A stretch of DNA of 64,000 nucleotides from a virus, in the IMG/VR virus record IMGVR_UViG_3300028146_000008, positions 1 to 64,000 of that record, one strand, 5' to 3'. Position 1 is the first letter of the stretch. The number at the start of each line of letters is the position of its first letter. The notes under the pieces were generated by a model. The model worked only from the letters and a program-made list of their open reading frames with translations, searched no databases and was not told the DNA's origin. Both the position numbers and the translations under genes were made by a program. Of the stretch, positions 1 through 64,000 are shown one piece after another.

Positions 1-260
1 TCCGGCGGCAGGGCGAGATTGGTTTGGGTAAGGGAGTCTATCTGAGCCTTGGTTTGTTGCTGGAGGGTTTGGTTCTGCTGGGCAATTTGTTGAGCGATAG
101 ATTGGAGTTCTATCGCTCGCTCGTGGTCATGGTCAGCGATGACTTTTTCTATGAAGTAGACGCTTCCCACGGCCAAGATAATTACCACGGCCAGGAGAGC
201 TAGATGCGTTTTGATCCAGGTCCAGTCCTTGGAGATGACTGTATCCGTTGGCAGGCTCAT
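1..260 (-). CDS. Small membrane protein with coiled coil (partial)
   Basis: The frame begins with ATG at 260 and runs off the left edge. The visible 86 residues start MSLPTDTVISKDWTW, have one membrane segment at about residues 19-38 (LALLAVVIILAVGSVYF) and then a Gln-rich region with a heptad look (ELQSIAQQIAQQNQTL). The start overlaps the stop of the upstream gene (ATGA), so the two are translationally coupled. The topology, a short N-terminal anchor plus an extended coiled coil, would suit a spanin or other envelope protein, but nothing specific is recognisable. Function unknown. Confidence 0.8.
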   Translation of the reverse strand, partial: MSLPTDTVISKDWTWIKTHLALLAVVIILAVGSVYFIEKVIADHDHERAIELQSIAQQIAQQNQTLQQQTKAQIDSLTQTNLALPP

Positions 261-565
261 TGCTTCACATCCGGAGTGCTGCCGTACAGAAACATTTTGT
301 GCCCGAGTTGCCGACTTAAATCTTCAAGTTGTTCGGGCGTAAACATAGCCACGGTAGGCTGTTTTTTCAGTGCGTCAAAAAACTCCTTGGCTTTGTTGAA
401 ACCTTCTTCGGCAGCTTCCTTAGCGTCCATGCATTGTTTGGCTAAAACCCATGCTTCCGCCGCGTCTTTTTCTGCCGCTTTCACCCGCGCCATGTAGTAG
501 ATAGCGACCAGCGCCAGAAGGGTGAACGCAACTCCTACTAAGCCTGCTAGAAATGAGTGGATCAC
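257..565 (-). CDS. Small membrane-anchored coiled-coil protein
   Basis: This 102-residue protein has an N-terminal membrane segment (FLAGLVGVAFTLLALVAIYY, residues 5-24), then an Ala/Lys/Glu-rich helical region and a charged C-terminus. The start is GTG at 565, with GGAGG 11 nt upstream and a sigma70-type promoter at 590-618. The stop overlaps the next ATG (ATGA). Paired with the following, similarly built membrane protein, it could belong to a spanin-like or entry complex; this is inference from topology only. Confidence 0.75.
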   Translation of the reverse strand: MIHSFLAGLVGVAFTLLALVAIYYMARVKAAEKDAAEAWVLAKQCMDAKEAAEEGFNKAKEFFDALKKQPTVAMFTPEQLEDLSRQLGHKMFLYGSTPDVKQ

Positions 566-589
566 TTAATTATGAGCCTCCAATAAAGT

Positions 590-618
590 ACTATACCACA
601 GTTCTTTATTTAGTTCAA
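590..618 (-). promoter_or_regulatory. Sigma70-type promoter
   Basis: On the minus strand TTGAAC (613-618) and TATAGT (590-595) are 17 nt apart. A TGTGG sequence directly before the -10 box gives an extended -10. It faces the gene starting at 565. Confidence 0.65.
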
Positions 619-632
619 CTAATTACTTCACT

Positions 633-1112
633 TTACTGCGTTATTTTAATCTCTTGGCTATCAGGAGCAACCCGATCCCGCAGAGGAACGACCCGCTCAT
701 CTCCATCACTTTCAGTGCTACGTAAAGATACGTCAGTAGAGGGCTGATTTCGATCATATATGCCTGCTTTCAACATCTTTTTGTAGAGTTTTCGCTGTTT
801 TTTGGTTCCCACCCTCCCTGGTAGCCCGAACCTTGGTGCTCCCAGAGCCTGCGTAGCGGGTGGATTTTTCAAATATTCCAAAATCTTTTCGACCAAAACG
901 ATGGTCAGTGCCCCGACCATTACGTTGCATCGGAAGCAGAGAAGCCCCCGGATTAGTCCATCGGCGTGGTTGTGGTCCACGGCCAGCCGTAGCGGTTTTC
1001 CCTGTTCACTTAGTGAATGACCGCAGAGAGCGCACACGCCTTTTTGGTGCGTCAGAATCGTTTTGTGGTCCTCTTCGGTGAGGTTGAAATTCCAGTATTT
1101 AGATCGTGCCAT
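633..1112 (-). CDS. Endonuclease VII-like HNH nuclease
   Basis: The 159-residue protein carries the recombination endonuclease VII signature: C27xxC30, D46-H47-N48-H49, then a second zinc pair C59xxC62 followed by Asn (GLLCFRCN). The family cleaves branched DNA such as Holliday junctions, and phage members debranch DNA before packaging. A C-terminal extension after about residue 90 is basic (KKQRKLYKKMLKAG) and then acidic. One dispersed palindrome (1004-1018) lies inside the frame and encodes HSLSEQ between the first zinc pair and the HNH core. The start overlaps the previous stop (TAATG). Confidence 0.9.
   Translation of the reverse strand: MARSKYWNFNLTEEDHKTILTHQKGVCALCGHSLSEQGKPLRLAVDHNHADGLIRGLLCFRCNVMVGALTIVLVEKILEYLKNPPATQALGAPRFGLPGRVGTKKQRKLYKKMLKAGIYDRNQPSTDVSLRSTESDGDERVVPLRDRVAPDSQEIKITQ
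1004..1018. repeat. Dispersed palindrome copy, GTTCACTTAGTGAAT
   Basis: Nearly perfect inverted repeat inside the endonuclease VII-like gene; on the coding strand it is read as SLSEQ. Confidence 0.8.
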
Positions 1113-1564
1113 TAGCTGAAGAAAGTCAGGGTGCCGACCTGGGCAGAGCGCGGGTGAATGTCGGGTCTGCGTGAGATTTGTTCCAGAAAATCCTCGTCAT
1201 CAATTTCGTTCAGTCTCGCCCAGTACAAAACCGGAGATGCTGGCCGCGCTAAGACGCTTTCTTTAGGAACCGTTACGTCATCTTTTCTGGTTCCGTCAAA
1301 AATCCCGTCTACTTCCTGCAAGATTTGTTGGAATGAGTAAATCCGGGGGTCGGGTATTTCTATTCGTTCATCTCGGCTATACGCTCGCGGGTAAATGTCC
1401 CGGTAGTGGTTCAAAATGGAGGCCCAGTCACCGTTCCACCAGCCTGCGTCAAATCGGTTCCGGAGGGCGAAACAGACAGCCCGCATACCGTCGATCCCGT
1501 CCCGGAAGCCCTCTACATGGGCAATAGTAGCAATATGTGCTTTTAAAAAGTTCGATCCATCCAT
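1112..1564 (-). CDS. Possible cell-wall hydrolase
   Basis: This 150-residue protein starts at ATG 1564 (MDGSNFLKAHIATIAHVEG). The stretch AHVEGFRDGIDGMRAVCFAL followed by RNR resembles the Glu-containing motif and conserved NR of SleB-type wall hydrolases (E...G..AVA..NR), but I cannot confirm the family. A GTG at 1582 would extend the frame by six residues. I prefer 1564 because a promoter -10 box at 1573-1578 lies only 8 nt upstream, so a transcript from it would be leaderless. It overlaps the endonuclease VII-like gene by one base. Confidence 0.75.
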   Translation of the reverse strand: MDGSNFLKAHIATIAHVEGFRDGIDGMRAVCFALRNRFDAGWWNGDWASILNHYRDIYPRAYSRDERIEIPDPRIYSFQQILQEVDGIFDGTRKDDVTVPKESVLARPASPVLYWARLNEIDDEDFLEQISRRPDIHPRSAQVGTLTFFS

Positions 1565-1572
1565 ATACAAAT

Positions 1573-1601
1573 ATGGTAGCACAAATGCTGAATTAAATCA
1601 A
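1573..1601 (-). promoter_or_regulatory. Sigma70-type promoter, predicted leaderless transcript
   Basis: Minus-strand TTGATT (1596-1601), 17 nt, TACCAT (1573-1578), with TGTGC before the -10 box. Eight nt separate the -10 box from ATG 1564. Confidence 0.6.
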
Positions 1602-1624
1602 GGACTACTTCATGTATTTAATGC

Positions 1625-1653
1625 TTGACACAATTCCTGTAATTTGTTAGGGT
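1625..1653 (+). promoter_or_regulatory. Sigma70-type promoter, predicted leaderless transcript
   Basis: TTGACA (1625-1630), 17 nt, TAGGGT (1648-1653). The ATG of the methyltransferase is at 1661, seven nt after the -10 box, and no ribosome binding site precedes it. Confidence 0.6.
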
Positions 1654-1660
1654 ATTGTGT

Positions 1661-2119
1661 ATGAGTTTCACGGACAACACTACTGGGCGCTACGAGTGGG
1701 AGACCCCGCCCGAGTTCTTTGAATCGGTAAATAGCGAGTTCAACTTCACTTGTGATGTATGCGCCACGCCGGATAAGACTAAGGTTCCCGAGAATTTTTA
1801 CACGCCCGAGCAAAACGGGTTGCTTCAGAAATGGAACGGCGTCTGCTGGATGAATCCGCCGTATGGGAGGGATATTTCCAAATGGGTTGCGAAAGCCAAA
1901 CGAGAGAGAGAGAACGGGACTACCACGGTCTGCCTTCTACCGAGCCGTACAGACAATGCTTGGTGGCATCAGCACGTTATGGAGGCGGACGAGATCAGAT
2001 TTCTGCGAGGTCGGCTGAAATTCGTCGGAGCCCGCGATTCAGCGAAATTCGCTTCCTGTCTCGTGATATTTCGTGGGATTAAGTCGTGTGAACCGGTTCT
2101 TTCGCCCCGGCCTTCTTAG
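1661..2119 (+). CDS. dam: Phage DNA N6-adenine methyltransferase
   Basis: The 152-residue protein has the architecture of the phage Dam family (PF05869): an N-terminal WETPPEFF segment, the cysteine pair FTCDVCATP, the catalytic NPPYG motif (residues 65-69), TVCLLPSRTD and the EIRFLRGRLKF segment. It methylates adenine N6 in DNA, probably to protect phage DNA from host restriction. ATG 1661 is chosen over TTG 1655 because the promoter is immediately upstream. It is a plus-strand gene at the end of the leftward late region and overlaps the 3' end of the convergent gene 2079-3395 by 41 nt, which fits an autonomously transcribed accessory gene. Confidence 0.93.
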   Translation: MSFTDNTTGRYEWETPPEFFESVNSEFNFTCDVCATPDKTKVPENFYTPEQNGLLQKWNGVCWMNPPYGRDISKWVAKAKRERENGTTTVCLLPSRTDNAWWHQHVMEADEIRFLRGRLKFVGARDSAKFASCLVIFRGIKSCEPVLSPRPS

Positions 2120-3395
2120 AGTAGTTTGGTGCCCACGGATCATACGTATTTTTATCGTATGAGTTTTCGTCTGTAACCTTTGGTGGCCAGTTCTTCTGGG
2201 CTGGTCGGTCGCTTGCTCTCTTGGCGGGTGCTTTCTGACCTTTCTTGGGTTCGTCCACACCTTCGATTACCATGCGGCTATTGTTCTTAGGCTCGTCCCC
2301 GAAAGCGATGTTTTTACCTAGCCCTGCGGTTCCTTTTTTAAGGATATTTCCTTCGATCTGTTTCAAGGTATCCAGTTGATGCTGGGCGATACCCTTCTCT
2401 TCCGCAGTGGCTTGGGGGTTTCGGGTGATATCTCGTAAGCGGCTAACTTCGTAATCTACGTTTTGTTTTGTCCACGCGGCTTTGTTTGGACCTTCTTTGA
2501 TTTGTTGGGATTCGATTTTTTCGGCTTTTCCTGCGGTTTTGGGAGCGGCGTTTTCTGCTTTCATCCGCGCGTTCAGTTCGTCCGTAGTAGGCGCGGATTT
2601 CAGACCTTCTAGTTTCTGGTCCGCAATGGCTTTCATGGCTTCCGGAGAACTCATCTCCGATTCGCGAATCGCGAATGTTTTTCCAGGTAAGTCAGGGTGC
2701 TCCACTTGGTGAACTCCCGTACCGGGTACTACTTCACCTTTATGGACCATGCCTATGTGTTCGATTTTACCCTTGGCATCTTTGCCTGCGAATTCTGCCG
2801 CTGATTGCTCACCTAATTGCTTCACGGTATTTGCGGATTCTTCTAGTGCATTTAATGGTTTTAATTCCGCAGAAATCATAGGTGGCGCGATAGCCATTTG
2901 CGCGGTCTGACCCACTGTGTGGCCAACTGGAACCGCGTCCAGAGCGTGTCCTGCCGCAGTTGCGAGCCCCTGAGTAACTGGATTCATCGGAGCGCCCGTT
3001 TGGGTGTGCCCGGTCGAACCCGCTTGTTTCAAATCCGCAGCCATGTTGTCCAGACCTTGGCGGAATGGGCTCAAAACCGTTTCATCTAAGTGATGGGCGT
3101 GCTCGTCTACGGCGCGTTTGATTTTTCCGTAGAATTGTTCAACCGGAGAACCGAAGTTTTCTTTGTACTGTTGCTCACCCTCGGCTTGCGGGGAATTTGA
3201 ATCCCACTCGTGGCCAGGGCCAAGAGCCTTACGGGACGTGTCCGTTTCCGGAGTGACGTTGCGTTTTACAGTTTGAGCTGTGGATTCCGGCTGAACCTCG
3301 CGCACCCTGATTCCTTCATACGGGTTTTGCGAGACCTGCTGTTCACTTTGTGAAGTAGTGTCTACTCCATCCGGCATGGTTTCTAGTTCGGCCAT
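2079..3395 (-). CDS. Putative internal virion protein
   Basis: This 438-residue protein is hydrophilic, rich in Glu, Lys, Ala and Gln, without recognisable enzymatic motifs. A 'KGEVVPGTGVHQVEHPDLPG' stretch near residues 220-240 may be a small globular domain; the C-terminal third is basic. It is the last gene of a run of three large coupled genes (ATG at 3395 shares a base with the stop of the upstream gene), the usual place of DNA-ejection proteins in short-tailed phages. Role inferred from order only. Confidence 0.85.
   Translation of the reverse strand: MAELETMPDGVDTTSQSEQQVSQNPYEGIRVREVQPESTAQTVKRNVTPETDTSRKALGPGHEWDSNSPQAEGEQQYKENFGSPVEQFYGKIKRAVDEHAHHLDETVLSPFRQGLDNMAADLKQAGSTGHTQTGAPMNPVTQGLATAAGHALDAVPVGHTVGQTAQMAIAPPMISAELKPLNALEESANTVKQLGEQSAAEFAGKDAKGKIEHIGMVHKGEVVPGTGVHQVEHPDLPGKTFAIRESEMSSPEAMKAIADQKLEGLKSAPTTDELNARMKAENAAPKTAGKAEKIESQQIKEGPNKAAWTKQNVDYEVSRLRDITRNPQATAEEKGIAQHQLDTLKQIEGNILKKGTAGLGKNIAFGDEPKNNSRMVIEGVDEPKKGQKAPAKRASDRPAQKNWPPKVTDENSYDKNTYDPWAPNYSKKAGAKEPVHTT
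3341..3358. repeat. Dispersed palindrome copy, GTTCACTTTGTGAAG
   Basis: Lies in the N-terminal codons of the gene 2079-3395 and is read there as TTSQSEQ. Confidence 0.75.
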
Positions 3396-5218
3396 TATTT
3401 TTTACCCCCGCCCGCAGGCAAAGGTCTATTCTTCTGGGCGTCCTGCCATAGCTGGCTGATTTCTGTGACTTCTTCGGGACTCATATTTTCCATCACAGCT
3501 TTAGCGTCGGGATCCTGTTGCAGCAGTTTAGGAACATCTTCCATGTGGACTTCGCGTTCTTTACCATCTCCACCTTGGAAACGAATCCACCGCAGGGGTT
3601 GCTCTCCGACAACGGGGGCACCTTTTTCGGCCAAGGCTTTGACAGATGTTGCCGCGCCTTTGCTGAAATCTCTGCCCATCTCTTCGAGGGCGCTGCTAGA
3701 TACACTGTCTTGGCCGACTTTTTTGACCGCGCGATTTAACAGTTCGGTGGGGCTGTTGTAGATTTTATCTATAATAGGCAACGCAGCGGCTGCCGCCCCT
3801 AGCGGTCCACCGTGTGCTAGCCCTACAGTTGCACCAATCGCTTGTTTCAAACTGATGGGTTGTTGGCGACCAGAGACATTGGCGCGTCCGCGCATGTACT
3901 CTTCCATGCTTTTCAGAGCGCCGTATGTGGCTTTCGTGTTTTTTAAATCATCGCCGCCATTTTGTTCAGCATATTGATACAGTCGGTCGCGCAGAGCTTT
4001 TGTTCCAGCGACTCGCGATGCGGTAAACCCGTCTACCTTCTCCCACGCCGCTCGTTCGGAAGGACTCAGCTTGTAGTAGCCAGCTTTTTGTAATTCCGCG
4101 TTCATGGTTTCCAACATCGTCTCAGCTTGGCCAACCGTTCTGACACTCTCAAGAAGTTTGGCTTTTCCCTCAACTTCTTTGGAGAATTTCTTCATGTTGG
4201 CTTGTTGCAGTTCATCCTTCGGAATCCGATCTCGCACCGCTTCGGCGATTGGATTGTTCGGCATTGGTCCCGTGAACCCTTGTGGATGCGGAAATAGATC
4301 GTCGCTCGCGTGCTGTTTCAAGAAGGGGGAAATTTCGTTATCCCAAACACCCTGCTTTACGGTGCGGACGCGATCCGCAGCGTCGAACATATCCTTGAAC
4401 TTATCGTTTTCGCCGACTTCTTTAACCATTCGATCTTTCGATAGTTCCCAGTTTTTCAAGAAGTTGTAGTCATTTTTGCGTGATTGGAGCGCCCGCATTA
4501 CATCTTCTTCGGCAGAAGTTAGAACACCAGCCGCTTCTCCAAATTTCTGAATTGTCGGGCCAACTACTTTTTCACCAATAGCCCCACCAACTCCCGCACC
4601 TATTGCGCCTCCTACTCCGCTTTGGGTAGTAGAGTTTCCTTCCGCAGTTCCCTTCACGGCTCCTTGCACCCCACCGACCGGTACTTGGCTCAGAAGAATT
4701 TTTGAAGCTTTAGGGTATTTTTCCAGAAGTGCTAGAAGTTTCGGACTCTTTGCAGCTATTTTTTCTACGAAACCTAATCCTTTTAGCGCAGCCTCGCCGC
4801 CAGCAAACTCCAAAACATCTTCGCCAAATGCACCGATCCTCTCTCCTGTATTTCTTGGTTCCGTGTACTCGGCTGGGATTGGGGCGAGCGGCTGTCCTGT
4901 TAGGGCTTGATTGAGCCCACCAGGAACTGTGCTGTCCAGAATCTTTGCCCCGCCTTGTACAGTCTTCAACGCGCTTCCGCCAAATCCCGAGGCTACATCG
5001 CCCACAAATTGAGCGGTGTTTTTCAAAGAATCGAGTGTGGTTCCACCTTTTCCAGCCGGTGGGCGACTTGCAGCCGGAGCGGGAGGGGTAACCGGGGAAA
5101 ATCCCGCAGGTGGGGGAGGAGTGTTGGCATCTGCTGGCTGAACCGGGGAGAATCCCGGAGGCGGTGGGGGGTCTCCTGCCGGAGCCTGTGGTGCTCCTAC
5201 CTGGGGTTCATCGAACAT
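3395..5218 (-). CDS. Putative DNA-ejection / internal virion protein
   Basis: The 607-residue protein has a Pro-rich N-terminus with repeated GFSPV units, a predicted helical middle, and a Gly/Ala segment (GVGGAIGAGVGGAIGEKV, about residues 200-220) that could insert in a membrane. A second Gly/Ala stretch follows at about residue 470. This composition matches internal proteins that leave the capsid with the DNA and form a conduit, which is an inference. It is coupled to both neighbours by one-base stop/start overlaps. Confidence 0.85.
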   Translation of the reverse strand: MFDEPQVGAPQAPAGDPPPPPGFSPVQPADANTPPPPAGFSPVTPPAPAASRPPAGKGGTTLDSLKNTAQFVGDVASGFGGSALKTVQGGAKILDSTVPGGLNQALTGQPLAPIPAEYTEPRNTGERIGAFGEDVLEFAGGEAALKGLGFVEKIAAKSPKLLALLEKYPKASKILLSQVPVGGVQGAVKGTAEGNSTTQSGVGGAIGAGVGGAIGEKVVGPTIQKFGEAAGVLTSAEEDVMRALQSRKNDYNFLKNWELSKDRMVKEVGENDKFKDMFDAADRVRTVKQGVWDNEISPFLKQHASDDLFPHPQGFTGPMPNNPIAEAVRDRIPKDELQQANMKKFSKEVEGKAKLLESVRTVGQAETMLETMNAELQKAGYYKLSPSERAAWEKVDGFTASRVAGTKALRDRLYQYAEQNGGDDLKNTKATYGALKSMEEYMRGRANVSGRQQPISLKQAIGATVGLAHGGPLGAAAAALPIIDKIYNSPTELLNRAVKKVGQDSVSSSALEEMGRDFSKGAATSVKALAEKGAPVVGEQPLRWIRFQGGDGKEREVHMEDVPKLLQQDPDAKAVMENMSPEEVTEISQLWQDAQKNRPLPAGGGKK

Positions 5219-7488
5219 TATTGAACTCCTGCGGGCGGGGTCTGTTGATACGGTTTACCAGTGTAGGCATCCACCCACGTTTTGCTTTGCGGGTCCCAAC
5301 CGATAAACATTCGCCCATCGGTATGGATTTTGGCTTTGTCCACGTTCGGGGCGACTTTATTCCAATCCGGTTGCAGAGGCTGATTCTGTTGTGGATTTCC
5401 AATAGGTGCAGCCGTTCCCTGTGTTGGAGCGGGGCCGACTTGCATTTGATTTCCGGGGCCGAACTCTTTCAGTCTGTCTCCGAGTCCTAAACGAATCGCA
5501 GCATCGCGAGCGCCCGTTGAAAGTATTCCGCCATAGTGAGTTCCAGTTAGAGAAACATACGGTTGGTCAAGTTCAGACAAACGATCCAAACCTTGGTGGC
5601 CCATTTGGTACAGAGCGGCGGCAGCCATTCCCACAGTGATATCCGGATTCACCAATGCGTCTTTAGCGTGGTTCTCGTCAGCGGTTCCGGCATGTCCGCT
5701 CTTGACTACGTTCTGCCACTCTTCACGAGCAGCGGTTAGACCGATGATTACTTGTTCCAGCAGCGGGGCGTCTTCGGCTCCGACCTTTAAACGTGCTTGG
5801 TTGATAGGCATGTTCAAGAGCGGAGAGTTAGTACGGGTCAGACGGTCGGACAGTTCCTTCGCATCCGCAGCGTGGCGAAGCAGTTGACCGTTAGCCATCA
5901 AGCCTGCGCCGAGTTTGTTGCTCGGATTTTGGTAGTTTTCTTCGACTTTTTTAACTTCTTCGTACCCAGATTCTTTCCATTCCGGCAAAATCGCGCGAAC
6001 CAAAGATTCGTATTGCGCCCGGTTCATTCCCGGCACGCCCTTACGGAGCTGGGTGGCAATAGCTTTCGGATCCATTCGTTTGGTCAATAGGCCAAGCACT
6101 ACGTTCTGATCCTGCGGAGTGAGATTCATTAGAACACCCCGCGCGGCAGGGGGCAGACCTTGGTAGGCTTTCATTAGTTTGTCAACCGCAGCCGCTTTAT
6201 CATCGGGCGTTAAATTTCCACCATTTAGAGCATTTAATTGTTGCCGTAAGACTGCCGCATTTGCGAGAGATTCCTGAGTTTTTGCGACATCTAAGTTTGC
6301 TTGGCCTTTTCGCTGTTCAGCTTGTGCTTCTTTGTCGCCACGATCAGCCTCGGCTTTCAGCGCAGCTTCCGGGGTCACGCCTGCGGGATAGCCATGCTGA
6401 ATGTCTTCGTGAGTTACGGAATTCAGTAGACGGGGTTTGTCTCCCTCCCACACCAGTTCCGGAGTGTTTTCGCCCTTCAGCCATTCTTTATATCCAGCCG
6501 CTTTTTGGAGCAAAAGCGCAGACAAATCTTGTGGAGAAACTTCAAGCCCTGCGGTAAGACGGTCCACGTCATTCTTCGTGGTCTTGCCACCGAGAGGTGC
6601 GTATTTTTGAATATCGGCAACCAAAGATGGCGGCAGTGCGATTTTTCCATCCACGCCGTGAATCGGGAGCATGATGACTTGCCCTTCTCCCGGTTTCGTG
6701 GTCTGGTTTTCTTCGTCTATGGTTGGGGCAGAGAAACCGCCCGGTAAAAAGATATGTTTCGCAGCCGATGGGTCGTTATTGCCCTTCTCAGCAGCCGCCA
6801 TTTGCTCGGCTTGAGTTGCGCTTATAATCTGGGCGTCTAACCCTGCATCCTTAGCGGCGCGATACAGTTCCATGTTTCCTTGGCGCTGGGGGTCCATGTC
6901 CAGCCCGAGCTTCTGAGCCTCGACTATGTTTCGATACGTCAGGGCGTTTGTCGCAGCGACTTGATGTTTCTGGAGAATTGCTTTTTGCTGGGTTTCAAAT
7001 TCTTCTTTACTTTGCTCCCGTTTCAGAAGGTCTTCCTGCTTGGCGTTTTGCCGAACCGCTCCTGCACCGGCACCTAGTCCAGCTAGAGCATTCGCTAATC
7101 CGCTTTTTTGATCCGGAGCCTGGGAACCTGCTTGCAGCCCCATCAATGCTTTATTTGCGATAGCGCGGATTTTCTGAGACGGAGACATCGGCGGCGCTTC
7201 AGTTGTGATGAGCCGACCTTGGGCGTCGTAGGAATACGTGGGCGTGGATTTCCCGGCTAGTACTCCGGACACGTCCGAAAGTGCGCGGGTCGCCATATTT
7301 ACAAAACTGTGCAGCATTCGGTTGTTGCTCGGAGCGGCGGGCGCGGTTGGCTGAACTGCTGTGCTTACCGCAGTGGATGGATCGCCTGTTCCGCCCGGAA
7401 TTCCTGACGCAGCGTCCATTGGAACGGGAGCCGCAACGGGTTGCTCCGTTCCTGTTGCACCAGCAGATGGGGTATCTTCAAAAGCCAT
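5218..7488 (-). CDS. Large internal virion protein
   Basis: The 756-residue protein has a low-complexity Ala/Pro/Gly N-terminus, a long helical central region with likely coiled coils (about residues 130-220 and 370-420), and a C-terminal 'FIGWDPQSKTWVDAYTGKPY' segment. No lytic transglycosylase or protease motif is visible. It heads the group of three internal-protein-like genes; the size and order fit an ejectosome component. Function not recognised directly. Confidence 0.85.
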   Translation of the reverse strand: MAFEDTPSAGATGTEQPVAAPVPMDAASGIPGGTGDPSTAVSTAVQPTAPAAPSNNRMLHSFVNMATRALSDVSGVLAGKSTPTYSYDAQGRLITTEAPPMSPSQKIRAIANKALMGLQAGSQAPDQKSGLANALAGLGAGAGAVRQNAKQEDLLKREQSKEEFETQQKAILQKHQVAATNALTYRNIVEAQKLGLDMDPQRQGNMELYRAAKDAGLDAQIISATQAEQMAAAEKGNNDPSAAKHIFLPGGFSAPTIDEENQTTKPGEGQVIMLPIHGVDGKIALPPSLVADIQKYAPLGGKTTKNDVDRLTAGLEVSPQDLSALLLQKAAGYKEWLKGENTPELVWEGDKPRLLNSVTHEDIQHGYPAGVTPEAALKAEADRGDKEAQAEQRKGQANLDVAKTQESLANAAVLRQQLNALNGGNLTPDDKAAAVDKLMKAYQGLPPAARGVLMNLTPQDQNVVLGLLTKRMDPKAIATQLRKGVPGMNRAQYESLVRAILPEWKESGYEEVKKVEENYQNPSNKLGAGLMANGQLLRHAADAKELSDRLTRTNSPLLNMPINQARLKVGAEDAPLLEQVIIGLTAAREEWQNVVKSGHAGTADENHAKDALVNPDITVGMAAAALYQMGHQGLDRLSELDQPYVSLTGTHYGGILSTGARDAAIRLGLGDRLKEFGPGNQMQVGPAPTQGTAAPIGNPQQNQPLQPDWNKVAPNVDKAKIHTDGRMFIGWDPQSKTWVDAYTGKPYQQTPPAGVQ

Positions 7489-7890
7489 TTAATTCTCCTG
7501 TACAGGCGCTTCTATCGCTTCGAGCAGCCAACCGATTGGTGTAGTTAGTGAAACGGATTCATCACTAAGTGAACGGCGCAGAAACAAAATCAGTTTGCGA
7601 GCCGTGGATTCGTTGCTGAAACCGTAGATAGAAAACAAATCTTTCAGAGTGTTCTCGGGCATCAGGCGATTATTCTTACCGCTGCATTTCGCCTGCACAT
7701 CGGCGATGCCCGCTTTAAATCCACCCATTACGGAACTGAAAATCCTGTAGTGTTCGCTGTCACACTTTTTTTCCGGACGATAGGTTTTCAGCAACAACGG
7801 ATTACAAAGTTTGAAGGCTTTAGCGTCGGGATCGTCCCATGCACCGTTGTACTTCCCGACACTCAAAACGAAGGCTTCGATTTTCAACAT
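7489..7890 (-). CDS. Hypothetical protein
   Basis: A 133-residue protein starting MLKIEAFVLSVGKYNG. No family is recognised. A dispersed palindrome (7562-7575) lies in the frame and is read as RRSLSDES. The stop is directly next to the start of the 756-residue gene. Confidence 0.8.
   Translation of the reverse strand: MLKIEAFVLSVGKYNGAWDDPDAKAFKLCNPLLLKTYRPEKKCDSEHYRIFSSVMGGFKAGIADVQAKCSGKNNRLMPENTLKDLFSIYGFSNESTARKLILFLRRSLSDESVSLTTPIGWLLEAIEAPVQEN
7562..7575. repeat. Dispersed palindrome copy, TCACTAAGTGAACG
   Basis: Copy inside gene 7489-7890; the left arm is shortened. Confidence 0.7.
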
Positions 7891-7907
7891 GATATTTTTC
7901 TATTTCC

Positions 7908-8573
7908 TTATCCGGGTTGTCCTGTGCCCGAGTCTTGAAATGCCCCACCACCACCGCCGCTGTGTTTGCCAAATGGCAATAAACCGCCAATGATTCCACC
8001 GGCTAATCCTGCGACGGGTTTCATCCATGCCTGATTAGCTTCGGTGATCGAGTCAGCACCTTTTTGCTGGAGTCCTGCGCCGCTCACCGCTTCGCCACCG
8101 GCTGCCGTAACTGGATTTTCTAGTTCGCCAGGGGCTTTGCTGAGTCCGGATGTAGCAAATTCCCAGTTCTGTCGGCCAATGTCATACCCGCGTTGCGTGA
8201 TTTGCGACTGTGCGAGGGCTTCTTTTACTGCGGTGTCTTGTGCGAGTGAACCAAGAATCGCATCTTCGGACCCGCTTGGTAGATACGAAGTACCGCCACC
8301 GCGCGATGCGACCGCACCACGCACGGCATTTGCAGTCTGACCTGCCGCAGAATTAAGTTGTTCCGCAGTCATGGTGCGTTCAGCCGCTTCCTCGGCGGGT
8401 GACATTCCGAATTGGCTGGGTCCCGCATCCGAAATTGGCTGAAGATGACCTGTGAGATCACTCAGAATTTCTTGATTTTGTCCCGCGAAGTCTTGGAACT
8501 GAGATGTCAGAAGATTTGACACCTTTTGTTCATTGGCATACGCGGCTTTCTGCTGTGAACTGGCTCCGCACAT
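7908..8573 (-). CDS. Putative minor virion protein
   Basis: The 221-residue protein starts MCGASSQQ, has a helical N-terminal half and ends with a Gly-rich tail (SGGGGGAF). Small internal or neck-associated proteins with an MCG N-terminus occur next to the tail genes of other short-tailed phages, but I cannot name a family. It lies between tail-side genes and the internal protein group. Confidence 0.8.
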   Translation of the reverse strand: MCGASSQQKAAYANEQKVSNLLTSQFQDFAGQNQEILSDLTGHLQPISDAGPSQFGMSPAEEAAERTMTAEQLNSAAGQTANAVRGAVASRGGGTSYLPSGSEDAILGSLAQDTAVKEALAQSQITQRGYDIGRQNWEFATSGLSKAPGELENPVTAAGGEAVSGAGLQQKGADSITEANQAWMKPVAGLAGGIIGGLLPFGKHSGGGGGAFQDSGTGQPG

Positions 8574-8574
8574 C

Positions 8575-8958
8575 TTATGTCCTCACAAATTTGCCGTCGA
8601 ACGGCTCGAAACCTAACTTCTCAGTGAATTTTTTGGCTTTTCCGCCCGGTTTCACAATTACTTCAGTACAGCCGCTTTTGCGGCCAATCTCTTTGAACCA
8701 ATCCCGGACTTCCGCGCCGACTTTCGCGTTTCTTAGTGGCGTTTTTGGGTTGAATTGAACGGCGACTCGCAACGCTTTCTGAAATCTGGCGGCCATTACT
8801 GGGCCGTTTTCGTCGTAAATGAGAGCGACTTCGCTATTCGGTTCCCAAATCTGGTCTTCGGTGATGCCAACTTGTTGGTGAAAAGCATCATTTTTGAGCC
8901 ATTCGGCAACTAAGTCAGCTTCTGGATCGGTTTTATAAATCTTTTTAACTAAGATCAT
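8575..8958 (-). CDS. GNAT-like acetyltransferase fold protein (paralogue 1)
   Basis: About 127 residues from ATG 8958 (a GTG at 8970 is possible). The order of elements, an N-terminal helix, strands around VALIYDENGPVMAARF, a helix EVRDWFKEIGRKSGC, strand EVIVKP and the closing KKFTEKLGFEPF, matches GNAT folds, where the last helix precedes a 'LGF' turn. The acetyl-CoA loop (Q/RxxGxG/A) is not clear. The next gene upstream has the same layout (paired paralogues). Confidence 0.8.
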   Translation of the reverse strand: MILVKKIYKTDPEADLVAEWLKNDAFHQQVGITEDQIWEPNSEVALIYDENGPVMAARFQKALRVAVQFNPKTPLRNAKVGAEVRDWFKEIGRKSGCTEVIVKPGGKAKKFTEKLGFEPFDGKFVRT

Positions 8959-9346
8959 GCACGAACTCACTGGGGCTGGAACGAAAGCCGCGTTTTTCTA
9001 GGAATCTAATCAGGGGTGCGAATACCGAATCGAAAATGACTTGTTTATATCCGGTTTTTTTTGCCCCGAGAATAATGTTATGAGAGAACTCGGAAATCGC
9101 CCGAGCGAGACGTTTCTTTTCATTTGGTGGGGCAAACTGAATGTGTAGACGCAACACATTTTCTTGGCGGACGAAGAAGATGTCGCCATGTTCATCCTGA
9201 ACTGCGTAGGTTTGAACGTGGGAATCGTTTTGCGGTAGCCAAAAATCTACTGTTTGCCCTTTGTGGTCGGGATCCTGCTGAATCCACTCTTCTAACCTGT
9301 TGCGATCTGCTTCCGAGGTCTTTCTGAACTTCAGCAAGTTATACAA
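8945..9346 (-). CDS. GNAT-like acetyltransferase fold protein (paralogue 2)
   Basis: 133 residues from TTG 9346, with GGAA about 8 nt upstream. It follows the same plan as its downstream neighbour: 'QTYAVQDEHGDIFFVRQEN', a long central helix, strand KQVIFDSV and the terminal RFLEKRGFRS. GNAT-like proteins between spike and internal protein genes could modify virion or host proteins; this is inference. It overlaps the preceding and following genes. Confidence 0.8.
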   Translation of the reverse strand: MYNLLKFRKTSEADRNRLEEWIQQDPDHKGQTVDFWLPQNDSHVQTYAVQDEHGDIFFVRQENVLRLHIQFAPPNEKKRLARAISEFSHNIILGAKKTGYKQVIFDSVFAPLIRFLEKRGFRSSPSEFVHDLS

Positions 9347-9668
9347 CCCCTTTTCCGCGATCCACTAAGACAGCGATTCCACGATCAATGCTGGTCAGAA
9401 GCGTCGTGTGCCGGTCGTAGATATCATGTATCTCTCGAATGTCTTGAGTTAAGTGAGCGAGATGGTTGTTTTGAATGACAGCCAACCCACGTTTGAGTTC
9501 TTCACCTGTATCTGCTGCAGCCGTGGCTTTTTTTCTCACATCATCGAGATTGTTAAAATAAGTATCGAAAGCGCCTTTAAATTTCCAGCATATTTTTAAC
9601 AGAATAGGCCATCCGATCAGATTTAAATGATCCGCTGCCCACGCTGCCACTAGTGTTGCGTCTGCCAT
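9339..9668 (-). CDS. Small membrane-associated helical protein
   Basis: 109 residues with a hydrophobic N-terminal helix (LNLIGWPILLKICWKF, about residues 15-30) followed by two long amphipathic helices (AATAADTGEELKRG; HLAHLTQDIREIHDIY). A membrane-anchored coiled-coil protein; it could be part of a lysis or entry function, but no family is recognised. Confidence 0.75.
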   Translation of the reverse strand: MADATLVAAWAADHLNLIGWPILLKICWKFKGAFDTYFNNLDDVRKKATAAADTGEELKRGLAVIQNNHLAHLTQDIREIHDIYDRHTTLLTSIDRGIAVLVDRGKGVV

Positions 9669-9684
9669 GAGGTCCCCTGAAGTT

Positions 9685-9699
9685 GTTCACTAAGTGAAC
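9685..9699. repeat. Dispersed palindrome copy, GTTCACTAAGTGAAC
   Basis: Perfect 15-bp inverted repeat with one central base, in the short gap between genes 9723-10016 and 9339-9668. Confidence 0.85.
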
Positions 9700-9722
9700 G
9701 GTTAAATGACTAAATTGTGAAA

Positions 9723-10016
9723 TTATGAAACGACTAACTGTATTGTGATTCCGTGTGGTGTAACGGTGCCGCCCGCAGTGTTTCCCGGCACGCTTTCCAC
9801 AGTGCCTTCAACGTGCGTTCCGTAGTAGCAATACTGCCCGCCAACTTTAACGTTCGCATCCGTGTAGGTGAGAGCGGAAGTGTTCGCAATCTTGCTGAAG
9901 GCAAGACTGCCGAGACCGCTTGCTGGGCACAAACCGCTTGCTCGATAAACGTTGTACGTCGCAGTCAAACTCGCGTCGTCCGGTGCTGCCCATGTTAGGA
10001 TTGCTTGATGTGCCAT
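9723..10016 (-). CDS. Small fibronectin III/Ig-like tail protein
   Basis: 97 residues. 'AILTWAAPDDASLTATYNVY' and 'YTDANVKVGGQYCYYGTHVE' are the hallmark strands of a fibronectin type III domain (W on strand B, Y-N-V-Y on strand C, Y-C-Y-Y on strand F). Such single domains usually decorate virions or extend adhesins. It follows the two spike genes and ends in VTPHGITIQLVVS, much like the end of the 596-residue spike (PPGNFTIVLS). Confidence 0.85.
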   Translation of the reverse strand: MAHQAILTWAAPDDASLTATYNVYRASGLCPASGLGSLAFSKIANTSALTYTDANVKVGGQYCYYGTHVEGTVESVPGNTAGGTVTPHGITIQLVVS

Positions 10017-10026
10017 AGTTAAACTC

Positions 10027-11817
10027 CTAGCTTAAAACTATTGTGAAATTTCCCGGTGGCGAGAGTAGTCCACCCGTGCCACTTGCTGCAGTCTGTACTG
10101 CACCTAAATCCCAACTGCCGCTAGAAGGGCGTGCCGTGCCAGCTACAGGCTTGCCCCCGCTAAATCCAATTCCCGTACAAATCTGTGCGTGTGTACTGCA
10201 CAGCGACGTGAGGTTTGTTCCTGCGCCTTGCACGTTCGCGCCTGTTGGAGCGAATGGAATTACCGTCTGAATTTGCGGGGCGACTGTGCCGGAAGATGTT
10301 GAATGCGTGTCGGGCGTACCCGTGACAGCTTGCCAAGTAGCGAAGGAGACGATTCCGCCGCCACCGCTGTAGTTCATCTGTCCGTTGTGTTTGTAGTAGT
10401 AATTGAAATCAATCGTAGTCCAGTTGTTCGCGGCCTGGTTGGTGTTGATGCCATACCCTACTAACTCGAAGATGTTGTTCTCGATGGTTTCATTCAAACC
10501 CGCACTGCCGATGAAAACTCCGGCGTTCGAGACGCCCTGGCTGGAGCTGGAACCGATCACCGTGTTGTTGACGAACTTCTCGTTTTGCCCACCGGATGAA
10601 ATGTACCCACTGGCCGGGATGTCCGCAGCGTTGCTGGCTACCAAAACGTTGTTTGAAACCACACAGCCATCGTAGTAGCTGCTACGGCTCTGGTCGGATT
10701 CTAGGTTGATGTACGCCGTTCCGCCTCCTGCATCACCGTAGAAATAGTTCTTGTCAATCACCACGTTAGTCATACGGGCGCTTGTGTTCGCGCCCCCGCC
10801 CGCCCAGATGTGGTAGTAGTCGAGGTGAAAGCAGAAGTTCGGATTCGAGGAATCCGTTCCGCAAAGTGCTCGCCAGTTCTGAAAATCGTGGAAGGTGTTG
10901 AACTGGACTAAGAAGTTGTCCAGCGTGGCGCTGTTCGCATTCGAGCCGCCCCCTGCGCCGTGATCTCCGTTGTAGAACTCGTTTCCAGTGAGAGTCCAGG
11001 TTGAGAGACCTGCACTAGCGTAGATACCGAATGTCTGCCAGCGAATGTCGTGGAACACGTTGTTCGTAATAGCGAGATTGCTGCCACCACCGTAGATGAT
11101 CCCGTAACTATTTCCGCCTTTTGTATCAGAAAGAGTCAGATTGCTTCCAGAGCCTGTTGCAGCACTCGCGTAGCTGGCGGTGTTTCCGCTAACTCCCGTA
11201 ATGGTTATGTTTGTACCGTCGAAAGCACTGGACCCACCAGGGTCAGAAACTGTAATACCGGATTCACCGACCGCTAGGCCGCAGTTCGCAATCGCACAGG
11301 TCAGTGTGGCGGTAGTGCCGGTGCCCGTTGCGGTCACCCCCGTTTGCATAATTTGATGCACGTATGCATTTGCGAGGGTTAGATTCTTAACAGTGTTATT
11401 CGACCCGCCTTGCATGTTGATAAAGCAAGTGTCGCTTTGGTTCGCCAGCCCCGTACCATTAGCGGTGTTCTGGATGATGCCGTTCGTCCCGCCATCAAAT
11501 GTCCAGAAACTTTTCCCATTTACGGTTAAGCCACAAGTCGGTGTAGTGCCGCTTCCTTGGAAGAAGGGCGCTTGCAGGATTGCTCCCGTCTCCCACTTGA
11601 GCGTGATGGGGTTGCCGCTTGTGCCGCTATTCGTCGCCGTCAGTATCGTGCTGTTTGTCCCTCCGGTTATCGTCCCGCAGACGTGCAAGACGTTACCGGC
11701 GACTTGTTTGCCAGAGGTGTTCCAACCGTTCGTTACGTCGTTGTAAGCGAACGCGTTTGCACACGAACTTCCGTCATTCGCTCCAGCAGAAACATTCGCA
11801 AAATAAATGTCAGCCAT
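10027..11817 (-). CDS. Right-handed beta-helix tail spike
   Basis: The 596-residue protein shows repeated short strand-turn units rich in Asn, Gly, Ser and Thr (SNLAITNNVFHDIRW, ARMTNVVIDKNYFYG, DGCVVSNNVLVA, EKFVNNTVIG), typical of parallel beta-helix (PbH1, pectate-lyase-like) proteins. These bind or cut host polysaccharide. The N-terminal 'ADIYFANVSAGANDGSSC' fits the first coil of such proteins. ATG 11817 overlaps the stop of the giant spike. Probably a receptor-binding or depolymerase subunit; catalytic residues cannot be assigned by eye. Confidence 0.88.
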   Translation of the reverse strand: MADIYFANVSAGANDGSSCANAFAYNDVTNGWNTSGKQVAGNVLHVCGTITGGTNSTILTATNSGTSGNPITLKWETGAILQAPFFQGSGTTPTCGLTVNGKSFWTFDGGTNGIIQNTANGTGLANQSDTCFINMQGGSNNTVKNLTLANAYVHQIMQTGVTATGTGTTATLTCAIANCGLAVGESGITVSDPGGSSAFDGTNITITGVSGNTASYASAATGSGSNLTLSDTKGGNSYGIIYGGGSNLAITNNVFHDIRWQTFGIYASAGLSTWTLTGNEFYNGDHGAGGGSNANSATLDNFLVQFNTFHDFQNWRALCGTDSSNPNFCFHLDYYHIWAGGGANTSARMTNVVIDKNYFYGDAGGGTAYINLESDQSRSSYYDGCVVSNNVLVASNAADIPASGYISSGGQNEKFVNNTVIGSSSSQGVSNAGVFIGSAGLNETIENNIFELVGYGINTNQAANNWTTIDFNYYYKHNGQMNYSGGGGIVSFATWQAVTGTPDTHSTSSGTVAPQIQTVIPFAPTGANVQGAGTNLTSLCSTHAQICTGIGFSGGKPVAGTARPSSGSWDLGAVQTAASGTGGLLSPPGNFTIVLS

Positions 11818-14800
11818 TATCGGGCCACCCGCCAGTTCAGAGTTGCTGCACCGGGAGTAATCGAGCCCGCAGTGTTATTGCAAACGTTGAAGTTCACGTT
11901 ATTTGAGGTTGGATAGGATTGGATGAACAACGAACCGCTCGCCGAGGGTCCGTATCCGGTAATCACGCTCGGATCGGAGTTGAAGGTTGCAGTGATAACG
12001 TCAGTCGTAGCGACTCCCGTTGCCGCGACTGTAACCACTGTCGCGCACGTACCGGAGCTGATAGCCGAAGTACCGAGTGATGCGGTTCCGGTTGCGACCG
12101 TGTGCGCCACGCCCGTCGCCGATTGCGTGCTGTTGACGACGTTGCCGTTCGCATCGAAACTAGCGAGGTTGCCGCTGGTCAGAGTGCCGCTCGATTGCGC
12201 GACTCGTCCGCTGTTACCACTGGCTGAGTTCAGTGAGTTCGACTGCGCTCCGACGTTGCCGATTACTAAAGCGCGAGTGTAGGTCGTACCGCTCGTCAGT
12301 GCGGTGCCGGTTGTTGTGCTTGGAAATGCTCCGACAACTAACGCGCCGTTGATGAGTTGGTTGTTGAAAAACTCTTGGTCCGTGCTAATGCTGTCAGCCG
12401 CAAAAGCTGCGTTCTTGGGCAAGCTGTAGCCTGTCCAGTTAACGAGACCACCGTTGTTCCGAGCGTTGAAAATGCCCGGTGCGCCGCTGGAGAACGTGGG
12501 GTCTGTACCCGACGTGCTGGTTACCGTTCCCGAAGCGGTCGTGTTTGTACAGGTCAGGGTCGTGCCAATCGCCGTAAACTTCACGCGGTCGCCGACCGCA
12601 CTCGTCATCGCGGTGTTACTAACGTTTGCGATGCCGCCGTTTGTGACCTTCCGAATCGTGATTGCGGCAGTGCCTACGTCGCAGATGTAACCGTTCGTGG
12701 TTGCGGTAGTCGTGCCGGTATTTCGCAGCGAGCAACCTTGCTGGTTGGCAGTGGTCGCTGCAATCGAAACTTCGCACGCTTGGTCGTTCAGGAAACCCCA
12801 TGCTGTCCAGTAGCTGTTCGTGTTGGCCGAGGCGCTTCCACCAATTACAGTATTACCTGAGATTGCTTCGGTACCGTTTGTGCTGTAGTTGCTTGTCCAG
12901 TTGGAGCCGAGGCCGCCGTTTGCACGGTTGAAGTTATCGAACGCGACCGGGGCAAGTCCCGCAGCAGATGTCGCGGTCGAATCCAACAGGAACGTCCCAC
13001 TTGCATCTGGCAGCGTCTGCGTGCGATTCGCAGTCAGCGTGGTTGGAGCAACTGTCGCCTGAAGGCCATTTGTAAATACATGCTGCGGCGACCAAACTTG
13101 ATTAGCGGAGACTCCCGCTGGTCCAGTTCCGGCCATTGTGGACATACTTTGTCCGCAAGGAGATGCAGACGACCAAACATACGAAGTTGACGCTCCACCC
13201 ACTACCCACGGCGACGCGCACTGAAAACTAGCGCAAGACCCGGCGAGGCAGCGATAAAGGTTATAGCCAATCGCCCCAGGCACTGTAGCCCAAGTGATGG
13301 TAACTGTCTGGTTGCCACTCGAAGTCGTGCAACTCGTAGATTGCGGCGACATTACACCTTCCGCAGATCCACCAGCAGCCCCGCTCGGAAACACCGGTGC
13401 AGTTGTAAAAGTATAAGTATTGGCCAGGACCGAACCGCCCGCACTTACCGCACAACTAGGTGCAGCTTGCGGTTGAGAATTTGCAAACAGTTGAAAAAGA
13501 TTCCCAATCGCCACACCAGTATTGAACTGGTTTTCTGCGTACAGCGAACCACTATTATTACTGAGTTGTCCGTCGATGGCGGTTCCGGTTACTTGAGCAG
13601 TTTGAAAGGTTGAATTACTATTCCCTGCGTTAGTACCGCTTGTAACGGAAACTTGGAAGGCTACTCCCGCAGGTCCGTTGAACAACGGTTGCTGCAATCC
13701 TGGAATAGCTCCTGGAATCTTAATCACTCCGGACGGCGTTCCGTACCAGGTATAGAGTGGCGCAGACATCGTATCCAGCACCACGTTTGTAATCTCCAGA
13801 CCCGTACCGATAACGCTACCGGAGGCGAACGTCGAAAACATGGGCATGATGCCGCCCTGTTCATAGATCAGATTAACCTTGGTTGTGCCACCGAGAGTAC
13901 TAGGCCGGAGAAATACGCCACGCCGATTCAAGAAGGTATCATTGAAATCAAACGGCCCACCGACTCCATCCATGTAGACGAAAGGGGTTGCAGTCAGACC
14001 TAAGACGTTCGATAGCCCTCCGATGAACGCGCACTGGTCGAATCGGTAGTTGGTTCCACCAGTTTCGTCCGCACGCAGGACAAAATGCATCGCCATGTAG
14101 TCGCTACTGTTGGAGGTTTGAAAGTTTACGTTGTGGATGTATCCACCAGGAATTTGTCCCTGGTCATTGCAGATGATGACGCCAAAATATGCGTTATGCA
14201 CGAGCGTCAAATAGCTCATGTTCAAAACGGTATTCGGTCCATAAAACATCGGCACCGCAGTACTGGATACAACTGCAGGAAATGCCATACGGGTAAACGA
14301 GGGCGCATTGCTAGGCAGGACCGGCTGACCTGACCAAATTGAAGTCCCGAGAATCACCGTATCATTTAAGGTGATTGTCCCTGCCTGCATCACACTGAGT
14401 TGGCGGGGGGTCTGTCGGAGGTCGAGAACCGAGTTCGTAACGTAGGTTGCATTAGTCCCGGTAGAGGGGAAGAAGATAACGCCTACTGCACCGGTTTTGT
14501 TCGCGGTGGAGGCGAGTGCCGCAGCGAGAATAGTGGGTGCGTTATCGAATTTGGTCGTAGCAGCCGCAACGGTGTTGATTGCATTTGCAGCCAGTACCAG
14601 ATTAACCGTACCCGCACCGCTAGAAATTGTAGTTACTAAGTCGCCGTTCTTCCCTGAAACCGGGGGCGTCAACGAGTAGTAATCCGGCACGTTACTGGAA
14701 CTGATATTCGCAGTCATCGTGCTGCCGAAGTCATCCCAGCTATTCGCCAACGGATCGTTGTTGATTGCAGTTATAAATGTTGACGACTGCGGCAGTGTGA

Positions 14801-16304
14801 CTCCAAGCAAAACCATCGAGCCACTGGTGCGTCCATAAATTAGATATCGAAATGCTCCCGTAACTGGCGTCCATGTGATGTGATTGCACATGAACCAAGT
14901 TACAGTACCGGCAGCTCCTCCACTTGCAGGCGCACCTAGTCTGGTATCGTCTGAGGTTGAAAATGTAAAGTGTGTGTTATCCGGAGCTGTTGCAACCTGC
15001 CACCAGCCGTTCGCATTCCCCGCGCCCGCGATCAGCACCATCGCACCGACAACCAAATTGTGGGCACTAGAAGTCGTAACTGTAACCGTAGTTTGGCTCT
15101 GGGTCCAACCGGAGATACTTACGTTTTGCGAGCCGAGTGTCGCAGGTCCGTTTGCGATTGAAGTAACCGACGATGCAGGGGTGAAGCTGCCGTCTATCCC
15201 AACCGCTACAATCTGATATTGATAAGTAGTGGCCCCGGACGCATTGGCGATTGTTAGGCCAGTTCCTGTTCCGCCACGCGCGTTCGATGCAACCACCGTG
15301 GGGGCTGCTGGAGTCGTAAGCGTAAGTGTCGTACCTGCGCCTCTAACCACAATTCCATCGCCATTTTGAAATGTGCTCGCCGCAGCCAACGTCAGTGCAT
15401 TAGATGTTGCGTTGATAGAACCGGTCGTAGCGGGCACCGAGACGACCCCACGCACCCCAAACTGCCTTACATCCATGTAAGGGTTCGGGCCGCCGAATAA
15501 AGAGTCCACTACAGTTGTGAACAACCCACCGATAGTCGCGGTAGATGCAGTGGTCAGCGCCCCGGAGATCGCAGCCGTCGAGTTTGCCGTGAGAGCGCCG
15601 GTTATGGTCGCCGTTGAGTTTGCTGCGAGAGCGCCGGTTACGGTAGCCGTCGAGGAAAAAGTTGTCGCGTTTCCGACAGTAACCGTGGTGCCGTTGTCCG
15701 AGATTGAGCTGGCTCCGAATGCCCCACCCTGATTCTTTTGCAGAATGTTATTCGGGTTCGCAGGGCTGGCACCGCTGCCACCTCCCGCGTTGGAGACAAG
15801 GTTCCAGTTCGTTCCGTCAAATTTGAAAGTCAGCGCGTTCGTGTGATTCGCGGCTGTGTCGAAGGTGTATCCGGCAGGCAATATGAAGTTGGCAGGAAAC
15901 GCAAAAGTCCACGTACCGGTTCCATCTTCGATCAGCGTCAGACTGAGCAGGTTACCGTTCTTCGGGGTTCCGGTCGTGCTGGAAGATGTGACGGTTCCGG
16001 TCAACGTCATCGTATAAGACGCGCTCTGAGCTACGTTGAAAACAGGTGTCGCGGAGAAGGGCAAAACGGTGTTCGGAAGCAACGCGCCGTTCGCAAACGA
16101 AATGCTTCCTGGGCCGCGCATGTCGAACACGGGAACGTTGTTCGGATTGACGTAGGTATCGTCACCGGCATAACTAGCAGGGATCCAAACCGCAGCGCGG
16201 GGTTGGCCTAAACCTGGAATATTCGCAGCTTTGTCAATCGCAGCCTGTAGTCGAGGCCCAACAAAGGCGTCAGGTACAACTATATTCTGAAAGGGAATTT
16301 CCAT
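11817..16304 (-). CDS. Giant tail fibre/spike with pectate-lyase-like region
   Basis: 1495 residues. The N-terminal 180 residues look like a particle-binding domain. Then come tandem 12-residue units (TATVTGALAANS, TATITGALTANS, TAAISGALTTAS) predicted to form a trimeric beta structure. 'DVRQFGVRG' near residue 285 is the usual start of a pectate-lyase-like helix, interrupted by inserted Ig-like modules (QSQTTVTVTTSSAHNLVVGA). A lectin-like region follows near residues 1150-1290 and a short C-terminal domain. It is the main candidate for the host-binding adhesin. Confidence 0.88.
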   Translation of the reverse strand: MEIPFQNIVVPDAFVGPRLQAAIDKAANIPGLGQPRAAVWIPASYAGDDTYVNPNNVPVFDMRGPGSISFANGALLPNTVLPFSATPVFNVAQSASYTMTLTGTVTSSSTTGTPKNGNLLSLTLIEDGTGTWTFAFPANFILPAGYTFDTAANHTNALTFKFDGTNWNLVSNAGGGSGASPANPNNILQKNQGGAFGASSISDNGTTVTVGNATTFSSTATVTGALAANSTATITGALTANSTAAISGALTTASTATIGGLFTTVVDSLFGGPNPYMDVRQFGVRGVVSVPATTGSINATSNALTLAAASTFQNGDGIVVRGAGTTLTLTTPAAPTVVASNARGGTGTGLTIANASGATTYQYQIVAVGIDGSFTPASSVTSIANGPATLGSQNVSISGWTQSQTTVTVTTSSAHNLVVGAMVLIAGAGNANGWWQVATAPDNTHFTFSTSDDTRLGAPASGGAAGTVTWFMCNHITWTPVTGAFRYLIYGRTSGSMVLLGVTLPQSSTFITAINNDPLANSWDDFGSTMTANISSSNVPDYYSLTPPVSGKNGDLVTTISSGAGTVNLVLAANAINTVAAATTKFDNAPTILAAALASTANKTGAVGVIFFPSTGTNATYVTNSVLDLRQTPRQLSVMQAGTITLNDTVILGTSIWSGQPVLPSNAPSFTRMAFPAVVSSTAVPMFYGPNTVLNMSYLTLVHNAYFGVIICNDQGQIPGGYIHNVNFQTSNSSDYMAMHFVLRADETGGTNYRFDQCAFIGGLSNVLGLTATPFVYMDGVGGPFDFNDTFLNRRGVFLRPSTLGGTTKVNLIYEQGGIMPMFSTFASGSVIGTGLEITNVVLDTMSAPLYTWYGTPSGVIKIPGAIPGLQQPLFNGPAGVAFQVSVTSGTNAGNSNSTFQTAQVTGTAIDGQLSNNSGSLYAENQFNTGVAIGNLFQLFANSQPQAAPSCAVSAGGSVLANTYTFTTAPVFPSGAAGGSAEGVMSPQSTSCTTSSGNQTVTITWATVPGAIGYNLYRCLAGSCASFQCASPWVVGGASTSYVWSSASPCGQSMSTMAGTGPAGVSANQVWSPQHVFTNGLQATVAPTTLTANRTQTLPDASGTFLLDSTATSAAGLAPVAFDNFNRANGGLGSNWTSNYSTNGTEAISGNTVIGGSASANTNSYWTAWGFLNDQACEVSIAATTANQQGCSLRNTGTTTATTNGYICDVGTAAITIRKVTNGGIANVSNTAMTSAVGDRVKFTAIGTTLTCTNTTASGTVTSTSGTDPTFSSGAPGIFNARNNGGLVNWTGYSLPKNAAFAADSISTDQEFFNNQLINGALVVGAFPSTTTGTALTSGTTYTRALVIGNVGAQSNSLNSASGNSGRVAQSSGTLTSGNLASFDANGNVVNSTQSATGVAHTVATGTASLGTSAISSGTCATVVTVAATGVATTDVITATFNSDPSVITGYGPSASGSLFIQSYPTSNNVNFNVCNNTAGSITPGAATLNWRVAR

Positions 16305-16313
16305 GTTTTACCT

Positions 16314-17549
16314 TTAAACGTGAATACCGATGCAATCTATTTCGTTCCAACTCACGGCGGACGCGCCGGTGGTGACCGTGATGACGGTTACGGAAGTAGC
16401 GGATTTAGAATTTACTTGTAAATACGTGCGGCCATTATTTGGAGCGTTGCTCGCGTCGTTCGGCCCGACACCGCTGCAACTAACTGTGTAGCTGGCGCTG
16501 GCAAAAGAGGATGGCCATGCGATTGTGTTGCTGCACTGGTTGTAACTGACGTTTCCGGTGGTGCAGGGGGTTCCGGTCACATCGCAACCGGACGGACAAT
16601 ACGTCATATATTGAATCGTTGGGCCACTGCCACCTGAACATCCGCTGGTGGTTGCGCCACCGTTTGCGTCTGTGCAGAGTGTTGCTCCGGTTCCGGAAAT
16701 CGTTCCGGCTGTGAGTAGCTTGCTGTCCGTACCTTGGAGCGCGGAACCAGTCACAGTTCCATTTAGGACTGGACTCGTCAGGGTCTTGTTCGTGAGCGTG
16801 TCCGTCGTGTCTCTGCCCACTAAAGTTGTGGGGCCAGCGGGCAGTGTCAGCAATCCGCCCGATCCGTTAATGGTGGGGGTATTGATGACAGGGCTGGTCA
16901 GAGTTTTGTTCGTCAGCGTGTCGGTCGTGTTCTGACCAACTAGAGTGTCCGTGGCTGCGGGTAGCGTGAGGATGCCCGAAGCGACGGCAGACGCCTGGAG
17001 CGTTGTCGAACCGCTCGTCGCACCTTCAAATTCCAGAGGTGTTGTGGACGCCAAAATCAGGGGCGCTCCAGAAATCGTCTGGGGCGAGCTAGGATTCAGC
17101 ACAACGAATCCCGTCGCACCGATAGTTACTCCACCGAGTGAATCAGACGCCAGTGTGATTCCGCCGCTGGAGATCAGGTTCAACGTGCTCTGAATCGTAT
17201 TCTTAACACCATTCGTTAATAGAACGGTTCCGCCGCCTCCACCCCCACCTTGAACAATCGTGATGGTTTGGGAAACCGACTGGGAGCCTGATACCGCGTT
17301 GGCTGTTCCTGAAATCGGAGGAATACGAGTTTGAGAAACGGACGGGTTCTGCCATTGCCGCTGCATGTCCGGTTGCTGAACATACGTGGCGGGTAACGGC
17401 CCCCGAAGATTCGGGTTCGGAGCTGATGGGTAAGTTCCGACTGAAACCGGAATCGGCAGAATCGGCGTGTTGGAGGTAGACGCAGGAACTAGTTTCCCGT
17501 CGTCAATCATCTCCTGCGCGGTTTGCTGATTCTGCTTGATAGTCGGCAT
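16314..17549 (-). CDS. Tail fibre protein with TLTNKTLTSP repeats
   Basis: 411 residues. The middle holds two copies of a unit containing TDTLTNKTLTSPV, a common repeat of phage fibre shafts, and the C-terminus is a compact Cys-containing domain (YCPSGCDVTGTPC). A Gly run (VQGGGGGGGTVLL) marks a hinge near residue 105. It lies between the giant tail protein and the giant spike, consistent with a fibre or connector. Confidence 0.88.
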   Translation of the reverse strand: MPTIKQNQQTAQEMIDDGKLVPASTSNTPILPIPVSVGTYPSAPNPNLRGPLPATYVQQPDMQRQWQNPSVSQTRIPPISGTANAVSGSQSVSQTITIVQGGGGGGGTVLLTNGVKNTIQSTLNLISSGGITLASDSLGGVTIGATGFVVLNPSSPQTISGAPLILASTTPLEFEGATSGSTTLQASAVASGILTLPAATDTLVGQNTTDTLTNKTLTSPVINTPTINGSGGLLTLPAGPTTLVGRDTTDTLTNKTLTSPVLNGTVTGSALQGTDSKLLTAGTISGTGATLCTDANGGATTSGCSGGSGPTIQYMTYCPSGCDVTGTPCTTGNVSYNQCSNTIAWPSSFASASYTVSCSGVGPNDASNAPNNGRTYLQVNSKSATSVTVITVTTGASAVSWNEIDCIGIHV

Positions 17550-17557
17550 TTTTTATC

Positions 17558-20500
17558 TTACTTTTCATTCCAGTGACTTCCGTACACGGTCTGTGAAAGC
17601 ATTTCATTCTGGATCGTGTCTGTACTGCCGAAGTCCACCTTCACTTGCATGTGTCGGCAGAACGTCCCCTGTGGGGGAGCAATACCGCCAACGCTTTGAG
17701 CAAGGTAGTAGCGATTCGTGTACAGGCTCGATCCTTGTCGGGTCGCACCGTATCGCCACGGAGAATCTTGCGGCGGCAGTCCGGTGGGCAGAACGTAAGC
17801 AGACAAATCTTCAAAACTCGTGCTGGAACCGCTCTGAAGTGTTGCGTTAACTCCGCTGGAGTTGATGACGGTGAAAGTGTTTCCACCAATCCCTGTGATG
17901 ATAAACGTTCCGTTGTTTCCGGAATTTGCCATACCTGTGATGGTCACGCCTTGGCCTACTACCGGAGCAAAACCTGAAACCAGTGTGTAGGTGTAAGTTG
18001 TGTTGCTTCCGCTTTGGGCAGCCGCAGTGATGGTCATCACCGAGTCAACTACTTCGTCCAGAAGAACCGCGAGTCGGGGAGATGTTCCTTTTTTAAAGAA
18101 CTCACAAGTGATGAATCCGACTTCGGCCAGTTGACCAGGGTTGGCAAGAACCATCGAACCGAAAGTGAAGTTCGCTGGGTACGCGCTGCCGTTGTCACTG
18201 AATGTCGTGTAGGTCGAATCCCGCACAAGCACGGGTTGATTTGAAGTAGTAGACCCCATCAGAAGTGCGTGCTGGCCGGGAGCTACTTCGAGCGAGGCGA
18301 TAGCTTTAACTCCACCGACGATATTCGCTTTTGGACTCCACAGTGGACCACTGATCGCAGAGTCGGGAGCCGGGGTGGTCACACATCGGAACCAACCGGT
18401 TGAACCGTCCGCTACGAACAGAGCTGCGTCGTTGTGTCCTTGGGAGTGGAACGAAACGTAAGCCGATGACGGGGAAAATGTCGTGCTGCGGCCATTGTAA
18501 ACACTGAGTTGGTCTGCGATGCTTTTCCCTGTTCCCGCTACGCCTTGGTTCGGGTCCAGTGTCACTACTTGGCTGTCCGCAGTGAATAGATCAATCAGTC
18601 CGCCGCGCACGGTCAAAGCGTTGTACGACGTTAGCCCAAGTCCTGGAATGTAAATGTTCGGGTACATTGCACTTATGAGAGGGCCGCCCGACACAATTCC
18701 TAGATCAGACGTGGTGAAAATCAATAGCCCGATGTTAGTCGGTACTTCGCGCGTGACTGTGGACGGAAACGTAAAAAACTGGCCGGGGTTGAACGCAGTG
18801 TAGCCATTTCCCGGAGGCTGGCTTGAGCCGCCAACGTTTGGCCCCTGAGACGCATAAACTGTCGCACCTACGCTGTAAAAAATACGCCCGAAATATTGGG
18901 TCATATTTATCGCACCTGGAAGCGGTGGATCGTTGGAGTGGTTGATGGGCGCAACGACCAGTGTGTTCAGACCTGCGAACAGGTTATTCGCCACGTCAGG
19001 CAAGAAATCCTGGAACTGCCACGGTTGGGCAACACCGTTGATTGGCGATGGATTTTTAATGTCCGTCAGCCAGAAATATGTCGCACCGCCATCGAAAGTC
19101 CGAAAGATCGAAATCGTGTCTACCTGGGGATCGGTGCTTCCAATTCCGGATACGTACACAACGGAACCGGCGTTCGCTCCCGCCGCCATCTGAACGGAGG
19201 GGGACGCGGTTGAAACGCTGCCATCTGCGGAACCGGTTGGAAACGTGCCTTGGTCTACCGCAGGGCTTGGAGTAGATGCTGAACTCCCGAGCAGAACCCC
19301 GCCGCCACCGATGGACTGTGGTGAATACAAATCTACTGCAGACCGAGCTTTGAAGGCATACACATATCCGTAGCCTTTAGTCCAAGAAATCGAGTTCGCT
19401 GCTTGCGCTGCAACGTTCCGCCAAGTGATTTGGGTGTTGGAAGTGCTTGGGTCGAGAACAAAATTCTGAGAAATAACTGACCACGTTGGCTGGACGAGTC
19501 CGGATTTTCCTGACGTGATTGCAGCTTGGACGAATCCACTGCCGATCACTTGTGAACCACCGTAAGGTGATGTAGCCGATGGCGGAATGAATCCCGCGCT
19601 GGGCAGATGCCAAATCGTGTTCACAGCCCAAGTGACAGGCGGACCTACGCAGGTCCAGACTACAGACCCATCCGCAGTGTGGTCGCCGTAAGCGAACCCC
19701 CACGCTGTGGGTCGGCCCCCGGAATTTTCCAAACCTTGGTTGGTCCAGGTGACCGTTCCGTCTGTTGTGGTTCCGCCTACGGTTTGGTTCCAAGTCGGAC
19801 CAGCCTTCGCAGTTCCAGTGTCCGCTCCCGCTCCGATGTCGTCGTGGGAGATGTTGACGGTAAAAGTGGTTCCAGACGGAGTGCTGGTAATAATTGCGTT
19901 TACAACGTTGAATGTCGCGTTATGCGTACTGCCTGTGACAGTAACTTGCTGCCCGCTCGTATAGCCGTGAGCCGCAGACGCAGTGTAGGTTGCAACTCCA
20001 GCAGTCAGAACCGTGTTCGTCAGAGTTTTCGTGACGCCGGAGGTGCCACCCGTGGTTACTTTCTGAACGTAGCCGTTCGGGTCCCCGATGGTTGCGTTAA
20101 GCGGGTAAACATGGCCCGCTTGCCACTGTGCGACCGGCTGAGTGCTTCCCGTAGCGCCAGTCTGAGTGCAAACCTGCATGTTGCCGTTGGAATCTTTTAC
20201 AACCCCAAACGTAGCTTGTGTTCCCGACCAAGCGGAGTAATTCGTCAGCGCGGTCCAAGTATCCGAACCTTGAGAAATCCAAATAAGCTGATTATCGGTT
20301 ACCTGGGATCCTGCAGCAGCTTGGAACGCAGGCGCGTACCCTGAACCCGACGTTCCGCCGCCTGAGATTTGCAAGAAAACAGTTTGCGTGTTTCCGTTGG
20401 AGGGCAGAATCGGTTCAGCGATAGCATGAGACGCCAACGTTGGATTGTTGTTGGCAAAAGCCGGATAGCTGTGGCTTGGCTGCCATCTACCGACCGGCCC

Positions 20501-21763
20501 GAGGTCGTACCATTTAACCGTTCCATCCCAAACGTTGCTGCCGATAACTCCGGTAAAGTTCGGATAAGAACCATCTGTGGTTCCTTGAGCAAACCCTGGT
20601 GCGCCGTTTCCCTGGAGGTGGCCAGTTTTCGGATCGTAGATGATTGCAGGGTTGGCTAGGGTGCCTCCGACCGCGTTGTTATTAAAAACTTTTCCCGCAC
20701 CCCAACTTGCGATTGGACCCCAGTTCGTCCAAGTGATGGTTCCACCGCCTGTGGTGTCCAGCGTGGTTCCACCGGGGTTTTGATTCCACGGAGGCTCACC
20801 GTTGCCCGACGTACCGTACTGCGAATTCGGATTTGAACCGTCCGCATTAACGGAAATTAGTTGCTGCGCGGTGCCGGTTACGTTGTCGTGGATCAACCCC
20901 ATCGTGGAGTAAACGGTGCTGGCTTGCCAAACTACGGCTGCAGCACCTGACGCGACGATATTTAAAGTCGGGGCAACTCCGGGAGCCGTGATTCCCCAAT
21001 TCCAAGTAGCATTCGCGAAACCTGTATCCGCTGCGCTTGCGATGTCCGCATGAGTAAGGCTGAACTGGAACTGAGTAGTGTTCGCTTGCGTGATCGTGAA
21101 TGTGCCGTTAAAAGCGCCGCCACCGTTTGTGGTTTGAGAAATGACTACGGTTTGGCCAACCGCGAAGTTATTCTGAGACGTAATCGTTGCAACATTGGCG
21201 GTCAGCGAGGTATTCGTGATCGTGGTGAAACTGTTGCCGGGATTTCCGATTCCGAAGTCCAGCCATTTTTGCTGTTCGACCGTATCGCTGAAATAAAGGG
21301 ACTGGCCTACGCCTTGAAAAAAAGTTTGTGTGACGGTTCCCGTTTTCGTGAAGATCGGAATCACACCCTGGGACGCGGTTCCGTTTCCGTTCGTGTAACC
21401 ACCGACTAAATAAATCGCAGTCGGTGTGTCGGCAAAAACGCGGATTGTTCCACCTAGTTCGTGGAAGGAATAAAATGAATCAATGACTCCGGGTACAACG
21501 GAGGAAGAAATGTATGGTGTAAGACCCGCCGTATTTCCCGGACGGCGGCAGATCGTCAGTCTTTCCGAGACTTCTACGTTCTGGCCATCAATCAGTGCGT
21601 CCGTGCCACCGAGCTGGTAATATTTTTCATAAATTACTCCGGTTGGTGAACGCAGCGGATTACGATTTGTGACAATTCCGAGGAAGAACCGATTTGTAAA
21701 GATCGGACTCCAACGACTATCTTTTTCGTCTTTTGCGCCAGCGGCCTGGAGTACGGTAGTCAT
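17558..21763 (-). CDS. Giant modular tail protein
   Basis: 1401 residues. The N-terminus (SPIFTNRFFLGIVTNRNPLR) and the central region around 'VVAPINHSNDPPLPGAINMT' look like a tail hub or stopper protein. Into it are inserted several copies of two modules: a 60-70 residue Ig-like unit (GVATYTASAAHGYTSGQQVT...) and a Trp-rich unit ending in DGTVTWTN-type motifs. Both modules recur in neighbouring proteins. The gene shares a base with the adaptor-like gene upstream. Confidence 0.88.
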   Translation of the reverse strand: MTTVLQAAGAKDEKDSRWSPIFTNRFFLGIVTNRNPLRSPTGVIYEKYYQLGGTDALIDGQNVEVSERLTICRRPGNTAGLTPYISSSVVPGVIDSFYSFHELGGTIRVFADTPTAIYLVGGYTNGNGTASQGVIPIFTKTGTVTQTFFQGVGQSLYFSDTVEQQKWLDFGIGNPGNSFTTITNTSLTANVATITSQNNFAVGQTVVISQTTNGGGAFNGTFTITQANTTQFQFSLTHADIASAADTGFANATWNWGITAPGVAPTLNIVASGAAAVVWQASTVYSTMGLIHDNVTGTAQQLISVNADGSNPNSQYGTSGNGEPPWNQNPGGTTLDTTGGGTITWTNWGPIASWGAGKVFNNNAVGGTLANPAIIYDPKTGHLQGNGAPGFAQGTTDGSYPNFTGVIGSNVWDGTVKWYDLGPVGRWQPSHSYPAFANNNPTLASHAIAEPILPSNGNTQTVFLQISGGGTSGSGYAPAFQAAAGSQVTDNQLIWISQGSDTWTALTNYSAWSGTQATFGVVKDSNGNMQVCTQTGATGSTQPVAQWQAGHVYPLNATIGDPNGYVQKVTTGGTSGVTKTLTNTVLTAGVATYTASAAHGYTSGQQVTVTGSTHNATFNVVNAIITSTPSGTTFTVNISHDDIGAGADTGTAKAGPTWNQTVGGTTTDGTVTWTNQGLENSGGRPTAWGFAYGDHTADGSVVWTCVGPPVTWAVNTIWHLPSAGFIPPSATSPYGGSQVIGSGFVQAAITSGKSGLVQPTWSVISQNFVLDPSTSNTQITWRNVAAQAANSISWTKGYGYVYAFKARSAVDLYSPQSIGGGGVLLGSSASTPSPAVDQGTFPTGSADGSVSTASPSVQMAAGANAGSVVYVSGIGSTDPQVDTISIFRTFDGGATYFWLTDIKNPSPINGVAQPWQFQDFLPDVANNLFAGLNTLVVAPINHSNDPPLPGAINMTQYFGRIFYSVGATVYASQGPNVGGSSQPPGNGYTAFNPGQFFTFPSTVTREVPTNIGLLIFTTSDLGIVSGGPLISAMYPNIYIPGLGLTSYNALTVRGGLIDLFTADSQVVTLDPNQGVAGTGKSIADQLSVYNGRSTTFSPSSAYVSFHSQGHNDAALFVADGSTGWFRCVTTPAPDSAISGPLWSPKANIVGGVKAIASLEVAPGQHALLMGSTTSNQPVLVRDSTYTTFSDNGSAYPANFTFGSMVLANPGQLAEVGFITCEFFKKGTSPRLAVLLDEVVDSVMTITAAAQSGSNTTYTYTLVSGFAPVVGQGVTITGMANSGNNGTFIITGIGGNTFTVINSSGVNATLQSGSSTSFEDLSAYVLPTGLPPQDSPWRYGATRQGSSLYTNRYYLAQSVGGIAPPQGTFCRHMQVKVDFGSTDTIQNEMLSQTVYGSHWNEK

Positions 21764-22698
21764 TACAGTGCTTGCCGTTCCTGTACACCTTGGGAGGTTT
21801 TAAGATTTACGGATTGTTGCTCCGTCATGGTGTTGAGCCACGCGGCCTGGAATATGTTCTTCTCGGATTCTTCAAGTCCTTCAGCCACTCCGAGTAGTGC
21901 GGAAACAAACTTCTGACTGGCGGCTTGCCAACGGCTGTCGTTGTTGTAGGCCATCATCAGCGCGACAAATCCCCACTGATAAATGTAGGAATAGTGGTCA
22001 GGGATCGGTGCCCATGTTTGGGCTGTAGTGGTGATAAGCGCGGGCACCCGTTTTTGGAAAATAACTTCGACGGTGTAGCTGCGATCCGGAATCGGGAGTA
22101 GGCGGAACGTGATGTTTCCAGCGTTGTCGTCAATCTGGGCGGAAATCTTCGCAGGCGAGCCAAGCTCACTGCCGGTGCCGATGACGCTCAAAACTTCGGA
22201 GATTTCTGTAGTCGTGCCTACTACTGCAGTGCCTGTATCGACTGCGCTGCCAACGGTTTGATTCAAGAGAACGGTGAACTGAGAACCTGTAGCTGAGTTG
22301 ACGGGCTGGTTAGTGATGTTAAAAACGCCGCCACCGTTTGTGGTTCCGACTACCGAAACTAAGTCGCCTGGACGGAAAGTGTTCGTGGACGTGTAAGTTG
22401 CAACTCCACCGGTAGCCACTGTGTTGGTGATTGTCGCGGCGGGAATTTTGTAACTGGCTTTTTCAATGAACCCAAAGGTTGCGGCAGAGGTCGCGTAATC
22501 TTGCGCTCCCGCAGTCGCATTAAGAGTTACCGAGCCCCTGTTCCAGTTGAAAATGAACGGAGGGCCGATAATCGTTTGCAACACGATATTCGCAGCCGTG
22601 ATAGCTGGATCGCTGTTTGTTCCTACGGTCAGAGGGCGATACCCGCCAAACGTTTGGGCATAGCCTACTGACTGAGCTACCGTGACTGTGGTTGCCAC
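21763..22698 (-). CDS. Head-tail adaptor-like protein with inserted Ig-like module
   Basis: 311 residues. The N-terminal 'GPPFIFNWNRGSVTLNATAG' with the downstream helical C-terminus (YNNDSRWQAASQKFVSAL, LEESEKNIFQAAWLNTM) matches the layout of the 364-residue gene at 25025-26119 (QAFNWKFNRMNP... RAKYQDMYSNWQKSL). They look like distant paralogues of a podovirus neck/adaptor protein. Residues about 90-165 are an inserted Ig-like module (GGVATYTSTNTFRPGDLVSV) shared with the giant tail protein. Confidence 0.82.
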   Translation of the reverse strand: MATTVTVAQSVGYAQTFGGYRPLTVGTNSDPAITAANIVLQTIIGPPFIFNWNRGSVTLNATAGAQDYATSAATFGFIEKASYKIPAATITNTVATGGVATYTSTNTFRPGDLVSVVGTTNGGGVFNITNQPVNSATGSQFTVLLNQTVGSAVDTGTAVVGTTTEISEVLSVIGTGSELGSPAKISAQIDDNAGNITFRLLPIPDRSYTVEVIFQKRVPALITTTAQTWAPIPDHYSYIYQWGFVALMMAYNNDSRWQAASQKFVSALLGVAEGLEESEKNIFQAAWLNTMTEQQSVNLKTSQGVQERQAL

Positions 22699-23541
22699 TT
22701 ATTCTTCCTTTTTATCTTTGTGCCAGTCGAACCAGTCTGAGCAGTATTCGTCTATCGGAGCGGGAATCAGTTCAGAGCCATTCCACTTAATGAAGTACTC
22801 GTTTGTGCAGGTCTTTTTATCGTCGCCGAGATATTCACACTTCGCGCAACTTGATCCGCCCTTTGGAACTACCATCCCCGGTACATGATCTTCTGGGTAT
22901 CTCGGGCGTTCGGCGTCTTTTTTGTCGCGCTTTTTGAAAATCGGCTCGATCCCGGACTTTGTGAAAGTCAGGATTCCGCCCGGTTCGGTCATTCCTTCGT
23001 AGCCAACTTCTTTCCCACCTTTGTTTACATGGTGGTATAGGAATGAGGTGTTGGAACCGTGACCAATCACGATGAAAGATACGGGCCGTTTAAGCTGTTT
23101 ACTAACTGAAGTGACTGCTTCCGTGATGTCCGCAAAAACCTTGGCTTGGCGTTTGTTGAAAGTGTTTAGAGATTCGCCGCCCGGAATCTTCTTCTCGGGG
23201 TGCTCCATGAACTCATCAAGCGGATGTGCGGTTTTGCTTTTCCCTGTGAAGTCGCCAACATCTACTGGACGGAGCCGTTTGTCGGTGATGATTTCTTTGA
23301 CGCCTAAAATGTCGGCTATAATCTTGGCAGTTTCTTGAATACGCGAGAGATCGTCTGCGATGATGACGGGCGAATCGACTCCCAGACCTTTCAGATAGAT
23401 TCCGGCGTCTTTAGCGTCCTGTTTTCCGTTTTCATCCAGTTGAGCGAACTCTTCATTCGACCAGCCACGGTAGATATTTTTTTCGTTGCCTCGGGTTCGG
23501 CCATGTCTGACCATGTGAAAAATAGGTTGACTTAATGCCAT
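22699..23541 (-). CDS. Histidine phosphatase fused to a Cys-rich C-terminal domain
   Basis: 280 residues. The first ~190 form a phosphoglycerate-mutase-like domain: RHG at residues 12-14 (catalytic His), Arg in 'ADDLSRIQETAKI', and the second His in IVIGHGSNT. The last ~50 residues hold four cysteines (SSCAKCEYL, KTCTNEYF, DEYCSDWF), a motif also seen as a separate small protein in other phages, resembling a high-potential iron-sulfur or zinc site. The substrate is unknown; a sugar phosphate would fit the glycan genes of this phage. The ATG lies inside the divergent promoter at 23527-23555. Confidence 0.88.
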   Translation of the reverse strand: MALSQPIFHMVRHGRTRGNEKNIYRGWSNEEFAQLDENGKQDAKDAGIYLKGLGVDSPVIIADDLSRIQETAKIIADILGVKEIITDKRLRPVDVGDFTGKSKTAHPLDEFMEHPEKKIPGGESLNTFNKRQAKVFADITEAVTSVSKQLKRPVSFIVIGHGSNTSFLYHHVNKGGKEVGYEGMTEPGGILTFTKSGIEPIFKKRDKKDAERPRYPEDHVPGMVVPKGGSSCAKCEYLGDDKKTCTNEYFIKWNGSELIPAPIDEYCSDWFDWHKDKKEE

Positions 23542-23555
23542 TCTTGTGGTATCCT
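23527..23555 (+). promoter_or_regulatory. Sigma70-type promoter, predicted leaderless transcript
   Basis: TTGACT (23527-23532), 17 nt, TATCCT (23550-23555), with TGTGG before the -10 box. ATG 23562 follows after six nt. Confidence 0.65.
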
Positions 23556-23561
23556 ATAAAT

Positions 23562-23777
23562 ATGCTGAAATGGTTCCGCTTTAAACTGTGGCAAATAAAC
23601 AACTGGCTAAACAGCAGACCGTGCTTTCACGGTAAAGGCTGGCTTGTGGCGGAAGAGTATAAGAAATACCGGAGTTTCGTTTCTGCCCCAGAGCGAGGTA
23701 TAAGGCTTACTTGTCGCCGTTGCAACAAGATGTGGCCTACAGCGCCCCGAGAAGTCCTTGACGAACTTTCCCGTTAG
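23562..23777 (+). CDS. Small basic protein with Cys motif
   Basis: 71 residues from ATG 23562 (MLKWFRFKLWQINNW). It is rich in Trp, Arg and Lys and has a CRRCNKMW motif near residue 52, half of a zinc ribbon. It is an isolated plus-strand gene inside the leftward late region, with its own promoter and a 3' end that overlaps the convergent gene 23737-24102 by 41 nt. No family recognised. Confidence 0.7.
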   Translation: MLKWFRFKLWQINNWLNSRPCFHGKGWLVAEEYKKYRSFVSAPERGIRLTCRRCNKMWPTAPREVLDELSR

Positions 23778-24102
23778 TATCGAACCCCTGGTAATCACTT
23801 CCCTCAACAGCTGGTGCTTCTAACGGGCTGTTTAGGTTTGGTGGATTCGACCCGTTCGGGTTTTTAATTGCGAACATCGGAGTGCCGCCATTTGTTCCGA
23901 CATAAGTTGCCGCTGGATCGGCGGTTGTTCCGTCCGTGACGCTCACGGATTGATCTTGATAAATCTGGGATGTTGTAACCGTCTGCAATTGTGTAACTGA
24001 ATCGCCTTCTGAGAAAACTTGAGCGGTTGGGCCAGTCGTGGGTAACGGAACTAAATTCTCGGCGCTTTGCAGGGTTTTTTGAGTTCCAGTTAAAACGATC
24101 AT
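23737..24102 (-). CDS. Hypothetical structural-region protein
   Basis: 121 residues from ATG 24102, chosen because it overlaps the upstream stop (ATGA); a longer frame to 24261 would lie inside the neighbour. Rich in Thr, Asn, Pro and Gly (NPNGSNPPNLNSPLE). Part of five tightly coupled small genes between the adaptor-like proteins. Unknown function. Confidence 0.75.
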   Translation of the reverse strand: MIVLTGTQKTLQSAENLVPLPTTGPTAQVFSEGDSVTQLQTVTTSQIYQDQSVSVTDGTTADPAATYVGTNGGTPMFAIKNPNGSNPPNLNSPLEAPAVEGSDYQGFDTNGKVRQGLLGAL

Positions 24103-24482
24103 CTTTGTGCTACCGCTGGATTGAACGGGCTGGATTGATTCGTTCCGGGATTGTTCACTGAACCAAATCCGCCTGCGTTCTGGTAAAGCGGCCCGGTTCC
24201 GTAAGCTAGATTTTCTGAGGTTAAATCCACGGGATACGGTCGCCATGAACCATCCGGCCATTGGTAAGTTGCTCGCGCGTCCGCTGTCGTGATGATTAGC
24301 GCCGGATCCTGAGTGCTCGGGGCGACGTTTGGTGAACTTGTCGGCCCTGCGGGGTTGACTCCTGGATTATCCAGAACCGAAGATTCAACGAACGGAGCAG
24401 TCGAGACCCCGTTGGCCGGAATAACCGGTGTCGGGTTCGGCTGCGGATTTAATTGCTGGGCGTCTATTTCTACGTGGATCAT
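24099..24482 (-). CDS. Hypothetical Pro-rich protein
   Basis: 127 residues from ATG 24482 (MIHVEIDAQQLNPQPN), coupled to the upstream stop by ATGA. The first 60 residues are Pro/Asn-rich and probably disordered; 'TYQWPDGSWRPYPVD' marks a short ordered part. It resembles its neighbours in composition (all carry DNPG or NPG motifs), suggesting a family of small virion proteins. Confidence 0.75.
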   Translation of the reverse strand: MIHVEIDAQQLNPQPNPTPVIPANGVSTAPFVESSVLDNPGVNPAGPTSSPNVAPSTQDPALIITTADARATYQWPDGSWRPYPVDLTSENLAYGTGPLYQNAGGFGSVNNPGTNQSSPFNPAVAQR

Positions 24483-24601
24483 CGTTGGTAGTAAGCGATA
24501 ATTCTTTGTTCGTATAACCGCATCCGCTCGATGTAAGCGGCCCATCCTGGTTTCCACTTCGGAGGCCAGTGATCTTTTTTATGACTTTTGCGTGTCTTCA
24601 C
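24479..24601 (-). CDS. Tiny basic protein
   Basis: 40 residues from GTG 24601 with AGGAG 5 nt upstream: MKTRKSHKKDHWPPKW, then a basic amphipathic helix (YIERMRLYEQRII). The strong ribosome binding site and the ATGA overlap with the next gene support it. Unknown function. Confidence 0.7.
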   Translation of the reverse strand: MKTRKSHKKDHWPPKWKPGWAAYIERMRLYEQRIIAYYQR

Positions 24602-24609
24602 AAAATCTC

Positions 24610-24783
24610 CTAGCTCAGTGGCGGATACGGACTTGGGTTCGGGTTCTCAATTTGTGAACTGACCACCGGTTGCGTGATTGCGGGCACTCCATAGAATTCA
24701 TCCCAAGCGTAAAGTTCTCCAGGGGCAGGGCTTTGCGGGGCGACGGCCACGGTTGAGTTGATTGTTACGGTTAGTTCGCTCAT
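24610..24783 (-). CDS. Small Pro-rich protein
   Basis: 57 residues (MSELTVTINSTVAVAPQ ... SPYPPLS) from ATG 24783, coupled to the upstream stop (ATGA). Its start and composition resemble the two neighbours (xxxTVTINxT), so it is probably another member of the small structural set. Confidence 0.72.
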   Translation of the reverse strand: MSELTVTINSTVAVAPQSPAPGELYAWDEFYGVPAITQPVVSSQIENPNPSPYPPLS

Positions 24784-25025
24784 GGGGTTGGCGGTGCATT
24801 TACTGGGAACGCCTGGGTCAGTTTCTGGTTCACTAAGTAAACGTCTTGGACTCCGTATGGAAAAGAGTCCGAAACCGCTGGTGGAATAGTTCCGGGATTG
24901 TCCAACTCTGAAGAAACCACAAACACCACGTTTTGCAATGCTTGGTTCGGGATGATTTCTTGAACCGATCCCGCTGGTGGCGGCTGAATGTAAGTGACCT
25001 GTTCAGTTGTGAACGTCGCGTTCAT
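24780..25025 (-). CDS. Small structural-region protein
   Basis: 81 residues from ATG 25025 (MNATFTTEQVTYIQPP), overlapping the upstream stop. It contains ELDNPGTIPPAV, close to VLDNPGVNPAGP in gene 24099-24482, which supports a shared origin. A palindrome copy lies in the C-terminal codons. Function unknown. Confidence 0.75.
   Translation of the reverse strand: MNATFTTEQVTYIQPPPAGSVQEIIPNQALQNVVFVVSSELDNPGTIPPAVSDSFPYGVQDVYLVNQKLTQAFPVNAPPTP
24828..24842. repeat. Dispersed palindrome copy, GTTCACTAAGTAAAC
   Basis: One-base departure from the perfect palindrome, inside gene 24780-25025. Confidence 0.75.
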
Positions 25026-26119
25026 TAGTAGCCAAACGGGTATGCAGGCCCGACATAATTCCATGAGTTGTCGGACATGATCGTGGAACCTGGATAGAAT
25101 CCGGCGTTCTCCCGCTCGCGGTCGGCTTGCTGGCGAGCATTGACGAGAGATTTCTGCCAGTTTGAGTACATATCCTGGTACTTCGCTCGTTTGCGCGGAT
25201 CGGCGGCGTGCGCGTAGGTAAGAGCTACGAACCCGTCGCGGAAATATTTCGCGAAGTCATCCGGAATAGGCTCGATGGTCTGGTTGAAATTAGTGAACGG
25301 CCCGCCTTGTGCTCCGTTCTGATTCGTGAATGAAAAAGCCCGCCACTGCCCGGTGAGGGAGAACTGATAAACAATCCCAGTTTGAGGCGGGGTTGGGTAG
25401 CAGCGAATCCCCATGCCTTTGGGATTTACCGCAGTCCATACTACGGAGCCGTCAGTAACTGTGGTTGCGGTTTGGTTGGGATTTTGAGAGGTAGGATAGA
25501 CCGGGTTGAGGTTGGACGCGAATGGGTTGACTGCGCCCGTAGTTCCGAAGGTGGTCACGACCCAGAAGTTTCCAAAAGCATCCTGAACTTGCAGAATCGG
25601 ATTGATCGGTGCAGCGTACACGCCGAGCAGGGGGCCAATCACCATGTTCGGACCAGGGTTCAGACCGATGGTAGCGTTGCCTGTGTTGGCCGCGCCCCAT
25701 GTTGCGTAATAAAGTTGGTCATTCGGAAACCAGCAAATCTGTCCCGGACGCCCGTATTGGGTGGACGTTCTCGGGAGGTCGCGGACTACTTCAAGAGGCC
25801 ACACCGGTTTAGGAATCGCGGTGTTGTTGATGTCAACCAGCTCGCCGTGCTCGATCCAGCCAAGGTTTACGAGTCCTGGAATCGCGTAGTCCTGTTGGAA
25901 ACCGTTTGTGTAGAAATACGGAAACTGGTTTCCGGGGTTCATTCTGTTGAATTTCCAGTTGAACGCCTGGGAAATCATTTCAGTCATAACATCACAAGCT
26001 ATGACCAGGGCGGGCTGCAATGAATTTCCCGCAGATGTGCTCTGGACAACATCCGCTATATCGGGAAACGTTTTTGTATATGAAACAACTGAACCAATTG
26101 TAGTAGTGCTATTCGGCAT
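25025..26119 (-). CDS. Head-tail adaptor / neck protein
   Basis: 364 residues. The N-terminal helical part (DVMTEMISQAFNWKFNRMNP) and the C-terminal helical part (FVALTYAHAADPRKRAKYQD) flank an inserted Trp-containing module of about 90 residues (NPILQVQDAFGNFWVV ... TTVTDGSVVWTAVNPKG) that is the same kind of unit repeated in the 1401-residue tail protein. The split helical frame resembles the gene at 21763-22698. Position between capsid and tail genes fits an adaptor on the portal; inference. Confidence 0.82.
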   Translation of the reverse strand: MPNSTTTIGSVVSYTKTFPDIADVVQSTSAGNSLQPALVIACDVMTEMISQAFNWKFNRMNPGNQFPYFYTNGFQQDYAIPGLVNLGWIEHGELVDINNTAIPKPVWPLEVVRDLPRTSTQYGRPGQICWFPNDQLYYATWGAANTGNATIGLNPGPNMVIGPLLGVYAAPINPILQVQDAFGNFWVVTTFGTTGAVNPFASNLNPVYPTSQNPNQTATTVTDGSVVWTAVNPKGMGIRCYPTPPQTGIVYQFSLTGQWRAFSFTNQNGAQGGPFTNFNQTIEPIPDDFAKYFRDGFVALTYAHAADPRKRAKYQDMYSNWQKSLVNARQQADRERENAGFYPGSTIMSDNSWNYVGPAYPFGY

Positions 26120-27380
26120 TCAGAAACTCAATAAGCTTGTTCACGGAATTCTCAAATCCAAATCCGTGATTCTTAAACAGGCGAGCCGTGGGATACCAAG
26201 CGGTTCGTGTATCTTCTAAACCAAACTTCCAGTCCAGGGCACCACTCAAAGCAACGTAGGTGGGCTTGCCCATCGAGGCTGCGAGGTGCATCACAGCGGT
26301 ATCGACGCTCACTACAGCATCAAGTTGAGAAATCAGGGCGCATGTATCTTCCCAGTTCTCAATAGTTGGCCGCGCCATCGGGAGAAGATCGTCGGGTTCG
26401 GTCTGTAACTTTACGAGCCGGTACTTCCCTATCGTGCTGGCAATGATTTTATCGGCCTGCTGATTCGTAAGGGCTCGATAAATCCCTGCCGCGACGAGAG
26501 GTGTTTCTTGTTGTTTTGCGTACCAGCACATGCCCAATTGCGGGAGGCCGTTGTCTTTCAGATCGGCGTATTTCTTTACTCGCTCGGGATCCGGTTCAAA
26601 CGTGAGCGGTTCCGGAATATCGTCCGGTTGCACATTGAACACGGCGGGCAAATCAAAGAATCCGACTGCGGGGACTTTCTGCGGTACTTCAGTTAGTAAA
26701 CGGATTTCCGGGCACCAAGATTGCCTTTTGAAAAGATCAACAAACCCCGACTCGAAAAAGTATGGCGGCAAGTAGATGGTTAACTTGTCTACCATTTTTG
26801 TCAGTTCCGGTATCCAGCGACCGCAATGAATCAAGTCACCGAACCCGCCTTCTGAGATTAACGACAGTTCCTTACAAGGCTGCCGATTCCACTCGGGCAA
26901 ATAGGCGGCATAGACCATCCGCTTTTTGAGTTTCAGGGTTTCTTTGTGTGCCTCGGTCCACCGACCTTGGAACAACAAAGCTTGGGTGTAGGCTAGGTCG
27001 ATACTGAATCCGGCCTCGTGGGGGTAGGCGTGGGCTTTGTAGTAAAAATCACACGCTTTAGGGATATCCCCGAGGTGATGGTAGGCAACGGCCATCAGAT
27101 GCGCTGTGATTGCGGTTTTAGTGCAATCCCAGGCTTCCACAGCAGCTTTTAACATGTCAGGGGTACCTAGAGCCTCAAAAATCATGGCACGGGCTATTAA
27201 TAGCTCTGCGCGACGATTTTTAGAAATCCCAGGTGTTAGTGCCTTTTCCAGTGCCTTTATTTGGGAATGGGCAGCTTCCGCATTTGGTATCAGGATTTCG
27301 TTCTTATCCGGATTGATCCACTTAGCGGCTCGGGTTCCTGCTTGGGCTCGGTTTGGGGGTATGCGGTATGCTAATTGCAT
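26109..27380 (-). CDS. TPR-glycosyltransferase (GT-B, GT9/GT41-like), paralogue A
   Basis: 423 residues. Residues about 35-170 are tetratricopeptide-like helical pairs (LIARAMIFEALGTPD, AYHHLGDIPKACDFYYKAH). The C-terminal half has a GT-B fold signature: 'SEGGFGDLIHCGRWIPEL' (glycine-rich donor loop), LGMCWYAKQQ and 'VVSVDTAVMHLAASMGKP', the motif of heptosyltransferase-like and OGT-like enzymes. It would transfer a sugar to a protein or glycan. A second copy lies at 39618-40805. Its location among head and tail genes suggests virion glycosylation. Confidence 0.88.
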   Translation of the reverse strand: MQLAYRIPPNRAQAGTRAAKWINPDKNEILIPNAEAAHSQIKALEKALTPGISKNRRAELLIARAMIFEALGTPDMLKAAVEAWDCTKTAITAHLMAVAYHHLGDIPKACDFYYKAHAYPHEAGFSIDLAYTQALLFQGRWTEAHKETLKLKKRMVYAAYLPEWNRQPCKELSLISEGGFGDLIHCGRWIPELTKMVDKLTIYLPPYFFESGFVDLFKRQSWCPEIRLLTEVPQKVPAVGFFDLPAVFNVQPDDIPEPLTFEPDPERVKKYADLKDNGLPQLGMCWYAKQQETPLVAAGIYRALTNQQADKIIASTIGKYRLVKLQTEPDDLLPMARPTIENWEDTCALISQLDAVVSVDTAVMHLAASMGKPTYVALSGALDWKFGLEDTRTAWYPTARLFKNHGFGFENSVNKLIEFLNAE

Positions 27381-27403
27381 TTTCGCTCTATTTGTGCTAC
27401 TCT
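27375..27403 (+). promoter_or_regulatory. Sigma70-type promoter, predicted leaderless transcript
   Basis: TTGCAT (27375-27380), 17 nt, TACTCT (27398-27403), preceded by TGTGC. ATG 27412 follows after eight nt. The -35 box overlaps the start of the divergent glycosyltransferase gene. Confidence 0.6.
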
Positions 27404-27411
27404 ATTGTTCT

Positions 27412-27729
27412 ATGTTTGGCTGGTTCAAACGCACCCGAATCACTAACGATCAAATCTTAGCCCAGGTCTCAGCTCTCGACGCGCGGGTTGCGTCTTTTGA
27501 GCAAAAACTGACCAGACTTCAGCAGACCTTAGACGCCCTGCTAAAGAAGTACAAATGCATCATCTGTGGAAAAGAGTTCGCCCGCCTTCCGCATGAGAGT
27601 GACAAGCGATGCCCTGCCTGCCAATCACAAATTAAAGCGATCTCTTCACCGTCTTTATCGAACGGAAATAGCGGACACCGAGGAGCGGGGCACAACACGC
27701 GGGGGATTCACAAGAAAGCGGGCGTGTAG
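27412..27729 (+). CDS. Coiled-coil zinc-ribbon protein
   Basis: 105 residues from ATG 27412 (MFGWFKRTRITNDQ). Residues 15-45 form a coiled coil (LDARVASFEQKLTRLQQTL) and residues 48-75 a zinc ribbon (KYKCIICGKEF ... DKRCPACQ). The tail is basic and disordered. A short dimeric DNA- or RNA-binding protein is plausible. It is a plus-strand gene with its own promoter inside the leftward operon. Confidence 0.72.
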   Translation: MFGWFKRTRITNDQILAQVSALDARVASFEQKLTRLQQTLDALLKKYKCIICGKEFARLPHESDKRCPACQSQIKAISSPSLSNGNSGHRGAGHNTRGIHKKAGV

Positions 27730-27730
27730 T

Positions 27731-27747
27731 ACTTCACAAGTGAACTA
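27731..27747. repeat. Dispersed palindrome copy, ACTTCACAAGTGAAC
   Basis: Lies between the convergent ends of genes 27412-27729 and 27752-27916; the two-base centre makes the core 12 bp. Confidence 0.8.
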
Positions 27748-27751
27748 CTTT

Positions 27752-27916
27752 CTATTCTTTCGGCTCCAAGTTAACCCACACACCGTTTCGCCAAAGTCCC
27801 GAAGGGGTGGCTACCTTCGGGGCATGGGCTTCGTCTAGTTTCTTTGCTTCTTCGGGATTGTTTAGCAGCCACTCTTTGTACTCCGAAGCGGTCATTTGTT
27901 TGACGGATTTAGTCAT
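27752..27916 (-). CDS. Small hypothetical protein
   Basis: 54 residues from ATG 27916 (MTKSVKQMTASEYKEW), overlapping the upstream stop (TAATG). The C-terminal 'SGLWRNGVWVNLEPKE' looks like a short beta hairpin. No family recognised. Confidence 0.75.
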   Translation of the reverse strand: MTKSVKQMTASEYKEWLLNNPEEAKKLDEAHAPKVATPSGLWRNGVWVNLEPKE

Positions 27917-28458
27917 TACGCGCTCCGTTCTGCAAGTGCATCGGTACGTTCAAACAGAAATGTTGACGAACCGGACGGAGAGTTGTCCGTAGGATAGTTG
28001 ATGGCTTCCTGGTAACCAGGGGTTTCTTTTTGCCCCAGAAGAGGAAAGCCGGGGTGCCACTCATGGCCGCACCGCATACAAAGAACGAAATAGCGACCGT
28101 TCGGGAGTTTATGCTTGGCTACCGCGAACATCGCGTCAGTTCCCTGCCCGCGCATTACGGATTCGGCACCGATCCCGCCCTTGCGGTGGTTGCAATTCTT
28201 GAAGATAGCCTCTCGCTGGGCCAAGAACTGCAGAACGGCTAGATTCTTGGAGCGGGCTTCTTCCAACTTAGCGGAACGAGCCGCTTTGATCTTGGCTACC
28301 TGCTCGCGCTTGATTTCCAAATCAAGTTCTTTCATTTCGCGGTCTGTAGCAAGCAAGTCTTCGGCCAACTGAGCGTTGGTCTTGGTTTCGAGATTTTTAG
28401 AAAATGCGTCTAGCGTCTCGGTATTGTCGAATTCTGATTTGGGTGTATCTTTAGCCAT
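27916..28458 (-). CDS. Coiled-coil zinc-binding protein
   Basis: 180 residues. A long charged helix (about residues 25-85, DLEIKREQVAKIKAARSAKL) precedes a possible zinc site made of NCNH (about residue 94) and CMRCGHEWH (about residue 132). AAGGA-type ribosome binding site before ATG 28458. Located just downstream of a second Cys-rich protein and of the capsid region. Function unknown. Confidence 0.82.
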   Translation of the reverse strand: MAKDTPKSEFDNTETLDAFSKNLETKTNAQLAEDLLATDREMKELDLEIKREQVAKIKAARSAKLEEARSKNLAVLQFLAQREAIFKNCNHRKGGIGAESVMRGQGTDAMFAVAKHKLPNGRYFVLCMRCGHEWHPGFPLLGQKETPGYQEAINYPTDNSPSGSSTFLFERTDALAERSA

Positions 28459-28459
28459 T

Positions 28460-29266
28460 CTATTTTCCTTTTCCCGTTAATTGCGGGGTAGTGTTTGTGG
28501 TATCTACTTGTTGTACTTCTGTGGGTCGAGTTCTTATGAACTTCAAGTACTCGTAATAACGTCTACTGAATGCGTTTGGTTCCGGCGCTCCGAATGCGGC
28601 GTGCGCTGCGCTCTCGGTCAAGATTCCTGACTCGATGAGTTTCAGCAAAACCGTTCGCCACCCCCGGCGTTTGGAACCGAGCGGAACGTTGTAGCGGTCA
28701 AAGTGAAGTTCCTCGAACTCCTGCATTAAAGGAACCTGGACAAATCCAACGTAATGCGGGGTGCCGCGCTCATGGGTGCAAGCGGGAAAAAACCCCGGAT
28801 GGTTCACATATAAACCAAGTGTGTTCGCCATCCCACCTTTGTCCGTATACCAAGCTCGGGATCCGGACGGCAGCGCCGATTGAAGTAGGCGCATAAAGTC
28901 GTTCATAGGAAGGATTCGGCCTTCACGTTTAGTTTGTAACTCTTCCTGGTTCGCCCACCGAAACTGCTTTCGGGATTCTACGTTCTGTTCGTAGAGGCGA
29001 AGAAACTCTTCCTTCGCTTTTTGCGAAGATTGGCTGAGACTTCTTTCTTCAGCCTGATTCATTATTTGTGCTACTTCAGGTTCAATCGTGTCTTGGTCGT
29101 AGCTGAACTCGCGGTCGTAATCTTTTATAGCGTTACCTGACCGAGTGTACTGATGGCCTTTTTGAGCGACCTGAATTGCGTCGCATTTAGCGCACCGCAG
29201 ACCGATATCGGACGGGATTCCAGTACCGCAATAAATGCATCTATTTGTGTATTTGAGGCTTGACAA
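28460..29266 (-). CDS. Zinc-ribbon protein of the capsid region
   Basis: 268 residues from TTG 29266, with GGAG 7 nt upstream. The N-terminus is a zinc ribbon (RCIYCGTG, LRCAKCDAI) and the rest is mixed, with 'PHYVGFVQVPLMQEFEELHF' and the C-terminal helix 'FSRRYYEYLKFIRTRP'. No family recognised. Its start overlaps the -35 region of the divergent promoter at 29260. Confidence 0.8.
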   Translation of the reverse strand: MSSLKYTNRCIYCGTGIPSDIGLRCAKCDAIQVAQKGHQYTRSGNAIKDYDREFSYDQDTIEPEVAQIMNQAEERSLSQSSQKAKEEFLRLYEQNVESRKQFRWANQEELQTKREGRILPMNDFMRLLQSALPSGSRAWYTDKGGMANTLGLYVNHPGFFPACTHERGTPHYVGFVQVPLMQEFEELHFDRYNVPLGSKRRGWRTVLLKLIESGILTESAAHAAFGAPEPNAFSRRYYEYLKFIRTRPTEVQQVDTTNTTPQLTGKGK

Positions 29267-29289
29267 TTCAAGGCTCCATTTGGTATACT
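29260..29289 (+). promoter_or_regulatory. Sigma70-type promoter
   Basis: TTGACA (29260-29265), 18 nt, TATACT (29284-29289). Drives the two plus-strand genes that follow; a GAGGTG Shine-Dalgarno follows before GTG 29308. Confidence 0.7.
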
Positions 29290-29307
29290 ATCTATGAGGT
29301 GAACAAA

Positions 29308-29502
29308 GTGGCCGTAAGAACTAGCATCATTGAAGCACTAGCTCGGGACATGGCATGGGACGGAAGTGAATCAGGAACCGAAGAGTTCCTTGTAAAATTG
29401 CTAAGAGCTAGTGAAGACGTGTACCGTCAAATGAAACAGTCACACAAAGAAGGTTTGTGCTACGACTGTATTAACGCCCTCTCCGATAAACTAAATGCAT
29501 AA
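29308..29502 (+). CDS. Small hypothetical protein
   Basis: 64 residues from GTG 29308 with GAGGTG 7 nt upstream (MAVRTSIIEALARDMAW). Acidic and helical, with a CYDC pair near the C-terminus. It overlaps the HNH gene by 8 nt and so probably accompanies it. Unknown function. Confidence 0.65.
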   Translation: MAVRTSIIEALARDMAWDGSESGTEEFLVKLLRASEDVYRQMKQSHKEGLCYDCINALSDKLNA

Positions 29503-30118
29503 GAAATTACAACTGGATGGCCTTGTATCGGGTCGGCTTACTGTAGTCCAACGGGCGTGTGTGATCGCCAAGAACACCTTTTGGATATGCCAGTGCTCGT
29601 GCGATGGTTTGTACTCCATCATCCGAGGAAAGAGCATCACGGGCAAGAGAATACAAAGTTGTGGTTGCATACGCCGAGAGATGAATAAAAAGAAAGCAGC
29701 GCGACTTGCTATCTTAAACACCTTGGCACCCGGCGAAGCTGCGTTGAACCAGCTATACGCTTCTTATGAGTGGCACGCGGTGATGGATAGAAGTCTTACG
29801 TTCAACCTAACTGTTGATGAGTTCAGGGCGCTGACAAAAGGAAATTGTTTCTATTGCGGGGTTGAACCAAAACAAGTCTCGCGGAACGTTAGCTGCAAAG
29901 GTTCTTACACTTACAACGGAATAGATCGGAAAGATAGCTCTTTGGGCTACAGTCCTGAAAACTGCGTCTCTTGCTGCGGGTCTTGCAACAAAGCTAAAGG
30001 AAAGAAATCTGTTGAAGATTTTCTGGTCATGTGTAGGAAAGTTTCAGAAAAAGCCATGTCAGGGGCGGCCCTAGAAACCGCCCCCTCGATGGGTTGTTTA
30101 AACAATAACGTTAGCTAA
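29495..30118 (+). CDS. Free-standing HNH homing endonuclease
   Basis: 207 residues. An N-terminal domain (SGRLTVVQRACV, WICQCSCDG, SCGCIRREM) resembles the DNA-binding part of phage HNH proteins; the C-terminal nuclease half has CFYCG, 'TYNGIDRKDSSLGYSPENCV' and CCGSCNKAK, the zinc-containing HNH-type fold. It points against the capsid gene and ends within the last codons of capsid exon 3. Its closeness to the ORF-less capsid intron suggests it may mobilise that intron. The last ~25 codons run through a GC-rich hairpin, so the C-terminus is unusual. Confidence 0.85.
   Translation: MHKKLQLDGLVSGRLTVVQRACVIAKNTFWICQCSCDGLYSIIRGKSITGKRIQSCGCIRREMNKKKAARLAILNTLAPGEAALNQLYASYEWHAVMDRSLTFNLTVDEFRALTKGNCFYCGVEPKQVSRNVSCKGSYTYNGIDRKDSSLGYSPENCVSCCGSCNKAKGKKSVEDFLVMCRKVSEKAMSGAALETAPSMGCLNNNVS
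30062..30084 (-). terminator. GC-rich hairpin after the capsid gene
   Basis: GGGGCGG (30062-30068) pairs with CCGCCCC (30078-30084). It lies 27 nt after the capsid stop codon; the T-tract (TTTTT) is displaced about 10 nt. Confidence 0.5.
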
Positions 30119-31988
30119 TTGCCGACGTAGCGTCGATGTATCGAAGCCTCATCGTAGTGTCGGGAGGGAGGCTCGCCGTGTAGTGTACACGATACGAGGT
30201 CCAGCCCGGAATTAGTCCGGATGGGTCCGCCACGCTCAGAGGAGCATTTTGGACAATGTTACATTCGCCTGCTGTTAACTTGTTCTAAGAAAGAACAATG
30301 CTAAATCATTTCTGTTTAGCTCATACAGTTTTTATTCCTGTATGTTCGGACTATTGCATCGCCTTGCGGCGTCTTCTCGCTTAGTCTCTCACGCTGCGAT
30401 TTCTCGCTTGCGCCTCGTTGCCATTTCAGGGTTCGAGTCAATCAGAGAAGATTTTAGGAACACCGAGTTTTAATGTTCCGCCAGTTACCGTCTTCGATTG
30501 CATTGTCACCACGTCCGCCTAGGCGAATCGCTATGACTCCGTCTTTACCGAAGATGTAGGTACGGTACGCAACCACCGAAGCCGCCGAACCCTGATACGC
30601 CGTTGTGAGCGTAACCAAGTTCGACTGGAAGAACGCGACACCAGATGCTGGGAACTCCAGCGTGTCCGCGAGGTCAACCGAGACCAAATCATCCATGCGC
30701 TGGAGTCCAGGCACGGTGTGCTTCAGTACGTCGATTGCTGAGTTGTTGCTGGAATCGTTCAAGAGGTCGCCAACGGCGAACGGGTGAATGACGCCTGCGA
30801 AAAGTGCTTCCGCTTCGTTGAAGGGCTGCACTGCGCGGCCAGCCAGAGACTGGACCTGAGCGCGAATGTTGGCGAGAGCCAACGAAGTACCACCAGTGAT
30901 CTTGACCGACACGGAGCTGTCAACGCTGGAAGCGCCGTCAGCAACCGCACGGGTGATCGCGGACAGAGACTGTCCAAGGCGATACGAAAGTTCGCGACCG
31001 ACGTTTTCAACAACCGGGTCGATTGCGGTAGCGAGGGAAAGGCTGGAGAAGTTCGCGTAGTCCGCGTACTCACCTATCGTGGCAGTCGTAGTTCCGACTG
31101 ACGCGCTGATGCCCGTGGGCACCGTGCCTTCGGACACTTGGGCGGTGTTCGCGCCAAATGTGTTATTAGTTGTGTTTAGGGTTTAAAGCGAGGCTTCCTG
31201 TGTCACCACAGGATCACTCTTACGGTCACCCGTAAGCTCGGACTCTATCTTCTCTTCGGTTTCCCGAAGGTCTTGCGTATTAGTCTCTACGGAGTTATCT
31301 TGTCGATTCAGTAGGCGAATTTTATTGGCCAGTTCTTGGCGTTTCTGAGGACTACCATAAGGTAGCCGCAAAAACTCTAACGCAAGAATGGCTTGTTCTC
31401 TTTTCATTAGCAGGTATGGAACAATTGCGAGTAGAAAATTCTCTCGGTTCTTCTTGCCTGCGGGCATCCACATATACTGGGTACGCCCCGGTTTTCCGCC
31501 GTATCCGATTAGGGATCGAACGTAAAACCGCCCCCCGACATTTTTAACCAACCACTTCATCAGGAAGAGAGATGTATTGTAAATCGCTACTTGGAGTTGA
31601 AAGTCTCCTTGCGCTCTTTTGTTAGCGCAAATAGTTCCTTCTCCATCGACTATCCCGGCCAGATACGACCATAAATGTTTTTCCATTTTAGATATTTCCT
31701 CGGTATTGTCTGATAATGATTGTATCAGAGATCCACCGATATAGCAAGATTTTTAATTCATGCATAACTGTAGGTCTACATGAATAGTTCCAACTGATTA
31801 CCGGAATTGAGAGGGAGTTCCCGACGTTCTGCACAACGAACGAAAGGAGTCTGCGCTTTCAAATTCTCAATAAAACGCTTCTTCTTTCAGTTGGTTTGAT
31901 CTACGACAAGCGTTGTTTAATCGTAGTAAATTACTCGCGATTGCGGTAAGTTGGAAGTAGTGTTTGAAGCTGGATTAAATCCGGCCAT
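30111..31988 (-). CDS. Major capsid protein, N4-gp56-like, in three exons
   Basis: Exon 1 is 31778-31988, exon 2 30473-31166, exon 3 30111-30267. Joined, they give 354 in-frame codons. Landmarks: start MAGFNPASNTTSNLPQ, 'ENLKAQTPFVRCAERREL', LPLNSGNQLELFM-Y-NTFGAN, 'AQVSEGTVPTG', 'IGEYADYANFS', 'AIDPVVENVGRELSYRLGQ', and the end RLRYIDATSAIS. This order is typical of N4-gp56-type capsid proteins of short-tailed phages. AAGGT lies 8 nt before ATG 31988. In exon 1 a 39-nt insertion (31881-31919) adds TAA and TGA in frame after codon 23. Without it the protein would be 340 residues. How full-length protein is made is unclear. Confidence 0.88.
30268..30472 (-). ncRNA. Group I intron without ORF in the capsid gene
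   Basis: 205 nt. P1: exon GGAACAT pairs with intron GTGTTCC, placing a U-G wobble at the splice site. P7 is GACTA with TAGTC (AATAGTCC), P8 is CGCC-GCAA-GGCG, and three hairpins follow (CATACAG/CTGTATG, GCTAAA/TTTAGC, TTGTTCT/AGAACAA). The last intron base is G and splicing restores an ATC (Ile) codon. All signs fit a small self-splicing intron. Confidence 0.85.
31167..31777 (-). ncRNA. Group I intron carrying a LAGLIDADG gene in the capsid gene
   Basis: 611 nt. P1: exon ATTCATGT pairs with GCATGAAT, again with U-G at the cut. P7 GACT/AGTC, with AAGATAGAGTCC close to the usual AAGATATAGTCC; P8 CTTCGG-GAAA-CCGAAG; P9 CTTACGG/CCGTAAG. The 3' part of the endonuclease frame overlaps this core. 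P10 (intron GTTAT with exon ATAAC) places the 3' junction so that a Tyr codon is restored, but the last intron base would then be A instead of the usual G. Confidence 0.78.
31183..31686 (-). CDS. LAGLIDADG homing endonuclease in the capsid intron
   Basis: 167 residues from ATG 31686 with GAGGAAA upstream. One LAGLIDADG motif (SYLAGIVDGEGTI, residues 8-20) followed by the beta-strand pattern of the family (FQLQVAIYNTS; KWLVKNVGGRFYV), so it would act as a homodimer. The last ~50 residues are charged because the frame overlaps the P7-P9 region of the intron. It would cut intron-less capsid genes and spread the intron. Confidence 0.9.
   Translation of the reverse strand: MEKHLWSYLAGIVDGEGTICANKRAQGDFQLQVAIYNTSLFLMKWLVKNVGGRFYVRSLIGYGGKPGRTQYMWMPAGKKNRENFLLAIVPYLLMKREQAILALEFLRLPYGSPQKRQELANKIRLLNRQDNSVETNTQDLRETEEKIESELTGDRKSDPVVTQEASL
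31881..31919 (-). other. 39-nt insertion with two in-frame stops in capsid exon 1
   Basis: It follows capsid codon 23 (GAT) and starts with TAA; a TGA follows ten codons later, and the capsid frame resumes with AAG CGT TTT. The opposite strand of the insertion contains CTACGACAAGCGTT (31901-31914), a copy of the uninterrupted exon junction (CTACGAT-AAGCGTT) with one silent difference. It can form hairpins with the flanks (CTACGA/TCGTAG; AACGCTT/AAGCGTT). Confidence 0.8.
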
Positions 31989-32031
31989 TGTACTACCTTT
32001 TAATTCTGTTTATTTGTACGATCCGAGATAT

Positions 32032-32952
32032 CTATTTTTTCTTCGCGTAGAGTTCTTCAACTGCTTTGCGGAAGTCAGGGTCTTTCAACTTCGCTTCGTA
32101 CTCTGCCGCGCTCATTTTGTTGATATCTCTGTGAGTAATCCCAGCGGTCTTGGGCGCGGTCGCTCCAGGTACTGCGCTGGAATTACCTCGTCCCAATCCG
32201 GATGACGATTGCTGTGGTCGCACTTCTGTAGGCTCGCTCGGGATCGCCGGGGCCGAATTTGTCGCCGGTTCCGAGATCGTCGGAACCGTAGCAGGTGCGG
32301 CGGCAGCGGGTGCTGCCGGTGATACTGGTGTTTCCGCTTTTGGAGCCTGTAGCACTAACAAATCGTCAGCGGCTAAGTCTTCAAAAGCTAATCTCAAGTT
32401 TTGTGCGGTCCAGCGCCGATTGTTTTTCTCCATCCATTTCTGGATGTGATCTCGGTTGGACTCGCATTCCACATACTGTGGGGTGGCGGCGATGAATTCT
32501 CTAACCGCCTGTTGGATCTTTCCTACACGCTTATCAATATCAATGTCCCGGAGTTTTCCGCGAACTACGTCTAGCGGGGCTCCGAGCTGGGCTTCGAGAA
32601 GGAGTTTTTGTCCTTCTGCCACCGTAGCGGGGTCTCTCAAGAGTTTTTCTATCTTGATCCGCTCATCGGCGGTAAGTGGCCGCTCCTCGTAGGAATAAAG
32701 CGGTTCTTCTTCCGGTTCGGGTTCCAGCATTTCGCCGAGCTTGGCTGCCCTGCGGGTTTCGTAAAGCTTCACTGCCGCGTTTCGGTGGGCAGCATCTTTC
32801 TTTTCCAGCAAGTCTTCGAGTGTGTCAGCTTCAAAGTACTGCAGAGGGCCGACTGGGAGGCCGTTGTTGTCGGTCAACTGAGTCTGGATTACAAACTTCT
32901 TTTTATCTTCATTCCAATACTTGGATTTAGGCGTAGCTACTGCTTCGGACAT
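32032..32952 (-). CDS. Putative capsid scaffold protein
   Basis: 306 residues, acidic in the middle (LEPEPEEEPLYSYEERPL), helical (KIEKLLRDPATVAEGQKLL), with an Ala/Pro-rich linker and a short basic C-terminal end 'EYEAKLKDPDFRKAVEELYA'. Its place directly before the capsid gene and this composition are typical of scaffolding proteins. The C-terminal 'AEYEAKL.DP.FR.AVE.LY' segment recurs in the tail-anchored protein 52437-53228 ('EFEDFIQDPANRKAVDVLY'). Confidence 0.82.
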   Translation of the reverse strand: MSEAVATPKSKYWNEDKKKFVIQTQLTDNNGLPVGPLQYFEADTLEDLLEKKDAAHRNAAVKLYETRRAAKLGEMLEPEPEEEPLYSYEERPLTADERIKIEKLLRDPATVAEGQKLLLEAQLGAPLDVVRGKLRDIDIDKRVGKIQQAVREFIAATPQYVECESNRDHIQKWMEKNNRRWTAQNLRLAFEDLAADDLLVLQAPKAETPVSPAAPAAAAPATVPTISEPATNSAPAIPSEPTEVRPQQSSSGLGRGNSSAVPGATAPKTAGITHRDINKMSAAEYEAKLKDPDFRKAVEELYAKKK

Positions 32953-33054
32953 ACTTGCTCCTTGCGCTTAATCGGCGCGTGGTTCGATACAAGTGGCCTG
33001 TTCAGTACAAAGAGTGTTTGTAGTGAGCGGTTTACTTGTAGTGTTTGATTTGTG

Positions 33055-33435
33055 TTATCTTTGATCGAGAATGATTGCTTCGATCACTTCTTGATCTTGT
33101 AATTCTTCTTGTGCGACTTTCAAACGGACATCGGCAAGATGATTCTGTTTTTCAAAAGTGACTTGGCCGCGAAGACTTTTGTAGAACTCGTTCATCGCAT
33201 GGGCGATAGTCATGGATGTGGTTTGTTTCTTCTCTTCCGTGGGGTCGCACTCCATAGCGGCGTTTCGAGCTTTGACGATTTCAAGCTTCATCAGCTTGTC
33301 TAAAGCGCGTGCGTAGGGGGACTGATCCCCTGCCATCAAATCCATCTTCTCGGAGTCGGTTAGCTCACTCGGAGGGCTGAACATTAGGCGTGGGTCGGTT
33401 TGTTGGGGTCGGGCGAATGCCTCGGATCCATTCAC
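33055..33435 (-). CDS. Hypothetical head-region protein
   Basis: 126 residues from GTG 33435. Mostly helical and charged (YARALDKLMKLEIVKARNAA; VRLKVAQEELQDQEVIEAI). It lies between portal and scaffold, where small head-completion or protease cofactors are often found, but no family is recognised. A palindrome copy overlaps its start region. Confidence 0.8.
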   Translation of the reverse strand: MNGSEAFARPQQTDPRLMFSPPSELTDSEKMDLMAGDQSPYARALDKLMKLEIVKARNAAMECDPTEEKKQTTSMTIAHAMNEFYKSLRGQVTFEKQNHLADVRLKVAQEELQDQEVIEAIILDQR

Positions 33436-33448
33436 TTTGTGAAGTACT
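33431..33448. repeat. Dispersed palindrome copy, TTCACTTTGTGAAGTACT
   Basis: Overlaps the GTG start of gene 33055-33435 and its upstream AAGGAGT ribosome binding site, directly after the portal stop. Confidence 0.8.
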
Positions 33449-33450
33449 CC

Positions 33451-35577
33451 TTATCCAACCATCTGGCCGGAACCGAGGCCCATCGTTGGCGCGTTAGCAC
33501 CTAGAAGGGCTTCTGGTTCGGCGGATTTTTCTGCGATGACTCGGAAGATGTCTCGAACCGCTCTGGCTTCGTTTTCCTGGTCAATTAGCTGTTGGCTCTC
33601 TTGCATCTTGCGGGCGTCCGCTTGCTGGTCTATTTGCGCCTTCATTTGCATTTGAGCGGCAGGCGAGTTAGCTTGCAGACGCTGAATTTCTTCCGCACTC
33701 ATATCTTCAATAATGCTGTAGTAGTTCTTCCAGCCTGAGATGTCGTGAACCATGTGGAAGAGTTCTTCCACGTTCACTTTCTTCTGGTTCACTTCGTTCA
33801 ACTGTTTCATCAGCGGTTGATTCTCGAATAGCTGCAGCATCATAAAGAGTGACTGCGCCATCTGAGATTTCGCGGCTAGGTGGGACCCGGCCAATACTTC
33901 AAATTCCGCAGGCGAATTCAGGAAATCGCCGGAATCAAAAGTCGCCCATTCTTTTCCAAAATGCTCGCCGAGAAGTTGCTTGATATACGCCATCGGCATC
34001 TTCTCTTTGTTGAGAGTATGCATTTTGTAAATCAAGGGCTCGTAGACTTGGCGCACAAACGCTTCGGCGAATCCACCGATGCGGTTCATCGTGGCTTGGA
34101 TGACGCCCGCTGCGCCCGTGCCGGTACGCATTGCGCCGCCACGAGTGGTGGAAGCGCCCATCGTAAGTTGCTGGTTTGCGCCCGAGGTCATTTCGACCCG
34201 GCTCTGGGAGAGAGCGATTTGCTGTACGACTTCCGCAGGAATGTTCGGCTGCTGCATTAAGGTCAGAGCCTTAGTGGTGTCGCCGTCTACCGCGATAATC
34301 CCGCCGATTCGTTGTCTGATTTGTTGTTCCTGAACGTTAGCCCCGCGAGAGCGAACGAACATAGGATTGACAATGAGATCAGCCAAATCCAGGCAGGCGT
34401 TGATGAGACCGGCTTGAACACGTTGTTCGACCCCGATAACGCGACCAAGACCCAGACCCCAAAAAGCGTTAGGTATGTTCCACCAGTTGACACTAAGGAA
34501 TGGAATACATCCGAACTCGTTTGGCTCATTACGGATTACCTTGACGCGCTGGAGAACGGTGATTACTTTGTCGTTGTCCCAGCGTTCCAGAACTTCCAGC
34601 GGTTCATCGAGTGGATCCGCAGTAGATGCTTCAAACTGAGGCTTCGCGTGATGGACCTGGGTGGTTCCCTGGCTCCCCATCATTTCGGTGCTTCCACCGA
34701 CCGTCGCAGCTTCCTTGGGCCTCTCGAACCAAGATTTAATCGTGGCTTCGCTCGGGAGGTCGTACCGCTTTTTCAGTACCTGTTTGCCGTTTTCGGTGGT
34801 GACGTACTCTTCATCCTTCAACTTAATGAGGTCTTTGTACGTCAGATACATTTTGTCGATAACAAACTTCGCTTTGCGAATGTCAGGGACTTTTAGTCCC
34901 GGATCGACGAGTGTGAACCGGATATCTTTTGCTTCAAATGTGGTGCGATGAACCTGTTTGTCTTTTTCTACTTTTTTGTACGTTTGGGAGTCTTTGGTTT
35001 CGATAACCGTGGGTTCGGCTCCGGGGACTGGGAGGGCGGCAATCTTAACCCCCTTCTCCAACGGTTCATATTTCGTTTCTTTTTTGACAAAGCTTTCAAA
35101 GCCCCACTTCCAAATACCAGTGCCAAAGTTCAGGGCCGAGAAAAGGCCCCAATCGGTTTCTTGGCGGAAACCCATCTCATCTTGTTCGATTGAAATCAGC
35201 GACCGGATCGCTCGGGTTATGTTTTCGCTTCTGGACGGGCGTGGTCGCAGAATGAAGGCCGGTGTTTCGTAAAACAGACCGTTCATCACCTGGGGGTGGA
35301 TGGAGTTAACTGTTTCGGCGACTACGAACCGGTTCACATTGGAACGGGGGACCGTAGTTTGCTCCCACATCCGGATAGACGGTGGGGATTGATACAGCCC
35401 ATCGGCTTCGCGCCACCGCAGCGTCCAATAATTTGTTTGCAGCCAAGCCTCTGTGTTGATCGTATCGTTCACGCAGAGTTGAAGTGCGCCGTCCTTAGTT
35501 ACTTCGCTAGGACTTTTAAATTGGCTTACTTCCGGCTGCTGATTAGGATTTGCTGGATCGGGCGTGACGTGGGCCAT
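33451..35577 (-). CDS. Portal protein
   Basis: 708 residues. 'NRFVVAETVNSIHPQVMNG', 'SLISIEQDEMGFRQETDWGL', 'GCIPFLSVNWWNIPNAFWGL' and 'INACLDLADLIVNPMFVRS' follow the layout of podovirus portal proteins (crown, wing, stem helix around residues 380-420). The C-terminal 100 residues are Gln-rich and helical. Dodecamers form the DNA entry vertex. It sits between terminase and capsid genes and its ATG overlaps the preceding stop. Confidence 0.92.
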   Translation of the reverse strand: MAHVTPDPANPNQQPEVSQFKSPSEVTKDGALQLCVNDTINTEAWLQTNYWTLRWREADGLYQSPPSIRMWEQTTVPRSNVNRFVVAETVNSIHPQVMNGLFYETPAFILRPRPSRSENITRAIRSLISIEQDEMGFRQETDWGLFSALNFGTGIWKWGFESFVKKETKYEPLEKGVKIAALPVPGAEPTVIETKDSQTYKKVEKDKQVHRTTFEAKDIRFTLVDPGLKVPDIRKAKFVIDKMYLTYKDLIKLKDEEYVTTENGKQVLKKRYDLPSEATIKSWFERPKEAATVGGSTEMMGSQGTTQVHHAKPQFEASTADPLDEPLEVLERWDNDKVITVLQRVKVIRNEPNEFGCIPFLSVNWWNIPNAFWGLGLGRVIGVEQRVQAGLINACLDLADLIVNPMFVRSRGANVQEQQIRQRIGGIIAVDGDTTKALTLMQQPNIPAEVVQQIALSQSRVEMTSGANQQLTMGASTTRGGAMRTGTGAAGVIQATMNRIGGFAEAFVRQVYEPLIYKMHTLNKEKMPMAYIKQLLGEHFGKEWATFDSGDFLNSPAEFEVLAGSHLAAKSQMAQSLFMMLQLFENQPLMKQLNEVNQKKVNVEELFHMVHDISGWKNYYSIIEDMSAEEIQRLQANSPAAQMQMKAQIDQQADARKMQESQQLIDQENEARAVRDIFRVIAEKSAEPEALLGANAPTMGLGSGQMVG

Positions 35578-35888
35578 TATCGAGTGATCTTTATTCCTGA
35601 GAAATCCGCTTTATTTGTGCATTGTTCACAAGGTGCGTATTTCTTCTTCAATTCGTAAAAGACGCTGCCTAGAAAACCTACGGCCAACGTTTGATAGATG
35701 TCGCCCTTACAAAGAATGAGCGAAATCCAAAATCCCGTGCATACGGGGCAATCCCACAACTCTTTAAGAAGATTTGGTAGCTTCGGCAGGCGGGACTTGA
35801 GCTTGTGGGCTAGGCTGCTGTCCACCGCCAAATAGACCGCTTGAGTTTGCGCCAACGAGATCAAAATGATTTTTAGCAAGTCGTTCAT
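35577..35888 (-). CDS. DUF1360-like membrane protein
   Basis: About 103 residues from ATG 35888 with AGGAAG upstream. 'WDCPVCTGFWISLILC' with the preceding helix (LISLAQTQAVYLAVDSSLAH) and a later membrane helix (QTLAVGFLGSVFYELKKKY) match the DUF1360 pattern; a CEQC pair ends the protein. The first 125 nt overlap the disordered tail of the glutaredoxin gene in another frame. A thiol-containing membrane protein beside a glutaredoxin could be a redox pair, which is inference. Confidence 0.75.
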   Translation of the reverse strand: MNDLLKIILISLAQTQAVYLAVDSSLAHKLKSRLPKLPNLLKELWDCPVCTGFWISLILCKGDIYQTLAVGFLGSVFYELKKKYAPCEQCTNKADFSGIKITR

Positions 35889-36129
35889 ACGCTTCCTGAT
35901 TGAATCCAATCACTATCTCGTTGCTGGCTCGGTGCCAAAGTACGGGATAGTTTTCTTGGCCGGTGACTTCCTTAATTCCTTTAATGATGATCGGATCGTT
36001 GTTGGCAATTACTAGAAGGGCGGGAATATTTCGGGCTCGCAAGAATGTCTCCGCTTGGGAGCAGTGCGGGCACCCGAGTAATCCGTAAAGCGTGAACTGC
36101 GGTATAGTGACTTGCTGTGTTTGTTCCAT
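35764..36129 (-). CDS. Glutaredoxin-like protein
   Basis: 121 residues. 'FTLYGLLGCPHCSQAETFL' carries the CPHC redox site (residues 20-23), 'YPVLWHRASNEIVIGFNQEA' the TVP-type and G-F elements (Tyr-Pro here). The Gly/Gln/Pro-rich tail after residue 95 is disordered and overlaps the next gene. Phage glutaredoxins usually serve ribonucleotide reductase; none is visible in this window. Confidence 0.88.
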   Translation of the reverse strand: MEQTQQVTIPQFTLYGLLGCPHCSQAETFLRARNIPALLVIANNDPIIIKGIKEVTGQENYPVLWHRASNEIVIGFNQEAYERLAKNHFDLVGANSSGLFGGGQQPSPQAQVPPAEATKSS

Positions 36130-36151
36130 TGTTCCTCTTGGGAGCGTGTAA

Positions 36152-38008
36152 TCACGTTCCTAGTAACTGCTCGTCGTAATTTTTTATAATCGGCATCCCT
36201 TCCCAGTGAGTGGGAGGCGGGACCACGACTTCTTTCGGAAGATCGTAGCCGTCTGTTTTCCAGTGCTGGCCAGTCTCGTTTAGCGGATTCTCGCGGTGCC
36301 CGAACTGGCGCTCGCTTCTTTGCTTTTGCGCCAACACGTCCCAAGCCGCCGTGACTTTTTCTTGTTCCGTTTGCGGAATAGTTATGTCTTTCGGCAAGAA
36401 TCGGCGAAGATGGCCAATCATGTCCACCGAATCATCTTTACGGTTGGTTCCGGCTTTGAACTGAACGAACTCCCGAATGACTTGATTCATTACTTCTTTC
36501 GGAATCTGATCCGAGAAGAAGATTTGGTTATTCAGAAAGAGATTTTCAGTTCCTTCCGCGCGGGCGTTCTTAGCGCCTTTTTGGTTATCGACGGGGAACC
36601 ATTCGATAGGCGGACAGTCGTGGTATCCGACCTTGGCCAATGCTCGGAGAATATCGTTCTCTAAGAAATCAGCTCCTGGAGATTTTTCGACGCTTAATTT
36701 TTCTAGCGGACGCCACTGAACCGCTAAACCTGCAAACTGGTGGGGCAGATCGGACTTGCTGTACCGACCGAGTTTAATCGCGGCTATGTACATCCGACCG
36801 GCGTATGGTCCTTTGTCTGTAAAGAACGCTACGCCGCCCGATGAACGGTCACTGTCCGGATTATCGGTTTTTGCGAAGTCCCATGCCATTCCGACAAAAT
36901 AGGTTCCAGGTTGTGGGAACTGCTCGTGCGGAATAATCACCGCTTCGATCATTTCCTTAGTGAACTTCACGACCTTGGTTAGAGTCGGGTTGATGAGGTA
37001 CTGGCAACTGAAAATGTAGGCATCTACGTTGAGTTCGGTTTTTAGGTTCTTAAAAGACAACCGTTCAACGCCGTCGCCATCTTTCTCAAACAAAAGGCTC
37101 GCGATATCGTCTTGCGTGATCTGGTCGAGCTGCTTATTCCATGCGGATTTCTTTAGAACCCAGGCGGCTGCTTTCAGCACCTTCAGGTCTACGATTGTTT
37201 CTTCCAGCGATGAGTAAGCATCCGAAATGTCATACGGAGTACCCACATAATCACGGTAGCCGTACAGATCGACAATTGGACGAGCAAGCTTAATTTCAGC
37301 AGTAACTTTCTTGCGCGACTCTTCGTTGGCTTTAGGACCGGAGTTCGTGTTACTGACGCAATCATCGAACTTACCTACGTCGGCGTGTTTACCTGCGGTG
37401 CTCATTCCCAGGGACAGGGCCAGCAGAGTAGGTTGGGGTTGCTGTTCTTTGCGAGACCGAGACATGAATTCAAACTCGGACTCTTTTTTCTTCGCCGGTA
37501 CACAATGGGCGAAGTACAACATTTGAAATCGAGTGAGTTGTTTGTCGTCTTCGACTTGGAAGTGGGACTTGGTTTGCCGAACGAAATCGGCAGCCAATCC
37601 TTCTTCCGCCGTCATGTAGAAAACGCGAATGTTCGGAAAGCAGATGATCCACTGAATCGCATCCGCCATGTCAATGGAGGATTTGAATGTGCCGCGCGGA
37701 TAAAGAAGTAGGCGGTTCTTGATTGTGCTCTGCTTCGCTACCGCGTCTTTCCAGTTCTTCGCTTCGATGTATGGGTTCTTTTTTACGAAAAAATCATCCG
37801 TGATTGGCCGGTGGGTTTCGTCAACGAGAGATAACCCGAGAAGGTCCGTACATAGCCAGTAAAGGTCTTGCTGGCCTCGGCGGAACTCCTCTTCCCAAAC
37901 TTTCGGATCGTTGTAGCCGTATTTGAGCCAGTCCGTAGAACCCGTCTTTTCGGCAGCGCCTTTTGCTTCCTGGTAGAGCTTGTCGAAATCAAACGGGTTG
38001 TACGCCAT
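36152..38008 (-). CDS. terL: Terminase large subunit
   Basis: 618 residues. ATPase domain: Walker A variant YPRGTFKSS (residues 103-111), 'VFYMTAEEGLAADFVRQT', and the Walker B region GKHADVGKFDDCV (about 206-218). Nuclease domain: GMAWDFAKTD with Asp about 377 and a terminal acid pair in RKDDSVDMIGHL. It cuts concatemers and pumps DNA into the prohead. GAGGAG precedes ATG 38008. No small subunit is recognised nearby. Confidence 0.95.
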   Translation of the reverse strand: MAYNPFDFDKLYQEAKGAAEKTGSTDWLKYGYNDPKVWEEEFRRGQQDLYWLCTDLLGLSLVDETHRPITDDFFVKKNPYIEAKNWKDAVAKQSTIKNRLLLYPRGTFKSSIDMADAIQWIICFPNIRVFYMTAEEGLAADFVRQTKSHFQVEDDKQLTRFQMLYFAHCVPAKKKESEFEFMSRSRKEQQPQPTLLALSLGMSTAGKHADVGKFDDCVSNTNSGPKANEESRKKVTAEIKLARPIVDLYGYRDYVGTPYDISDAYSSLEETIVDLKVLKAAAWVLKKSAWNKQLDQITQDDIASLLFEKDGDGVERLSFKNLKTELNVDAYIFSCQYLINPTLTKVVKFTKEMIEAVIIPHEQFPQPGTYFVGMAWDFAKTDNPDSDRSSGGVAFFTDKGPYAGRMYIAAIKLGRYSKSDLPHQFAGLAVQWRPLEKLSVEKSPGADFLENDILRALAKVGYHDCPPIEWFPVDNQKGAKNARAEGTENLFLNNQIFFSDQIPKEVMNQVIREFVQFKAGTNRKDDSVDMIGHLRRFLPKDITIPQTEQEKVTAAWDVLAQKQRSERQFGHRENPLNETGQHWKTDGYDLPKEVVVPPPTHWEGMPIIKNYDEQLLGT

Positions 38009-38016
38009 GTCTCCTC

Positions 38017-38664
38017 TTAGGGCATTGAAGGTGCGGCGGCTGCGGGGGCCGGTGCTGCGCTTGACGGGGCCGGGGCTGCTGGAGCCGCTTCGCCCGCGCC
38101 GAGCATCTGCTTTAGTTTCTCAACCAGATCGCCGCCATCTTTCACAGCGTAACTGTTTTCGTTATCGTCCATTCCGACCTTATCCGGACGGGTGTGCATC
38201 TGGTGCTTCACAGTGTGTGAACCATCGGAGTGGTGCTCGATGTGTGTATGCTTGATTCCGTGCTTCGGCTTCTTGCTGCCACCCAGACCGGAGGTTGCTT
38301 TGTCCATCACGGCTTTCTTCATTTCTGGCTTGGCTTCGGACTTCATCGCGGGCTTTGCTTCTTTGTTATCTTTTGCGGGAATCACTTTTTCATCCTTATG
38401 TAATTCATATAAACCTGTTTTTGGAACCGTTCCGCCCTTTTTGAAACTTCCAAGGGCTTTCGCCTGTTCGCCGCGATACTTGATTCCAGCGGCGGCATCG
38501 CTTGCTTCTTTTCCGATTCCATTTGATGGAGCGGGAGAAGCAGGAGCGGCAGGTTTAGGAGACGGTCTTTCGGGTCCACGAACGGACGCTTGAAATCTGT
38601 TGGCATCAGCCAGTGTGTTCTTAGCAGAAGCTAAGGCGCGTTTGACAAAATCGTTATCCGGCAT
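38017..38664 (-). CDS. Hypothetical Ala/Pro/Lys-rich protein
   Basis: 215 residues from ATG 38664, immediately before terminase. The N-terminus is basic and helical, the middle Lys-rich (KEAKPAMKSEAKPEMKKAV), then HIEHHSDGSHTVKHQMH, a His-rich strand motif seen in other phage proteins, and an Ala/Pro tail. By position it could include the small terminase function, but no DNA-binding domain is evident. Confidence 0.8.
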   Translation of the reverse strand: MPDNDFVKRALASAKNTLADANRFQASVRGPERPSPKPAAPASPAPSNGIGKEASDAAAGIKYRGEQAKALGSFKKGGTVPKTGLYELHKDEKVIPAKDNKEAKPAMKSEAKPEMKKAVMDKATSGLGGSKKPKHGIKHTHIEHHSDGSHTVKHQMHTRPDKVGMDDNENSYAVKDGGDLVEKLKQMLGAGEAAPAAPAPSSAAPAPAAAAPSMP

Positions 38665-38665
38665 G

Positions 38666-38845
38666 TTAGGTCTTCTTCGATCTGGCTCTAAAATCGGCTT
38701 CACGAAGAACGCGGCCGGGTGTTGCTTTCTCAGGCAAGTTTTTACCCTTGGCTTCTTGATCCCACTCTTTTACTTTTTCTTTTCCGAGTGCTTTGACTCC
38801 AGATGGAGAGTTCGCCCACCGAAGTTGTTTTTTACTTAGTGGCAC
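38666..38845 (-). CDS. Small basic protein
   Basis: 59 codons including the stop, from GTG 38845 with a strong GGAGGAACC before it (MPLSKKQLRWANSPSG). 'KKQLRWANSPSGVKALG' recalls short proteins that co-occur with phage structural genes. Basic throughout; unknown function. Confidence 0.78.
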   Translation of the reverse strand: MPLSKKQLRWANSPSGVKALGKEKVKEWDQEAKGKNLPEKATPGRVLREADFRARSKKT

Positions 38846-38866
38846 GGTTCCTCCTTAGACCGAAAC

Positions 38867-38886
38867 GGGGCGGGGTGAGCCGCCCC
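38867..38886 (-). terminator. GC-rich hairpin
   Basis: Minus-strand GGGGCGG and CCGCCCC enclose a 6-nt loop, downstream of gene 38935-39531. Only a short T-run follows. Confidence 0.55.
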
Positions 38887-38934
38887 TTCGGGTTACGTTG
38901 TGGGGATTTCACCCACACTCTTTTAATTGGTTGA

Positions 38935-39531
38935 TTAGGCTTCGAGAAGGAACTGAGTCAGAGTTACGGTCGCACCGCTAAGGTTGTTGGCGGCTGCCGA
39001 AACAACACCGACTGCAAACTGAACCGGGGGTTCAGCCGCGTAGTTGGCTGTGGTGAGCGGGTTAGTGATGATGGCGCGGGCCACTGGAACGTTGGTTCCG
39101 CCGTTGGGTCCCAAACCTTCGTACCCTTGGAACACGCCCGTAAGAGCTTTGGATACGTTATCGCCTGAAAGTTCCGCTTCGATTTCCCACGGAATAGAAG
39201 CCGCAACAGCCGCTGCGTAGGTGAACACAGGCACGGCAGTTAACGCGCCGATCTGGTTACCAGCAGCCGCTGCGAAAGACGCGGTGTTGGACGCATACAG
39301 ACCGATCTGAACCGGCGTGGCCGCGCTGGTATAAGTGCCCGCGCCGAACGTGATGTAGCCTGCGGCGCGAACAGTAAACGGTTGGCCGTTCAGTTTGTTT
39401 GAACCAGGGGCGTTGAGGTTAAGCTGCGTACCGGCTCCGGGTTCTCCGGCGATAACGGTAAAAGCGGTAGTAGCTGCACCTGCGGGAACTGTCAGAGAGG
39501 CAGCAGCCGGTGCTTGAGCAATAGTATACAT
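38935..39531 (-). CDS. Putative head decoration protein
   Basis: 198 residues, almost free of charged residues, rich in Ala, Thr and Gly (VPAGAATTAFTVIAG; VFTYAAAVAASIPWEIEAEL). All-beta, jelly-roll-like composition and isolation between a promoter-sized gap and a hairpin suggest an abundant virion protein such as a decoration or minor capsid protein. No family recognised. Confidence 0.8.
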   Translation of the reverse strand: MYTIAQAPAAASLTVPAGAATTAFTVIAGEPGAGTQLNLNAPGSNKLNGQPFTVRAAGYITFGAGTYTSAATPVQIGLYASNTASFAAAAGNQIGALTAVPVFTYAAAVAASIPWEIEAELSGDNVSKALTGVFQGYEGLGPNGGTNVPVARAIITNPLTTANYAAEPPVQFAVGVVSAAANNLSGATVTLTQFLLEA

Positions 39532-39617
39532 TGAGATTTTTTCCTTATTTGTTACTGATGTTTATTGGTGTTACGGAGACGTGCGCGAACGCGGACGTTT
39601 AAAACTGAGGAACTAAA

Positions 39618-40805
39618 CTACCAAGCCGATCCGTTGCGGATGGCCGAAATCAATTCAGAAATTGCGCCTTCAAAGCCGCGCGTTTCATTTCTGTAAAAAG
39701 TAGCGGACGGATACCACTTCAATTTTTTTCCCGTTCTTAGATACTTCCAGCAACTGTTTCCAGCGAGCAAGCAGGCAACGGGTTTTCCCATAGCCCCGGC
39801 TAAATGCAAAATGCTGGTATCAACGGTTACCACCGCGTCAAGATTCGCAATCAATCCTGCGGTGTCATCCCATGTGTGAAACGGGAGATTTGAAACAGGA
39901 TATGGAAGGTTTTCGCCGTGCTGTAGATTGACCCATTGTATTTTGTCGCCCGTCATGCAAACCAAACGCATGGCCTGCCCTTCGCTCAGAGAGCGAAACT
40001 TTCTTCCTCCCTGGTGATCCTCTCGGGCGGCATAACACAACCCGACAATAGGTAAACCTATGCGGGTCATTTTATATTTTTCTACGGACTCCGGTTTGGC
40101 TGTAATCGGAAGCGGATCGGGAACTTCGTGCGGCCCGATATCTAATTTAGCGGGCAAGGAAAAAGCCGTACACCAGTGGGTGGCGTTTATCTGCTCCCCA
40201 TCGGCGACCAACTTCTCTCTGGGAAACACTCTTTCAAAAAAAGAAAACAATTCGGCGTATGGATAGAATTTCCAGTTGACGCCTTTCTTGTCTAGCTCGG
40301 GAAGCCACCGGGGATAGGATAGTCGGTCCCCCGCTCCACCTTCATTGATAACCAAAAGTTCGTGGCCATCCGGCAGGGGTTCTCCATTCCATTCTTGGAC
40401 AGCTCTCGGAAGGAGAAGGTGATGAGCTGCGCCTTGCTGAGACGGGCGGCAGTTATCATAGATCGACCATGCTTGCTTCCATAGACCGGCTTTCAAAAGA
40501 GCTTCGCCGTACCCCATTCGGACATACATATCGCCGGGGTCAAGCCAGTAAGCCTGTTCGACTACCTGGGTAGATTCTTTATGTCGTCCTAGCTCCTTTA
40601 AAACCAAGGCCAGATTCATTCCGATGTCCGCTTGCTTATTCTTTCGCCAAGCTGCTTCGGCTAGAGGAAGAGATTTCTCTACGTCACCGAGGGTAAAATA
40701 GCAAGCAGACAGGTCTTTTAGTAATTCGGCGGTAGGCCGAACTTGGCAAATCGCGTCGAGACCTCGGATTACTTGTTTAGCGGTTTCTACAGAAAGCGGC
40801 TGCAT
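39618..40805 (-). CDS. TPR-glycosyltransferase (GT-B, GT9/GT41-like), paralogue B
   Basis: 395 residues with the same plan as 26109-27380. TPR-like pairs occupy residues 20-130 (CYFTLGDVEKSLPLAEAAW; ALVLKELGRHKESTQVVEQA). The catalytic half has LLVINEGGAGDRLSYPRWLP, IVGLCYAAREDHQGG, a Tyr/His-rich loop and 'DAVVTVDTSILHLAGAMGKP'. It probably transfers a sugar to protein or glycan. It forms a coupled group with two methyltransferases and a cupin (start and stop overlaps of one to four bases). Confidence 0.88.
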   Translation of the reverse strand: MQPLSVETAKQVIRGLDAICQVRPTAELLKDLSACYFTLGDVEKSLPLAEAAWRKNKQADIGMNLALVLKELGRHKESTQVVEQAYWLDPGDMYVRMGYGEALLKAGLWKQAWSIYDNCRPSQQGAAHHLLLPRAVQEWNGEPLPDGHELLVINEGGAGDRLSYPRWLPELDKKGVNWKFYPYAELFSFFERVFPREKLVADGEQINATHWCTAFSLPAKLDIGPHEVPDPLPITAKPESVEKYKMTRIGLPIVGLCYAAREDHQGGRKFRSLSEGQAMRLVCMTGDKIQWVNLQHGENLPYPVSNLPFHTWDDTAGLIANLDAVVTVDTSILHLAGAMGKPVACLLAGNSCWKYLRTGKKLKWYPSATFYRNETRGFEGAISELISAIRNGSAW

Positions 40806-41395
40806 TATACTTTCTTAATGAACTTCATGTTTGGCGAGGTTTCATACCCGCCGAGTTCAATAAAATCTTCTTTCGGGATTACTTCGTTCACCGCTGCCTG
40901 AACTCCTGGAAAAGCCCAATCGTGGAATACCACGATCCCGTCATGCGACAGCATCGGCCAAAAATGAGTGAGCGCTACTTGGTGAGAACTGTAGTGGTCC
41001 GAATCCATGAAAATCAGGGATAGCGGACGTGGAGGGAAAGTCGGAATCGTGTCTTCGTGCTTTCCGCGAACTAAAACAATTTCAAAAGGTTTAACGGTTT
41101 CCTTTATTTCTTCCCAATCCGTGTTCGCGAAGTTCTCAAACCCGACTCCTTCGCCATAAGGCAAGCCGCCAAAAGTATCGAAGGCGTAAACTCTTTTTTC
41201 GACTCGGGGTGTTCTCTGATATTCGAGAACCGTCGCCGCCATCGCAATGGATGCTCCGCATTTGTAACTTCCGACCTCAACGATATCCCCTGGGATATGC
41301 GTAACGTGGGAGACCGCCTTGGTTAGATCAATTATGTTATTTGGGTGGCAATCCGAACGGGACTTAGCGAGTTCTATGGCTTCTTGAAAATTCAC
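40805..41395 (-). CDS. SAM-dependent methyltransferase (TylF-like)
   Basis: 196 residues. 'IPGDIVEVGSYKCGASI' is the SAM-binding loop, 'RVYAFDTFGGLPYGEGVGFE' and 'LSLIFMDSDHYSSHQVALTH' the motifs of macrocin O-methyltransferase-like enzymes, and GIVVFHDWAFPGVQAAVNE the end of the fold. Such enzymes methylate sugar hydroxyls. It lies between a second Rossmann methyltransferase and a glycosyltransferase, pointing to methylated sugar synthesis. Confidence 0.88.
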   Translation of the reverse strand: MNFQEAIELAKSRSDCHPNNIIDLTKAVSHVTHIPGDIVEVGSYKCGASIAMAATVLEYQRTPRVEKRVYAFDTFGGLPYGEGVGFENFANTDWEEIKETVKPFEIVLVRGKHEDTIPTFPPRPLSLIFMDSDHYSSHQVALTHFWPMLSHDGIVVFHDWAFPGVQAAVNEVIPKEDFIELGGYETSPNMKFIKKV

Positions 41396-41856
41396 TCCGG
41401 TCTCCGAAGAATGTTAAAGTCTGAACGAAACCCGACGTATTTCCATCCGAGGTCTTTCGCTCGCTTGATGGCTTGTGCGGATTTGGTTTGATAGTCTGAC
41501 ATCGCTATTACCTTAGCGCCTGTGGAACTAGCGATTAGAAATTCCGTAAGGCCTGTCTGCAGGTCCGGTGGGTCCAAGAAAACAGCGTCTACCCACGTTC
41601 TGGTGCTCAAGTACCGGATGTGGTCTTGAGTCAGGAAGCGGCAATACTTCGCTGTGTCTTCCCTTTCCAGTTCGCGGTGAGTGCGAAGTTGATTCTGGAA
41701 GTCCAGGTCCACTGAAATGAATTCACTTGTGAACTGCTGCTGTGCGACCCATTTTGCGATTGGCTGCGTAAACGCACTGCCAGTTTCTACAATCTGTAAA
41801 CTCTTCTTATCGAACCCGTCTAGGAGTTCGGAGATTTCTGTTTGCAAGGGGTGCAT
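41392..41856 (-). CDS. Rossmann-fold methyltransferase-like protein
   Basis: 154 residues. LQIVETGSAFTQPIAKWV (motif I with Gly-Ser), EFISVDLDFQNQL (acidic end of beta 2), WVDAVFLDPPDL (motif IV) and GAKVIAMSDYQTKS follow the class I methyltransferase order, in a shortened form. It overlaps the cupin gene by 37 nt and the TylF-like gene by 4 nt. A palindrome copy lies in the frame (FTSEFI). Confidence 0.78.
   Translation of the reverse strand: MHPLQTEISELLDGFDKKSLQIVETGSAFTQPIAKWVAQQQFTSEFISVDLDFQNQLRTHRELEREDTAKYCRFLTQDHIRYLSTRTWVDAVFLDPPDLQTGLTEFLIASSTGAKVIAMSDYQTKSAQAIKRAKDLGWKYVGFRSDFNILRRPE
41721..41735. repeat. Dispersed palindrome copy, ATTCACTTGTGAACT
   Basis: Inside the methyltransferase-like gene 41392-41856; two-base centre. 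Confidence 0.75.
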
Positions 41857-42227
41857 TCGATTGGCCCCGATTCCGTGATCCGAAAAACATCTGATTCCCG
41901 ATGAGTTGTTGATATTTCGAGAATCACTGCCCCCTCTTTGCTAGAAAATCTGTGCAAAGTGTTTGGCTCGATGGTGCGCTTATCTCCGATACTTAAAAAC
42001 TCTTCAAACGGGTTTCCGCGAACATCGCGTTGTTCCAGAGTCAGAGCCCCGCTAAGAATCAGAAAATCTTCCTTCTTTTGTTCGTGCCGATGCAGGGATG
42101 ATTGAAACCCGGCGTTCAAAAACAAAATCTTGGCGCAATACGAATCCGTATTCGTCAGCCACCATTCTTCCCCGTAAACTTTCGGAACTCGGTGGATTGG
42201 CCGAAGATGATCTAGTTCGATCTTCAC
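41820..42227 (-). CDS. Cupin sugar-isomerase-like protein
   Basis: 135 residues. The cupin motifs are 'SSLHRHEQKKEDFLILSGAL' (two His and a Glu) and IEPNTLHRFSSKEGAV with ILEISTTHRESDVFRI. The EISTTH..D..R ending is shared with D-lyxose isomerase-like and sugar-acid cupins. It may isomerise or epimerise a sugar precursor for the adjacent transferase. Coupled to 42224-42604. Confidence 0.85.
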   Translation of the reverse strand: MKIELDHLRPIHRVPKVYGEEWWLTNTDSYCAKILFLNAGFQSSLHRHEQKKEDFLILSGALTLEQRDVRGNPFEEFLSIGDKRTIEPNTLHRFSSKEGAVILEISTTHRESDVFRITESGPIECTPCKQKSPNS

Positions 42228-42604
42228 AGAGTTATTCCAGAAATCGCGCTTACTTCGACTTCGAGGTGATGAATCGTGGTGAGCGGGTAGATGTGAACCT
42301 TGCCGTTTGCATCGCGAAACGTCATTCCGCCATTGTTAGCGATCAAACTCCACGCTTGGGCCACGCTCATTCTGTCAGCTTCGAGAGTGGGTAAACCTTT
42401 AGGCCGGTCCATCGGAACGATCTGTGGGGCGAGCGCGTAATAGCTGCCATCAGATGCTTTTTCGTTTAGAACCGCTGAGATCGTGATGTTGACGGTTTCT
42501 TTCGGGGTTGCCAGTCCGCTGGACCCTTGCGCTACTTTGGCAGCACTCGCTTCAGCCACTACTTGTGCTGCGATCTGTTCTTCCTGGGTTTTTGCTTTGC
42601 TCAT
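42224..42604 (-). CDS. Hypothetical structural protein
   Basis: 126 residues from ATG 42604 (MSKAKTQEEQIAAQVV), with AAGGAA about 11 nt upstream; the longer frame to 42691 lacks such a site. Ala-rich N-terminal helix, then beta-rich (GGMTFRDANGKVHIYPLTTI). Unknown function; coupled to the cupin gene. Confidence 0.78.
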   Translation of the reverse strand: MSKAKTQEEQIAAQVVAEASAAKVAQGSSGLATPKETVNITISAVLNEKASDGSYYALAPQIVPMDRPKGLPTLEADRMSVAQAWSLIANNGGMTFRDANGKVHIYPLTTIHHLEVEVSAISGITL

Positions 42605-42755
42605 GTTTTGATTATTTCCTTGACGCCGTTGTGCGGGGTCTAATCTTGGAGAAGCTTTTAACTTCTCCATGCGTTTGCCTTTGCGCCACACGCTCTACTT
42701 CCTTACGGTCATTGCACGACCTGTTGCACCAAATCGCGCTACGTAAGTTTTCATG

Positions 42756-42777
42756 CATGGTGGGAATCGAACCCACA
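42756..42777 (-). other. tRNA T-arm remnant
   Basis: The minus strand reads GTGGGTTCGATTCCCAC, a perfect T-stem and loop, followed by CATGCATG. No matching acceptor, D-arm or anticodon arm could be built from the flanks, so it is not a complete tRNA. The surrounding 180 nt (42605-42784) hold nothing else I recognise. Confidence 0.6.
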
Positions 42778-42784
42778 GTTCTCT

Positions 42785-42988
42785 TTACGAATACCTAAAA
42801 TCTACTGGCCTTTCGTTCACAAACTGATCTATTCGGGACTTCATCGTATCTGCCCACAATTGTTCATCCGTGGAAAAAGCGTGACCGGATAAAAGCCCCT
42901 GGCCGCGACGGTCGTAAACGTCGAAGAGGATTTGCCCATTTGGTTGAGCGTTCACTTCAATTTTAAACGACCGATAAAATGTGACCAT
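42785..42988 (-). CDS. Small hypothetical protein
   Basis: 67 residues, GGAG 8 nt before ATG 42988. Alternating beta-strand pattern (FKIEVNAQPNGQILFDVYDR) and a C-terminal helix. The sequence 'GQGLLSGHAFST' is typical of short phage proteins of unknown function. Confidence 0.78.
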   Translation of the reverse strand: MVTFYRSFKIEVNAQPNGQILFDVYDRRGQGLLSGHAFSTDEQLWADTMKSRIDQFVNERPVDFRYS

Positions 42989-43000
42989 GATTCTCCGTTT

Positions 43001-43031
43001 TTAAAAGGCCGCCCCGGTTAAGAAGCGGCCC
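43001..43031 (-). terminator. Rho-independent terminator
   Basis: Minus-strand GGCCGC (43025-43030) pairs with GCGGCC (43007-43012), followed by TTTT. Downstream of gene 43109-43228. Confidence 0.65.
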
Positions 43032-43108
43032 CAAGGAGGTGACTGCTATGCTGAACTACTAAGACAGAGTATCACTACTCCATCTTATTGTCAACCATTT
43101 ACTTCAAT

Positions 43109-43228
43109 TTATACTTTCTTTACGGCATTCACGACTGCGGAGGCTTTCTTTTCAACAGAAGCGCCCCAGCGGTAGCCACCATATCCACCGGCACAAACGC
43201 CGATTACAAAAGCAATGAAAGTGACCAT
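43109..43228 (-). CDS. Tiny membrane protein
   Basis: 39 residues from ATG 43228 with AGGAG upstream: one glycine-rich membrane segment (VTFIAFVIGVCAGGYGGY) and a short basic tail. Similar tiny glycine-zipper membrane proteins occur in many phages; role unknown. Confidence 0.75.
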   Translation of the reverse strand: MVTFIAFVIGVCAGGYGGYRWGASVEKKASAVVNAVKKV

Positions 43229-43236
43229 TTATTCTC

Positions 43237-43443
43237 CTATGCGGGATTGTTTACCACAACTGATGTGCCAGAAACTTGTCCGCTTACAGAACCGTTCGGC
43301 TGGCCGACTGTTTTGGTTGTGGCCGCAACTGGTTGGCCTGCGCCCTTCGGGAGCGGGTGTACTGCGGGATTTGAAAAAAGCACTTGACTGCCGGATTTGT
43401 TGAGGGTGATGGTAGCCATTGTTTGATTGGGTCCCTGTGCCAT
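43237..43443 (-). CDS. Small virion-type protein ending in NNPA
   Basis: 68 residues, GAGGTAACAA before ATG 43443. Beta-rich (ATITLNKSGSQVLFSNP, VSGQVSGTSVVVNNPA). The C-terminal NPA is shared with four other small proteins here (43454, 43961, 54064, 56139). Confidence 0.8.
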   Translation of the reverse strand: MAQGPNQTMATITLNKSGSQVLFSNPAVHPLPKGAGQPVAATTKTVGQPNGSVSGQVSGTSVVVNNPA

Positions 43444-43453
43444 TTGTTACCTC

Positions 43454-43738
43454 TTAGGCGGGGTTGGCGAAGCGAACTTGAACCCCTGGGGCGTTGTTAA
43501 ACGAGAAGTTGGTCCGGATCGGTACTAGAGCATTTCCGGAAATTGACGTTGGTGCGATGTTCGGATCGGAGAAGGGAGCATCAACCGGGGGAAGTGGGTT
43601 CACGCCGGTAGCGTAATCCCCTGCGCTAAAACTCGGGGGGTTGCCGGTGTGAATTTCCAGACCTGTAACGACCGGGCCTCCGGGTAGTGAAAAAACTGTT
43701 TGGGGCTGGCCAGTGGCCGCTCCTGAATCGAAAGCCAT
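43454..43738 (-). CDS. Small virion-type protein ending in ANPA
   Basis: 94 residues from ATG 43738 with GGAGAG upstream (MAFDSGAATGQPQTVF). Pro/Gly-rich, almost no Lys; ends GVQVRFANPA. Member of the NPA/NPS-ending set. Confidence 0.8.
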   Translation of the reverse strand: MAFDSGAATGQPQTVFSLPGGPVVTGLEIHTGNPPSFSAGDYATGVNPLPPVDAPFSDPNIAPTSISGNALVPIRTNFSFNNAPGVQVRFANPA

Positions 43739-43742
43739 AATG

Positions 43743-43952
43743 TTACTCTCCTGCCCTTCCGCCATCTAGCGGACGGACGTTCCCGCCTCTGCGGGATTTA
43801 GTGGTTGCTTTTTCCCGAGCGGCATCGAGTCCTGCTTCTTTGGCGCTCAACATCTGTTTCTTTTTTGTCTGCATCGGGGTTGCGGTTGTAATGTAATCCG
43901 CGTCGTCTCGACTGGTTCCGAGAACCCGACAATTCGTTGGTTTGAGTTTCAT
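43743..43952 (-). CDS. Small basic protein
   Basis: 69 residues (MKLKPTNCRVLGTSRDD). Basic and probably disordered in the second half (AREKATTKSRRGGNVRPL). Lies between two NPA-ending genes. Unknown function. Confidence 0.72.
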   Translation of the reverse strand: MKLKPTNCRVLGTSRDDADYITTATPMQTKKKQMLSAKEAGLDAAREKATTKSRRGGNVRPLDGGRAGE

Positions 43953-43960
43953 ATTTCCTC

Positions 43961-44362
43961 TTAGGCTGGGTTCTTCCAGTTCACTGTCGCCGATAGCGCG
44001 TTTGTGAGTACCTTCGTTACCGTGGCGTATGTGGGTTGAACGTTGGAGACCGGATTCCCTTTTACTGTGGCCACTGCTGGGTCTGCGTAAACCGTGTCGT
44101 TTCCGGATGCGTCCACAAGGACCGAACCGGTATCTGCAAAAGGATTGGTTCCTTGGGATTGCGTTCCACCTGATGTCAGATCGAACCCGCCCGAGGTTGC
44201 ACCTGGGCCGGTCCAGTTTCCCGATCCGCCACCTGTTGGGGGTCCGCCCGAACCGGGGGAGTATGCCGCCCCGTTGGTCGAAGTGACTCCCGGAGTTCCA
44301 TTGTCGATTACAATGAATCCGTTGTCAGGGAGAGTGAATTTTACTTGTTGCGCTTGAGCCAT
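43961..44362 (-). CDS. Small virion-type protein ending in KNPA
   Basis: 133 residues with a Gly/Ser/Pro-rich middle (PGSGGPPTGGGSGNWTGP) and a beta-rich C-terminus ending LSATVNWKNPA. ATTAGGAAAG precedes ATG 44362. Member of the NPA/NPS-ending set. Confidence 0.8.
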   Translation of the reverse strand: MAQAQQVKFTLPDNGFIVIDNGTPGVTSTNGAAYSPGSGGPPTGGGSGNWTGPGATSGGFDLTSGGTQSQGTNPFADTGSVLVDASGNDTVYADPAVATVKGNPVSNVQPTYATVTKVLTNALSATVNWKNPA

Positions 44363-44398
44363 GTTGCTTTCCTAATTTCCTAATTTCCTGATTCCCTA

Positions 44399-44416
44399 TT
44401 CACTTTGTGAACTACT
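44399..44416. repeat. Dispersed palindrome copy, TTCACTTTGTGAACTACT
   Basis: In the gap between genes 44445-44966 and 43961-44362. Confidence 0.8.
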
Positions 44417-44444
44417 GAGGGCAGGCAACGCTGGCCTTAGATGT

Positions 44445-44966
44445 TTATGCTGTTGCTTTGTATTCTTGCCGGATGCGGACACACGAAAAATAAAAACGAT
44501 AAGCAACCCAAGCAAACGTTTCTCGGATGGGAGAGGTTGCAAGTGGCGGGTTGGTTGCGGCTAGCAAATTCAGATTTCGCTTGCCTTCCCGCATTTCAAA
44601 GATGTCGGTGACGATTGTGTTCTTTGTGTCTCTGGGATCAGTCGAGTCGCGCTCTTTGGCGTTTTCTTTGCGGATCAGACCATCTACAAACGTTCCTGCG
44701 TCTCTCGCGAGCTTCTTTGTATATTCCAGAAATATCGAGTCCACGCCCATTTTGTTTAGCACTGCTTCGGACTCAGAGATCACTTTGTAATCTGAAATCA
44801 GTTCAACGATGTTTCCACACTCTTGAAGGCTGCCGCGATACATCACGAACTCGACCTTGGGTCGCAAGTCTTCCGAACCGAGTTGAATTTTTTTCGACGC
44901 CACGTAAAGAGGTGCGTTGTCAAGAAACTCGTTCTTGAAAACCGCCTCTAGGTATTCAACATCCAT
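44445..44966 (-). CDS. Hypothetical protein
   Basis: 173 residues (MDVEYLEAVFKNEFLDNA). Mixed alpha/beta, acidic, with a long helix around IFLEYTKKLARDAGTFVDGL. No family recognised. Confidence 0.8.
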   Translation of the reverse strand: MDVEYLEAVFKNEFLDNAPLYVASKKIQLGSEDLRPKVEFVMYRGSLQECGNIVELISDYKVISESEAVLNKMGVDSIFLEYTKKLARDAGTFVDGLIRKENAKERDSTDPRDTKNTIVTDIFEMREGKRNLNLLAATNPPLATSPIRETFAWVAYRFYFSCVRIRQEYKATA

Positions 44967-44985
44967 TGGGGTGCCTCCGCACGCC

Positions 44986-45300
44986 TTACAGTTCTCTTAG
45001 TTTGTGGAGCCTCCCATCTTTATCCAATCGGTAGATCGGCTTCGATGGGTCGGCAGAACGGTTGACTGCTTTTACTGCTTCCGCGACTGCGGGTTCGGGC
45101 GTAGGTATGCTTGTACGCTTCTGTGCATTTTGTAGAAATTGTACGGGATCATGCACCGGGCGCGGATCTTCGGAAACCTTGACTAACTTACCCGCGCGGT
45201 TAAGAGTGCAATCCACCCCATCATCGTCTTGGAAGATGAGGTGGCTGCTCAAGGAATTGCTTCCTTCGGAAAAGGTTATGGTTCGGTCTGTTGGTTTCAT
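44986..45300 (-). CDS. Hypothetical protein
   Basis: 104 residues from ATG 45300, which overlaps the upstream stop (ATGA). N-terminal beta segment (RTITFSEGSNSLSSHLIFQD) and a C-terminal short repeat-like end (IYRLDKDGRLHKLREL). Unknown function. Confidence 0.78.
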   Translation of the reverse strand: MKPTDRTITFSEGSNSLSSHLIFQDDDGVDCTLNRAGKLVKVSEDPRPVHDPVQFLQNAQKRTSIPTPEPAVAEAVKAVNRSADPSKPIYRLDKDGRLHKLREL

Positions 45301-46175
45301 AAAATAGTTAGCGACGTGCCGCACTGCGAGCAGAACTTCGCGTTTGCTTTATTCGTCTTGCTGCAGGTGACGCATTTGTTTTTTACGTCCACGGTTTTCG
45401 GCTGCTTGACTTCAACCTTTCCGTGTCGGCCAACGAGTTTGAGCACGATGACTTCGGTTTGGTTCTCGGTCTCAAATCCAGCAACGTTCTGAAATTGCTG
45501 GTTACTAACCGAACCCGGAACCGTGATGCCCGCGTCGTTCATGTTCTGCGGTGCCCAATCCATCGTTACCGAGCCTTCGGATTTAGGCTGCGCCGAGCGC
45601 AACAGAGACTGGGCTTTCATTTGGCCACTGGATGTATTAACCGCGTTGGCGGAAATAGATCCTGAAGTTGAACTGTTTACGGTGTAGCTCGAATTCTGCA
45701 AGCCACCCGTCAGGGTCCAGGTCGTTTTCGGATACTTCGGCCAGTATGGATACCAATATCCATGTTGCCAGTCATAGTGATAGTGGTCGTAATGATGGGT
45801 TTCCGTGACCGTAACAATCGGCTGTTTCTTTTCAAATCTGTACTCGACGCGGATCAGACCGTCTTCGGCTTCGATGCCGCGCGTCTCTTCGATCTCGGAT
45901 GTCCGCTCGATAAACTTAAACCGGTTGCCTTGGCTCAGGTTTCCGTTCTTCAGAAACCGCTCGATCTCCACACTCTGGTTCGGACCAACCACAAACCAAG
46001 TGCCGGAAGTATCTTTGCCGTCTATTTGAATCCGGAATTCGGCGCGGACTGAGTTCAGGTTCTTGACCAGAACCGAGTACTCCGAACCGAACGGTAATTC
46101 TACTCGGTCATTGGACTCGCGGAGAACCTTTCCATTCACTTTTAAACACACTACTAGATTCTTCTTGAACATCAT
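45297..46175 (-). CDS. Beta-domain protein with C-terminal zinc ribbon
   Basis: 292 residues. The first ~120 form a beta domain (LPFGSEYSVLVKNLNSVRAE; FVVGPNQSVEIERFL) like those of phage accessory proteins; the centre is His/Tyr/Trp-rich (HHYDHYHYDWQHGYWYPY); the end is a zinc ribbon (NKCVTCSKTN, KFCSQCGTSL). GGAG lies 5 nt before ATG 46175. It may bind other proteins or nucleic acid through the ribbon; function unknown. Confidence 0.85.
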   Translation of the reverse strand: MMFKKNLVVCLKVNGKVLRESNDRVELPFGSEYSVLVKNLNSVRAEFRIQIDGKDTSGTWFVVGPNQSVEIERFLKNGNLSQGNRFKFIERTSEIEETRGIEAEDGLIRVEYRFEKKQPIVTVTETHHYDHYHYDWQHGYWYPYWPKYPKTTWTLTGGLQNSSYTVNSSTSGSISANAVNTSSGQMKAQSLLRSAQPKSEGSVTMDWAPQNMNDAGITVPGSVSNQQFQNVAGFETENQTEVIVLKLVGRHGKVEVKQPKTVDVKNKCVTCSKTNKANAKFCSQCGTSLTIL

Positions 46176-46248
46176 ACTATCTCCTTTTAACGACTCACCG
46201 ACTAGGAGTCCATTGTTTAAAGTCGGTTGGTTTTTTACTTCTACAACA

Positions 46249-46323
46249 TGGGGCCCAGTGATGGATTTGAACCACCGACCCGCTGTTTACAAAACAGCCG
46301 CTCTGCCTCTGAGCTAACCGGGC
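46249..46323 (-). tRNA. tRNA-Thr (UGU)
   Basis: Acceptor GCCCGGT/ACTGGGC, D-arm GCTC/GAGC, anticodon stem GCTGT/ACAGC with loop TTTGTAA (anticodon TGT), T-arm with TTCAAAT, CCA encoded. The discriminator base is C, unusual for tRNA-Thr. Confidence 0.9.
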
Positions 46324-46329
46324 AAAACT

Positions 46330-46403
46330 TGGCGGGGTCGAAGGGAATCAAACCCTCGTTTTTCGAGCGACAGTCGAGCGTCTTGTCACTAGACGACGAC
46401 CCC
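46330..46403 (-). tRNA. tRNA-Asp (GUC)
   Basis: Acceptor GGGGTCG/CGACCCC, D-arm GTCT/AGAC, anticodon loop CTGTCGC (anticodon GTC), T-loop TTTGATT, G73 and CCA encoded. The first pair of the anticodon stem is C-A. Confidence 0.88.
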
Positions 46404-46409
46404 TAAATT

Positions 46410-46483
46410 TGGAGCGAGACGTGAGAATCGAACTCACTTCTTCAGTTTGGAAGACTGAGGCACTGCCAATATGCCAGTCCCGC
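46410..46483 (-). tRNA. tRNA-Gly (UCC)
   Basis: Acceptor GCGGGAC/GTCTCGC, D-arm GCAT/GTGC, anticodon stem TCAGT/ACTGA with loop CTTCCAA (anticodon TCC), T-loop TTCGATT, CCA encoded. Confidence 0.92.
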
Positions 46484-46489
46484 GAACTC

Positions 46490-47170
46490 TTAAAATTCTT
46501 CGTAAGTCAGTTTCAATTCCAGCGGGTGATGTCTACGGTGTTCGCGAACCATCGCAAGTCCGGGGTACTCCCAGGAGGCTATCCGAGGTTCGTGCTGAAC
46601 CGCGCGGCTACTGATACCAGGAACGTTGTTGGACTTAATCCCGGCGTTCTTCATTACCGTGGCGATCCACCAGTCTTCCTGCATCAGCCTCCACCCTGGA
46701 TTCGGGTTGCTGTGGAAGTACTTGTAGTGAAGTTTCTTGTCAGAGGTGACCACGGCTTTCAGAGCCCTGCGGGACAGCCAGTATCCACCACCGGAACAAA
46801 TCTTGGATCCGAGCCCGTCGAACTCCCGAGCCTCCCCTGCGTAGTCGAACCGCTTCAGAGCGGCCAACCTTTCGGGGAACAGGTAGGTGTCATCGTCGCA
46901 CTTGAACACCGCGTCGAAACCTTCCTGGTACGCCCAGGTGAGCATCGCCCGAATCTTCAGAGCCAGATTGTCGTAATCATCCGGAACATCCAATTGGACT
47001 TCATCAGGGTAGTTGAAGGGGTGTGACCCGGCACCGTAAAAGAAACGATGCTTATAGGGTCCCCCAATTTTGGTAACCCAGGCTCCGCGCTGGTAGTTGC
47101 AATAGTCGGCCCGCTTATGGCAGGCGGTGATGGCGATTAGGATTTTCAAGGTTAGTGCTGGATGACGCAA
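46490..47170 (-). CDS. GT31-like galactosyltransferase
   Basis: 226 residues from TTG 47170 (a second TTG at 47149 is possible). LKILIAITACHKRADYC is the first strand of a GT-A fold, KCDDDTYLFPERL (residues 91-103) the metal-binding DxD motif, CSGGGYWLSRRALKAV the acceptor motif and MQEDWWIATVM the catalytic acid region of the beta-1,3-galactosyltransferase (Fringe-like) family, common in eukaryotes and rare in phages. The three tRNAs follow directly. Confidence 0.87.
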   Translation of the reverse strand: MRHPALTLKILIAITACHKRADYCNYQRGAWVTKIGGPYKHRFFYGAGSHPFNYPDEVQLDVPDDYDNLALKIRAMLTWAYQEGFDAVFKCDDDTYLFPERLAALKRFDYAGEAREFDGLGSKICSGGGYWLSRRALKAVVTSDKKLHYKYFHSNPNPGWRLMQEDWWIATVMKNAGIKSNNVPGISSRAVQHEPRIASWEYPGLAMVREHRRHHPLELKLTYEEF

Positions 47171-47334
47171 ATATGAGGAATGTGGCCTTCGGGTGTGACT
47201 TTAAAAAACACACCCTCGGCTAAGAGCTGCCGGATCGCTTCGTCCTGGTCAAACCCTTGCTTCATGCGGGTGTCAAGTTTGAAAAAACACTCGGGAGCAA
47301 TCCGCCACGCTATTCCGTCAATGATGGTTTCCAT
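47152..47334 (-). CDS. Small hypothetical protein
   Basis: 60 residues from ATG 47334 (METIIDGIAWRIAPEC); an ATG at 47388 is an alternative. No strong ribosome binding site at either. Overlaps the next gene. Unknown function. Confidence 0.65.
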   Translation of the reverse strand: METIIDGIAWRIAPECFFKLDTRMKQGFDQDEAIRQLLAEGVFFKVTPEGHIPHICVIQH

Positions 47335-47342
47335 AGAAGGGT

Positions 47343-47570
47343 TCAGACCCCATTGTTCAGCAAATCGACGGCGGGCAGAGAGTCCCAACTGTTACAAATC
47401 ACGGTCGCCATTTCGGTGGGTTCGAGAAACCATTTCTGTTTGCCGTATACGATACGGGCCAGCTTCGGGGACATATTTCTAAAAGTCCAAGACAAGCCCG
47501 AGGGATCCATCGGACTCAATTGCTCGAACACTTCCACGCCATCTGGCAGAATTAATCTTCGGTGCGCCAT
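47343..47570 (-). CDS. Small hypothetical protein
   Basis: 75 residues (MAHRRLILPDGVEVFEQL), weak AAAGAG before ATG 47570. Mostly beta in appearance (LSWTFRNMSPKLARIVY). Unknown function. Confidence 0.7.
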   Translation of the reverse strand: MAHRRLILPDGVEVFEQLSPMDPSGLSWTFRNMSPKLARIVYGKQKWFLEPTEMATVICNSWDSLPAVDLLNNGV

Positions 47571-47589
47571 GTCTCTCTTTCATTTAGTT

Positions 47590-47607
47590 GTTCACTCAGC
47601 GGAGTAC
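47590..47607. repeat. Dispersed palindrome copy, variant with GCGGAG right arm
   Basis: GTTCACTCAGCGGAGTAC, first of two adjacent copies between genes 47614-47880 and 47343-47570. Confidence 0.75.
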
Positions 47608-47609
47608 TG

Positions 47610-47629
47610 TACTTCACTGTGCGGAGTGA
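47610..47629. repeat. Dispersed palindrome copy, variant with GCGGAG right arm
   Basis: TACTTCACTGTGCGGAGTGA, second adjacent copy; it overlaps the end of the GIY-YIG-like gene. Confidence 0.75.
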
Positions 47630-47880
47630 CTTAGTTCTCGGCGGACAAGTTCCTGTGCTTCTTCGGTGTAATCGAACCACTCGTTGTGGCAGCGGATATG
47701 TTCTAGTTCACTGTGTAAACAACGTTCGTCTTCTATTTCTCCCGAAATGCGCCCGATCAAATCCAAGTCATCTGCGTTCTCTCGGAGAAGGAAGTTAAAG
47801 CGCCGGTCTACTTCGCTGGCTGATTTCGAGTAACCAATTTTCAAGCGGTTTGTTTTCTGGGCTAGGATGAAATAGATCAC
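47614..47880 (-). CDS. GIY-YIG superfamily protein (MUG113/T5orf172-like)
   Basis: 88 residues from GTG 47880. IYFILAQKTNRLKIGYSK gives the two strands (here YFI and KIGYS), DRRFNFLLRENADDLDLIG the helix with Arg, EDERCLHSELEHIR the catalytic helix, and NEWFDY the closing motif of the MUG113/T5orf172 branch. Likely a small DNA-binding or nicking protein. Two palindrome copies flank it and one lies inside. Confidence 0.85.
   Translation of the reverse strand: MIYFILAQKTNRLKIGYSKSASEVDRRFNFLLRENADDLDLIGRISGEIEDERCLHSELEHIRCHNEWFDYTEEAQELVRRELSHSAQ
47706..47720. repeat. Dispersed palindrome copy, GTTCACTGTGTAAAC
   Basis: Inside the GIY-YIG-like gene. Confidence 0.7.
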
Positions 47881-48329
47881 TAGTTCACTCAGTGAAGTGC
47901 TAGGGGACTTGATAATGAGAATTTTCCTTAAAGGTACTCGGGGGGCTCCACCCGGCTAGGCGTACTGGTACGAATAGGGTCCCCTATCTAATAGTACTAG
48001 AACTCTCAGTAGCTATATAACCGTCTGTAACTTACTGATTCAATTGAGCATACCTCGTCAGACGCGCGGGGAGTATGCAAGGGGTTTCGGATCTATGCGG
48101 GGGATTCGAGACATTGCGGCCATGCGAAGAGAATGCGATAAAATACACATAGAGTCGTATGGTAAGTTATTGAAAACATTGGCCGATTGTTTTTGAAACC
48201 CGCTAACTAACTGATTCGGCGCAAGATGCGTTTATTCGCATGTTAAGTTATTGATAAGATTCGACTTAAAACTGCAAAAACCCGGCAATATGCGGTTACT
48301 TTTAGTAACTAGCTTACTTTGGCCGCGCC
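47881..48329. other. 449-bp intergenic region
   Basis: No convincing gene on either strand. It holds one palindrome copy (47883), a stop-rich stretch, and two copies of TAAGTTATTGAWAA (48163 and 48244). The sequence between them is mixed GC. A regulatory or replication-related role is possible; the region separates the VRR-NUC-like and GIY-YIG-like genes. Confidence 0.6.
47883..47900. repeat. Dispersed palindrome copy, GTTCACTCAGTGAAGTGC
   Basis: Lies directly upstream of the GTG start of the GIY-YIG-like gene. Confidence 0.8.
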
Positions 48330-48725
48330 TTAAAAGCATTCGCCGCCTGGTTGCTCTGCCGTCTCTGATTCCATTAGACTTATATCGCTAGTTCCCTGCC
48401 CTATTGTCTTCGGATCAAACACTTGCTCAAAAGCACGGTTTACAGCCTCGCTGACCTCTTCCTGTGTCGGGTTAGCTCGTTTCCTTAATCTCTCGTCCGA
48501 TAACTCTCTATCAGTCACGTATTGCACGTCTACGGGTATTCCTGCTTTCCTCAGCATCTCGTGACATTCTGACTGGTGCGGTCGAACTGTATCAGGTCCG
48601 TATTTAACTTCTACGGCGATTACTCTGCCGTTCAATTCTACCAGTAGATCCGGCCATCCTTTATTCACTACTCGGCAACCTGCCCGGATTAGGCGATTAT
48701 AGACTACTTCCTCTGCAGGTGTCAT
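48330..48725 (-). CDS. VRR-NUC-like nuclease
   Basis: 131 residues. 'GWPDLLVELNGRVIAVEVKY' has the D...ExK core of PD-(D/E)XK nucleases with VRR-NUC spacing, followed by RPHQSECHEMLRKAG, the conserved helix with Gln, and a strand VQYVTD. Phage members act as structure-specific nucleases in recombination or replication. The C-terminal 55 residues are acidic and probably disordered. Confidence 0.87.
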   Translation of the reverse strand: MTPAEEVVYNRLIRAGCRVVNKGWPDLLVELNGRVIAVEVKYGPDTVRPHQSECHEMLRKAGIPVDVQYVTDRELSDERLRKRANPTQEEVSEAVNRAFEQVFDPKTIGQGTSDISLMESETAEQPGGECF

Positions 48726-48991
48726 TCTGAGAATAGTCCTGTTTTCGCCTTAGCTCTTTTTGGCCGGGTTGCCTTAATGCTCGTTAGCTTTTCGAGTGTG
48801 GCCAAGAGCTTAATCCTATCTCCCATGCCTAGCGTGTCGGTTTCGAGCAATTCCATAATCTGCCGCGCGGCGTCCATCCTCATATCCTGCCGTTTGTAGC
48901 CTCTGCCGTCCTTGCCGGGTTTCGGGTTTGGTTCGACTACTTCACTAAGCGGAGTGCTTATCTCTTCCTTTATTTGTTCTATTTCGTCCAT
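48722..48991 (-). CDS. Small hypothetical protein
   Basis: 89 residues from ATG 48991. N-terminal acidic helix, then a Gly/Lys loop (KPGKDGRGYKRQDM) and a helical pair (ARQIMELLETDTLGMGDRI). An extended -10 (TGGTAGACT, 48998-49006) ends 6 nt before the ATG. Could be a small DNA-binding or terminase-like protein; not recognised. Confidence 0.72.
   Translation of the reverse strand: MDEIEQIKEEISTPLSEVVEPNPKPGKDGRGYKRQDMRMDAARQIMELLETDTLGMGDRIKLLATLEKLTSIKATRPKRAKAKTGLFSE
48938..48957. repeat. Dispersed palindrome copy, variant with GCGGAG right arm
   Basis: TACTTCACTAAGCGGAGTGC inside gene 48722-48991; read there as ISTPLSEVV. Confidence 0.75.
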
Positions 48992-49059
48992 GCAATTAGT
49001 CTACCATACTTCGCTTTATTCTGCCATCCATATTTTTAGTACTATCTGTATTTTGGTAC

Positions 49060-49087
49060 TTGACATTATTTCTCTATGCTTTATAGT
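49060..49087 (+). promoter_or_regulatory. Sigma70-type promoter of the early-type gene run
   Basis: TTGACA (49060-49065), 16 nt, TATAGT (49082-49087). A palindrome copy at 49104-49120 falls just after the expected start of transcription, an operator-like position. Confidence 0.75.
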
Positions 49088-49103
49088 TGTCTACTGTAAG
49101 GCA

Positions 49104-49120
49104 GTTCACTAAGCGGAGTG
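49104..49120. repeat. Dispersed palindrome copy, GTTCACTAAGCGGAGTG
   Basis: Between the promoter at 49060-49087 and the first plus-strand gene. Confidence 0.8.
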
Positions 49121-49130
49121 AGGGATATAA

Positions 49131-49322
49131 ATGCAAAATGAATGGATTCGTACTAACCCGGCAATCCCCCGCGATTGTCTGACGCGCGGTTGCTTGATTA
49201 CATATCTGGACGAAAATAAGGAATTTTGGCGTGCAGAAGTAGACGCGGTTTTGTCTGACCGCGTTCTGACCGTTTATGGTCTCGAAATTCCGTTTTCCAT
49301 GATTACTTTGGTTCAATCGTAA
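49131..49322 (+). CDS. Small early-type protein
   Basis: 63 residues, GAGGG 9 nt before ATG. A small beta-barrel-like pattern (RGCLITYLDENKEFWRAEVD, TVYGLEIPFSMITLV). First gene of the plus-strand run. Unknown function. Confidence 0.8.
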   Translation: MQNEWIRTNPAIPRDCLTRGCLITYLDENKEFWRAEVDAVLSDRVLTVYGLEIPFSMITLVQS

Positions 49323-49340
49323 GACGAGAAGACTAAACCA

Positions 49341-49355
49341 GTTCACTCACTAAAC
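49341..49355. repeat. Degenerate palindrome copy, GTTCACTCACTAAAC
   Basis: In the gap between the first and second early-type genes. Confidence 0.6.
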
Positions 49356-49370
49356 AGGAGAATAGATAAT

Positions 49371-49568
49371 ATGACTTGGAAACCGTTTATCGTAATTTGG
49401 GCCGTCGAGAAGGATTCTCCCGCGATAACCCGCCGATTGATCTTCTCTCTGCAGGATTTTGACTTCGCCTATGCCGCGTACAACTCATTCCGTGGCGACG
49501 TGGCTATCGGATCTAAGCTCGCTTGCGGGTTTTATCGTACACACCAATTGGTGACGAAAGGAAACTAA
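49371..49568 (+). CDS. Small early-type protein
   Basis: 65 residues, AGGAG about 10 nt before the ATG. 'FIVIWAVEKDSPAITRRLIF' begins an alpha/beta pattern. Unknown function. Confidence 0.75.
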   Translation: MTWKPFIVIWAVEKDSPAITRRLIFSLQDFDFAYAAYNSFRGDVAIGSKLACGFYRTHQLVTKGN

Positions 49569-49569
49569 A

Positions 49570-49686
49570 ATGCCCTCTATGCAACTATCATTCTGGCAGT
49601 GGTATCAGGTTCTAAGGTCTCATGGGCACTGGAGTATGCTTGAGTCTGTTTGGTACGCTTTGTACCTGAAAGGGTTAGTTCGATGA
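49570..49686 (+). CDS. Tiny early-type protein
   Basis: 38 residues (MPSMQLSFWQWYQVLR), with AAGGAAAC before the ATG. Trp-rich. Its stop overlaps the next ATG (ATGA), which supports translation. Unknown function. Confidence 0.65.
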   Translation: MPSMQLSFWQWYQVLRSHGHWSMLESVWYALYLKGLVR

Positions 49687-49988
49687 TCACGAAACACACG
49701 CCCGGACCTTGGGAAACCGTATTTGAAGGGCATCGTCTATCCGTTTGGTCTGAAGGATACGGTTTCGTACACTCGCATGAAGTACCGCAAGTAAACATAG
49801 GTGCCACACAAACCGCGAACGCTAACGCGCGTCTTATCTCTGCTGCGCCTGAATTGCTGCAGGCATTGCGCGACTTGCAAAAAGAGCTTCGCGACGCCAT
49901 AAAACTAGACGTTAAAAAACACTATTCCTTAATGGTTGCCGATGCTTGTGCGAGTAAGGCAATCGCCAAAGCAGAAGGGAAAGACTAA
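49683..49988 (+). CDS. HTPGPW-type phage protein
   Basis: 101 residues from ATG 49683, chosen for the ATGA overlap. MITKHTPGPWET is the start of a protein family widespread in phages, followed by 'ANARLISAAPELLQALRDLQ', its conserved NARLI.AAPEL core. The function of the family is unknown; here it sits in an early-type gene run. Confidence 0.9.
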   Translation: MITKHTPGPWETVFEGHRLSVWSEGYGFVHSHEVPQVNIGATQTANANARLISAAPELLQALRDLQKELRDAIKLDVKKHYSLMVADACASKAIAKAEGKD

Positions 49989-50197
49989 TGAAACGAACTG
50001 TTTGTATCACACTCCCCGACCTAGCATGGCCAGTTACACTCGAACAAACGGGAATAGACCGCTTTACCGTGACTTACGGGAAACAAGTCAAAAGCGGATT
50101 GCGGTATGGGCAAGCGGCAACAGAACTAGGTGCATGTATCATGCACGCTCTTGCTTGTGACGGAAAATTAGACAATCGTGAGAAAGGCGAGAAGTAA
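49988..50197 (+). CDS. Small early-type protein
   Basis: 69 residues (MKRTVCITLPDLAWPV), overlapping neighbours at both ends by one or few bases. 'YGQAATELGACIMHALACDG' is a single helix. Unknown function. Confidence 0.78.
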   Translation: MKRTVCITLPDLAWPVTLEQTGIDRFTVTYGKQVKSGLRYGQAATELGACIMHALACDGKLDNREKGEK

Positions 50198-50415
50198 TGT
50201 CTAACCCCTATACCGTCGAATCCTTGCGCCAGTATGTAGGGTTAACTGGTTTGTTGTCTTCGGACAAACTACAGTTTAACGTTTTGATTCTAGACGCGAA
50301 AGTCAGTTACGGGAATTCTAGGTTTCTTGTAATACCTGTAAGCGGATCCGGGGAAGTCTGGGTAGATTCTAGTCGGGTTTCGGTTTCGAGTACTTCACTT
50401 AGTGAACGGCTGTAA
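50197..50415 (+). CDS. Small early-type protein
   Basis: 72 residues with an SH3-like beta pattern (FLVIPVSGSGEVWVDSSRVS). A palindrome copy forms its last codons (STSLSERL). Unknown function. Confidence 0.78.
   Translation: MSNPYTVESLRQYVGLTGLLSSDKLQFNVLILDAKVSYGNSRFLVIPVSGSGEVWVDSSRVSVSSTSLSERL
50391..50409. repeat. Dispersed palindrome copy, TACTTCACTTAGTGAACGG
   Basis: At the 3' end of gene 50197-50415, in frame (TSLSER), directly before the next gene. Confidence 0.85.
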
Positions 50416-50461
50416 AATGTTTTCAATTCGTGCGGCCAGCACGTTAAACACGGAGGAAGTT

Positions 50462-50680
50462 ATGTATACGACTCAAAAGCAGGTTAGGGAAGCATTCTGG
50501 GATGCATGGCGCGATGGGCAGTTTAAGGGTATGAACGTCACACCTCGACTCATTACCGATTACAGCGGCAAAGGCAAAATGCACAACACAGACACGCGCA
50601 CGGCATTTTGTGATTTCGTGGATATGCTTTTCAAGTCTGGCCAATTGGCTGAAGGTCTGGCGGAAAGAGTGACGCTATGA
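50462..50680 (+). CDS. Small early-type protein
   Basis: 72 residues from ATG 50462, with GGAGGAAG 4-6 nt upstream; an upstream GTG at 50402 lacks such a site. Starts MYTTQKQVREAFWDAW; helical. Unknown function. Confidence 0.78.
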   Translation: MYTTQKQVREAFWDAWRDGQFKGMNVTPRLITDYSGKGKMHNTDTRTAFCDFVDMLFKSGQLAEGLAERVTL

Positions 50681-51054
50681 GCACGCGAAAAGAACGTCAC
50701 GAATTCATTGCAATGCTTTATGAGCACTCACCGCACAAGTGGCAGGAATCTGACCCGCCGATGTTCATTCAACGGCAAGCGGAATTGCTCATGCGCTACA
50801 GCGCGACGTTGCACCGTCTCGCGGAAGAACTGTGCAATGGCTATCAGGATTACAAAGGCAACTGGGACGAAAAACGTACAACTTTGGCCGAAAAGAAGCA
50901 AGCTCGAATCGAACAACGTGCGGCAGAGGTAGCAGCGGCCATCGGCGGAAAAGTTATCACTGGCGGGGATCCGCGCGGCTGTGTGCTCAAAGTTGTGTTC
51001 CCAGACGGCTATACAAATGACTGGGGGAGAGAAGGAATCTGCGTACCAGCCTAA
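50677..51054 (+). CDS. Early-type hypothetical protein
   Basis: 125 residues. N-terminal helical part (HRLAEELCNGYQDYKGNW) common in phage proteins, then a basic helix and a small beta domain (GCVLKVVFPDGYTNDWG). Coupled to the upstream stop (ATGA). Confidence 0.8.
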   Translation: MSTRKERHEFIAMLYEHSPHKWQESDPPMFIQRQAELLMRYSATLHRLAEELCNGYQDYKGNWDEKRTTLAEKKQARIEQRAAEVAAAIGGKVITGGDPRGCVLKVVFPDGYTNDWGREGICVPA

Positions 51055-51143
51055 GTATTCCACACTCTTACCCTATAGTGACAGGTAGGGTAAGTACGGG
51101 GAGTATTCAGTTCCCTTGTAAAATCAAACTGGAGGAAACGCTA

Positions 51144-51449
51144 ATGGGCACTCAGAAACTAGGACGTAGCAGAGCGGCGAAGCGAGCAAAAGACATACAC
51201 TTTCATAGTGACAATATGCTAGGTACTGACGGGCACCCGGCTATAAAGGTTAAGTACTATGGTTCAGCTCCGAGCGAATACGCTTGGGATGCAACCGTAG
51301 AGGATTTTTGGTTTAGCGCAAAGATGATCGCGCACGAACATGGATACTCAGGCGTTTTTAGCGAGGGCCGCTCCGGTGGCTGGCTTGTTCCCTTCTCTCA
51401 ATATCAAAACGGCAAGCTCAAAACACGCGGCCAAAGGACAGGTACCTAA
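51144..51449 (+). CDS. Early-type hypothetical protein
   Basis: 101 residues from ATG 51144 with GGAGGAAA upstream; an earlier in-frame start (51078) has none. Basic N-terminus (MGTQKLGRSRAAKRAK), then a compact domain (DATVEDFWFSAKMIAHEHGY). Last gene of the run. Confidence 0.78.
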   Translation: MGTQKLGRSRAAKRAKDIHFHSDNMLGTDGHPAIKVKYYGSAPSEYAWDATVEDFWFSAKMIAHEHGYSGVFSEGRSGGWLVPFSQYQNGKLKTRGQRTGT

Positions 51450-51827
51450 GTATCTCTGGCGCTATGCCCGCTGAATTGATCCGTGCCCGCTTACCTGGAG
51501 GTGTCTAACGCTGGCCGATAGCACAATTCGCGTGTACTCGCACGGCGGAATATGCTTGTGTTCGCGCGTGTCAGAATACGTGTAAGTATTACCGTGTCAA
51601 ATATACACGTCCTATGCGTACTGGTGTACTAGAACTAAGAAATACCCTCGGCCATCGTCTGGAAAAATTCCAAATCCTGAAAAACCTGGGCGCTCAAAAA
51701 CACTTGCGCGATTGAATTCGGGGGAGCAAAAAGTCTTGCGCTTTGTTTTTAAGCCTACTTTATTAGGTTTTATATGCGAAAGTATATCTAATACCTAATA
51801 TGATAGGTCTTAACATATCACGCGCGG
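51450..51827. other. 378-bp intergenic region between convergent gene blocks
   Basis: No gene supported. The last ~100 bp are AT-rich with an inverted repeat (TATTAG...CTAATA, 51769-51801, with inner ATAT pairing) and a further CCTAATA/TAGGT pair. It could terminate both the plus run and the minus block; the GC-rich left part has no clear structure. Confidence 0.55.
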
Positions 51828-52223
51828 CTATTCGGATTGCTCTTTGGAAACTCGGCGGGGCTTTGGGACTTTGCGGCGTTGCCGCTTAAATCTTGTGATC
51901 TCATCCACCAGATAACCCAAGTGATACGCCACTACCTCGTTTTGCTTTTTCACGTCCATTACGTCGAACATGCGTTTGATTGCGTGGTAGCTCTCATGCG
52001 CGATAGTTCCCGCGCTTGCGTTGGGTTTTAGAAATATGAAACTGCAATCTTCGTCGCTGTGTACGGTCAACGCTTCTGTGTATTCGAGACCATCTATGCA
52101 CGCGGTCGGGGGGTATTTTTTCGTTGCCGCTGCGATGTCTGATGCGAACTCGACATGCACCCAGTAATTCGAGAAAACGGGAAATTCAATTATTGTGAAC
52201 CGGCTCCTCGGTTTTGACCTCAA
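51828..52223 (-). CDS. Small HExxH metalloprotease-like protein
   Basis: 131 residues from TTG 52223 with GGGGA upstream. TIAHESYHAIKRMF contains HESYH (residues 76-80) and the following NEVVAYHLGYL provides a Glu and a His, the layout of small phage and gluzincin-like zinc peptidases. The tail is basic. The start overlaps the upstream gene by 38 nt. Confidence 0.75.
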   Translation of the reverse strand: MRSKPRSRFTIIEFPVFSNYWVHVEFASDIAAATKKYPPTACIDGLEYTEALTVHSDEDCSFIFLKPNASAGTIAHESYHAIKRMFDVMDVKKQNEVVAYHLGYLVDEITRFKRQRRKVPKPRRVSKEQSE

Positions 52224-52527
52224 TTGGAATCCCCTGGGCTATGCCGTTCTTTTCTACGATTGTTACTTTAACCGTTTTAAAACTGTATTTGTTCTCGTAC
52301 CCGCGCAAACACAGACGTTGCTTCACTAAGTGAATAGCTTGCTCGGGATCGTCCGTGATGACGGTCCAAGTTATGAAATTCGTGGAGAATCGTTTACCGA
52401 GTGAAGTGATTGTGACCAGGTAGCCAGTTTCAGGATCTACCGGCCTAACAAGTTCGTTACTGACAGGTATCGGAACAACGCGGCCCCTCCGGTTAGAATC
52501 ACGAGCACTAACACCGCGAGCAGCCAT
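52186..52527 (-). CDS. Hypothetical protein
   Basis: 113 residues from ATG 52527 with GGGGAAA upstream. The first 30 codons overlap the end of the tail-anchored gene in another frame, so a later start cannot be excluded. Beta-rich (YLVTITSLGKRFSTNFITWT). A palindrome copy lies inside. Confidence 0.7.
   Translation of the reverse strand: MAARGVSARDSNRRGRVVPIPVSNELVRPVDPETGYLVTITSLGKRFSTNFITWTVITDDPEQAIHLVKQRLCLRGYENKYSFKTVKVTIVEKNGIAQGIPIEVKTEEPVHNN
52322..52335. repeat. Dispersed palindrome copy, TTCACTAAGTGAAT
   Basis: Inside gene 52186-52527; read as IHLVKQ. Confidence 0.75.
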
Positions 52528-53228
52528 GATTTCCCCTCGGATTTGGGTTCTGAAATTACTGGAACCGATTTCGGTTTATACAGAACATCTACCGCTTTGC
52601 GATTCGCCGGATCTTGAATGAAGTCCTCGAACTCTTTTGCGGTCATTGCTTGAATCGAAGAGAACGTTACGGTCGGTGCTTTCGCGTCCGCGAAAAGGGG
52701 ATACTCTGATTTCCAGCCAGTCAGTTTGACGAAATCTTCTACAAATTGAACCGCGTTAGATTGTGGCAGTCCATTCCATTGGAGTTCGGCAGCTCGGGCG
52801 GGCGGAACATCTAAACTCTTTTTGAGATCGTTTAGTTCTTTTTCTGTGTTCCAGAGTTTGCCGCGCAATTCTTCAATAATATTGTTCTGGTTCAGTACGG
52901 ATTGGAACAGACTCCCCCCGAGATCAAACAACATGCGGCCATTCGCGTCTCTGACTTCCGCAATTTGCTTCCAGTTATCGCTCGTAACCTTATACGTCGC
53001 TGCTTCATTCTCCGCGCGGGCAAGGTTTACATGAACTACTTCGAGCGTGTTCTTTAGGGATTCTACGTCTTTGCGTAGTTGCTCGACTTCGCGGCGCGTG
53101 ATTGTGCGACCTGCGATTGTAGCGTCAACGAGTTCTGTCGCTTTTGCTACGATCCCCTCATCCGTGAGAATTTGTGAGGCGTCGAAACCCTGCAAAGCGG
53201 CGACGATCTCTTTAGCTATCTTGCTCAT
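52437..53228 (-). CDS. Tail-anchored coiled-coil protein
   Basis: 263 residues. Residues 45-150 form a long coiled coil (VEQLRKDVESLKNTLEVVHV; IIEELRGKLWNTEKELNDLK); residues 205-225 repeat the 'EFEDFIQDPANRKAVDVLY' segment seen at the scaffold C-terminus; residues 238-255 are a membrane helix (WLLAVLVLVILTGGAALF). A cytoplasmic coiled coil fixed to the inner membrane; function unknown. Confidence 0.82.
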   Translation of the reverse strand: MSKIAKEIVAALQGFDASQILTDEGIVAKATELVDATIAGRTITRREVEQLRKDVESLKNTLEVVHVNLARAENEAATYKVTSDNWKQIAEVRDANGRMLFDLGGSLFQSVLNQNNIIEELRGKLWNTEKELNDLKKSLDVPPARAAELQWNGLPQSNAVQFVEDFVKLTGWKSEYPLFADAKAPTVTFSSIQAMTAKEFEDFIQDPANRKAVDVLYKPKSVPVISEPKSEGKSWLLAVLVLVILTGGAALFRYLSVTNLLGR

Positions 53229-53370
53229 TGCTTTCCTTCTGTTGCTCGTTAATACGAGGAACGTATTCGATATGCTTCATTACAGTCAGGTCCGGGCAAT
53301 TGTGCGTTTCGTCTTTGTAGAAAATCGTTTCGCACACTGGACAAATCAAATAATCCTTCAACTCAATCAT
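53212..53370 (-). CDS. Tiny zinc-finger protein
   Basis: 52 residues from ATG 53370 (ATGA overlap with the upstream stop). LICPVCETIFYKDETHNC offers C-C-H-C zinc ligands; the rest is helical. Unknown function. Confidence 0.72.
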   Translation of the reverse strand: MIELKDYLICPVCETIFYKDETHNCPDLTVMKHIEYVPRINEQQKESNEQDS

Positions 53371-53627
53371 GCCCGACTGATCTCCTCTTGCCTGACTTGT
53401 TCTATTTCGTTCACTGAACAAAATGGCAAGAATTTGCGTCCGCCTTCGTAGACCAGCATCCCTGCTACTAAATCCCCACCCTCGGGCTCCGGGACTTGTT
53501 CGAGGAATAGTGTTACCCGATTGTCCTCGAATAAATGTTTTTGAAGATTCCACTTCAATCCTGCAGAGCGAAGCGAGTGCTTAACTTTTAGCCACGCTTC
53601 ACTCTCTGATTGGATCTCAATTATCAT
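53367..53627 (-). CDS. Hypothetical protein
   Basis: 86 residues from ATG 53627 (MIIEIQSESEAWLKVK). The -10 box of the promoter ends 6 nt upstream, so the transcript would be leaderless. Beta-alpha-beta pattern (SLRSAGLKWNLQKHLFED, VTLFLEQVPEPEGGDL). Unknown function. Confidence 0.75.
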   Translation of the reverse strand: MIIEIQSESEAWLKVKHSLRSAGLKWNLQKHLFEDNRVTLFLEQVPEPEGGDLVAGMLVYEGGRKFLPFCSVNEIEQVRQEEISRA

Positions 53628-53633
53628 TTTTGA

Positions 53634-53662
53634 ATCGTAGCACAATTCGTGAACTAATTCAA
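53634..53662 (-). promoter_or_regulatory. Sigma70-type promoter, predicted leaderless transcript
   Basis: TTGAAT (53657-53662), 17 nt, TACGAT (53634-53639), with TGTGC before the -10 box; ATG 53627 follows after six nt. Confidence 0.65.
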
Positions 53663-53669
53663 GAACTAA

Positions 53670-53927
53670 TTAGCTCGGAGATGTCATCGCGTAACCCCTG
53701 GAGGTCCACTTGCGCGGATTCTTCGGGACTTTGGGCATAGACTTAGGGATCGCACCCATTCCAGTCTTGGGCGATTCCTCGCTGCGCGTGCCGTTGTGCT
53801 TTAGCTGGCCTTCGCCTGTGCGGGATTTGCCGATTACTTCAAAGTACGTTGCGGGTGTTTGCCGCCAACTCTTGTTTACGCCTTTGGGATTGCCACTTCC
53901 GGTTTTCGACTTCGGTACTGGTTTCAT
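53670..53927 (-). CDS. Small basic protein
   Basis: 85 residues from ATG 53927 (MKPVPKSKTGSGNPKG). Very rich in Lys, Pro, Ser and Gly, without hydrophobic core; probably disordered and nucleic-acid binding. Unknown function. Confidence 0.65.
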   Translation of the reverse strand: MKPVPKSKTGSGNPKGVNKSWRQTPATYFEVIGKSRTGEGQLKHNGTRSEESPKTGMGAIPKSMPKVPKNPRKWTSRGYAMTSPS

Positions 53928-53964
53928 TGTGTTTCTCGTTTGTTTCTGTAATTTCGTTGCGTGG

Positions 53965-53982
53965 CACTTCACTTGTGAAGTG
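53965..53982. repeat. Dispersed palindrome copy, perfect 18-bp CACTTCACTTGTGAAGTG
   Basis: Eight-base arms around a two-base centre, in the gap upstream of gene 53670-53927. Confidence 0.85.
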
Positions 53983-54063
53983 GCTTGTGGAATGACCTAT
54001 TTCAGTAAATTGGCCAATTTCAGCAACTGTTGAAATGGCATGTTTTAGTGAAATTCATTGTAT

Positions 54064-54393
54064 CTAGCTTGGGTTTTTGAAACGGAACAGTTGCAAATTC
54101 GCCGTACCTTCTGGATTGGTCGGACCCGCTGCGCTCGTTCCACCTAGATTGAACTGAGGCGTGACCGCGCTGCCATCTGGTTTGGATCCGTATGCGCCTG
54201 GGTCGTAGCCAGAAAAATCGGTAGGCCCGAGATTGTTCAAACCTGCGGCTTGCCCTGCTAAACCACCGGGAACGCCCGTAGTAAGCGGCGTAGAAATGCT
54301 GTTCGCTGTGTGAACTTCTAAAAATACTGGAGCTGTAGCGTTCGCGCCTACTTGAAGTTCTGGTGTATTGCTTGCCGGTCCAAAGTCTGCCAT
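54064..54393 (-). CDS. Small virion-type protein ending in KNPS
   Basis: 109 residues, GAGG before ATG 54393 (MADFGPASNTPELQVG). Pro/Gly/Thr-rich, with a probable short beta domain; ends NLQLFRFKNPS. It resembles the NPA-ending proteins at 43.2-44.4 kb although it lies 10 kb away, beyond the early genes. Confidence 0.8.
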   Translation of the reverse strand: MADFGPASNTPELQVGANATAPVFLEVHTANSISTPLTTGVPGGLAGQAAGLNNLGPTDFSGYDPGAYGSKPDGSAVTPQFNLGGTSAAGPTNPEGTANLQLFRFKNPS

Positions 54394-54469
54394 TTGAATA
54401 CCTCGGTGGTACTAATTAGGTGTACTATACGGCTGCTCCGAGGCAGGCGGAAATGATGCAAACTAATAC

Positions 54470-54498
54470 TTGACAAATGCGAATAAACGTTTTACAGT
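54470..54498 (+). promoter_or_regulatory. Sigma70-type promoter
   Basis: TTGACA (54470-54475), 17 nt, TACAGT (54493-54498). Starts the plus-strand block that ends with the integrase. Confidence 0.75.
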
Positions 54499-54517
54499 TC
54501 GCGTATGGAGGTGGTCA

Positions 54518-54721
54518 GTGCAACCGATCACAAAAGAACAAGGACTGGTTATCACGGGCTTTACGGGTGTTACGGCTGCGAACTTCGGAGATTTTCAACT
54601 CGATGTTGAAAAGAGACTTGGACGCCCCGTATTCACTCACGAACTGGCCGATAAAAATCTTTGGGAAGAAATTAAGGAACTTTACCGTGCGGACTTTCTC
54701 GATATGGTACGAGAAGCATGA
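54518..54721 (+). CDS. Conserved small phage protein (DUF7736-like)
   Basis: 67 residues from GTG 54518 with GGAGGTGG upstream. 'LVITGFTGVTAANFGDFQLD', KRLGRPVFTHELA and WEEIKELYRADFLDM follow the pattern of a short protein found in many tailed phages; I believe it is DUF7736 but cannot confirm. Function unknown. Confidence 0.8.
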   Translation: MQPITKEQGLVITGFTGVTAANFGDFQLDVEKRLGRPVFTHELADKNLWEEIKELYRADFLDMVREA

Positions 54722-55137
54722 ACTCCCGAGAATCAGCATCACTAGACCGATACATCACTGGAAACTACGGTGAAGATCAGTTCCATAATGAAGATGAAGT
54801 TATCTGTCAAGATTGCGGTTGCCCGCGCTCGATGCAACAGCGAAGAGACGCCCTACGATTGCTACGAAGACAATTGCGAGTGCAAAGGTTTTTCTTACAT
54901 CCCGAGGAAACAAGCATGAGCTGGCAAACTCTACTAAACCAAACCGCTGATACTCTCTCCACTCGGGAAGAGTTGTTGCGGTCTTGCCGTGAGTTATTGG
55001 CGGTGGTTAAAACTATGCCACATCATGCTAAGACTCAAACCGCGCGTGAACTGATAGTATTGCGGGCACAACAAAATATTGCCAAAGCTGCTCAAGAGAG
55101 CGGTTTAGAGATTGACTTCGGACATTTGGTGCGATGA
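54718..55137 (+). CDS. Hypothetical protein, possibly two genes
   Basis: 139 residues from ATG 54718 (ATGA overlap). ASLDRYITGNYGEDQF is a common N-terminus of small phage proteins. The frame is open through an internal ATG at 54916 that has its own GAGGAA site (MSWQTLLNQTADTLST), so a separate 73-residue protein may be made. A third frame, 54794-54919, also reads like protein (EETPYDCYEDNCECKGFSY) and would overlap that ATG, so a frameshift or sequencing error near 54800 is possible. Confidence 0.6.
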   Translation: MNSRESASLDRYITGNYGEDQFHNEDEVICQDCGCPRSMQQRRDALRLLRRQLRVQRFFLHPEETSMSWQTLLNQTADTLSTREELLRSCRELLAVVKTMPHHAKTQTARELIVLRAQQNIAKAAQESGLEIDFGHLVR

Positions 55138-55295
55138 TGCGATTTATAGATTTGAATCCGGATTTGCAAGACGCGCCGCTGTTTCCAGAAATTTGGTATT
55201 ACGTTCGGCGTTTTCAAAAATGGTATGCACTAAAACGCTACGGCGTTATGGTGCTGTACCCCGAGACTGATCGGATCGGTCGGCTGGGAGGCTAG
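55134..55295 (+). CDS. Small hypothetical protein
   Basis: 53 residues (MMRFIDLNPDLQDAPL), coupled to the upstream stop. Aromatic-rich helix (FPEIWYYVRRFQKWYALKRY). Unknown function. Confidence 0.7.
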   Translation: MMRFIDLNPDLQDAPLFPEIWYYVRRFQKWYALKRYGVMVLYPETDRIGRLGG

Positions 55296-55298
55296 CCT

Positions 55299-55880
55299 GT
55301 GCAATTCCTAACCACATCTGAACTGTTGGCCGTTCTTAAAGTTGCTCGCGACCGTTCGCTTCGAGATTGGCTGCTTATGGTCGTTCAGTTCAACCACGCT
55401 CTGCGGCCATCCGAGGTTTGTGCAATCAAGATGGACGATATCAAAAACGGTTCGCTTACTGTTCAACGTCGAAAGGGATCGAAGCTAACTTGTCAGCCGC
55501 TCCGGAAACATAAGGGCCAAACACTTCTGGACGAAGTTCGCGGATTGTCCGAGTGGGTTAAGGTTCGGCCCCGAGACTGTGGTTCAGCGTTGTTCTGTAG
55601 TGCAAAAGGTGGACCGATCACTGCGAAGCACTACAACTTTCTGTTTAAGAAGTACGCGCTGTTGGCGGGATTGCCACAATCTAAAGCTCATCCTCATGCC
55701 ATACGCCACACGAGCGCCACGTTAATGGCTCGCCAGGGTATGGACATCGGATGGATTCAAACACATTTAGGCCATACCTCAATTACGAGTACGGCCATCT
55801 ACACACATTTGAACTCAGAAGAAGTTTCTGCAAAAGCCCATGAAGCTTTCATGGACGCGTTTAAAGATCCGACCACGTAA
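55299..55880 (+). CDS. int: Minimal tyrosine recombinase (integrase)
   Basis: 193 residues from GTG 55299 with GGGAGG upstream. Catalytic residues: Arg36 (HALRPSEV), Lys59, His133-xx-Arg136 (PHAIRH), His159 (HLGHTS) and Tyr168 (IYTHL). The N-terminal core-binding and arm-binding domains of classical integrases are missing, as in FimB-type recombinases. It would integrate or invert DNA; the tRNA-Asn-like gene 4 nt downstream is a likely attachment site. Confidence 0.92.
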   Translation: MQFLTTSELLAVLKVARDRSLRDWLLMVVQFNHALRPSEVCAIKMDDIKNGSLTVQRRKGSKLTCQPLRKHKGQTLLDEVRGLSEWVKVRPRDCGSALFCSAKGGPITAKHYNFLFKKYALLAGLPQSKAHPHAIRHTSATLMARQGMDIGWIQTHLGHTSITSTAIYTHLNSEEVSAKAHEAFMDAFKDPTT

Positions 55881-55884
55881 ACTG

Positions 55885-55969
55885 CTGGGGCAGCAGGAGT
55901 CGAACCTGCAATGTCCTTTCGGACTGTCGCCTTAACGGGGCGATGCTGTGCCAGTTGAGCCACACCCCA
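55885..55969 (-). tRNA. tRNA-Asn-like gene (GUU) with extended variable arm
   Basis: Acceptor TGGGGTG/TGCCCCA, D-arm GCT/AGC, anticodon stem TCGCC/GGCGA with loop CCGTTAA (anticodon GTT), T-arm GCAGG-TTCGACT-CCTGC and G73 as in tRNA-Asn. The variable region is 17 nt and contains GTCC-GAAA-GGAC; without these 12 nt it would be the normal 5. Position 33 is C, not T, and CCA is not encoded. Confidence 0.75.
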
Positions 55970-55984
55970 GCACTTGACGCGGTG

Positions 55985-55993
55985 TGTTATAAT
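55985..55993 (+). promoter_or_regulatory. Extended -10 promoter, predicted leaderless transcript
   Basis: TGTTATAAT with a perfect TATAAT (55988-55993); ATG 56000 follows after six nt. No -35 box at the normal distance. Confidence 0.6.
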
Positions 55994-55999
55994 CCCGCC

Positions 56000-56179
56000 A
56001 TGATTCTAATATGCGAACACTGTGCCTGTGGTTTGAATATTTCTGAACCTGCTGGATCACCGTTCGGCCAAGTTCAGCGCGGGGTTTGTCAGGTTTGCAG
56101 AGAAACGTGCGAGTGCTGGGAAGTAGAATTTGAACTGTCTAAGCTGGGTTCTTCAGATGCAGGCCCCCGCCTGCTGTAA
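56000..56179 (+). CDS. Small Cys-rich protein
   Basis: 59 residues from ATG 56000 (MILICEHCACGLNIS). Two CxxC-type pairs (CEHCAC; CQVCRETCEC) suggest a zinc ribbon. Isolated plus-strand gene whose 3' end overlaps the convergent gene by 41 nt. Unknown function. Confidence 0.7.
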   Translation: MILICEHCACGLNISEPAGSPFGQVQRGVCQVCRETCECWEVEFELSKLGSSDAGPRLL

Positions 56180-56381
56180 TTTTCACGTCCACTGGTTTAG
56201 CTGGCGGCGCGTTGAGAAATACTTCTTCCCTTCCTTCGGGTTCTGGTTCGCTAAAATCCTGTTCACTTAGTGAACGGTCGGGCGTCATGGGTGTTGCACC
56301 CGGACCCAGCGGACCCATAGGTGTGGATGTCTTCAAAACTTCTTTGTCAGACAATGCGCCGATTGCTCTGTTGAACATCAT
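56139..56381 (-). CDS. Small virion-type protein ending in KNPA
   Basis: 80 residues (MMFNRAIGALSDKEVL), Pro-rich centre, ends AGGGLHLKNPA. A palindrome copy is read in frame as DRSLSEQDF. Member of the NPA/NPS-ending set. Confidence 0.75.
   Translation of the reverse strand: MMFNRAIGALSDKEVLKTSTPMGPLGPGATPMTPDRSLSEQDFSEPEPEGREEVFLNAPPAKPVDVKITAGGGLHLKNPA
56261..56275. repeat. Dispersed palindrome copy, GTTCACTTAGTGAAC
   Basis: Perfect copy inside gene 56139-56381 (SLSEQ). Confidence 0.85.
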
Positions 56382-56476
56382 TTCCCCATTTCATACCGGA
56401 CAAATTTAATTTTTGGCGGGTTCTTTCTCTGCGGGCACTTCTTTAGTGCTTCGATCAATACGTCAAGAAAATTCAT
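56378..56476 (-). CDS. Tiny basic protein (tentative)
   Basis: 32 residues from ATG 56476 (MNFLDVLIEALKKCPQ), stop overlapping the next ATG. No strong ribosome binding site. A short helix followed by a basic tail. Confidence 0.4.
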   Translation of the reverse strand: MNFLDVLIEALKKCPQRKNPPKIKFVRYEMGK

Positions 56477-56493
56477 TGCTGCTTGTTTAGATG

Positions 56494-56790
56494 TCAATTG
56501 AAGTACTCGCCACCGGGTTTGAGCCGGTTCATTTTCTTGTGTAAATCTTTCCACTCTTGGTGCGCTTGCCTTAGTCCTGGTTGCTGTTTAGCCGCGTCTT
56601 CCAGTGTGTGGCAGGCATCGCAAATCCGCGCTTCGGCGTATACGGAGTAAAAACCCCCACCTTCAAGTGCAGAAATTGGATACCCACAGTTCTTACACTT
56701 GTTCGAGCAATGCCTGAAATCGGCCATGTAGCTGCGAAGATTAGCGGCGCAAAGTATTTTTTCGCTGTGCAGGAGTGTCCGGGTGTCCAC
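56494..56790 (-). CDS. Zinc-finger protein
   Basis: 98 residues from GTG 56790; ATG 56727 (MADFRHCSNKC) is an equally possible start. CKNCGYPISAL and RICDACHTL provide four zinc ligands, as in DksA/TraR-like or ribbon proteins; the C-terminus is helical. Unknown function. Confidence 0.7.
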   Translation of the reverse strand: MDTRTLLHSEKILCAANLRSYMADFRHCSNKCKNCGYPISALEGGGFYSVYAEARICDACHTLEDAAKQQPGLRQAHQEWKDLHKKMNRLKPGGEYFN

Positions 56791-56805
56791 GATTACGCTT
56801 TCGAT

Positions 56806-57672
56806 TTAAGCTTTCAGTTTCTGGTCTTCGATCTCCTGCCATTCCATAGTCAAACGCCGCATTCTTTTACGGTTTCCGTTTGCGCGGGAGTACCGTGTTG
56901 CTAGGCGGTTGTTGTCACCTGGATTGGTTTGGTTATCCCAGAGTCGTTTGTTCCAGGTCACCCATGATTTCATTCCGGTTTTATGCCCCTCTTTACCCAT
57001 CATTGGGTGCCAAAGATGGAGGATCTGACCGGGCAAGGTTTTATGCGGAGCGTACAAAGTATCCATTGCACGCATCGCTGAGTGGTCTTCGCCACCCCAA
57101 CCCCGGAATCTTGTGTCCCAGCCGCCGACAATATCAAATGCTACGCGCGGGAAGATTTGCATCATCGCGCCGTACCAGTGTCCGCGTCCGGATCCTAGAC
57201 GATTTTGAATATCGCAAGGATTAGGCGGCTCGGGAAAAACGTATGGGTCGCACGGTTTGGAATCTAGTACGCGCTGCGAGGCTTCGTCTGTTAGCCGGTA
57301 GAATTGGCGATACGGAACGAACCACAGTTTGTGGCCACGTCTGATAGCTTTGCGGATTCGCTTCGCACACAGGAGTACTGCTTCTATTTCGATGTATCCG
57401 TCCGCGTCGGCCACTACGATAATATCGCCGTGGGATTTCTTCACGCCTGCATTCACCGCAGCGGACTTGGAGAATGGCAGCTTCTTATCCGGATCGGTGC
57501 CTACGATTATTTCCGCGCCCGGTAGCTGGCACTCCCAGTATTTCTGAACCCACTTGAAATTCTTAGCTTGCCGTTTGTAGTGCTTGGACGGCTTGAACGG
57601 AATTACGATGCTGATTCCTTCGCCCTTTTTGTGCTTCTTTCTCAGCTTCTTCAGAAGTTTGAGTGATTTCAT
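56806..57672 (-). CDS. GT-A glycosyltransferase (GT7/GT2-like)
   Basis: 288 residues. SIVIPFKPSKHYKRQ begins the GT-A fold, KSHGDIIVVADADGYIE carries the DxD-type metal site, and 'VGGWDTRFRGWGGEDHSAMR' is the motif of the galactosyltransferase (GT7) C-terminal region. The C-terminal 40 residues are basic. Coupled to the pyruvyltransferase gene (ATGA overlap), so both may act on the same glycan. Confidence 0.9.
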   Translation of the reverse strand: MKSLKLLKKLRKKHKKGEGISIVIPFKPSKHYKRQAKNFKWVQKYWECQLPGAEIIVGTDPDKKLPFSKSAAVNAGVKKSHGDIIVVADADGYIEIEAVLLCAKRIRKAIRRGHKLWFVPYRQFYRLTDEASQRVLDSKPCDPYVFPEPPNPCDIQNRLGSGRGHWYGAMMQIFPRVAFDIVGGWDTRFRGWGGEDHSAMRAMDTLYAPHKTLPGQILHLWHPMMGKEGHKTGMKSWVTWNKRLWDNQTNPGDNNRLATRYSRANGNRKRMRRLTMEWQEIEDQKLKA

Positions 57673-58427
57673 CGGGCAGGCTCCAGAATGATATTTTCAA
57701 GAGCCTGATACGCATCGTAGATTTCAAACTTAGCGTCTTCGACATGGCCGCGAACTGGGTGAACCATTATTCCTGGTTCAAATGGTGTGTGGATCGACGC
57801 GCTGTAATCGCGAAACTTGAAATCGCCGCCTTCAGTGCGGTTATCCAACGCTTTTGCTAGTTCCACGCGGCGTGGCAGTCCGAATGCGTCGGCCACGATC
57901 ATGCCATGCAGCGATGATGTAACAATCCTCTCGCACGCGCCGATTTGCCGGATTACGGTGATCGGATCTTCTTGCGGGTCGATAACCCGTAGCTTTGCTT
58001 TACTCTTTTTGAACAGTTCTAAAAATCTAGGCGCGAGTTCTTTGTCTTTCCAGTGCGGAACGATGCCGAGGTCCCACTGTTTATCTTGTGGACCAACCAG
58101 CTCGTCGGCCAATAGTCCGGGATCGCCGAGTGCGTAATCTCCCTTGATTCCCTTTGCGGAGAGTGGGCCGCGTAATGCTAAAATTGTTGCGTCGGGCAAA
58201 TTGATTGTGCTCGACTCGCGGATTTTCCCGGAACCGAGTATGTAGCCACTGTAATCGGACGGGATGTGTTCAAGAACTGAACCGACCGAAACTACTTCGG
58301 CTTCTGCAGCGGGTGTCCATTCAACTTTGGCATTCGCAAATCTTTCCAGCAGAAACGGGGCAAGGGCATCGCCAAAATTAGAAACTCCCCGCCACCAGTA
58401 GCCCTTTACTTCGCCCATTTCTTCCAT
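57669..58427 (-). CDS. Polysaccharide pyruvyl transferase-like protein
   Basis: 252 residues. NFGDALAPFLLERF (first loop), GSGKIRES, LALRGPLSAKGI, ALGDPGLLADEL and 'RIVTSSLHGMIVADAFGLP' (residues 167-185) are the successive motifs of the PS_pyruv_trans family, which adds ketal pyruvate to sugars. It would put negative charge on a phage or host glycan. Second gene of a two-gene glycan unit. Confidence 0.92.
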   Translation of the reverse strand: MEEMGEVKGYWWRGVSNFGDALAPFLLERFANAKVEWTPAAEAEVVSVGSVLEHIPSDYSGYILGSGKIRESSTINLPDATILALRGPLSAKGIKGDYALGDPGLLADELVGPQDKQWDLGIVPHWKDKELAPRFLELFKKSKAKLRVIDPQEDPITVIRQIGACERIVTSSLHGMIVADAFGLPRRVELAKALDNRTEGGDFKFRDYSASIHTPFEPGIMVHPVRGHVEDAKFEIYDAYQALENIILEPAR

Positions 58428-58450
58428 TGGCCCGGATCCTCAGTTAGTCT

Positions 58451-58717
58451 TTACTGTCCTCCAGAATGCGAATCGTCGCTCTGGTTGTTTCTCTCGTGGT
58501 AGTCCTGCCCGAGCGAGTGCGCTAAAATTATGGCTTGGAGCGCGGTGATTACTTCTGCGTATGCGCTTGTCAATTTTCCGAACCACGCTAAAATGGTCGC
58601 GGACAAACTAAAGAACACGGCGAACGCTACGGTGCGCCCGCTTAATTCATCGGTGAGTAGAGTTAGTAGCGGTTTTTCTGGAAACTTTTTTCTTAGTTTT
58701 TTTAGGAGTCGAAACAT
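58451..58717 (-). CDS. Small membrane protein, holin-like topology
   Basis: 88 residues from ATG 58717 (MFRLLKKLRKKFPEK). A basic N-terminus, two hydrophobic helices (TVAFAVFFSLSATILAWF; ALQAIILAHSLG) and a charged, polar tail resemble small holin-like proteins, but the endolysin is 1.6 kb away. The first 71 nt overlap gene 58647-58820 in another frame. Confidence 0.72.
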   Translation of the reverse strand: MFRLLKKLRKKFPEKPLLTLLTDELSGRTVAFAVFFSLSATILAWFGKLTSAYAEVITALQAIILAHSLGQDYHERNNQSDDSHSGGQ

Positions 58718-58820
58718 CGCGGGGTCCGAACGCGCGATCCCAAACATCCTGCGCGATATGACTGTTTGATGGAAATGTTACCGAGCGGGCTCCTCTTGCG
58801 AGCGCGTCATTGGCTGCCAT
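58647..58820 (-). CDS. Small basic protein overlapping the membrane gene
   Basis: 57 residues from ATG 58820 with GGAAGG upstream (MAANDALARGARSVTF). Basic Lys/Thr-rich C-terminus. It follows the upstream stop by 2 nt and overlaps the membrane protein gene by 71 nt. Confidence 0.65.
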   Translation of the reverse strand: MAANDALARGARSVTFPSNSHIAQDVWDRAFGPRDVSTPKKTKKKVSRKTATNSTHR

Positions 58821-58822
58821 AT

Positions 58823-59017
58823 CTATACCTTCCAGTATTTCTTTGCTTCTTCTGTTGCGGGAACACTTGGGTCTTGAATGTAGCTTTTACCGTCGATATT
58901 GTAGATATCTGTAGAGGCGGCCCTGTCAACCAGGTTCTCGCTAAATACTTTTTCTAGAGGCATCCTGGTAAGCAGCATCCCGAAGTCGTATGGGTGAATT
59001 TTAATTGGATCGGTCAT
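58823..59017 (-). CDS. Small hypothetical protein
   Basis: 64 residues (MTDPIKIHPYDFGMLL), coupled to the upstream stop. Unknown function. Confidence 0.75.
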   Translation of the reverse strand: MTDPIKIHPYDFGMLLTRMPLEKVFSENLVDRAASTDIYNIDGKSYIQDPSVPATEEAKKYWKV

Positions 59018-59160
59018 GCGATCTTCCTAATTACTTTAGTTGGTCCACACTTCTGGCACCGCCAGCCGTGGAGACCAGCTTTAACTTTTCCTTCGGTGGA
59101 TCCTGTGGGTGGTTTACGAACGCCTTGTCCGCATGTGGCGCACTGGTAGGAATAGTTCAC
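59014..59160 (-). CDS. Tiny zinc-ribbon protein
   Basis: 48 residues from GTG 59160, overlapping the upstream stop (GTGA). YQCATCGQGV and RCQKCGPT form a zinc ribbon. Could bind DNA or ribosomes; unknown. Confidence 0.72.
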   Translation of the reverse strand: MNYSYQCATCGQGVRKPPTGSTEGKVKAGLHGWRCQKCGPTKVIRKIA

Positions 59161-59402
59161 TTCTGGTTCTCCGGCAAAATAGCCATTGCTTTTTTGGAGA
59201 AGAACGAGGCAATTTCTAAATGCGTGCGGACAATGGCTAGTTCCCGGCCATTGGTCCCGCCAGGGAGCAGAATGTCCCCTCTTGGCCGCGCGGTTAGTGT
59301 TTCGATCTCAGTCAAAGCGCGGTCGAAAACTTCGGCCAGCTTCTTAGCCTTCTCGATGCCGCCTTCGTTCAATATATGAACTGCAAACTCTTTGTGGCTC
59401 AT
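59157..59402 (-). CDS. Acb2/Tad1-like small helical protein (candidate anti-defence)
   Basis: 81 residues, two helices. 'KAKKLAEVFDRALTEIETL' and 'NGRELAIVRTHLEIASFFSK' with a following AMA resemble the helical hairpin of the Acb2/Tad1 family, whose members bind cyclic nucleotides or gcADPR and block CBASS or Thoeris. The 'GRE.A.V.THLE.AS' spacing is the main evidence. Assignment from memory of the family; needs a profile search. Confidence 0.6.
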   Translation of the reverse strand: MSHKEFAVHILNEGGIEKAKKLAEVFDRALTEIETLTARPRGDILLPGGTNGRELAIVRTHLEIASFFSKKAMAILPENQK

Positions 59403-59578
59403 ACCGCGTGCTTACTCTGAAACACGATTGCCTTGGCCGGATCCGAATCTTGCACTCGGATAGTGGCTTGGATATTCAGGTTTACGAACCCCCGAATCTT
59501 ACGGAGATTAGCCACTTGTGTTTGGAACGCTTTTTCTACTTGTTCGCGGGTGAGCAATTTCTCAGTCGCTTTCTTCAT
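59399..59578 (-). CDS. Small hypothetical protein
   Basis: 59 residues from ATG 59578 with AAGGTGG upstream (MKKATEKLLTREQVEK). Helix followed by two beta strands (NLNIQATIRVQDSDPAKAIV). First gene of a coupled block of five. Unknown function. Confidence 0.75.
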   Translation of the reverse strand: MKKATEKLLTREQVEKAFQTQVANLRKIRGFVNLNIQATIRVQDSDPAKAIVFQSKHAV

Positions 59579-59944
59579 TTTCCACCTTAAAATTTCTAGA
59601 TAGGGACGGGGTTTTCGAGGCCCCGTCCAGTCATATCAATTCGCTTCGGACTTAGCACGTCGCCCGATCCCGTCATAAAAGCACTTTTTCAAATGCGCTT
59701 ATGACCGTGATCGGGAGATATGAAAGACCCCATCTAGCCTATAGGACTTCGTTTGTTCACTAAGTGAACGGAATATTTGCCGGATCTCTCTCACGAGCCC
59801 ACCGGCTGGGGTCCATTGGCATCGCTGTAGCTACGAGCGATACCCCTATCACGGACAAGTGAACTTTCTAAAATTTGGGGTTACTTATTTGCTGCGGCTA
59901 TCATTGACCGTTGCGCGAACCCCGCGCCCAAGACTCTCTAAACT
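59579..59944 (-). other. 366-bp structured leader region
   Basis: No gene is supported. Inverted repeats: GGACGGGG/CCCCGTCC (59604-59628); an interrupted hairpin CCCGATC..GTCATAA / TTATGAC..GATCGGG (about 59671-59724); ATCGCT..TAGC / GCTA..AGCGAT (near 59820-59840); and a palindrome copy at 59755. It could be an untranslated leader or structured RNA ahead of the 59.4-kb block. Confidence 0.55.
59755..59769. repeat. Dispersed palindrome copy, GTTCACTAAGTGAAC
   Basis: Perfect copy, identical to that at 9685, in the structured intergenic region. Confidence 0.85.
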
Positions 59945-60229
59945 TTAATCATCCGGCCCAGCGCCATTTGGCTGAACCTTGCCCGTTTCTCGGGTGTACT
60001 CTAATTCTTCGATAATTACTAACTCTTTGACTCCACCGCGTAAACTTGCCTTAGTGGACTCCCCTTTTCGCATTCCAAGTCCATGACTTAAAAGGACTTT
60101 TTCCCAATACTCAGCAGACTCATTTTGTACATCCGGATCGGTAATAGGCTTCACTCTATTTCTTAGCCCGAAATGGGTATCCCCTGAGACGCGCCAAAAT
60201 GTTACATCGGTACTAGTATTTTCTTCCAA
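59945..60229 (-). CDS. Hypothetical protein
   Basis: 94 residues (MEENTSTDVTFWRVSG). A 'HGLGMRKGESTKASLRG' loop and strands KELVIIEELEYT. No family recognised. Confidence 0.72.
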   Translation of the reverse strand: MEENTSTDVTFWRVSGDTHFGLRNRVKPITDPDVQNESAEYWEKVLLSHGLGMRKGESTKASLRGGVKELVIIEELEYTRETGKVQPNGAGPDD

Positions 60230-60298
60230 CTGCTTGAAAACACACCTACTTACTCCGAGAAAAGGTAACTATAACAAAATAAAGCACTTAGAAAAACC

Positions 60299-60763
60299 CT
60301 AATTGTTATTCCCAAAATACTGATTGTGTATACTTAAAACTTTCTCCGCTCGGGTCGGATCAGTGGACCATGTGGCACTCACTTCTGTCACGTAAATACT
60401 TCCATTTAAAGCGTTTAGAGCTAATCCATAATGCGGGTAGGCGTGCTGTAGCCGTTGGAGTGTAGCCATCCGGTCCTTGAAGCAGGTAGCCACATCCGGA
60501 TATGCGATCCAGTGCGCTGTGATTGTTACCCACTGGCCGTTCAAGAACTCTTGTGTGGGTAGGTCTAGTTCACCATACGGGCACCCCTGGCGATACTTCT
60601 GGCCGAATAGGTTGTTTGCCTCACGCGCGAGCTTGGACTGGCCCCAATTGCTCTCTAATGCGGCTTCGCTGGCCGCGTATTCTGGGAAGATGTGGCCCCC
60701 CGCTCGGGCTTGGTTTGCTATATCCTGGATCCAACTTTGCCGTTCACTTTGTGAAGTACTCAT
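60299..60763 (-). CDS. Glucosaminidase-type endolysin
   Basis: 154 residues. 'FPEYAASEAALESNWGQSKL' holds the catalytic Glu (E37) of the FlgJ/Bax glucosaminidase fold, AREANNLFGQK the next conserved block, and FLNGQWVTITAHWIAYPDV the beta-hairpin. It cleaves the glycan strand of peptidoglycan during lysis. A palindrome copy is read in its first codons (STSQSER). Coupled to the holin candidate (ATGA). Confidence 0.92.
   Translation of the reverse strand: MSTSQSERQSWIQDIANQARAGGHIFPEYAASEAALESNWGQSKLAREANNLFGQKYRQGCPYGELDLPTQEFLNGQWVTITAHWIAYPDVATCFKDRMATLQRLQHAYPHYGLALNALNGSIYVTEVSATWSTDPTRAEKVLSIHNQYFGNNN
60742..60760. repeat. Dispersed palindrome copy, CGTTCACTTTGTGAAGTAC
   Basis: In the first codons of the endolysin gene, in frame. 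Confidence 0.8.
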
Positions 60764-60930
60764 GCTTCTTTACTGGTCCCCTTTTCCGGTTCAACCCAAC
60801 TGCGGGGGATCAAAAACGGGGAGATCAAAACCACCCCCAGGGTTAAATAATTAACCCCAAACCCCGAAACTAAGACAATCAACAAACAAAAAGCAGCAAA
60901 CGCTAGTCTAACGATCCATAAACGATTCAT
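60760..60930 (-). CDS. Putative holin
   Basis: 56 residues from ATG 60930 with AAAGGA upstream (MNRLWIVRLAFAAFCL). Two membrane helices (LAFAAFCLLIVLVSGFG; YLTLGVVLISPFL) and a charged tail; it directly precedes the endolysin and its stop overlaps the endolysin start. Size and context fit a class II holin. Confidence 0.75.
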   Translation of the reverse strand: MNRLWIVRLAFAAFCLLIVLVSGFGVNYLTLGVVLISPFLIPRSWVEPEKGTSKEA

Positions 60931-60962
60931 CGTCAGTCCTTTCCAGGTAAAGTGGAAATTTA

Positions 60963-60984
60963 AGGGGGTGCTTTCACACCCCCT
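60963..60984 (-). terminator. Hairpin terminator
   Basis: AGGGGGTG pairs with CACCCCCT around a 6-nt loop, followed by TAAATTT on the minus strand, just after gene 60993-61688. Confidence 0.6.
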
Positions 60985-60992
60985 GGTTGGTG

Positions 60993-61688
60993 TTACTGGA
61001 CGGGTGGAGTTTTCGTACACGCGAATCGAGTGTTATCAGTTACGACGACTGCCGGTCCTGGGGAACAATGCCATCCGTAAGGCAAGAAATTTGCGCTAAC
61101 ACAGATCGCATCACCCAGAGTGTAGGACGGAGACGGTTCGCGGCCAAAGTAGACGACCGGTTGGAAGTTTGGCGGCGTCGTTGTGGGAGTACAAAACGGC
61201 GTAAGTACCCACGATCCGACGCTACCACCCACAACTTGGCTTTTAGTGACGGACAAACTTATGTCAATTTCCGCGTTTGGCCAGCTAAAGAACAGACCGG
61301 CCACGCTGCACGAAACCTGTGAACCAACCGTCGCTTCGATTGCCGTAGAGACGAAAGGTTGCACGGGCAGGGACAGGGTGTTCGTCACGGAGATATTGCA
61401 ACTAGGGCAACCCGGCGTGCCGCTGTAGTACTGCCCACCGACCGCCGCGCCGGTTCCCATGTTCTTCATGTAGTTATACGCTTTTGGCGTGTGCGTAACG
61501 TTTGGTGGGCAACTCCCCATCATGGTTGCATAGCCGGAAGTCTGCACGGTGCTGTAAACGGTCGTTCCGTCTATGCTTAGGGTTTGCGAGTTGTAATTTG
61601 CGTAGTGCAGACCTGTCGGAACGCACTGCGCCCACGCTCCTCCTGCGAATAGCGCCAGGACTGCGAGAATTAAGAGTGCTCTTTTCAC
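60993..61688 (-). CDS. Secreted Cys-rich protein
   Basis: 231 residues with a signal peptide (MKRALLILAVLALFAGGAWA, cut before QC). The mature part is beta-rich, Thr/Ser/Pro-rich and has eight or more Cys, probably disulfide-bonded in the periplasm (CVPTG, GSCPPNV, GCPSC, FCTPTTTPP, HCSPGP). No family recognised. Unusual in a lysis region; may alter the cell surface or exclude other phages. Confidence 0.85.
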   Translation of the reverse strand: MKRALLILAVLALFAGGAWAQCVPTGLHYANYNSQTLSIDGTTVYSTVQTSGYATMMGSCPPNVTHTPKAYNYMKNMGTGAAVGGQYYSGTPGCPSCNISVTNTLSLPVQPFVSTAIEATVGSQVSCSVAGLFFSWPNAEIDISLSVTKSQVVGGSVGSWVLTPFCTPTTTPPNFQPVVYFGREPSPSYTLGDAICVSANFLPYGWHCSPGPAVVVTDNTRFACTKTPPVQ

Positions 61689-62218
61689 AGATCACCCCCG
61701 ATTTCAAGAGTCATGCCTTTCTTCTCGCTCTTGACGTATGCAGCGAGGAGACTAGCACCGTCCTCGGAAACACTCGCTTCAATCGCGCTCCACGCCGTTT
61801 CCACTAGTTTGTTAAGCCGCTTTTCAAACGCGTTCCGGTCGTAATACGCGCCTTCAAAGTCATGCTTTGCGGCAGCCTCGTGTTGGTCGCGATTGTACGC
61901 AGCATAACCGGCCCCGAAGTAATCCACGCCATTCAGAAAAATGCGCGAATCTTGTTCATTGAGACCGATCTTGTGTAAAAATGCAGCACGGCGATCTGAA
62001 TCAGCTACGTCCTTTGGGTTGCGCTGAAACTGCTCAAGGATTAGCTGCTTCGCCAAAACATCGGGGATGTTGTCGGGGTTATTGGACCCCTTCAACTCCC
62101 TGGTGTTGTTTAGCTGGTGTTGATGACCCTGTGGCCCCTGTTGCGCCATACACGGCGTGATGCACGCCAGCATGAGCAACAGTTGTAACATTAGTGTTGC
62201 TTTTATTACTTTCCTCAT
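61685..62218 (-). CDS. Secreted helical protein
   Basis: 177 residues with a signal peptide (LMLQLLLMLACITPCMA, cut before QQ). The mature part is helical and charged (LAKQLILEQFQRNPKDVA; FEKRLNKLVETAWSAIEA). Coupled to the next secreted protein (ATGA). Function unknown; candidate superinfection-exclusion or envelope protein. Confidence 0.82.
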   Translation of the reverse strand: MRKVIKATLMLQLLLMLACITPCMAQQGPQGHQHQLNNTRELKGSNNPDNIPDVLAKQLILEQFQRNPKDVADSDRRAAFLHKIGLNEQDSRIFLNGVDYFGAGYAAYNRDQHEAAAKHDFEGAYYDRNAFEKRLNKLVETAWSAIEASVSEDGASLLAAYVKSEKKGMTLEIGGDL

Positions 62219-62267
62219 TGTTGCTTTCCTTTCGTTGTTAGACTTTGGCCTAAAAACCTAAAACTCG

Positions 62268-62296
62268 TTGCTTTTGCCCGGTTCGAGTGGTACGTT
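62268..62296 (+). promoter_or_regulatory. Sigma70-type promoter
   Basis: TTGCTT (62268-62273), 17 nt, TACGTT (62291-62296); GGGGTG ribosome binding site before ATG 62313. Confidence 0.5.
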
Positions 62297-62312
62297 AGAT
62301 ACGGGGTGACTT

Positions 62313-62522
62313 ATGGACGAAGCGGAAAATTCCGACCGGGCTGTAGCCGCGAAACTGCGTGCGAGCTGGACGCCTGAAATGTTCGACAATTTCGAGGCGG
62401 ATGTGCGATGGCTGTTAGAGAATAGCTCTGACTTCCGCGATCTACCGGAAGCGCGTGAAGAGATAGTCAACGCACTCAAAGCGAAGGCGATTCTTGCCAT
62501 GAACGCAGGCAGCGTTCTGTAA
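62313..62522 (+). CDS. Small acidic helical protein
   Basis: 69 residues (MDEAENSDRAVAAKLR), GGGGTG 5 nt upstream. All-helical and acidic (FEADVRWLLENSSDFRDL). Chosen over the opposite-strand frame because of promoter, ribosome binding site and composition. Unknown function. Confidence 0.68.
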   Translation: MDEAENSDRAVAAKLRASWTPEMFDNFEADVRWLLENSSDFRDLPEAREEIVNALKAKAILAMNAGSVL

Positions 62523-62535
62523 TAACATTTCCCGC

Positions 62536-62727
62536 TCATGTCCCTTCCTTCCTCTCTTGGCTGGCCAGCCCGCGCAAGTCCCCACACGGCGCATACACAT
62601 TCTCTAGGCTCGGCTGAACCCTATGCTTCGTTCCATCTACTCCTGTTACTTCTAGTTCAAACGGCTGACCTTCTTGCTCGACCATTACTTTGGCTTTCAG
62701 CAGAACATATTTGCTCGTGTCACTCAC
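62536..62727 (-). CDS. Small hypothetical protein
   Basis: 63 residues (MSDTSKYVLLKAKVMV). Beta strands 'QPFELEVTGVDGTKHRVQ'. First of five coupled small genes read leftward from 63431 (this is the last). Unknown function. Confidence 0.68.
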   Translation of the reverse strand: MSDTSKYVLLKAKVMVEQEGQPFELEVTGVDGTKHRVQPSLENVYAPCGDLRGLASQERKEGT

Positions 62728-62852
62728 TTGCCTCCACCTCCAGCTTCGCGCTGCTCCATGCGCTCAAGCAAACGACTCATCCAACCTGCAATGACATGTG
62801 CTGCGATACCAAGCAGCGACACCGCAATAACTAGAATCCAAAGTTGTCTCAC
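62724..62852 (-). CDS. Tiny membrane protein
   Basis: 42 residues from GTG 62852 with AAGGAG upstream: one membrane helix (LWILVIAVSLLGIAAHVIAG) and a charged Gly-rich tail. Coupled on both sides. Unknown function. Confidence 0.72.
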   Translation of the reverse strand: MRQLWILVIAVSLLGIAAHVIAGWMSRLLERMEQREAGGGGK

Positions 62853-63052
62853 GTCCGCTCCTTTTCTGCTGGTGGCTGGGAGGGGCGCAGGAAATTGATG
62901 GACAGCTCTACCACGCACAACGCTCCGAATGCGTTGGCCAAGCAGCGCATTTTGTTGCTTCCTTCGACAGGAGAAGGCTCTCCGATTAGCACCACACCAG
63001 GCTTAATCTCGCGCCCGTCCATCTTCGGCATGTTGACGATTCCTTCGATCAT
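62849..63052 (-). CDS. Small hypothetical protein
   Basis: 67 residues from ATG 63052 with GGAGG upstream (MIEGIVNMPKMDGREI). Ends in a Pro/Glu/Lys tail. Unknown function. Confidence 0.7.
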   Translation of the reverse strand: MIEGIVNMPKMDGREIKPGVVLIGEPSPVEGSNKMRCLANAFGALCVVELSINFLRPSQPPAEKERT

Positions 63053-63270
63053 TGCGTCTCCTCCCTCCCCGGCTGCACGCGCACGGGCTGTTCGACTGAA
63101 AGCACTAAGTGATAATTTACGCTCTCGTTTTCTGCTACTTTGCAGCACTCCAAATACTCAGTGCGAAGCCGCTCGATTGCTTCAAAGAACGCGCCATAGT
63201 CCGTACGGTTCTTTCGGCAGACTGGCGTGATAATCGCGTGCTTTGCGGTAATTCCAGGTATTTGGCTCAT
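63049..63270 (-). CDS. Small hypothetical protein
   Basis: 73 residues from ATG 63270 with AGGAA upstream (MSQIPGITAKHAIITP). Helix-rich centre (GAFFEAIERLRTEYLECC). Unknown function. Confidence 0.7.
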   Translation of the reverse strand: MSQIPGITAKHAIITPVCRKNRTDYGAFFEAIERLRTEYLECCKVAENESVNYHLVLSVEQPVRVQPGREETQ

Positions 63271-63431
63271 CGCGGTTCCTCCACCATGTACCCGCCGCAA
63301 TCCGGCTCAGGACAGCCGAAGCCAGTTCCTTCGCTGCCATCAGGCGCAATGCACGGTTCGCAATCGCCTAAGCGGTTCACTTTTCCGCAGCGCAGGCAGA
63401 GCATCAACGCATCAAAAATACTTTGCTTCAT
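63267..63431 (-). CDS. Small Cys-rich protein
   Basis: 54 residues from ATG 63431 (MKQSIFDALMLCLRCG). Pairs CLRC, DCEPC and CPEPDC could hold zinc. Coupled to the next gene. Unknown function. Confidence 0.7.
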   Translation of the reverse strand: MKQSIFDALMLCLRCGKVNRLGDCEPCIAPDGSEGTGFGCPEPDCGGYMVEEPR

Positions 63432-63434
63432 GCG

Positions 63435-63448
63435 ACTTCACAAGAAGT
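63435..63448. repeat. Degenerate palindrome copy, ACTTCACAAGAAGT
   Basis: Between the divergent starts of genes 63267-63431 and 63487-63627, next to the -35 box. Confidence 0.55.
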
Positions 63449-63450
63449 AT

Positions 63451-63480
63451 TTGACATAAACAGCACCATTGGTGTATAAA
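63451..63480 (+). promoter_or_regulatory. Sigma70-type promoter, predicted leaderless transcript
   Basis: TTGACA (63451-63456), 18 nt, TATAAA (63475-63480); ATG 63487 follows after six nt. Confidence 0.68.
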
Positions 63481-63486
63481 GCCTGT

Positions 63487-63627
63487 ATGCCTACCAAAAA
63501 GCGCCTCGTCTGTGTCTGCTCCCGTTGCGGCCATGAATGGCTCCCTGAATCCCCCAAAGTACTGCCTAAGCGGTGCGGCAGGTGCAAAAGCCCTTACTGG
63601 AACACTCCAAGGCGCAAAAAGAGTTAA
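63487..63627 (+). CDS. Small zinc-ribbon protein
   Basis: 46 residues. 'CSRCGHEWLPESPKVLPKRC' with a following GRCKSPYWN is the zinc-ribbon layout of a short, widespread phage and plasmid protein; the tail is basic. Possibly a transcriptional regulator. Leaderless by promoter position. Confidence 0.78.
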   Translation: MPTKKRLVCVCSRCGHEWLPESPKVLPKRCGRCKSPYWNTPRRKKS

Positions 63628-63665
63628 ACCGCGCTCCTTTTTGCCCCACAAAGCCGAGAATCAGC

Positions 63666-63684
63666 CACTTCACTTGTGAAGTAG
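63666..63684. repeat. Dispersed palindrome copy, CACTTCACTTGTGAAGTAG
   Basis: Between the convergent ends of genes 63487-63627 and 63686-63877. Confidence 0.85.
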
Positions 63685-63685
63685 T

Positions 63686-63877
63686 TTATCTCAGCTTCCT
63701 TTTCTCTTCGGCCAGTTGTTCGACCAGTTGTCCGTGTAGTCTTATTAGCTGGCCTATATTACCTATCAGGTTGTTTCGATCATCACCATAGTATTCTTGT
63801 ATGATTTTGTCAAGCTCTAAATCTATGGCTTCGAGTTGATTTTCTAACTGGAGGATTCTTTTTAAAGTGAGCGCCAT
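63686..63877 (-). CDS. Small coiled-coil protein
   Basis: 63 residues, entirely helical with heptads (LKRILQLENQLEAIDLELDK; LIRLHGQLVEQLAEEKRKL). No family recognised. Confidence 0.72.
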   Translation of the reverse strand: MALTLKRILQLENQLEAIDLELDKIIQEYYGDDRNNLIGNIGQLIRLHGQLVEQLAEEKRKLR

Positions 63878-63890
63878 TTAGTTCTCTTGT

Positions 63891-64000
63891 TCACCATGTC
63901 GGATTCGGATCGGTCGGGTTGTGCAGGTTGTTCACTGAGTGAAGTACTGTGGGGTCGTGTTCTGGGATCATGTCCAAGTTTAAGGCTACCCTGTTTATGG
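63891..64000 (-). CDS. C-terminal end of a protein (partial)
   Basis: The frame enters from the right edge and ends at TGA 63891. The visible end (INRVALNLDMIPEHD, then NNLHNPTDPNPTW) reads like protein. A palindrome copy lies inside. Frame choice is uncertain because another frame is also open here. Confidence 0.45.
   Translation of the reverse strand, partial: INRVALNLDMIPEHDPTVLHSVNNLHNPTDPNPTW
63930..63948. repeat. Dispersed palindrome copy, GTTCACTGAGTGAAGTACT
   Basis: Inside the partial gene at the right edge. Confidence 0.8.

What the first reader, a model, noticed from the sequence alone, without database searches (positions are those of the whole stretch)
31881..31919. 39-nt snap-back insertion with two stop codons early in the capsid gene
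After codon 23 the capsid frame meets TAA and, ten codons later, TGA, then resumes in the same frame. The insertion carries, inverted, a 14-nt copy of the junction it splits, with one silent change, so it probably arose by strand switching during replication. If the phage is viable the ribosome must bypass it (the hairpin begins in the GAT codon, as at the T4 gene 60 take-off site), reinitiate downstream, or the RNA must be processed.
Basis: partly seen in the sequence, partly recalled or inferred. Interest (0 to 1): 0.85.

Follow-up and report, generated by a model that had tools for sequence, protein, structure and literature searches.

The report
Coreless mini-intron in phage capsid gene
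The 39-letter insert in this soil phage's capsid gene looks like a stripped-down self-splicing intron: it keeps the guide sequence that marks where to cut and join but has no catalytic part, and 45 such mini-introns in related phages always occur in genes that also carry a complete intron, whose RNA enzyme probably removes both.

Summary
The 39-nt insertion is real, with boundaries fixed exactly by intact relatives, but it is not best read as a snap-back mutation or a ribosomal bypass site. [quoted passage not shown] It has no catalytic core. I found 45 distinct mini-introns (32-98 nt) at about 14 sites in relatives' capsid genes. Guide and exon covary (P1 pairing 93% own against 28% swapped; P10 87% against 22%). 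All 36 fully covered genes with a mini also have a complete intron; none of 58 genes without a complete intron has a mini. In 49 of 51 cases the complete intron is next downstream, 20-215 nt away. The joined capsid gene is under strong purifying selection. Best explanation: non-autonomous group I mini-introns spliced by the neighbouring intron's core. Nearest precedents are small fungal rDNA introns and engineered spliceozymes. Splicing itself is inferred, not observed.

The parts
31881..31919 (-). 39-nt coreless group I mini-intron: 5' splice site after U (GAT|TAA), 3' splice site after omega-G at 31881 (AAG|AAG)
   Evidence: unique boundaries against intact relatives; shuffle test
31920..31926 (-). 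5' exon strand of P1, CUACGAU
   Evidence: pairs with GUCGUAG, U.G at the splice site
31901..31907 (-). guide-sequence strand of P1, GUCGUAG
   Evidence: 7 bp; the same guide occurs in complete introns at this site in relatives
31908..31914 (-). guide-sequence strand of P10, AACGCUU
   Evidence: 7 bp with the 3' exon
31874..31880 (-). 3' exon strand of P10, AAGCGUU
31881..31900 (-). mini-intron tail; 11 nt (TCAAACCAACT) match TCAAACCCACT after the guide in a complete intron at this site (L020), so probably a deletion derivative
   Evidence: p = 0.008
31920..31988 (-). capsid exon 1 (residues 1-23)
31778..31880 (-). capsid exon 2 (residues 24-57)
31167..31777 (-). complete group I intron 2 (611 nt, class A) with LAGLIDADG ORF; last base is A, not G
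   Evidence: class A homologue in L177 matches RF00028 at E = 0.0012, below gathering
31183..31686 (-). LAGLIDADG-type homing endonuclease ORF, 167 aa (identified by motif and by relatives inside introns; no Pfam match)
30473..31166 (-). capsid exon 3
30268..30472 (-). complete ORF-less group I intron 3 (205 nt, class B)
   Evidence: class B alignment has 32 of 39 predicted pairs with compensatory changes
30111..30267 (-). capsid exon 4 to the stop codon

Best explanation
The 39-nt insert is a non-autonomous group I mini-intron. It keeps only the substrate half of a group I intron: P1 with U.G at the 5' splice site, P10 on the 3' exon, and omega-G. Catalysis is supplied by the core of a complete group I intron in the same pre-mRNA, normally the next one downstream (31777-31167 here). 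The mini's P1/P10 would dock in that core, a guanosine would cut the 5' site, omega-G would bind the G site, and the exons would join. Shown: boundaries, P1, P10, omega-G, recurrence, covariation, association with complete introns, selection on the joined protein. Inferred: removal at the RNA level, use of the neighbour's core, cis rather than trans action, origin by core deletion.
For: P1+P10 beats shuffles in 10 of 10 first minis (p<=0.0018, combined 1e-28) and in 24 of 25 later elements, the exception being a fragment of a truncated complete intron (combined 8e-47). Compensatory changes at homologous sites: P1 own 0.93 against swapped 0.28, P10 0.87 against 0.22. P10 is longer in minis than in complete introns (6.3 against 3.6 bp, p=5e-6; 5.9 against 3.2, p=9e-5). 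Gene association 36/0/31/58, Fisher 4e-13. Local association p=8e-4 and 3e-4. Complete introns score as group I: RF00028 59.5 bits (L032) and 51.4 bits (L141), above gathering; class B covariation. Window coding sequence pN/pS 0.015-0.059. 19 of 20 first-set minis carry frame stops.
Against: No RNA data. Sequences are related, so Fisher values overstate independence. The window's own intron 2 ends in A, which normally impairs the second step. No conserved tail structure was found; tail-exon pairing is weak (p=0.016), and tail-to-core contacts were not tested. Two minis (L148, L260) have the nearest complete intron upstream instead.
Confidence: 0.74

Rival explanations
1. The mini-intron is a minimal ribozyme that splices itself without outside help, as claimed for the 67-nt PaSSU intron of Phialophora.
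For: PMC3160393 reports in vitro splicing of a 67-nt intron with P1, P7 and P10.
Against: The window mini has 20 nt besides P1 and its loop, too little for P3-P8. Self-sufficient minis should also occur in genes without complete introns: 0 of 58.
Confidence: 0.09
2. Removal by protein: an RNase cuts and a phage RNA ligase seals the exons held on the guide sequence as a splint.
For: The guide splints both exons; relative Tunturi_3 has annotated RNA ligases and an RNA 2'-phosphotransferase.
Against: The U.G pair and terminal G are group I signatures that this route does not need, and it does not predict dependence on a complete intron.
Confidence: 0.05
3. Dead remnant: the core was deleted, the gene is defective, and the phage or contig is non-viable or misassembled.
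For: Tail resembles the start of a complete intron at the same site; intron 2 ends in A.
Against: pN/pS 0.015-0.059 on the joined exons; 45 distinct minis with exon-guide covariation and lengthened P10; repeat recovery from several metagenomes.
Confidence: 0.08
4. Ribosomal bypass, T4 gene 60 type.
For: A stop follows the would-be take-off codon; a hairpin starts in the GAT codon.
Against: Landing codon does not match (GAT and AAG); minis occur in more than one phase and in all lengths modulo 3; exon-guide covariation follows splice-site logic.
Confidence: 0.02
5. Strand-switch (snap-back) mutation that happens to resemble a guide sequence.
For: 13 of 14 nt inverted copy of the junction.
Against: Explains neither the U.G and terminal G, nor the other 25 nt, nor recurrence at the same sites as complete introns.
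Confidence: 0.02

Closest known systems
Small degenerate group I introns of fungal SSU rRNA genes (Phialophora PaSSU 63-75 nt, Arthonia lapidicola 63 nt, Porpidia crustulata 78 nt; PMC3160393)
   Same: Tens of nucleotides, P1 with G.U at the 5' splice site, P10, no normal core
   Different: rRNA genes of fungi, described as one clade; said to keep a P7 and to end in omega-U; no link to an adjacent complete intron reported. Here: phage protein gene, many sites, omega-G, shorter (from 32 nt), always in a gene with a complete intron
Group I spliceozymes (engineered Tetrahymena ribozyme, PMC4094466)
   Same: One group I core removes a separate intron of 64-100 nt with a free interior; only sequences near the splice sites matter
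   Different: Engineered, acts in trans with the guide on the ribozyme; here the guide lies in the mini-intron and the likely core is in the same transcript
Phage Twort orf142: three group I introns in one gene and exon skipping (Landthaler and Shub 1999, seen only as cited in PMC11878797)
   Same: Several group I introns in one phage gene whose ribozymes can use each other's splice sites (from the title and own knowledge)
   Different: Each Twort intron has its own core (own knowledge)
Group III introns of Euglena chloroplasts (from memory)
   Same: Shrunken ribozyme introns thought to rely on functions supplied from elsewhere
   Different: Derived from group II introns
T4 gene 60 bypass element
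   Same: About 50 nt, stop after the take-off codon, hairpin
   Different: Matching take-off and landing codons absent; splice-site logic instead

Membership tests
Autonomous group I intron | P1 between 5' exon and guide with U.G at the splice site | tested here: met
   7 bp with U.G
Autonomous group I intron | P10 between guide and 3' exon | tested here: met
   7 bp
Autonomous group I intron | last intron base is G | tested here: met
   unique boundary in the window
Autonomous group I intron | catalytic core P3-P8 with the G site in P7 | tested here: not met
   39 nt, 20 nt of tail; no RF00028 match at E<=5. So it is a coreless derivative, not an autonomous member
Autonomous group I intron | self-splicing | not testable with these tools
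   needs RNA
Small degenerate fungal group I introns (PaSSU type) | P1 and P10 | tested here: met
   against PMC3160393
Small degenerate fungal group I introns (PaSSU type) | pairing of intron middle with 3' exon (PM) | tested here: inconclusive
   present in several relatives, weak overall p=0.016, window p=0.30
Small degenerate fungal group I introns (PaSSU type) | omega-U | tested here: not met
   G in the window
Small degenerate fungal group I introns (PaSSU type) | own P7 | not tested
   no systematic search for a P7-like helix; the 20-nt tail makes it unlikely
T4 gene 60 type bypass | matched take-off and landing codons | tested here: not met
   GAT and AAG
Spliceozyme-like use of one core for a separate intron | separate complete core available to the mini | tested here: met
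   36 of 36 fully covered genes
Spliceozyme-like use of one core for a separate intron | excision depends on that core | not testable with these tools
   needs in vitro splicing

The most novel reading that the evidence does not exclude
A natural two-intron, one-ribozyme system: group I introns reduced to pure substrates (guide plus omega-G, down to 32 nt) that survive in an essential phage gene only because the core of a neighbouring complete group I intron splices both. This would be a group I counterpart of the proposed step in which self-splicing introns lost their cores and came to depend on a shared catalytic RNA, as in the origin of the spliceosome.
Probability: 0.65. Interest if true: 0.95.

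Novelty: new variant of a known kind. Interest (0 to 1): 0.88.

Why it matters
If right, these are introns without catalysts, kept alive by a neighbour's ribozyme. That arrangement has been proposed for the origin of spliceosomal introns and built artificially as spliceozymes; I found no report of it in nature for group I introns in the library searched. The mini-introns show how little a group I intron needs as a substrate. They also cause capsid genes to be mis-annotated, since gene callers break at each insert. The claim is directly testable in a tube: some pairs (33-nt mini plus 203-nt intron in L032; 35-nt mini plus 200-nt intron in L011) fit in a short transcript.

Tried and rejected
Rfam on the window region: no group I match even at E<=5; homologous ORF-less introns in relatives matched RF00028. 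Exact search for the window insert in other viral contigs: none. A second search pattern was malformed and not repeated. Conserved tail-to-3'-exon stem: suggestive in some loci (CGGAAU/AUUCCG), not convincing overall. A systematic tail-to-core contact search was not run. Minis in neighbouring genes within about 5 kb: only complete-size inserts (portal and others), no convincing minis. Cultured-genome search: one MAG locus, not analysed further. First pN/pS run was wrong because of a mis-joined exon and was replaced. L230 and L130 'minis' are pieces of complete introns and L268 at residue 188 is an alignment end; they are excluded from the 45.

Full report
Observation. The capsid gene lies on the minus strand. 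Exon 1 (31988-31920) ends TAC TAC GAT; the 39 nt TAAACAACGCTTGTCGTAGATCAAACCAACTGAAAGAAG follow (31919-31881); the frame resumes AAG CGT TTT. Relatives without the insert read straight through, which fixes the boundaries to the base.

What the inverted copy is. AACGCUU-GUCGUAG in the insert pairs with both sides of the junction: GUCGUAG with the 5' exon CUACGAU (P1), AACGCUU with the 3' exon AAGCGUU (P10). The insert has no room for the catalytic core P3-P8.

The rest of the gene. The gene is split twice more. Intron 2 (31777-31167, 611 nt) has its own P1/P10 and a LAGLIDADG-type ORF (31686-31183). Intron 3 (30472-30268, 205 nt) has no ORF. Joining the four exons gives a 340-aa capsid protein; over its first 300 codons pN/pS against four relatives is 0.015-0.059. 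So the protein is under strong purifying selection although the gene carries three interruptions. The only phage record covering most of the query is Tunturi_3, a podovirus of Tunturiibacter (Acidobacteriota), with an uninterrupted gene.

The complete introns are group I. ORF-less examples in relatives match RF00028 above the gathering score (L032 59.5 bits, L141 51.4 bits). A class A intron with ORF in L177 matches at E=0.0012, below gathering. The class B family, which includes intron 3, shows compensatory change in 32 of 39 predicted pairs. The window region itself gave no Rfam match, so its introns are assigned through these relatives.

Relatives. I fetched capsid loci from IMG/VR and wrote a spliced aligner. 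Capsid genes carry complete introns of about 180-1200 nt and, besides them, small inserts of 32-98 nt (median 46): 45 distinct sequences at about 14 sites near residues 17-53 and 299-326. Site 22 (the window's) and site 20 also hold complete introns in other phages, with the same guide sequence at site 22.

All minis have one design. P1 with U.G, P10, and a final G. Shuffle tests: the first ten each p<=0.0018; in the second batch 24 of 25 p<0.01, the exception being a fragment of a truncated complete intron. The boundary search within a few bases required T before and G at the end, so those two letters are partly built in except where, as in the window, the boundary is unique; P1 and P10 were tested with those letters held fixed. 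Apart from the guide and final G I found no conserved interior; tails are as short as 15 nt.

Covariation. Among minis at homologous sites, exon positions that differ between two phages pair with their own guide in 93% of P1 comparisons and 28% when guides are swapped; for P10, 87% against 22%. At site 313, for example...GGAT goes with GTCC...GGTT with GACC and ...GGCT with GGCC. Guides follow exons, as expected if splice-site pairing matters now. P10 is longer in minis than in complete introns (6.3 against 3.6 bp, p=5e-6; second batch 5.9 against 3.2, p=9e-5).

Dependence on a complete intron. Over fully covered genes in both batches: mini and complete intron 36, mini alone 0, complete alone 31, neither 58 (Fisher 4e-13; relatedness inflates this). 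The link is local: N-terminal minis occur in 11 of 22 genes with a complete intron at residues 26-60 and 0 of 15 with complete introns only elsewhere (p=8e-4); C-terminal minis 9 of 15 against 1 of 22 (p=3e-4). After removing artefacts, 49 of 51 minis (counted per locus) have a complete intron as the next element downstream, 20-215 nt away; L148 and L260 have it upstream.

Mechanism. The simplest reading is that the mini offers P1, P10 and omega-G to the core of the neighbouring intron. That group I cores accept P1 substrates in trans is established (own knowledge; engineered spliceozymes remove 64-100 nt introns with free interiors, PMC4094466). A downstream core meets the mini already transcribed and still tethered; an upstream core may splice itself out first, which would explain the bias. 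This last step is inference.

Origin. The window mini's tail TCAAACCAACT matches TCAAACCCACT directly after the guide in a complete class B intron at the same site (L020; p=0.008). I infer deletion of the core once another core was available.

Known relatives. Small fungal rDNA introns (PMC3160393) share P1, P10 and small size but end in omega-U, are said to keep a P7, and form one clade. Searches for coreless or non-autonomous group I introns in phages found nothing, and the Tunturi phage paper does not mention introns; the library holds open-licence papers only.

Caveats. No RNA evidence. Intron 2 in the window ends in A (ACAACTA|ATAACACA) where canonical boundaries end in G; this may be a variant, an error, or a sign of weak splicing in this genome.

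Noticed in passing
window 31167 (end of intron 2): The LAGLIDADG intron ends in A instead of G (omega-A), with 5-bp P10 supporting the boundary and no compensating P7 change seen by eye.
   Followed up: partly
L015:547-774, L018:703-918, L102:730-955: Complete-size ORF-less inserts of 216-228 nt, probably group I introns, split the portal genes of relatives at about residue 81-86; no minis there.
   Followed up: partly
L141:6629-6890: Strong match to a permuted tmRNA (RF04321, 68.5 bits) in a phage contig downstream of the capsid gene.
   Followed up: no
window 29495-30118 (+): ORF with HNH/Cys-rich homing-endonuclease look, convergent to the capsid gene and overlapping its stop region; possibly a free-standing homing endonuclease.
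   Followed up: no
L069:2921-4926, L035:3340-4957, L039:3145-4958: Several LAGLIDADG ORFs (3-4 each) stacked in and next to the capsid gene: a homing hot spot.
   Followed up: partly
window 46252-46483 and 55885-55969: Cluster of three tRNA genes and a fourth tRNA, all minus strand.
   Followed up: no

Follow-up and report, generated by a model that had tools for sequence, protein, structure and literature searches.

Acb2 and Tad1 are the closest described systems to the protein considered here. Both recognise several classes of signal, and di- and trinucleotides occupy separate pockets; the ligands of Acb2 are cyclic di- and trinucleotides, to which Tad1 adds gcADPR (PMC12043709). They differ in layout: Acb2 consists of a short N-terminal helix followed by two long antiparallel helices, whereas in Tad1 an N-terminal antiparallel beta-sheet stands ahead of the two helices (PMC12043709). 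In the Acb2 of T4, replacement of Y8 by alanine leads to the loss of cyclic dinucleotide binding (PMC12657218, PMC12657230), and a reduced affinity was reported for T68M in phage Bas35 (PMC12657230). A further solved member is deposited as 9PTQ under the title 'Structure of Acb2 homolog 43 in complex with 3'cADPR', and this title is the sole basis for the ligand assigned to it below.

The gene described in this work is located in a window of 64,000 nucleotides, by which we mean the whole stretch of DNA analysed; it belongs to a viral record of 94,368 bases. The gene is part of a run of small genes with 4-bp overlaps, preceded by a long untranslated stretch:

59157..59402, minus strand: acb2-like gene, an 81-aa ATG open reading frame of the Acb2/Tad1 hairpin family; protein MSHKEFAVHILNEGGIEKAKKLAEVFDRALTEIETLTARPRGDILLPGGTNGRELAIVRTHLEIASFFSKKAMAILPENQK
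59399..59578, minus strand: 59-aa gene directly upstream of the acb2-like gene, ATGA overlap, no family match
59014..59160, minus strand: 48-aa zinc-ribbon-like gene directly downstream of the acb2-like gene, two CxxC pairs and weak zinc-ribbon matches, GTGA overlap
58823..59017, minus strand: 64-aa gene after the 48-aa gene, function not assigned, ATGA overlap
59579..59944, minus strand: structured untranslated stretch of 366 nt upstream of the small-gene run, recognized by folding against shuffles

An 81-residue reading frame, a block of tiny genes around it and a structured leader had been proposed in a first-pass annotation, and all three proposals were borne out; the strand, which had been left unstated, is the minus, and the plus-strand reading of 59157-59402 is interrupted by stops. 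The leader folds at -133 kcal/mol (z -4.28), and 0 of 100 shuffles fold as well. Two hairpins were noted in it: a long, imperfect one (CCCGATCACGGTCATAAGC...GGGATCGGG) and, immediately before the 59-aa gene, GGACGGGG/CCCCGTCC. No match to the leader was obtained in Rfam, a 19-base piece of the hairpin had no exact counterpart in viral contigs, and the results of promoter and terminator scans were no better than those for shuffles.

A profile was built from 36 relatives, with neither the window protein nor L003, its nearest relative, included. When all six frames of the window (1,303 segments) were searched, it gave the window protein as the sole significant match, at E 3.8e-26. With this profile the real protein scores 87.6 bits, against a maximum of 10.3 bits for 2,000 shuffles of it. 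Both results show a resemblance beyond chance. The GRE..-V.THLE.AS spacing pointed out in the first-pass annotation is indeed present, as GREL.IVRTHLE.AS, at residues 52-66. The protein of L003 is 71% identical to the window protein, and the virus carrying it has, in the stretch compared, no other recognisable gene in common with the window virus. Third codon positions account for 51 of the 83 differences between the two genes (pN 0.20, pS 0.84); judged against this relative, the acb2-like gene is under purifying selection.

The best family for the window protein is the Pfam Acb2_Tad1_hairpin (PF24729), with E 8.2e-6 and 26.4 bits, 0.6 bits short of the cut-off of 27 bits. L003 exceeds the cut-off (29.9 bits), as do the other relatives that were scanned one at a time. 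PF24729 is matched by all 38 sequences of the alignment, and it occurs once, above the cut-off, in every one of the 11 related virus records that were searched. When the relatives' profile was compared with the PDB, Acb2 homolog 43 (9PTQ) was the best match, at 1.7e-14 over 63 residues, and the next Acb2 was T4 Vs.4 (7UQ2), at 0.94; hhalign gave 2.7e-16 for homolog 43, 1.3e-4 for T4 and 0.03 for PaMx33. PHROG 1454, whose function is listed as unknown in PHROGs, is matched by 37 of the 38 aligned sequences with E up to 0.01, and by the window protein itself with E 0.049. PADLOC and NCBIfam models gave no meaningful match to the window protein. Taken with the modelled fold, these assignments make the window protein almost certainly a member of the Acb2 family. 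It is a known kind of phage counter-defence protein, to which this gene adds an ordinary new member.

The single-chain AlphaFold2 model of the window protein has a pLDDT of 88.8 and a pTM of 0.74. It contains a short N-terminal turn (residues 4-6) and two long antiparallel helices, and no strand of three or more residues:

59295..59366, minus strand: first long helix, residues 13-36, in the AlphaFold2 model (pLDDT mostly 87-98)
59247..59294, minus strand: inter-helix loop of 16 aa, residues 37-52, from the MAFFT alignment (pLDDT 57 in residues 41-50)
59181..59246, minus strand: second long helix, residues 53-74, in the AlphaFold2 model
59214..59249, minus strand: GRELAIVRTHLE motif, in which R53, T60 and E63 are invariant (66/66) and which parallels GRWLAIGKTDIQ of PaMx33 Acb2

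The model thus shows the layout of Acb2, a short N-terminal helix and two long antiparallel helices with nothing else. The hairpin domain is shared with Tad1 in Pfam, but the N-terminal beta-sheet domain of Tad1 is absent from the window protein, and because of this absence the architecture is that of Acb2 and not of Tad1. Of the joint Acb2/Tad1 proposal made earlier, the Acb2 part is upheld by Pfam, by the PDB profile and by Foldseek on both PDB and viral models, while the Tad1 part falls. In the Foldseek comparison with the PDB, which had been suggested as a check, 9PTQ comes first with probability 1.00, TM 0.69/0.80 and rmsd 2.0, followed by T4 Vs.4 (7UQ2, probability 0.47) and Acb2, though no match reaches E 0.001, the fold being small and made of two helices. 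Among viral models, 10 of the 12 top entries are named as Acb2/Tad1 hairpin proteins. In a control, the model of another relative (L007) placed T4 Vs.4 first, weakly (probability 0.35), and 9PTQ was absent from its list.

Residues were compared after 66 distinct sequences had been aligned by MAFFT with three references, homolog 43, T4 and PaMx33. R53, T60, E63 and F67 are present in 66 of 66 sequences, and F6 and K71 in 65. F6 aligns with T4 Y8, the aromatic residue of the dinucleotide pocket; Y11, the pocket aromatic of PaMx33, is one column off. T60, on the second long helix, corresponds to T4 T68 and PaMx33 T74. Homolog 43 has in common with the window protein the F-x2-H-x2-N-x2-G start, the GRE-x5-T-x-LE-x-A-x-FF-x2-K core and the two-helix fold; it differs in overall sequence (about 30% identity), in its loop (4 or 5 residues, against 16) and in the K/E that it, like most of the family, has after T60. 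At these family-consensus positions, K61 and E64, the window protein carries H and I, as does L003. The Acb2 proteins of T4 (Vs.4, 7UQ2) and PaMx33 (8H2X, 8H2J) share the hairpin domain, the aromatic near the N-terminus and the threonine, but are only about 20% identical to the window protein; the R of GRE is absent in T4, whereas PaMx33 has G-R-x6-T. The ligand-stacking F82 of T4 corresponds to A74 in the window protein. Since alanine is also found there in PaMx33 Acb2 and homolog 43, F82 is a trait of T4 and does not define the family.

Taken together, the locus is best explained as encoding a phage Acb2-family nucleotide-signal sponge, an explanation we hold with high confidence. As a member of this family, the window protein very probably works as a sponge for the nucleotide signals of host antiviral immunity. 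By analogy with Acb2, copies of the helical hairpin protein would form an oligomer, probably a hexamer, whose ligand pockets would lie at the subunit interfaces and be lined by F6 and H9 from one subunit and by the R53/T60 side of the second helix. During infection, the sponge would capture, uncut, the cyclic nucleotide with which a host immune enzyme raises the alarm, and because the signal would be sequestered, the effector (e.g., the NADase of Thoeris or an effector of CBASS) would stay off.

The identity of the ligand is a more tentative matter. An isomer of cADPR could well be bound, and 3'cADPR, a Thoeris-type signal, is the first choice, since it is the ligand in the structure of what is by far the closest solved relative; this proposal draws on one solved relative with about 30% identity. 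It also follows that cGAMP and cA3, which had been named in the first-pass annotation together with gcADPR, are not the only candidate ligands. The second choice, which we regard as possible but doubtful, is that this Acb2-family sponge binds chiefly the cyclic di- or trinucleotides of CBASS (cGAMP, c-di-AMP or cA3), as those of T4 and PaMx33 do, and not cADPR. It is favored by the resemblance of GRELAIVRT to GRWLAIGKT of PaMx33, by the equivalence of T60 and T4 T68, by the separate pockets and several signal classes noted above for Acb2 and Tad1 (PMC12043709), and by the loop: 16 residues in the window protein, a length closely shared only with L003, against 16 in T4, 15 in PaMx33, and 4-5 in most relatives, and thus unlike homolog 43. 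The overall sequence and fold, however, are much closer to homolog 43. It is also conceivable, though unlikely, that the soil-virus subfamily (the 66 distinct sequences) is a separate branch tuned to a signal that the T4 and PaMx33 proteins do not bind, with yet another specificity in the long-loop pair formed by the window protein and L003.

A degraded or repurposed hairpin protein that no longer binds signals, such as an adaptor or an escape from Panoptes sensing, is improbable. Panoptes is reported to select for lost Acb2 binding (PMC12657218), and both the change of K61/E64 to H/I and the score slightly below the Pfam cut-off would fit such a history, but every invariant position is retained, the same H/I occur in the 71%-identical L003, and purifying selection acts on the gene. 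Finally, two-helix hairpins weakly match many folds in Foldseek (CFP10-ESAT6, Rop), but a chance resemblance of an ESX/WXG-like or Rop-like hairpin to Acb2 can be practically dismissed, as it is refuted by the sequence profiles alone (1e-14 to 1e-26), with known pocket positions among the aligned residues.

Relatives of the putative sponge occur in at least 80 viral contigs (81 found, 80 kept), and among prokaryotes (84,980 species, one genome each) in three contigs, all from MAGs. With the window protein as the query, none were found in plasmids, and a single-sequence search of the genomes returned nothing. Direct tblastn of the window protein against phage and plasmid collections gave chance matches only, or none; with a relative as the query, one distant homologue was detected, gp36 of Streptomyces phage Zuko. 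The neighbouring genes are mostly not shared among the relatives' loci, and none is constant. This virus-restricted spread without constant neighbours is typical of an accessory virus gene that moves between unrelated phages. In six loci (L025, L027, L045, L047, L050, and L051), a group to which the window does not belong, GNAT-like and terminase-like genes lie near the sponge gene, and four others (L015, L016, L035, and L036) have another gene in common, whose function is unassigned.

The window virus is a soil phage, and its host is likely an acidobacterium, as judged from sequence similarity: the glycosyltransferase region of the virus has 70% DNA identity to Tunturiibacter phage Tunturi_5, the nearest terminase is that of Tunturi_3 (28% identity), and Tunturiibacter belongs to Acidobacteriota. 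The finding shows that uncultivated viruses, in this case one with a probable acidobacterial host, can carry putative Acb2-type sponges, and it implies that nucleotide-signal immunity may be in use in hosts of this kind. It also links PHROG 1454, a group of unnamed function, to an Acb2 homolog solved with 3'cADPR. The relatives in this group offer a ready set for tests of specificity and of the dilemma posed by Panoptes, in which the sponge itself can trigger defence.

Other features of the record were noted. At 56806-58427 (minus strand), polysaccharide pyruvyl transferase and glycosyltransferase genes lie in the same strand run, and the 70% identity to Tunturi_5 falls in part of this region, to galactosyl transferase genes of that phage. 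At 55299-55969, a 193-aa tyrosine-integrase-like catalytic domain (plus strand) ends 3 bases from the 3' end of a tRNA-Asn (minus strand), an arrangement usual at tRNA attachment sites, yet phage-like genes are found on both sides. Three tRNAs (Thr, Asp, and Gly) stand side by side at 46249-46483 (minus strand). In record bases 64001-94368 (L055, L056), the translations were read as a primase-helicase, ThyX, a UvrD-like helicase, SSB, an ERF-like protein and RecA, and a PolA-type DNA polymerase encoded there was confirmed by tblastn.
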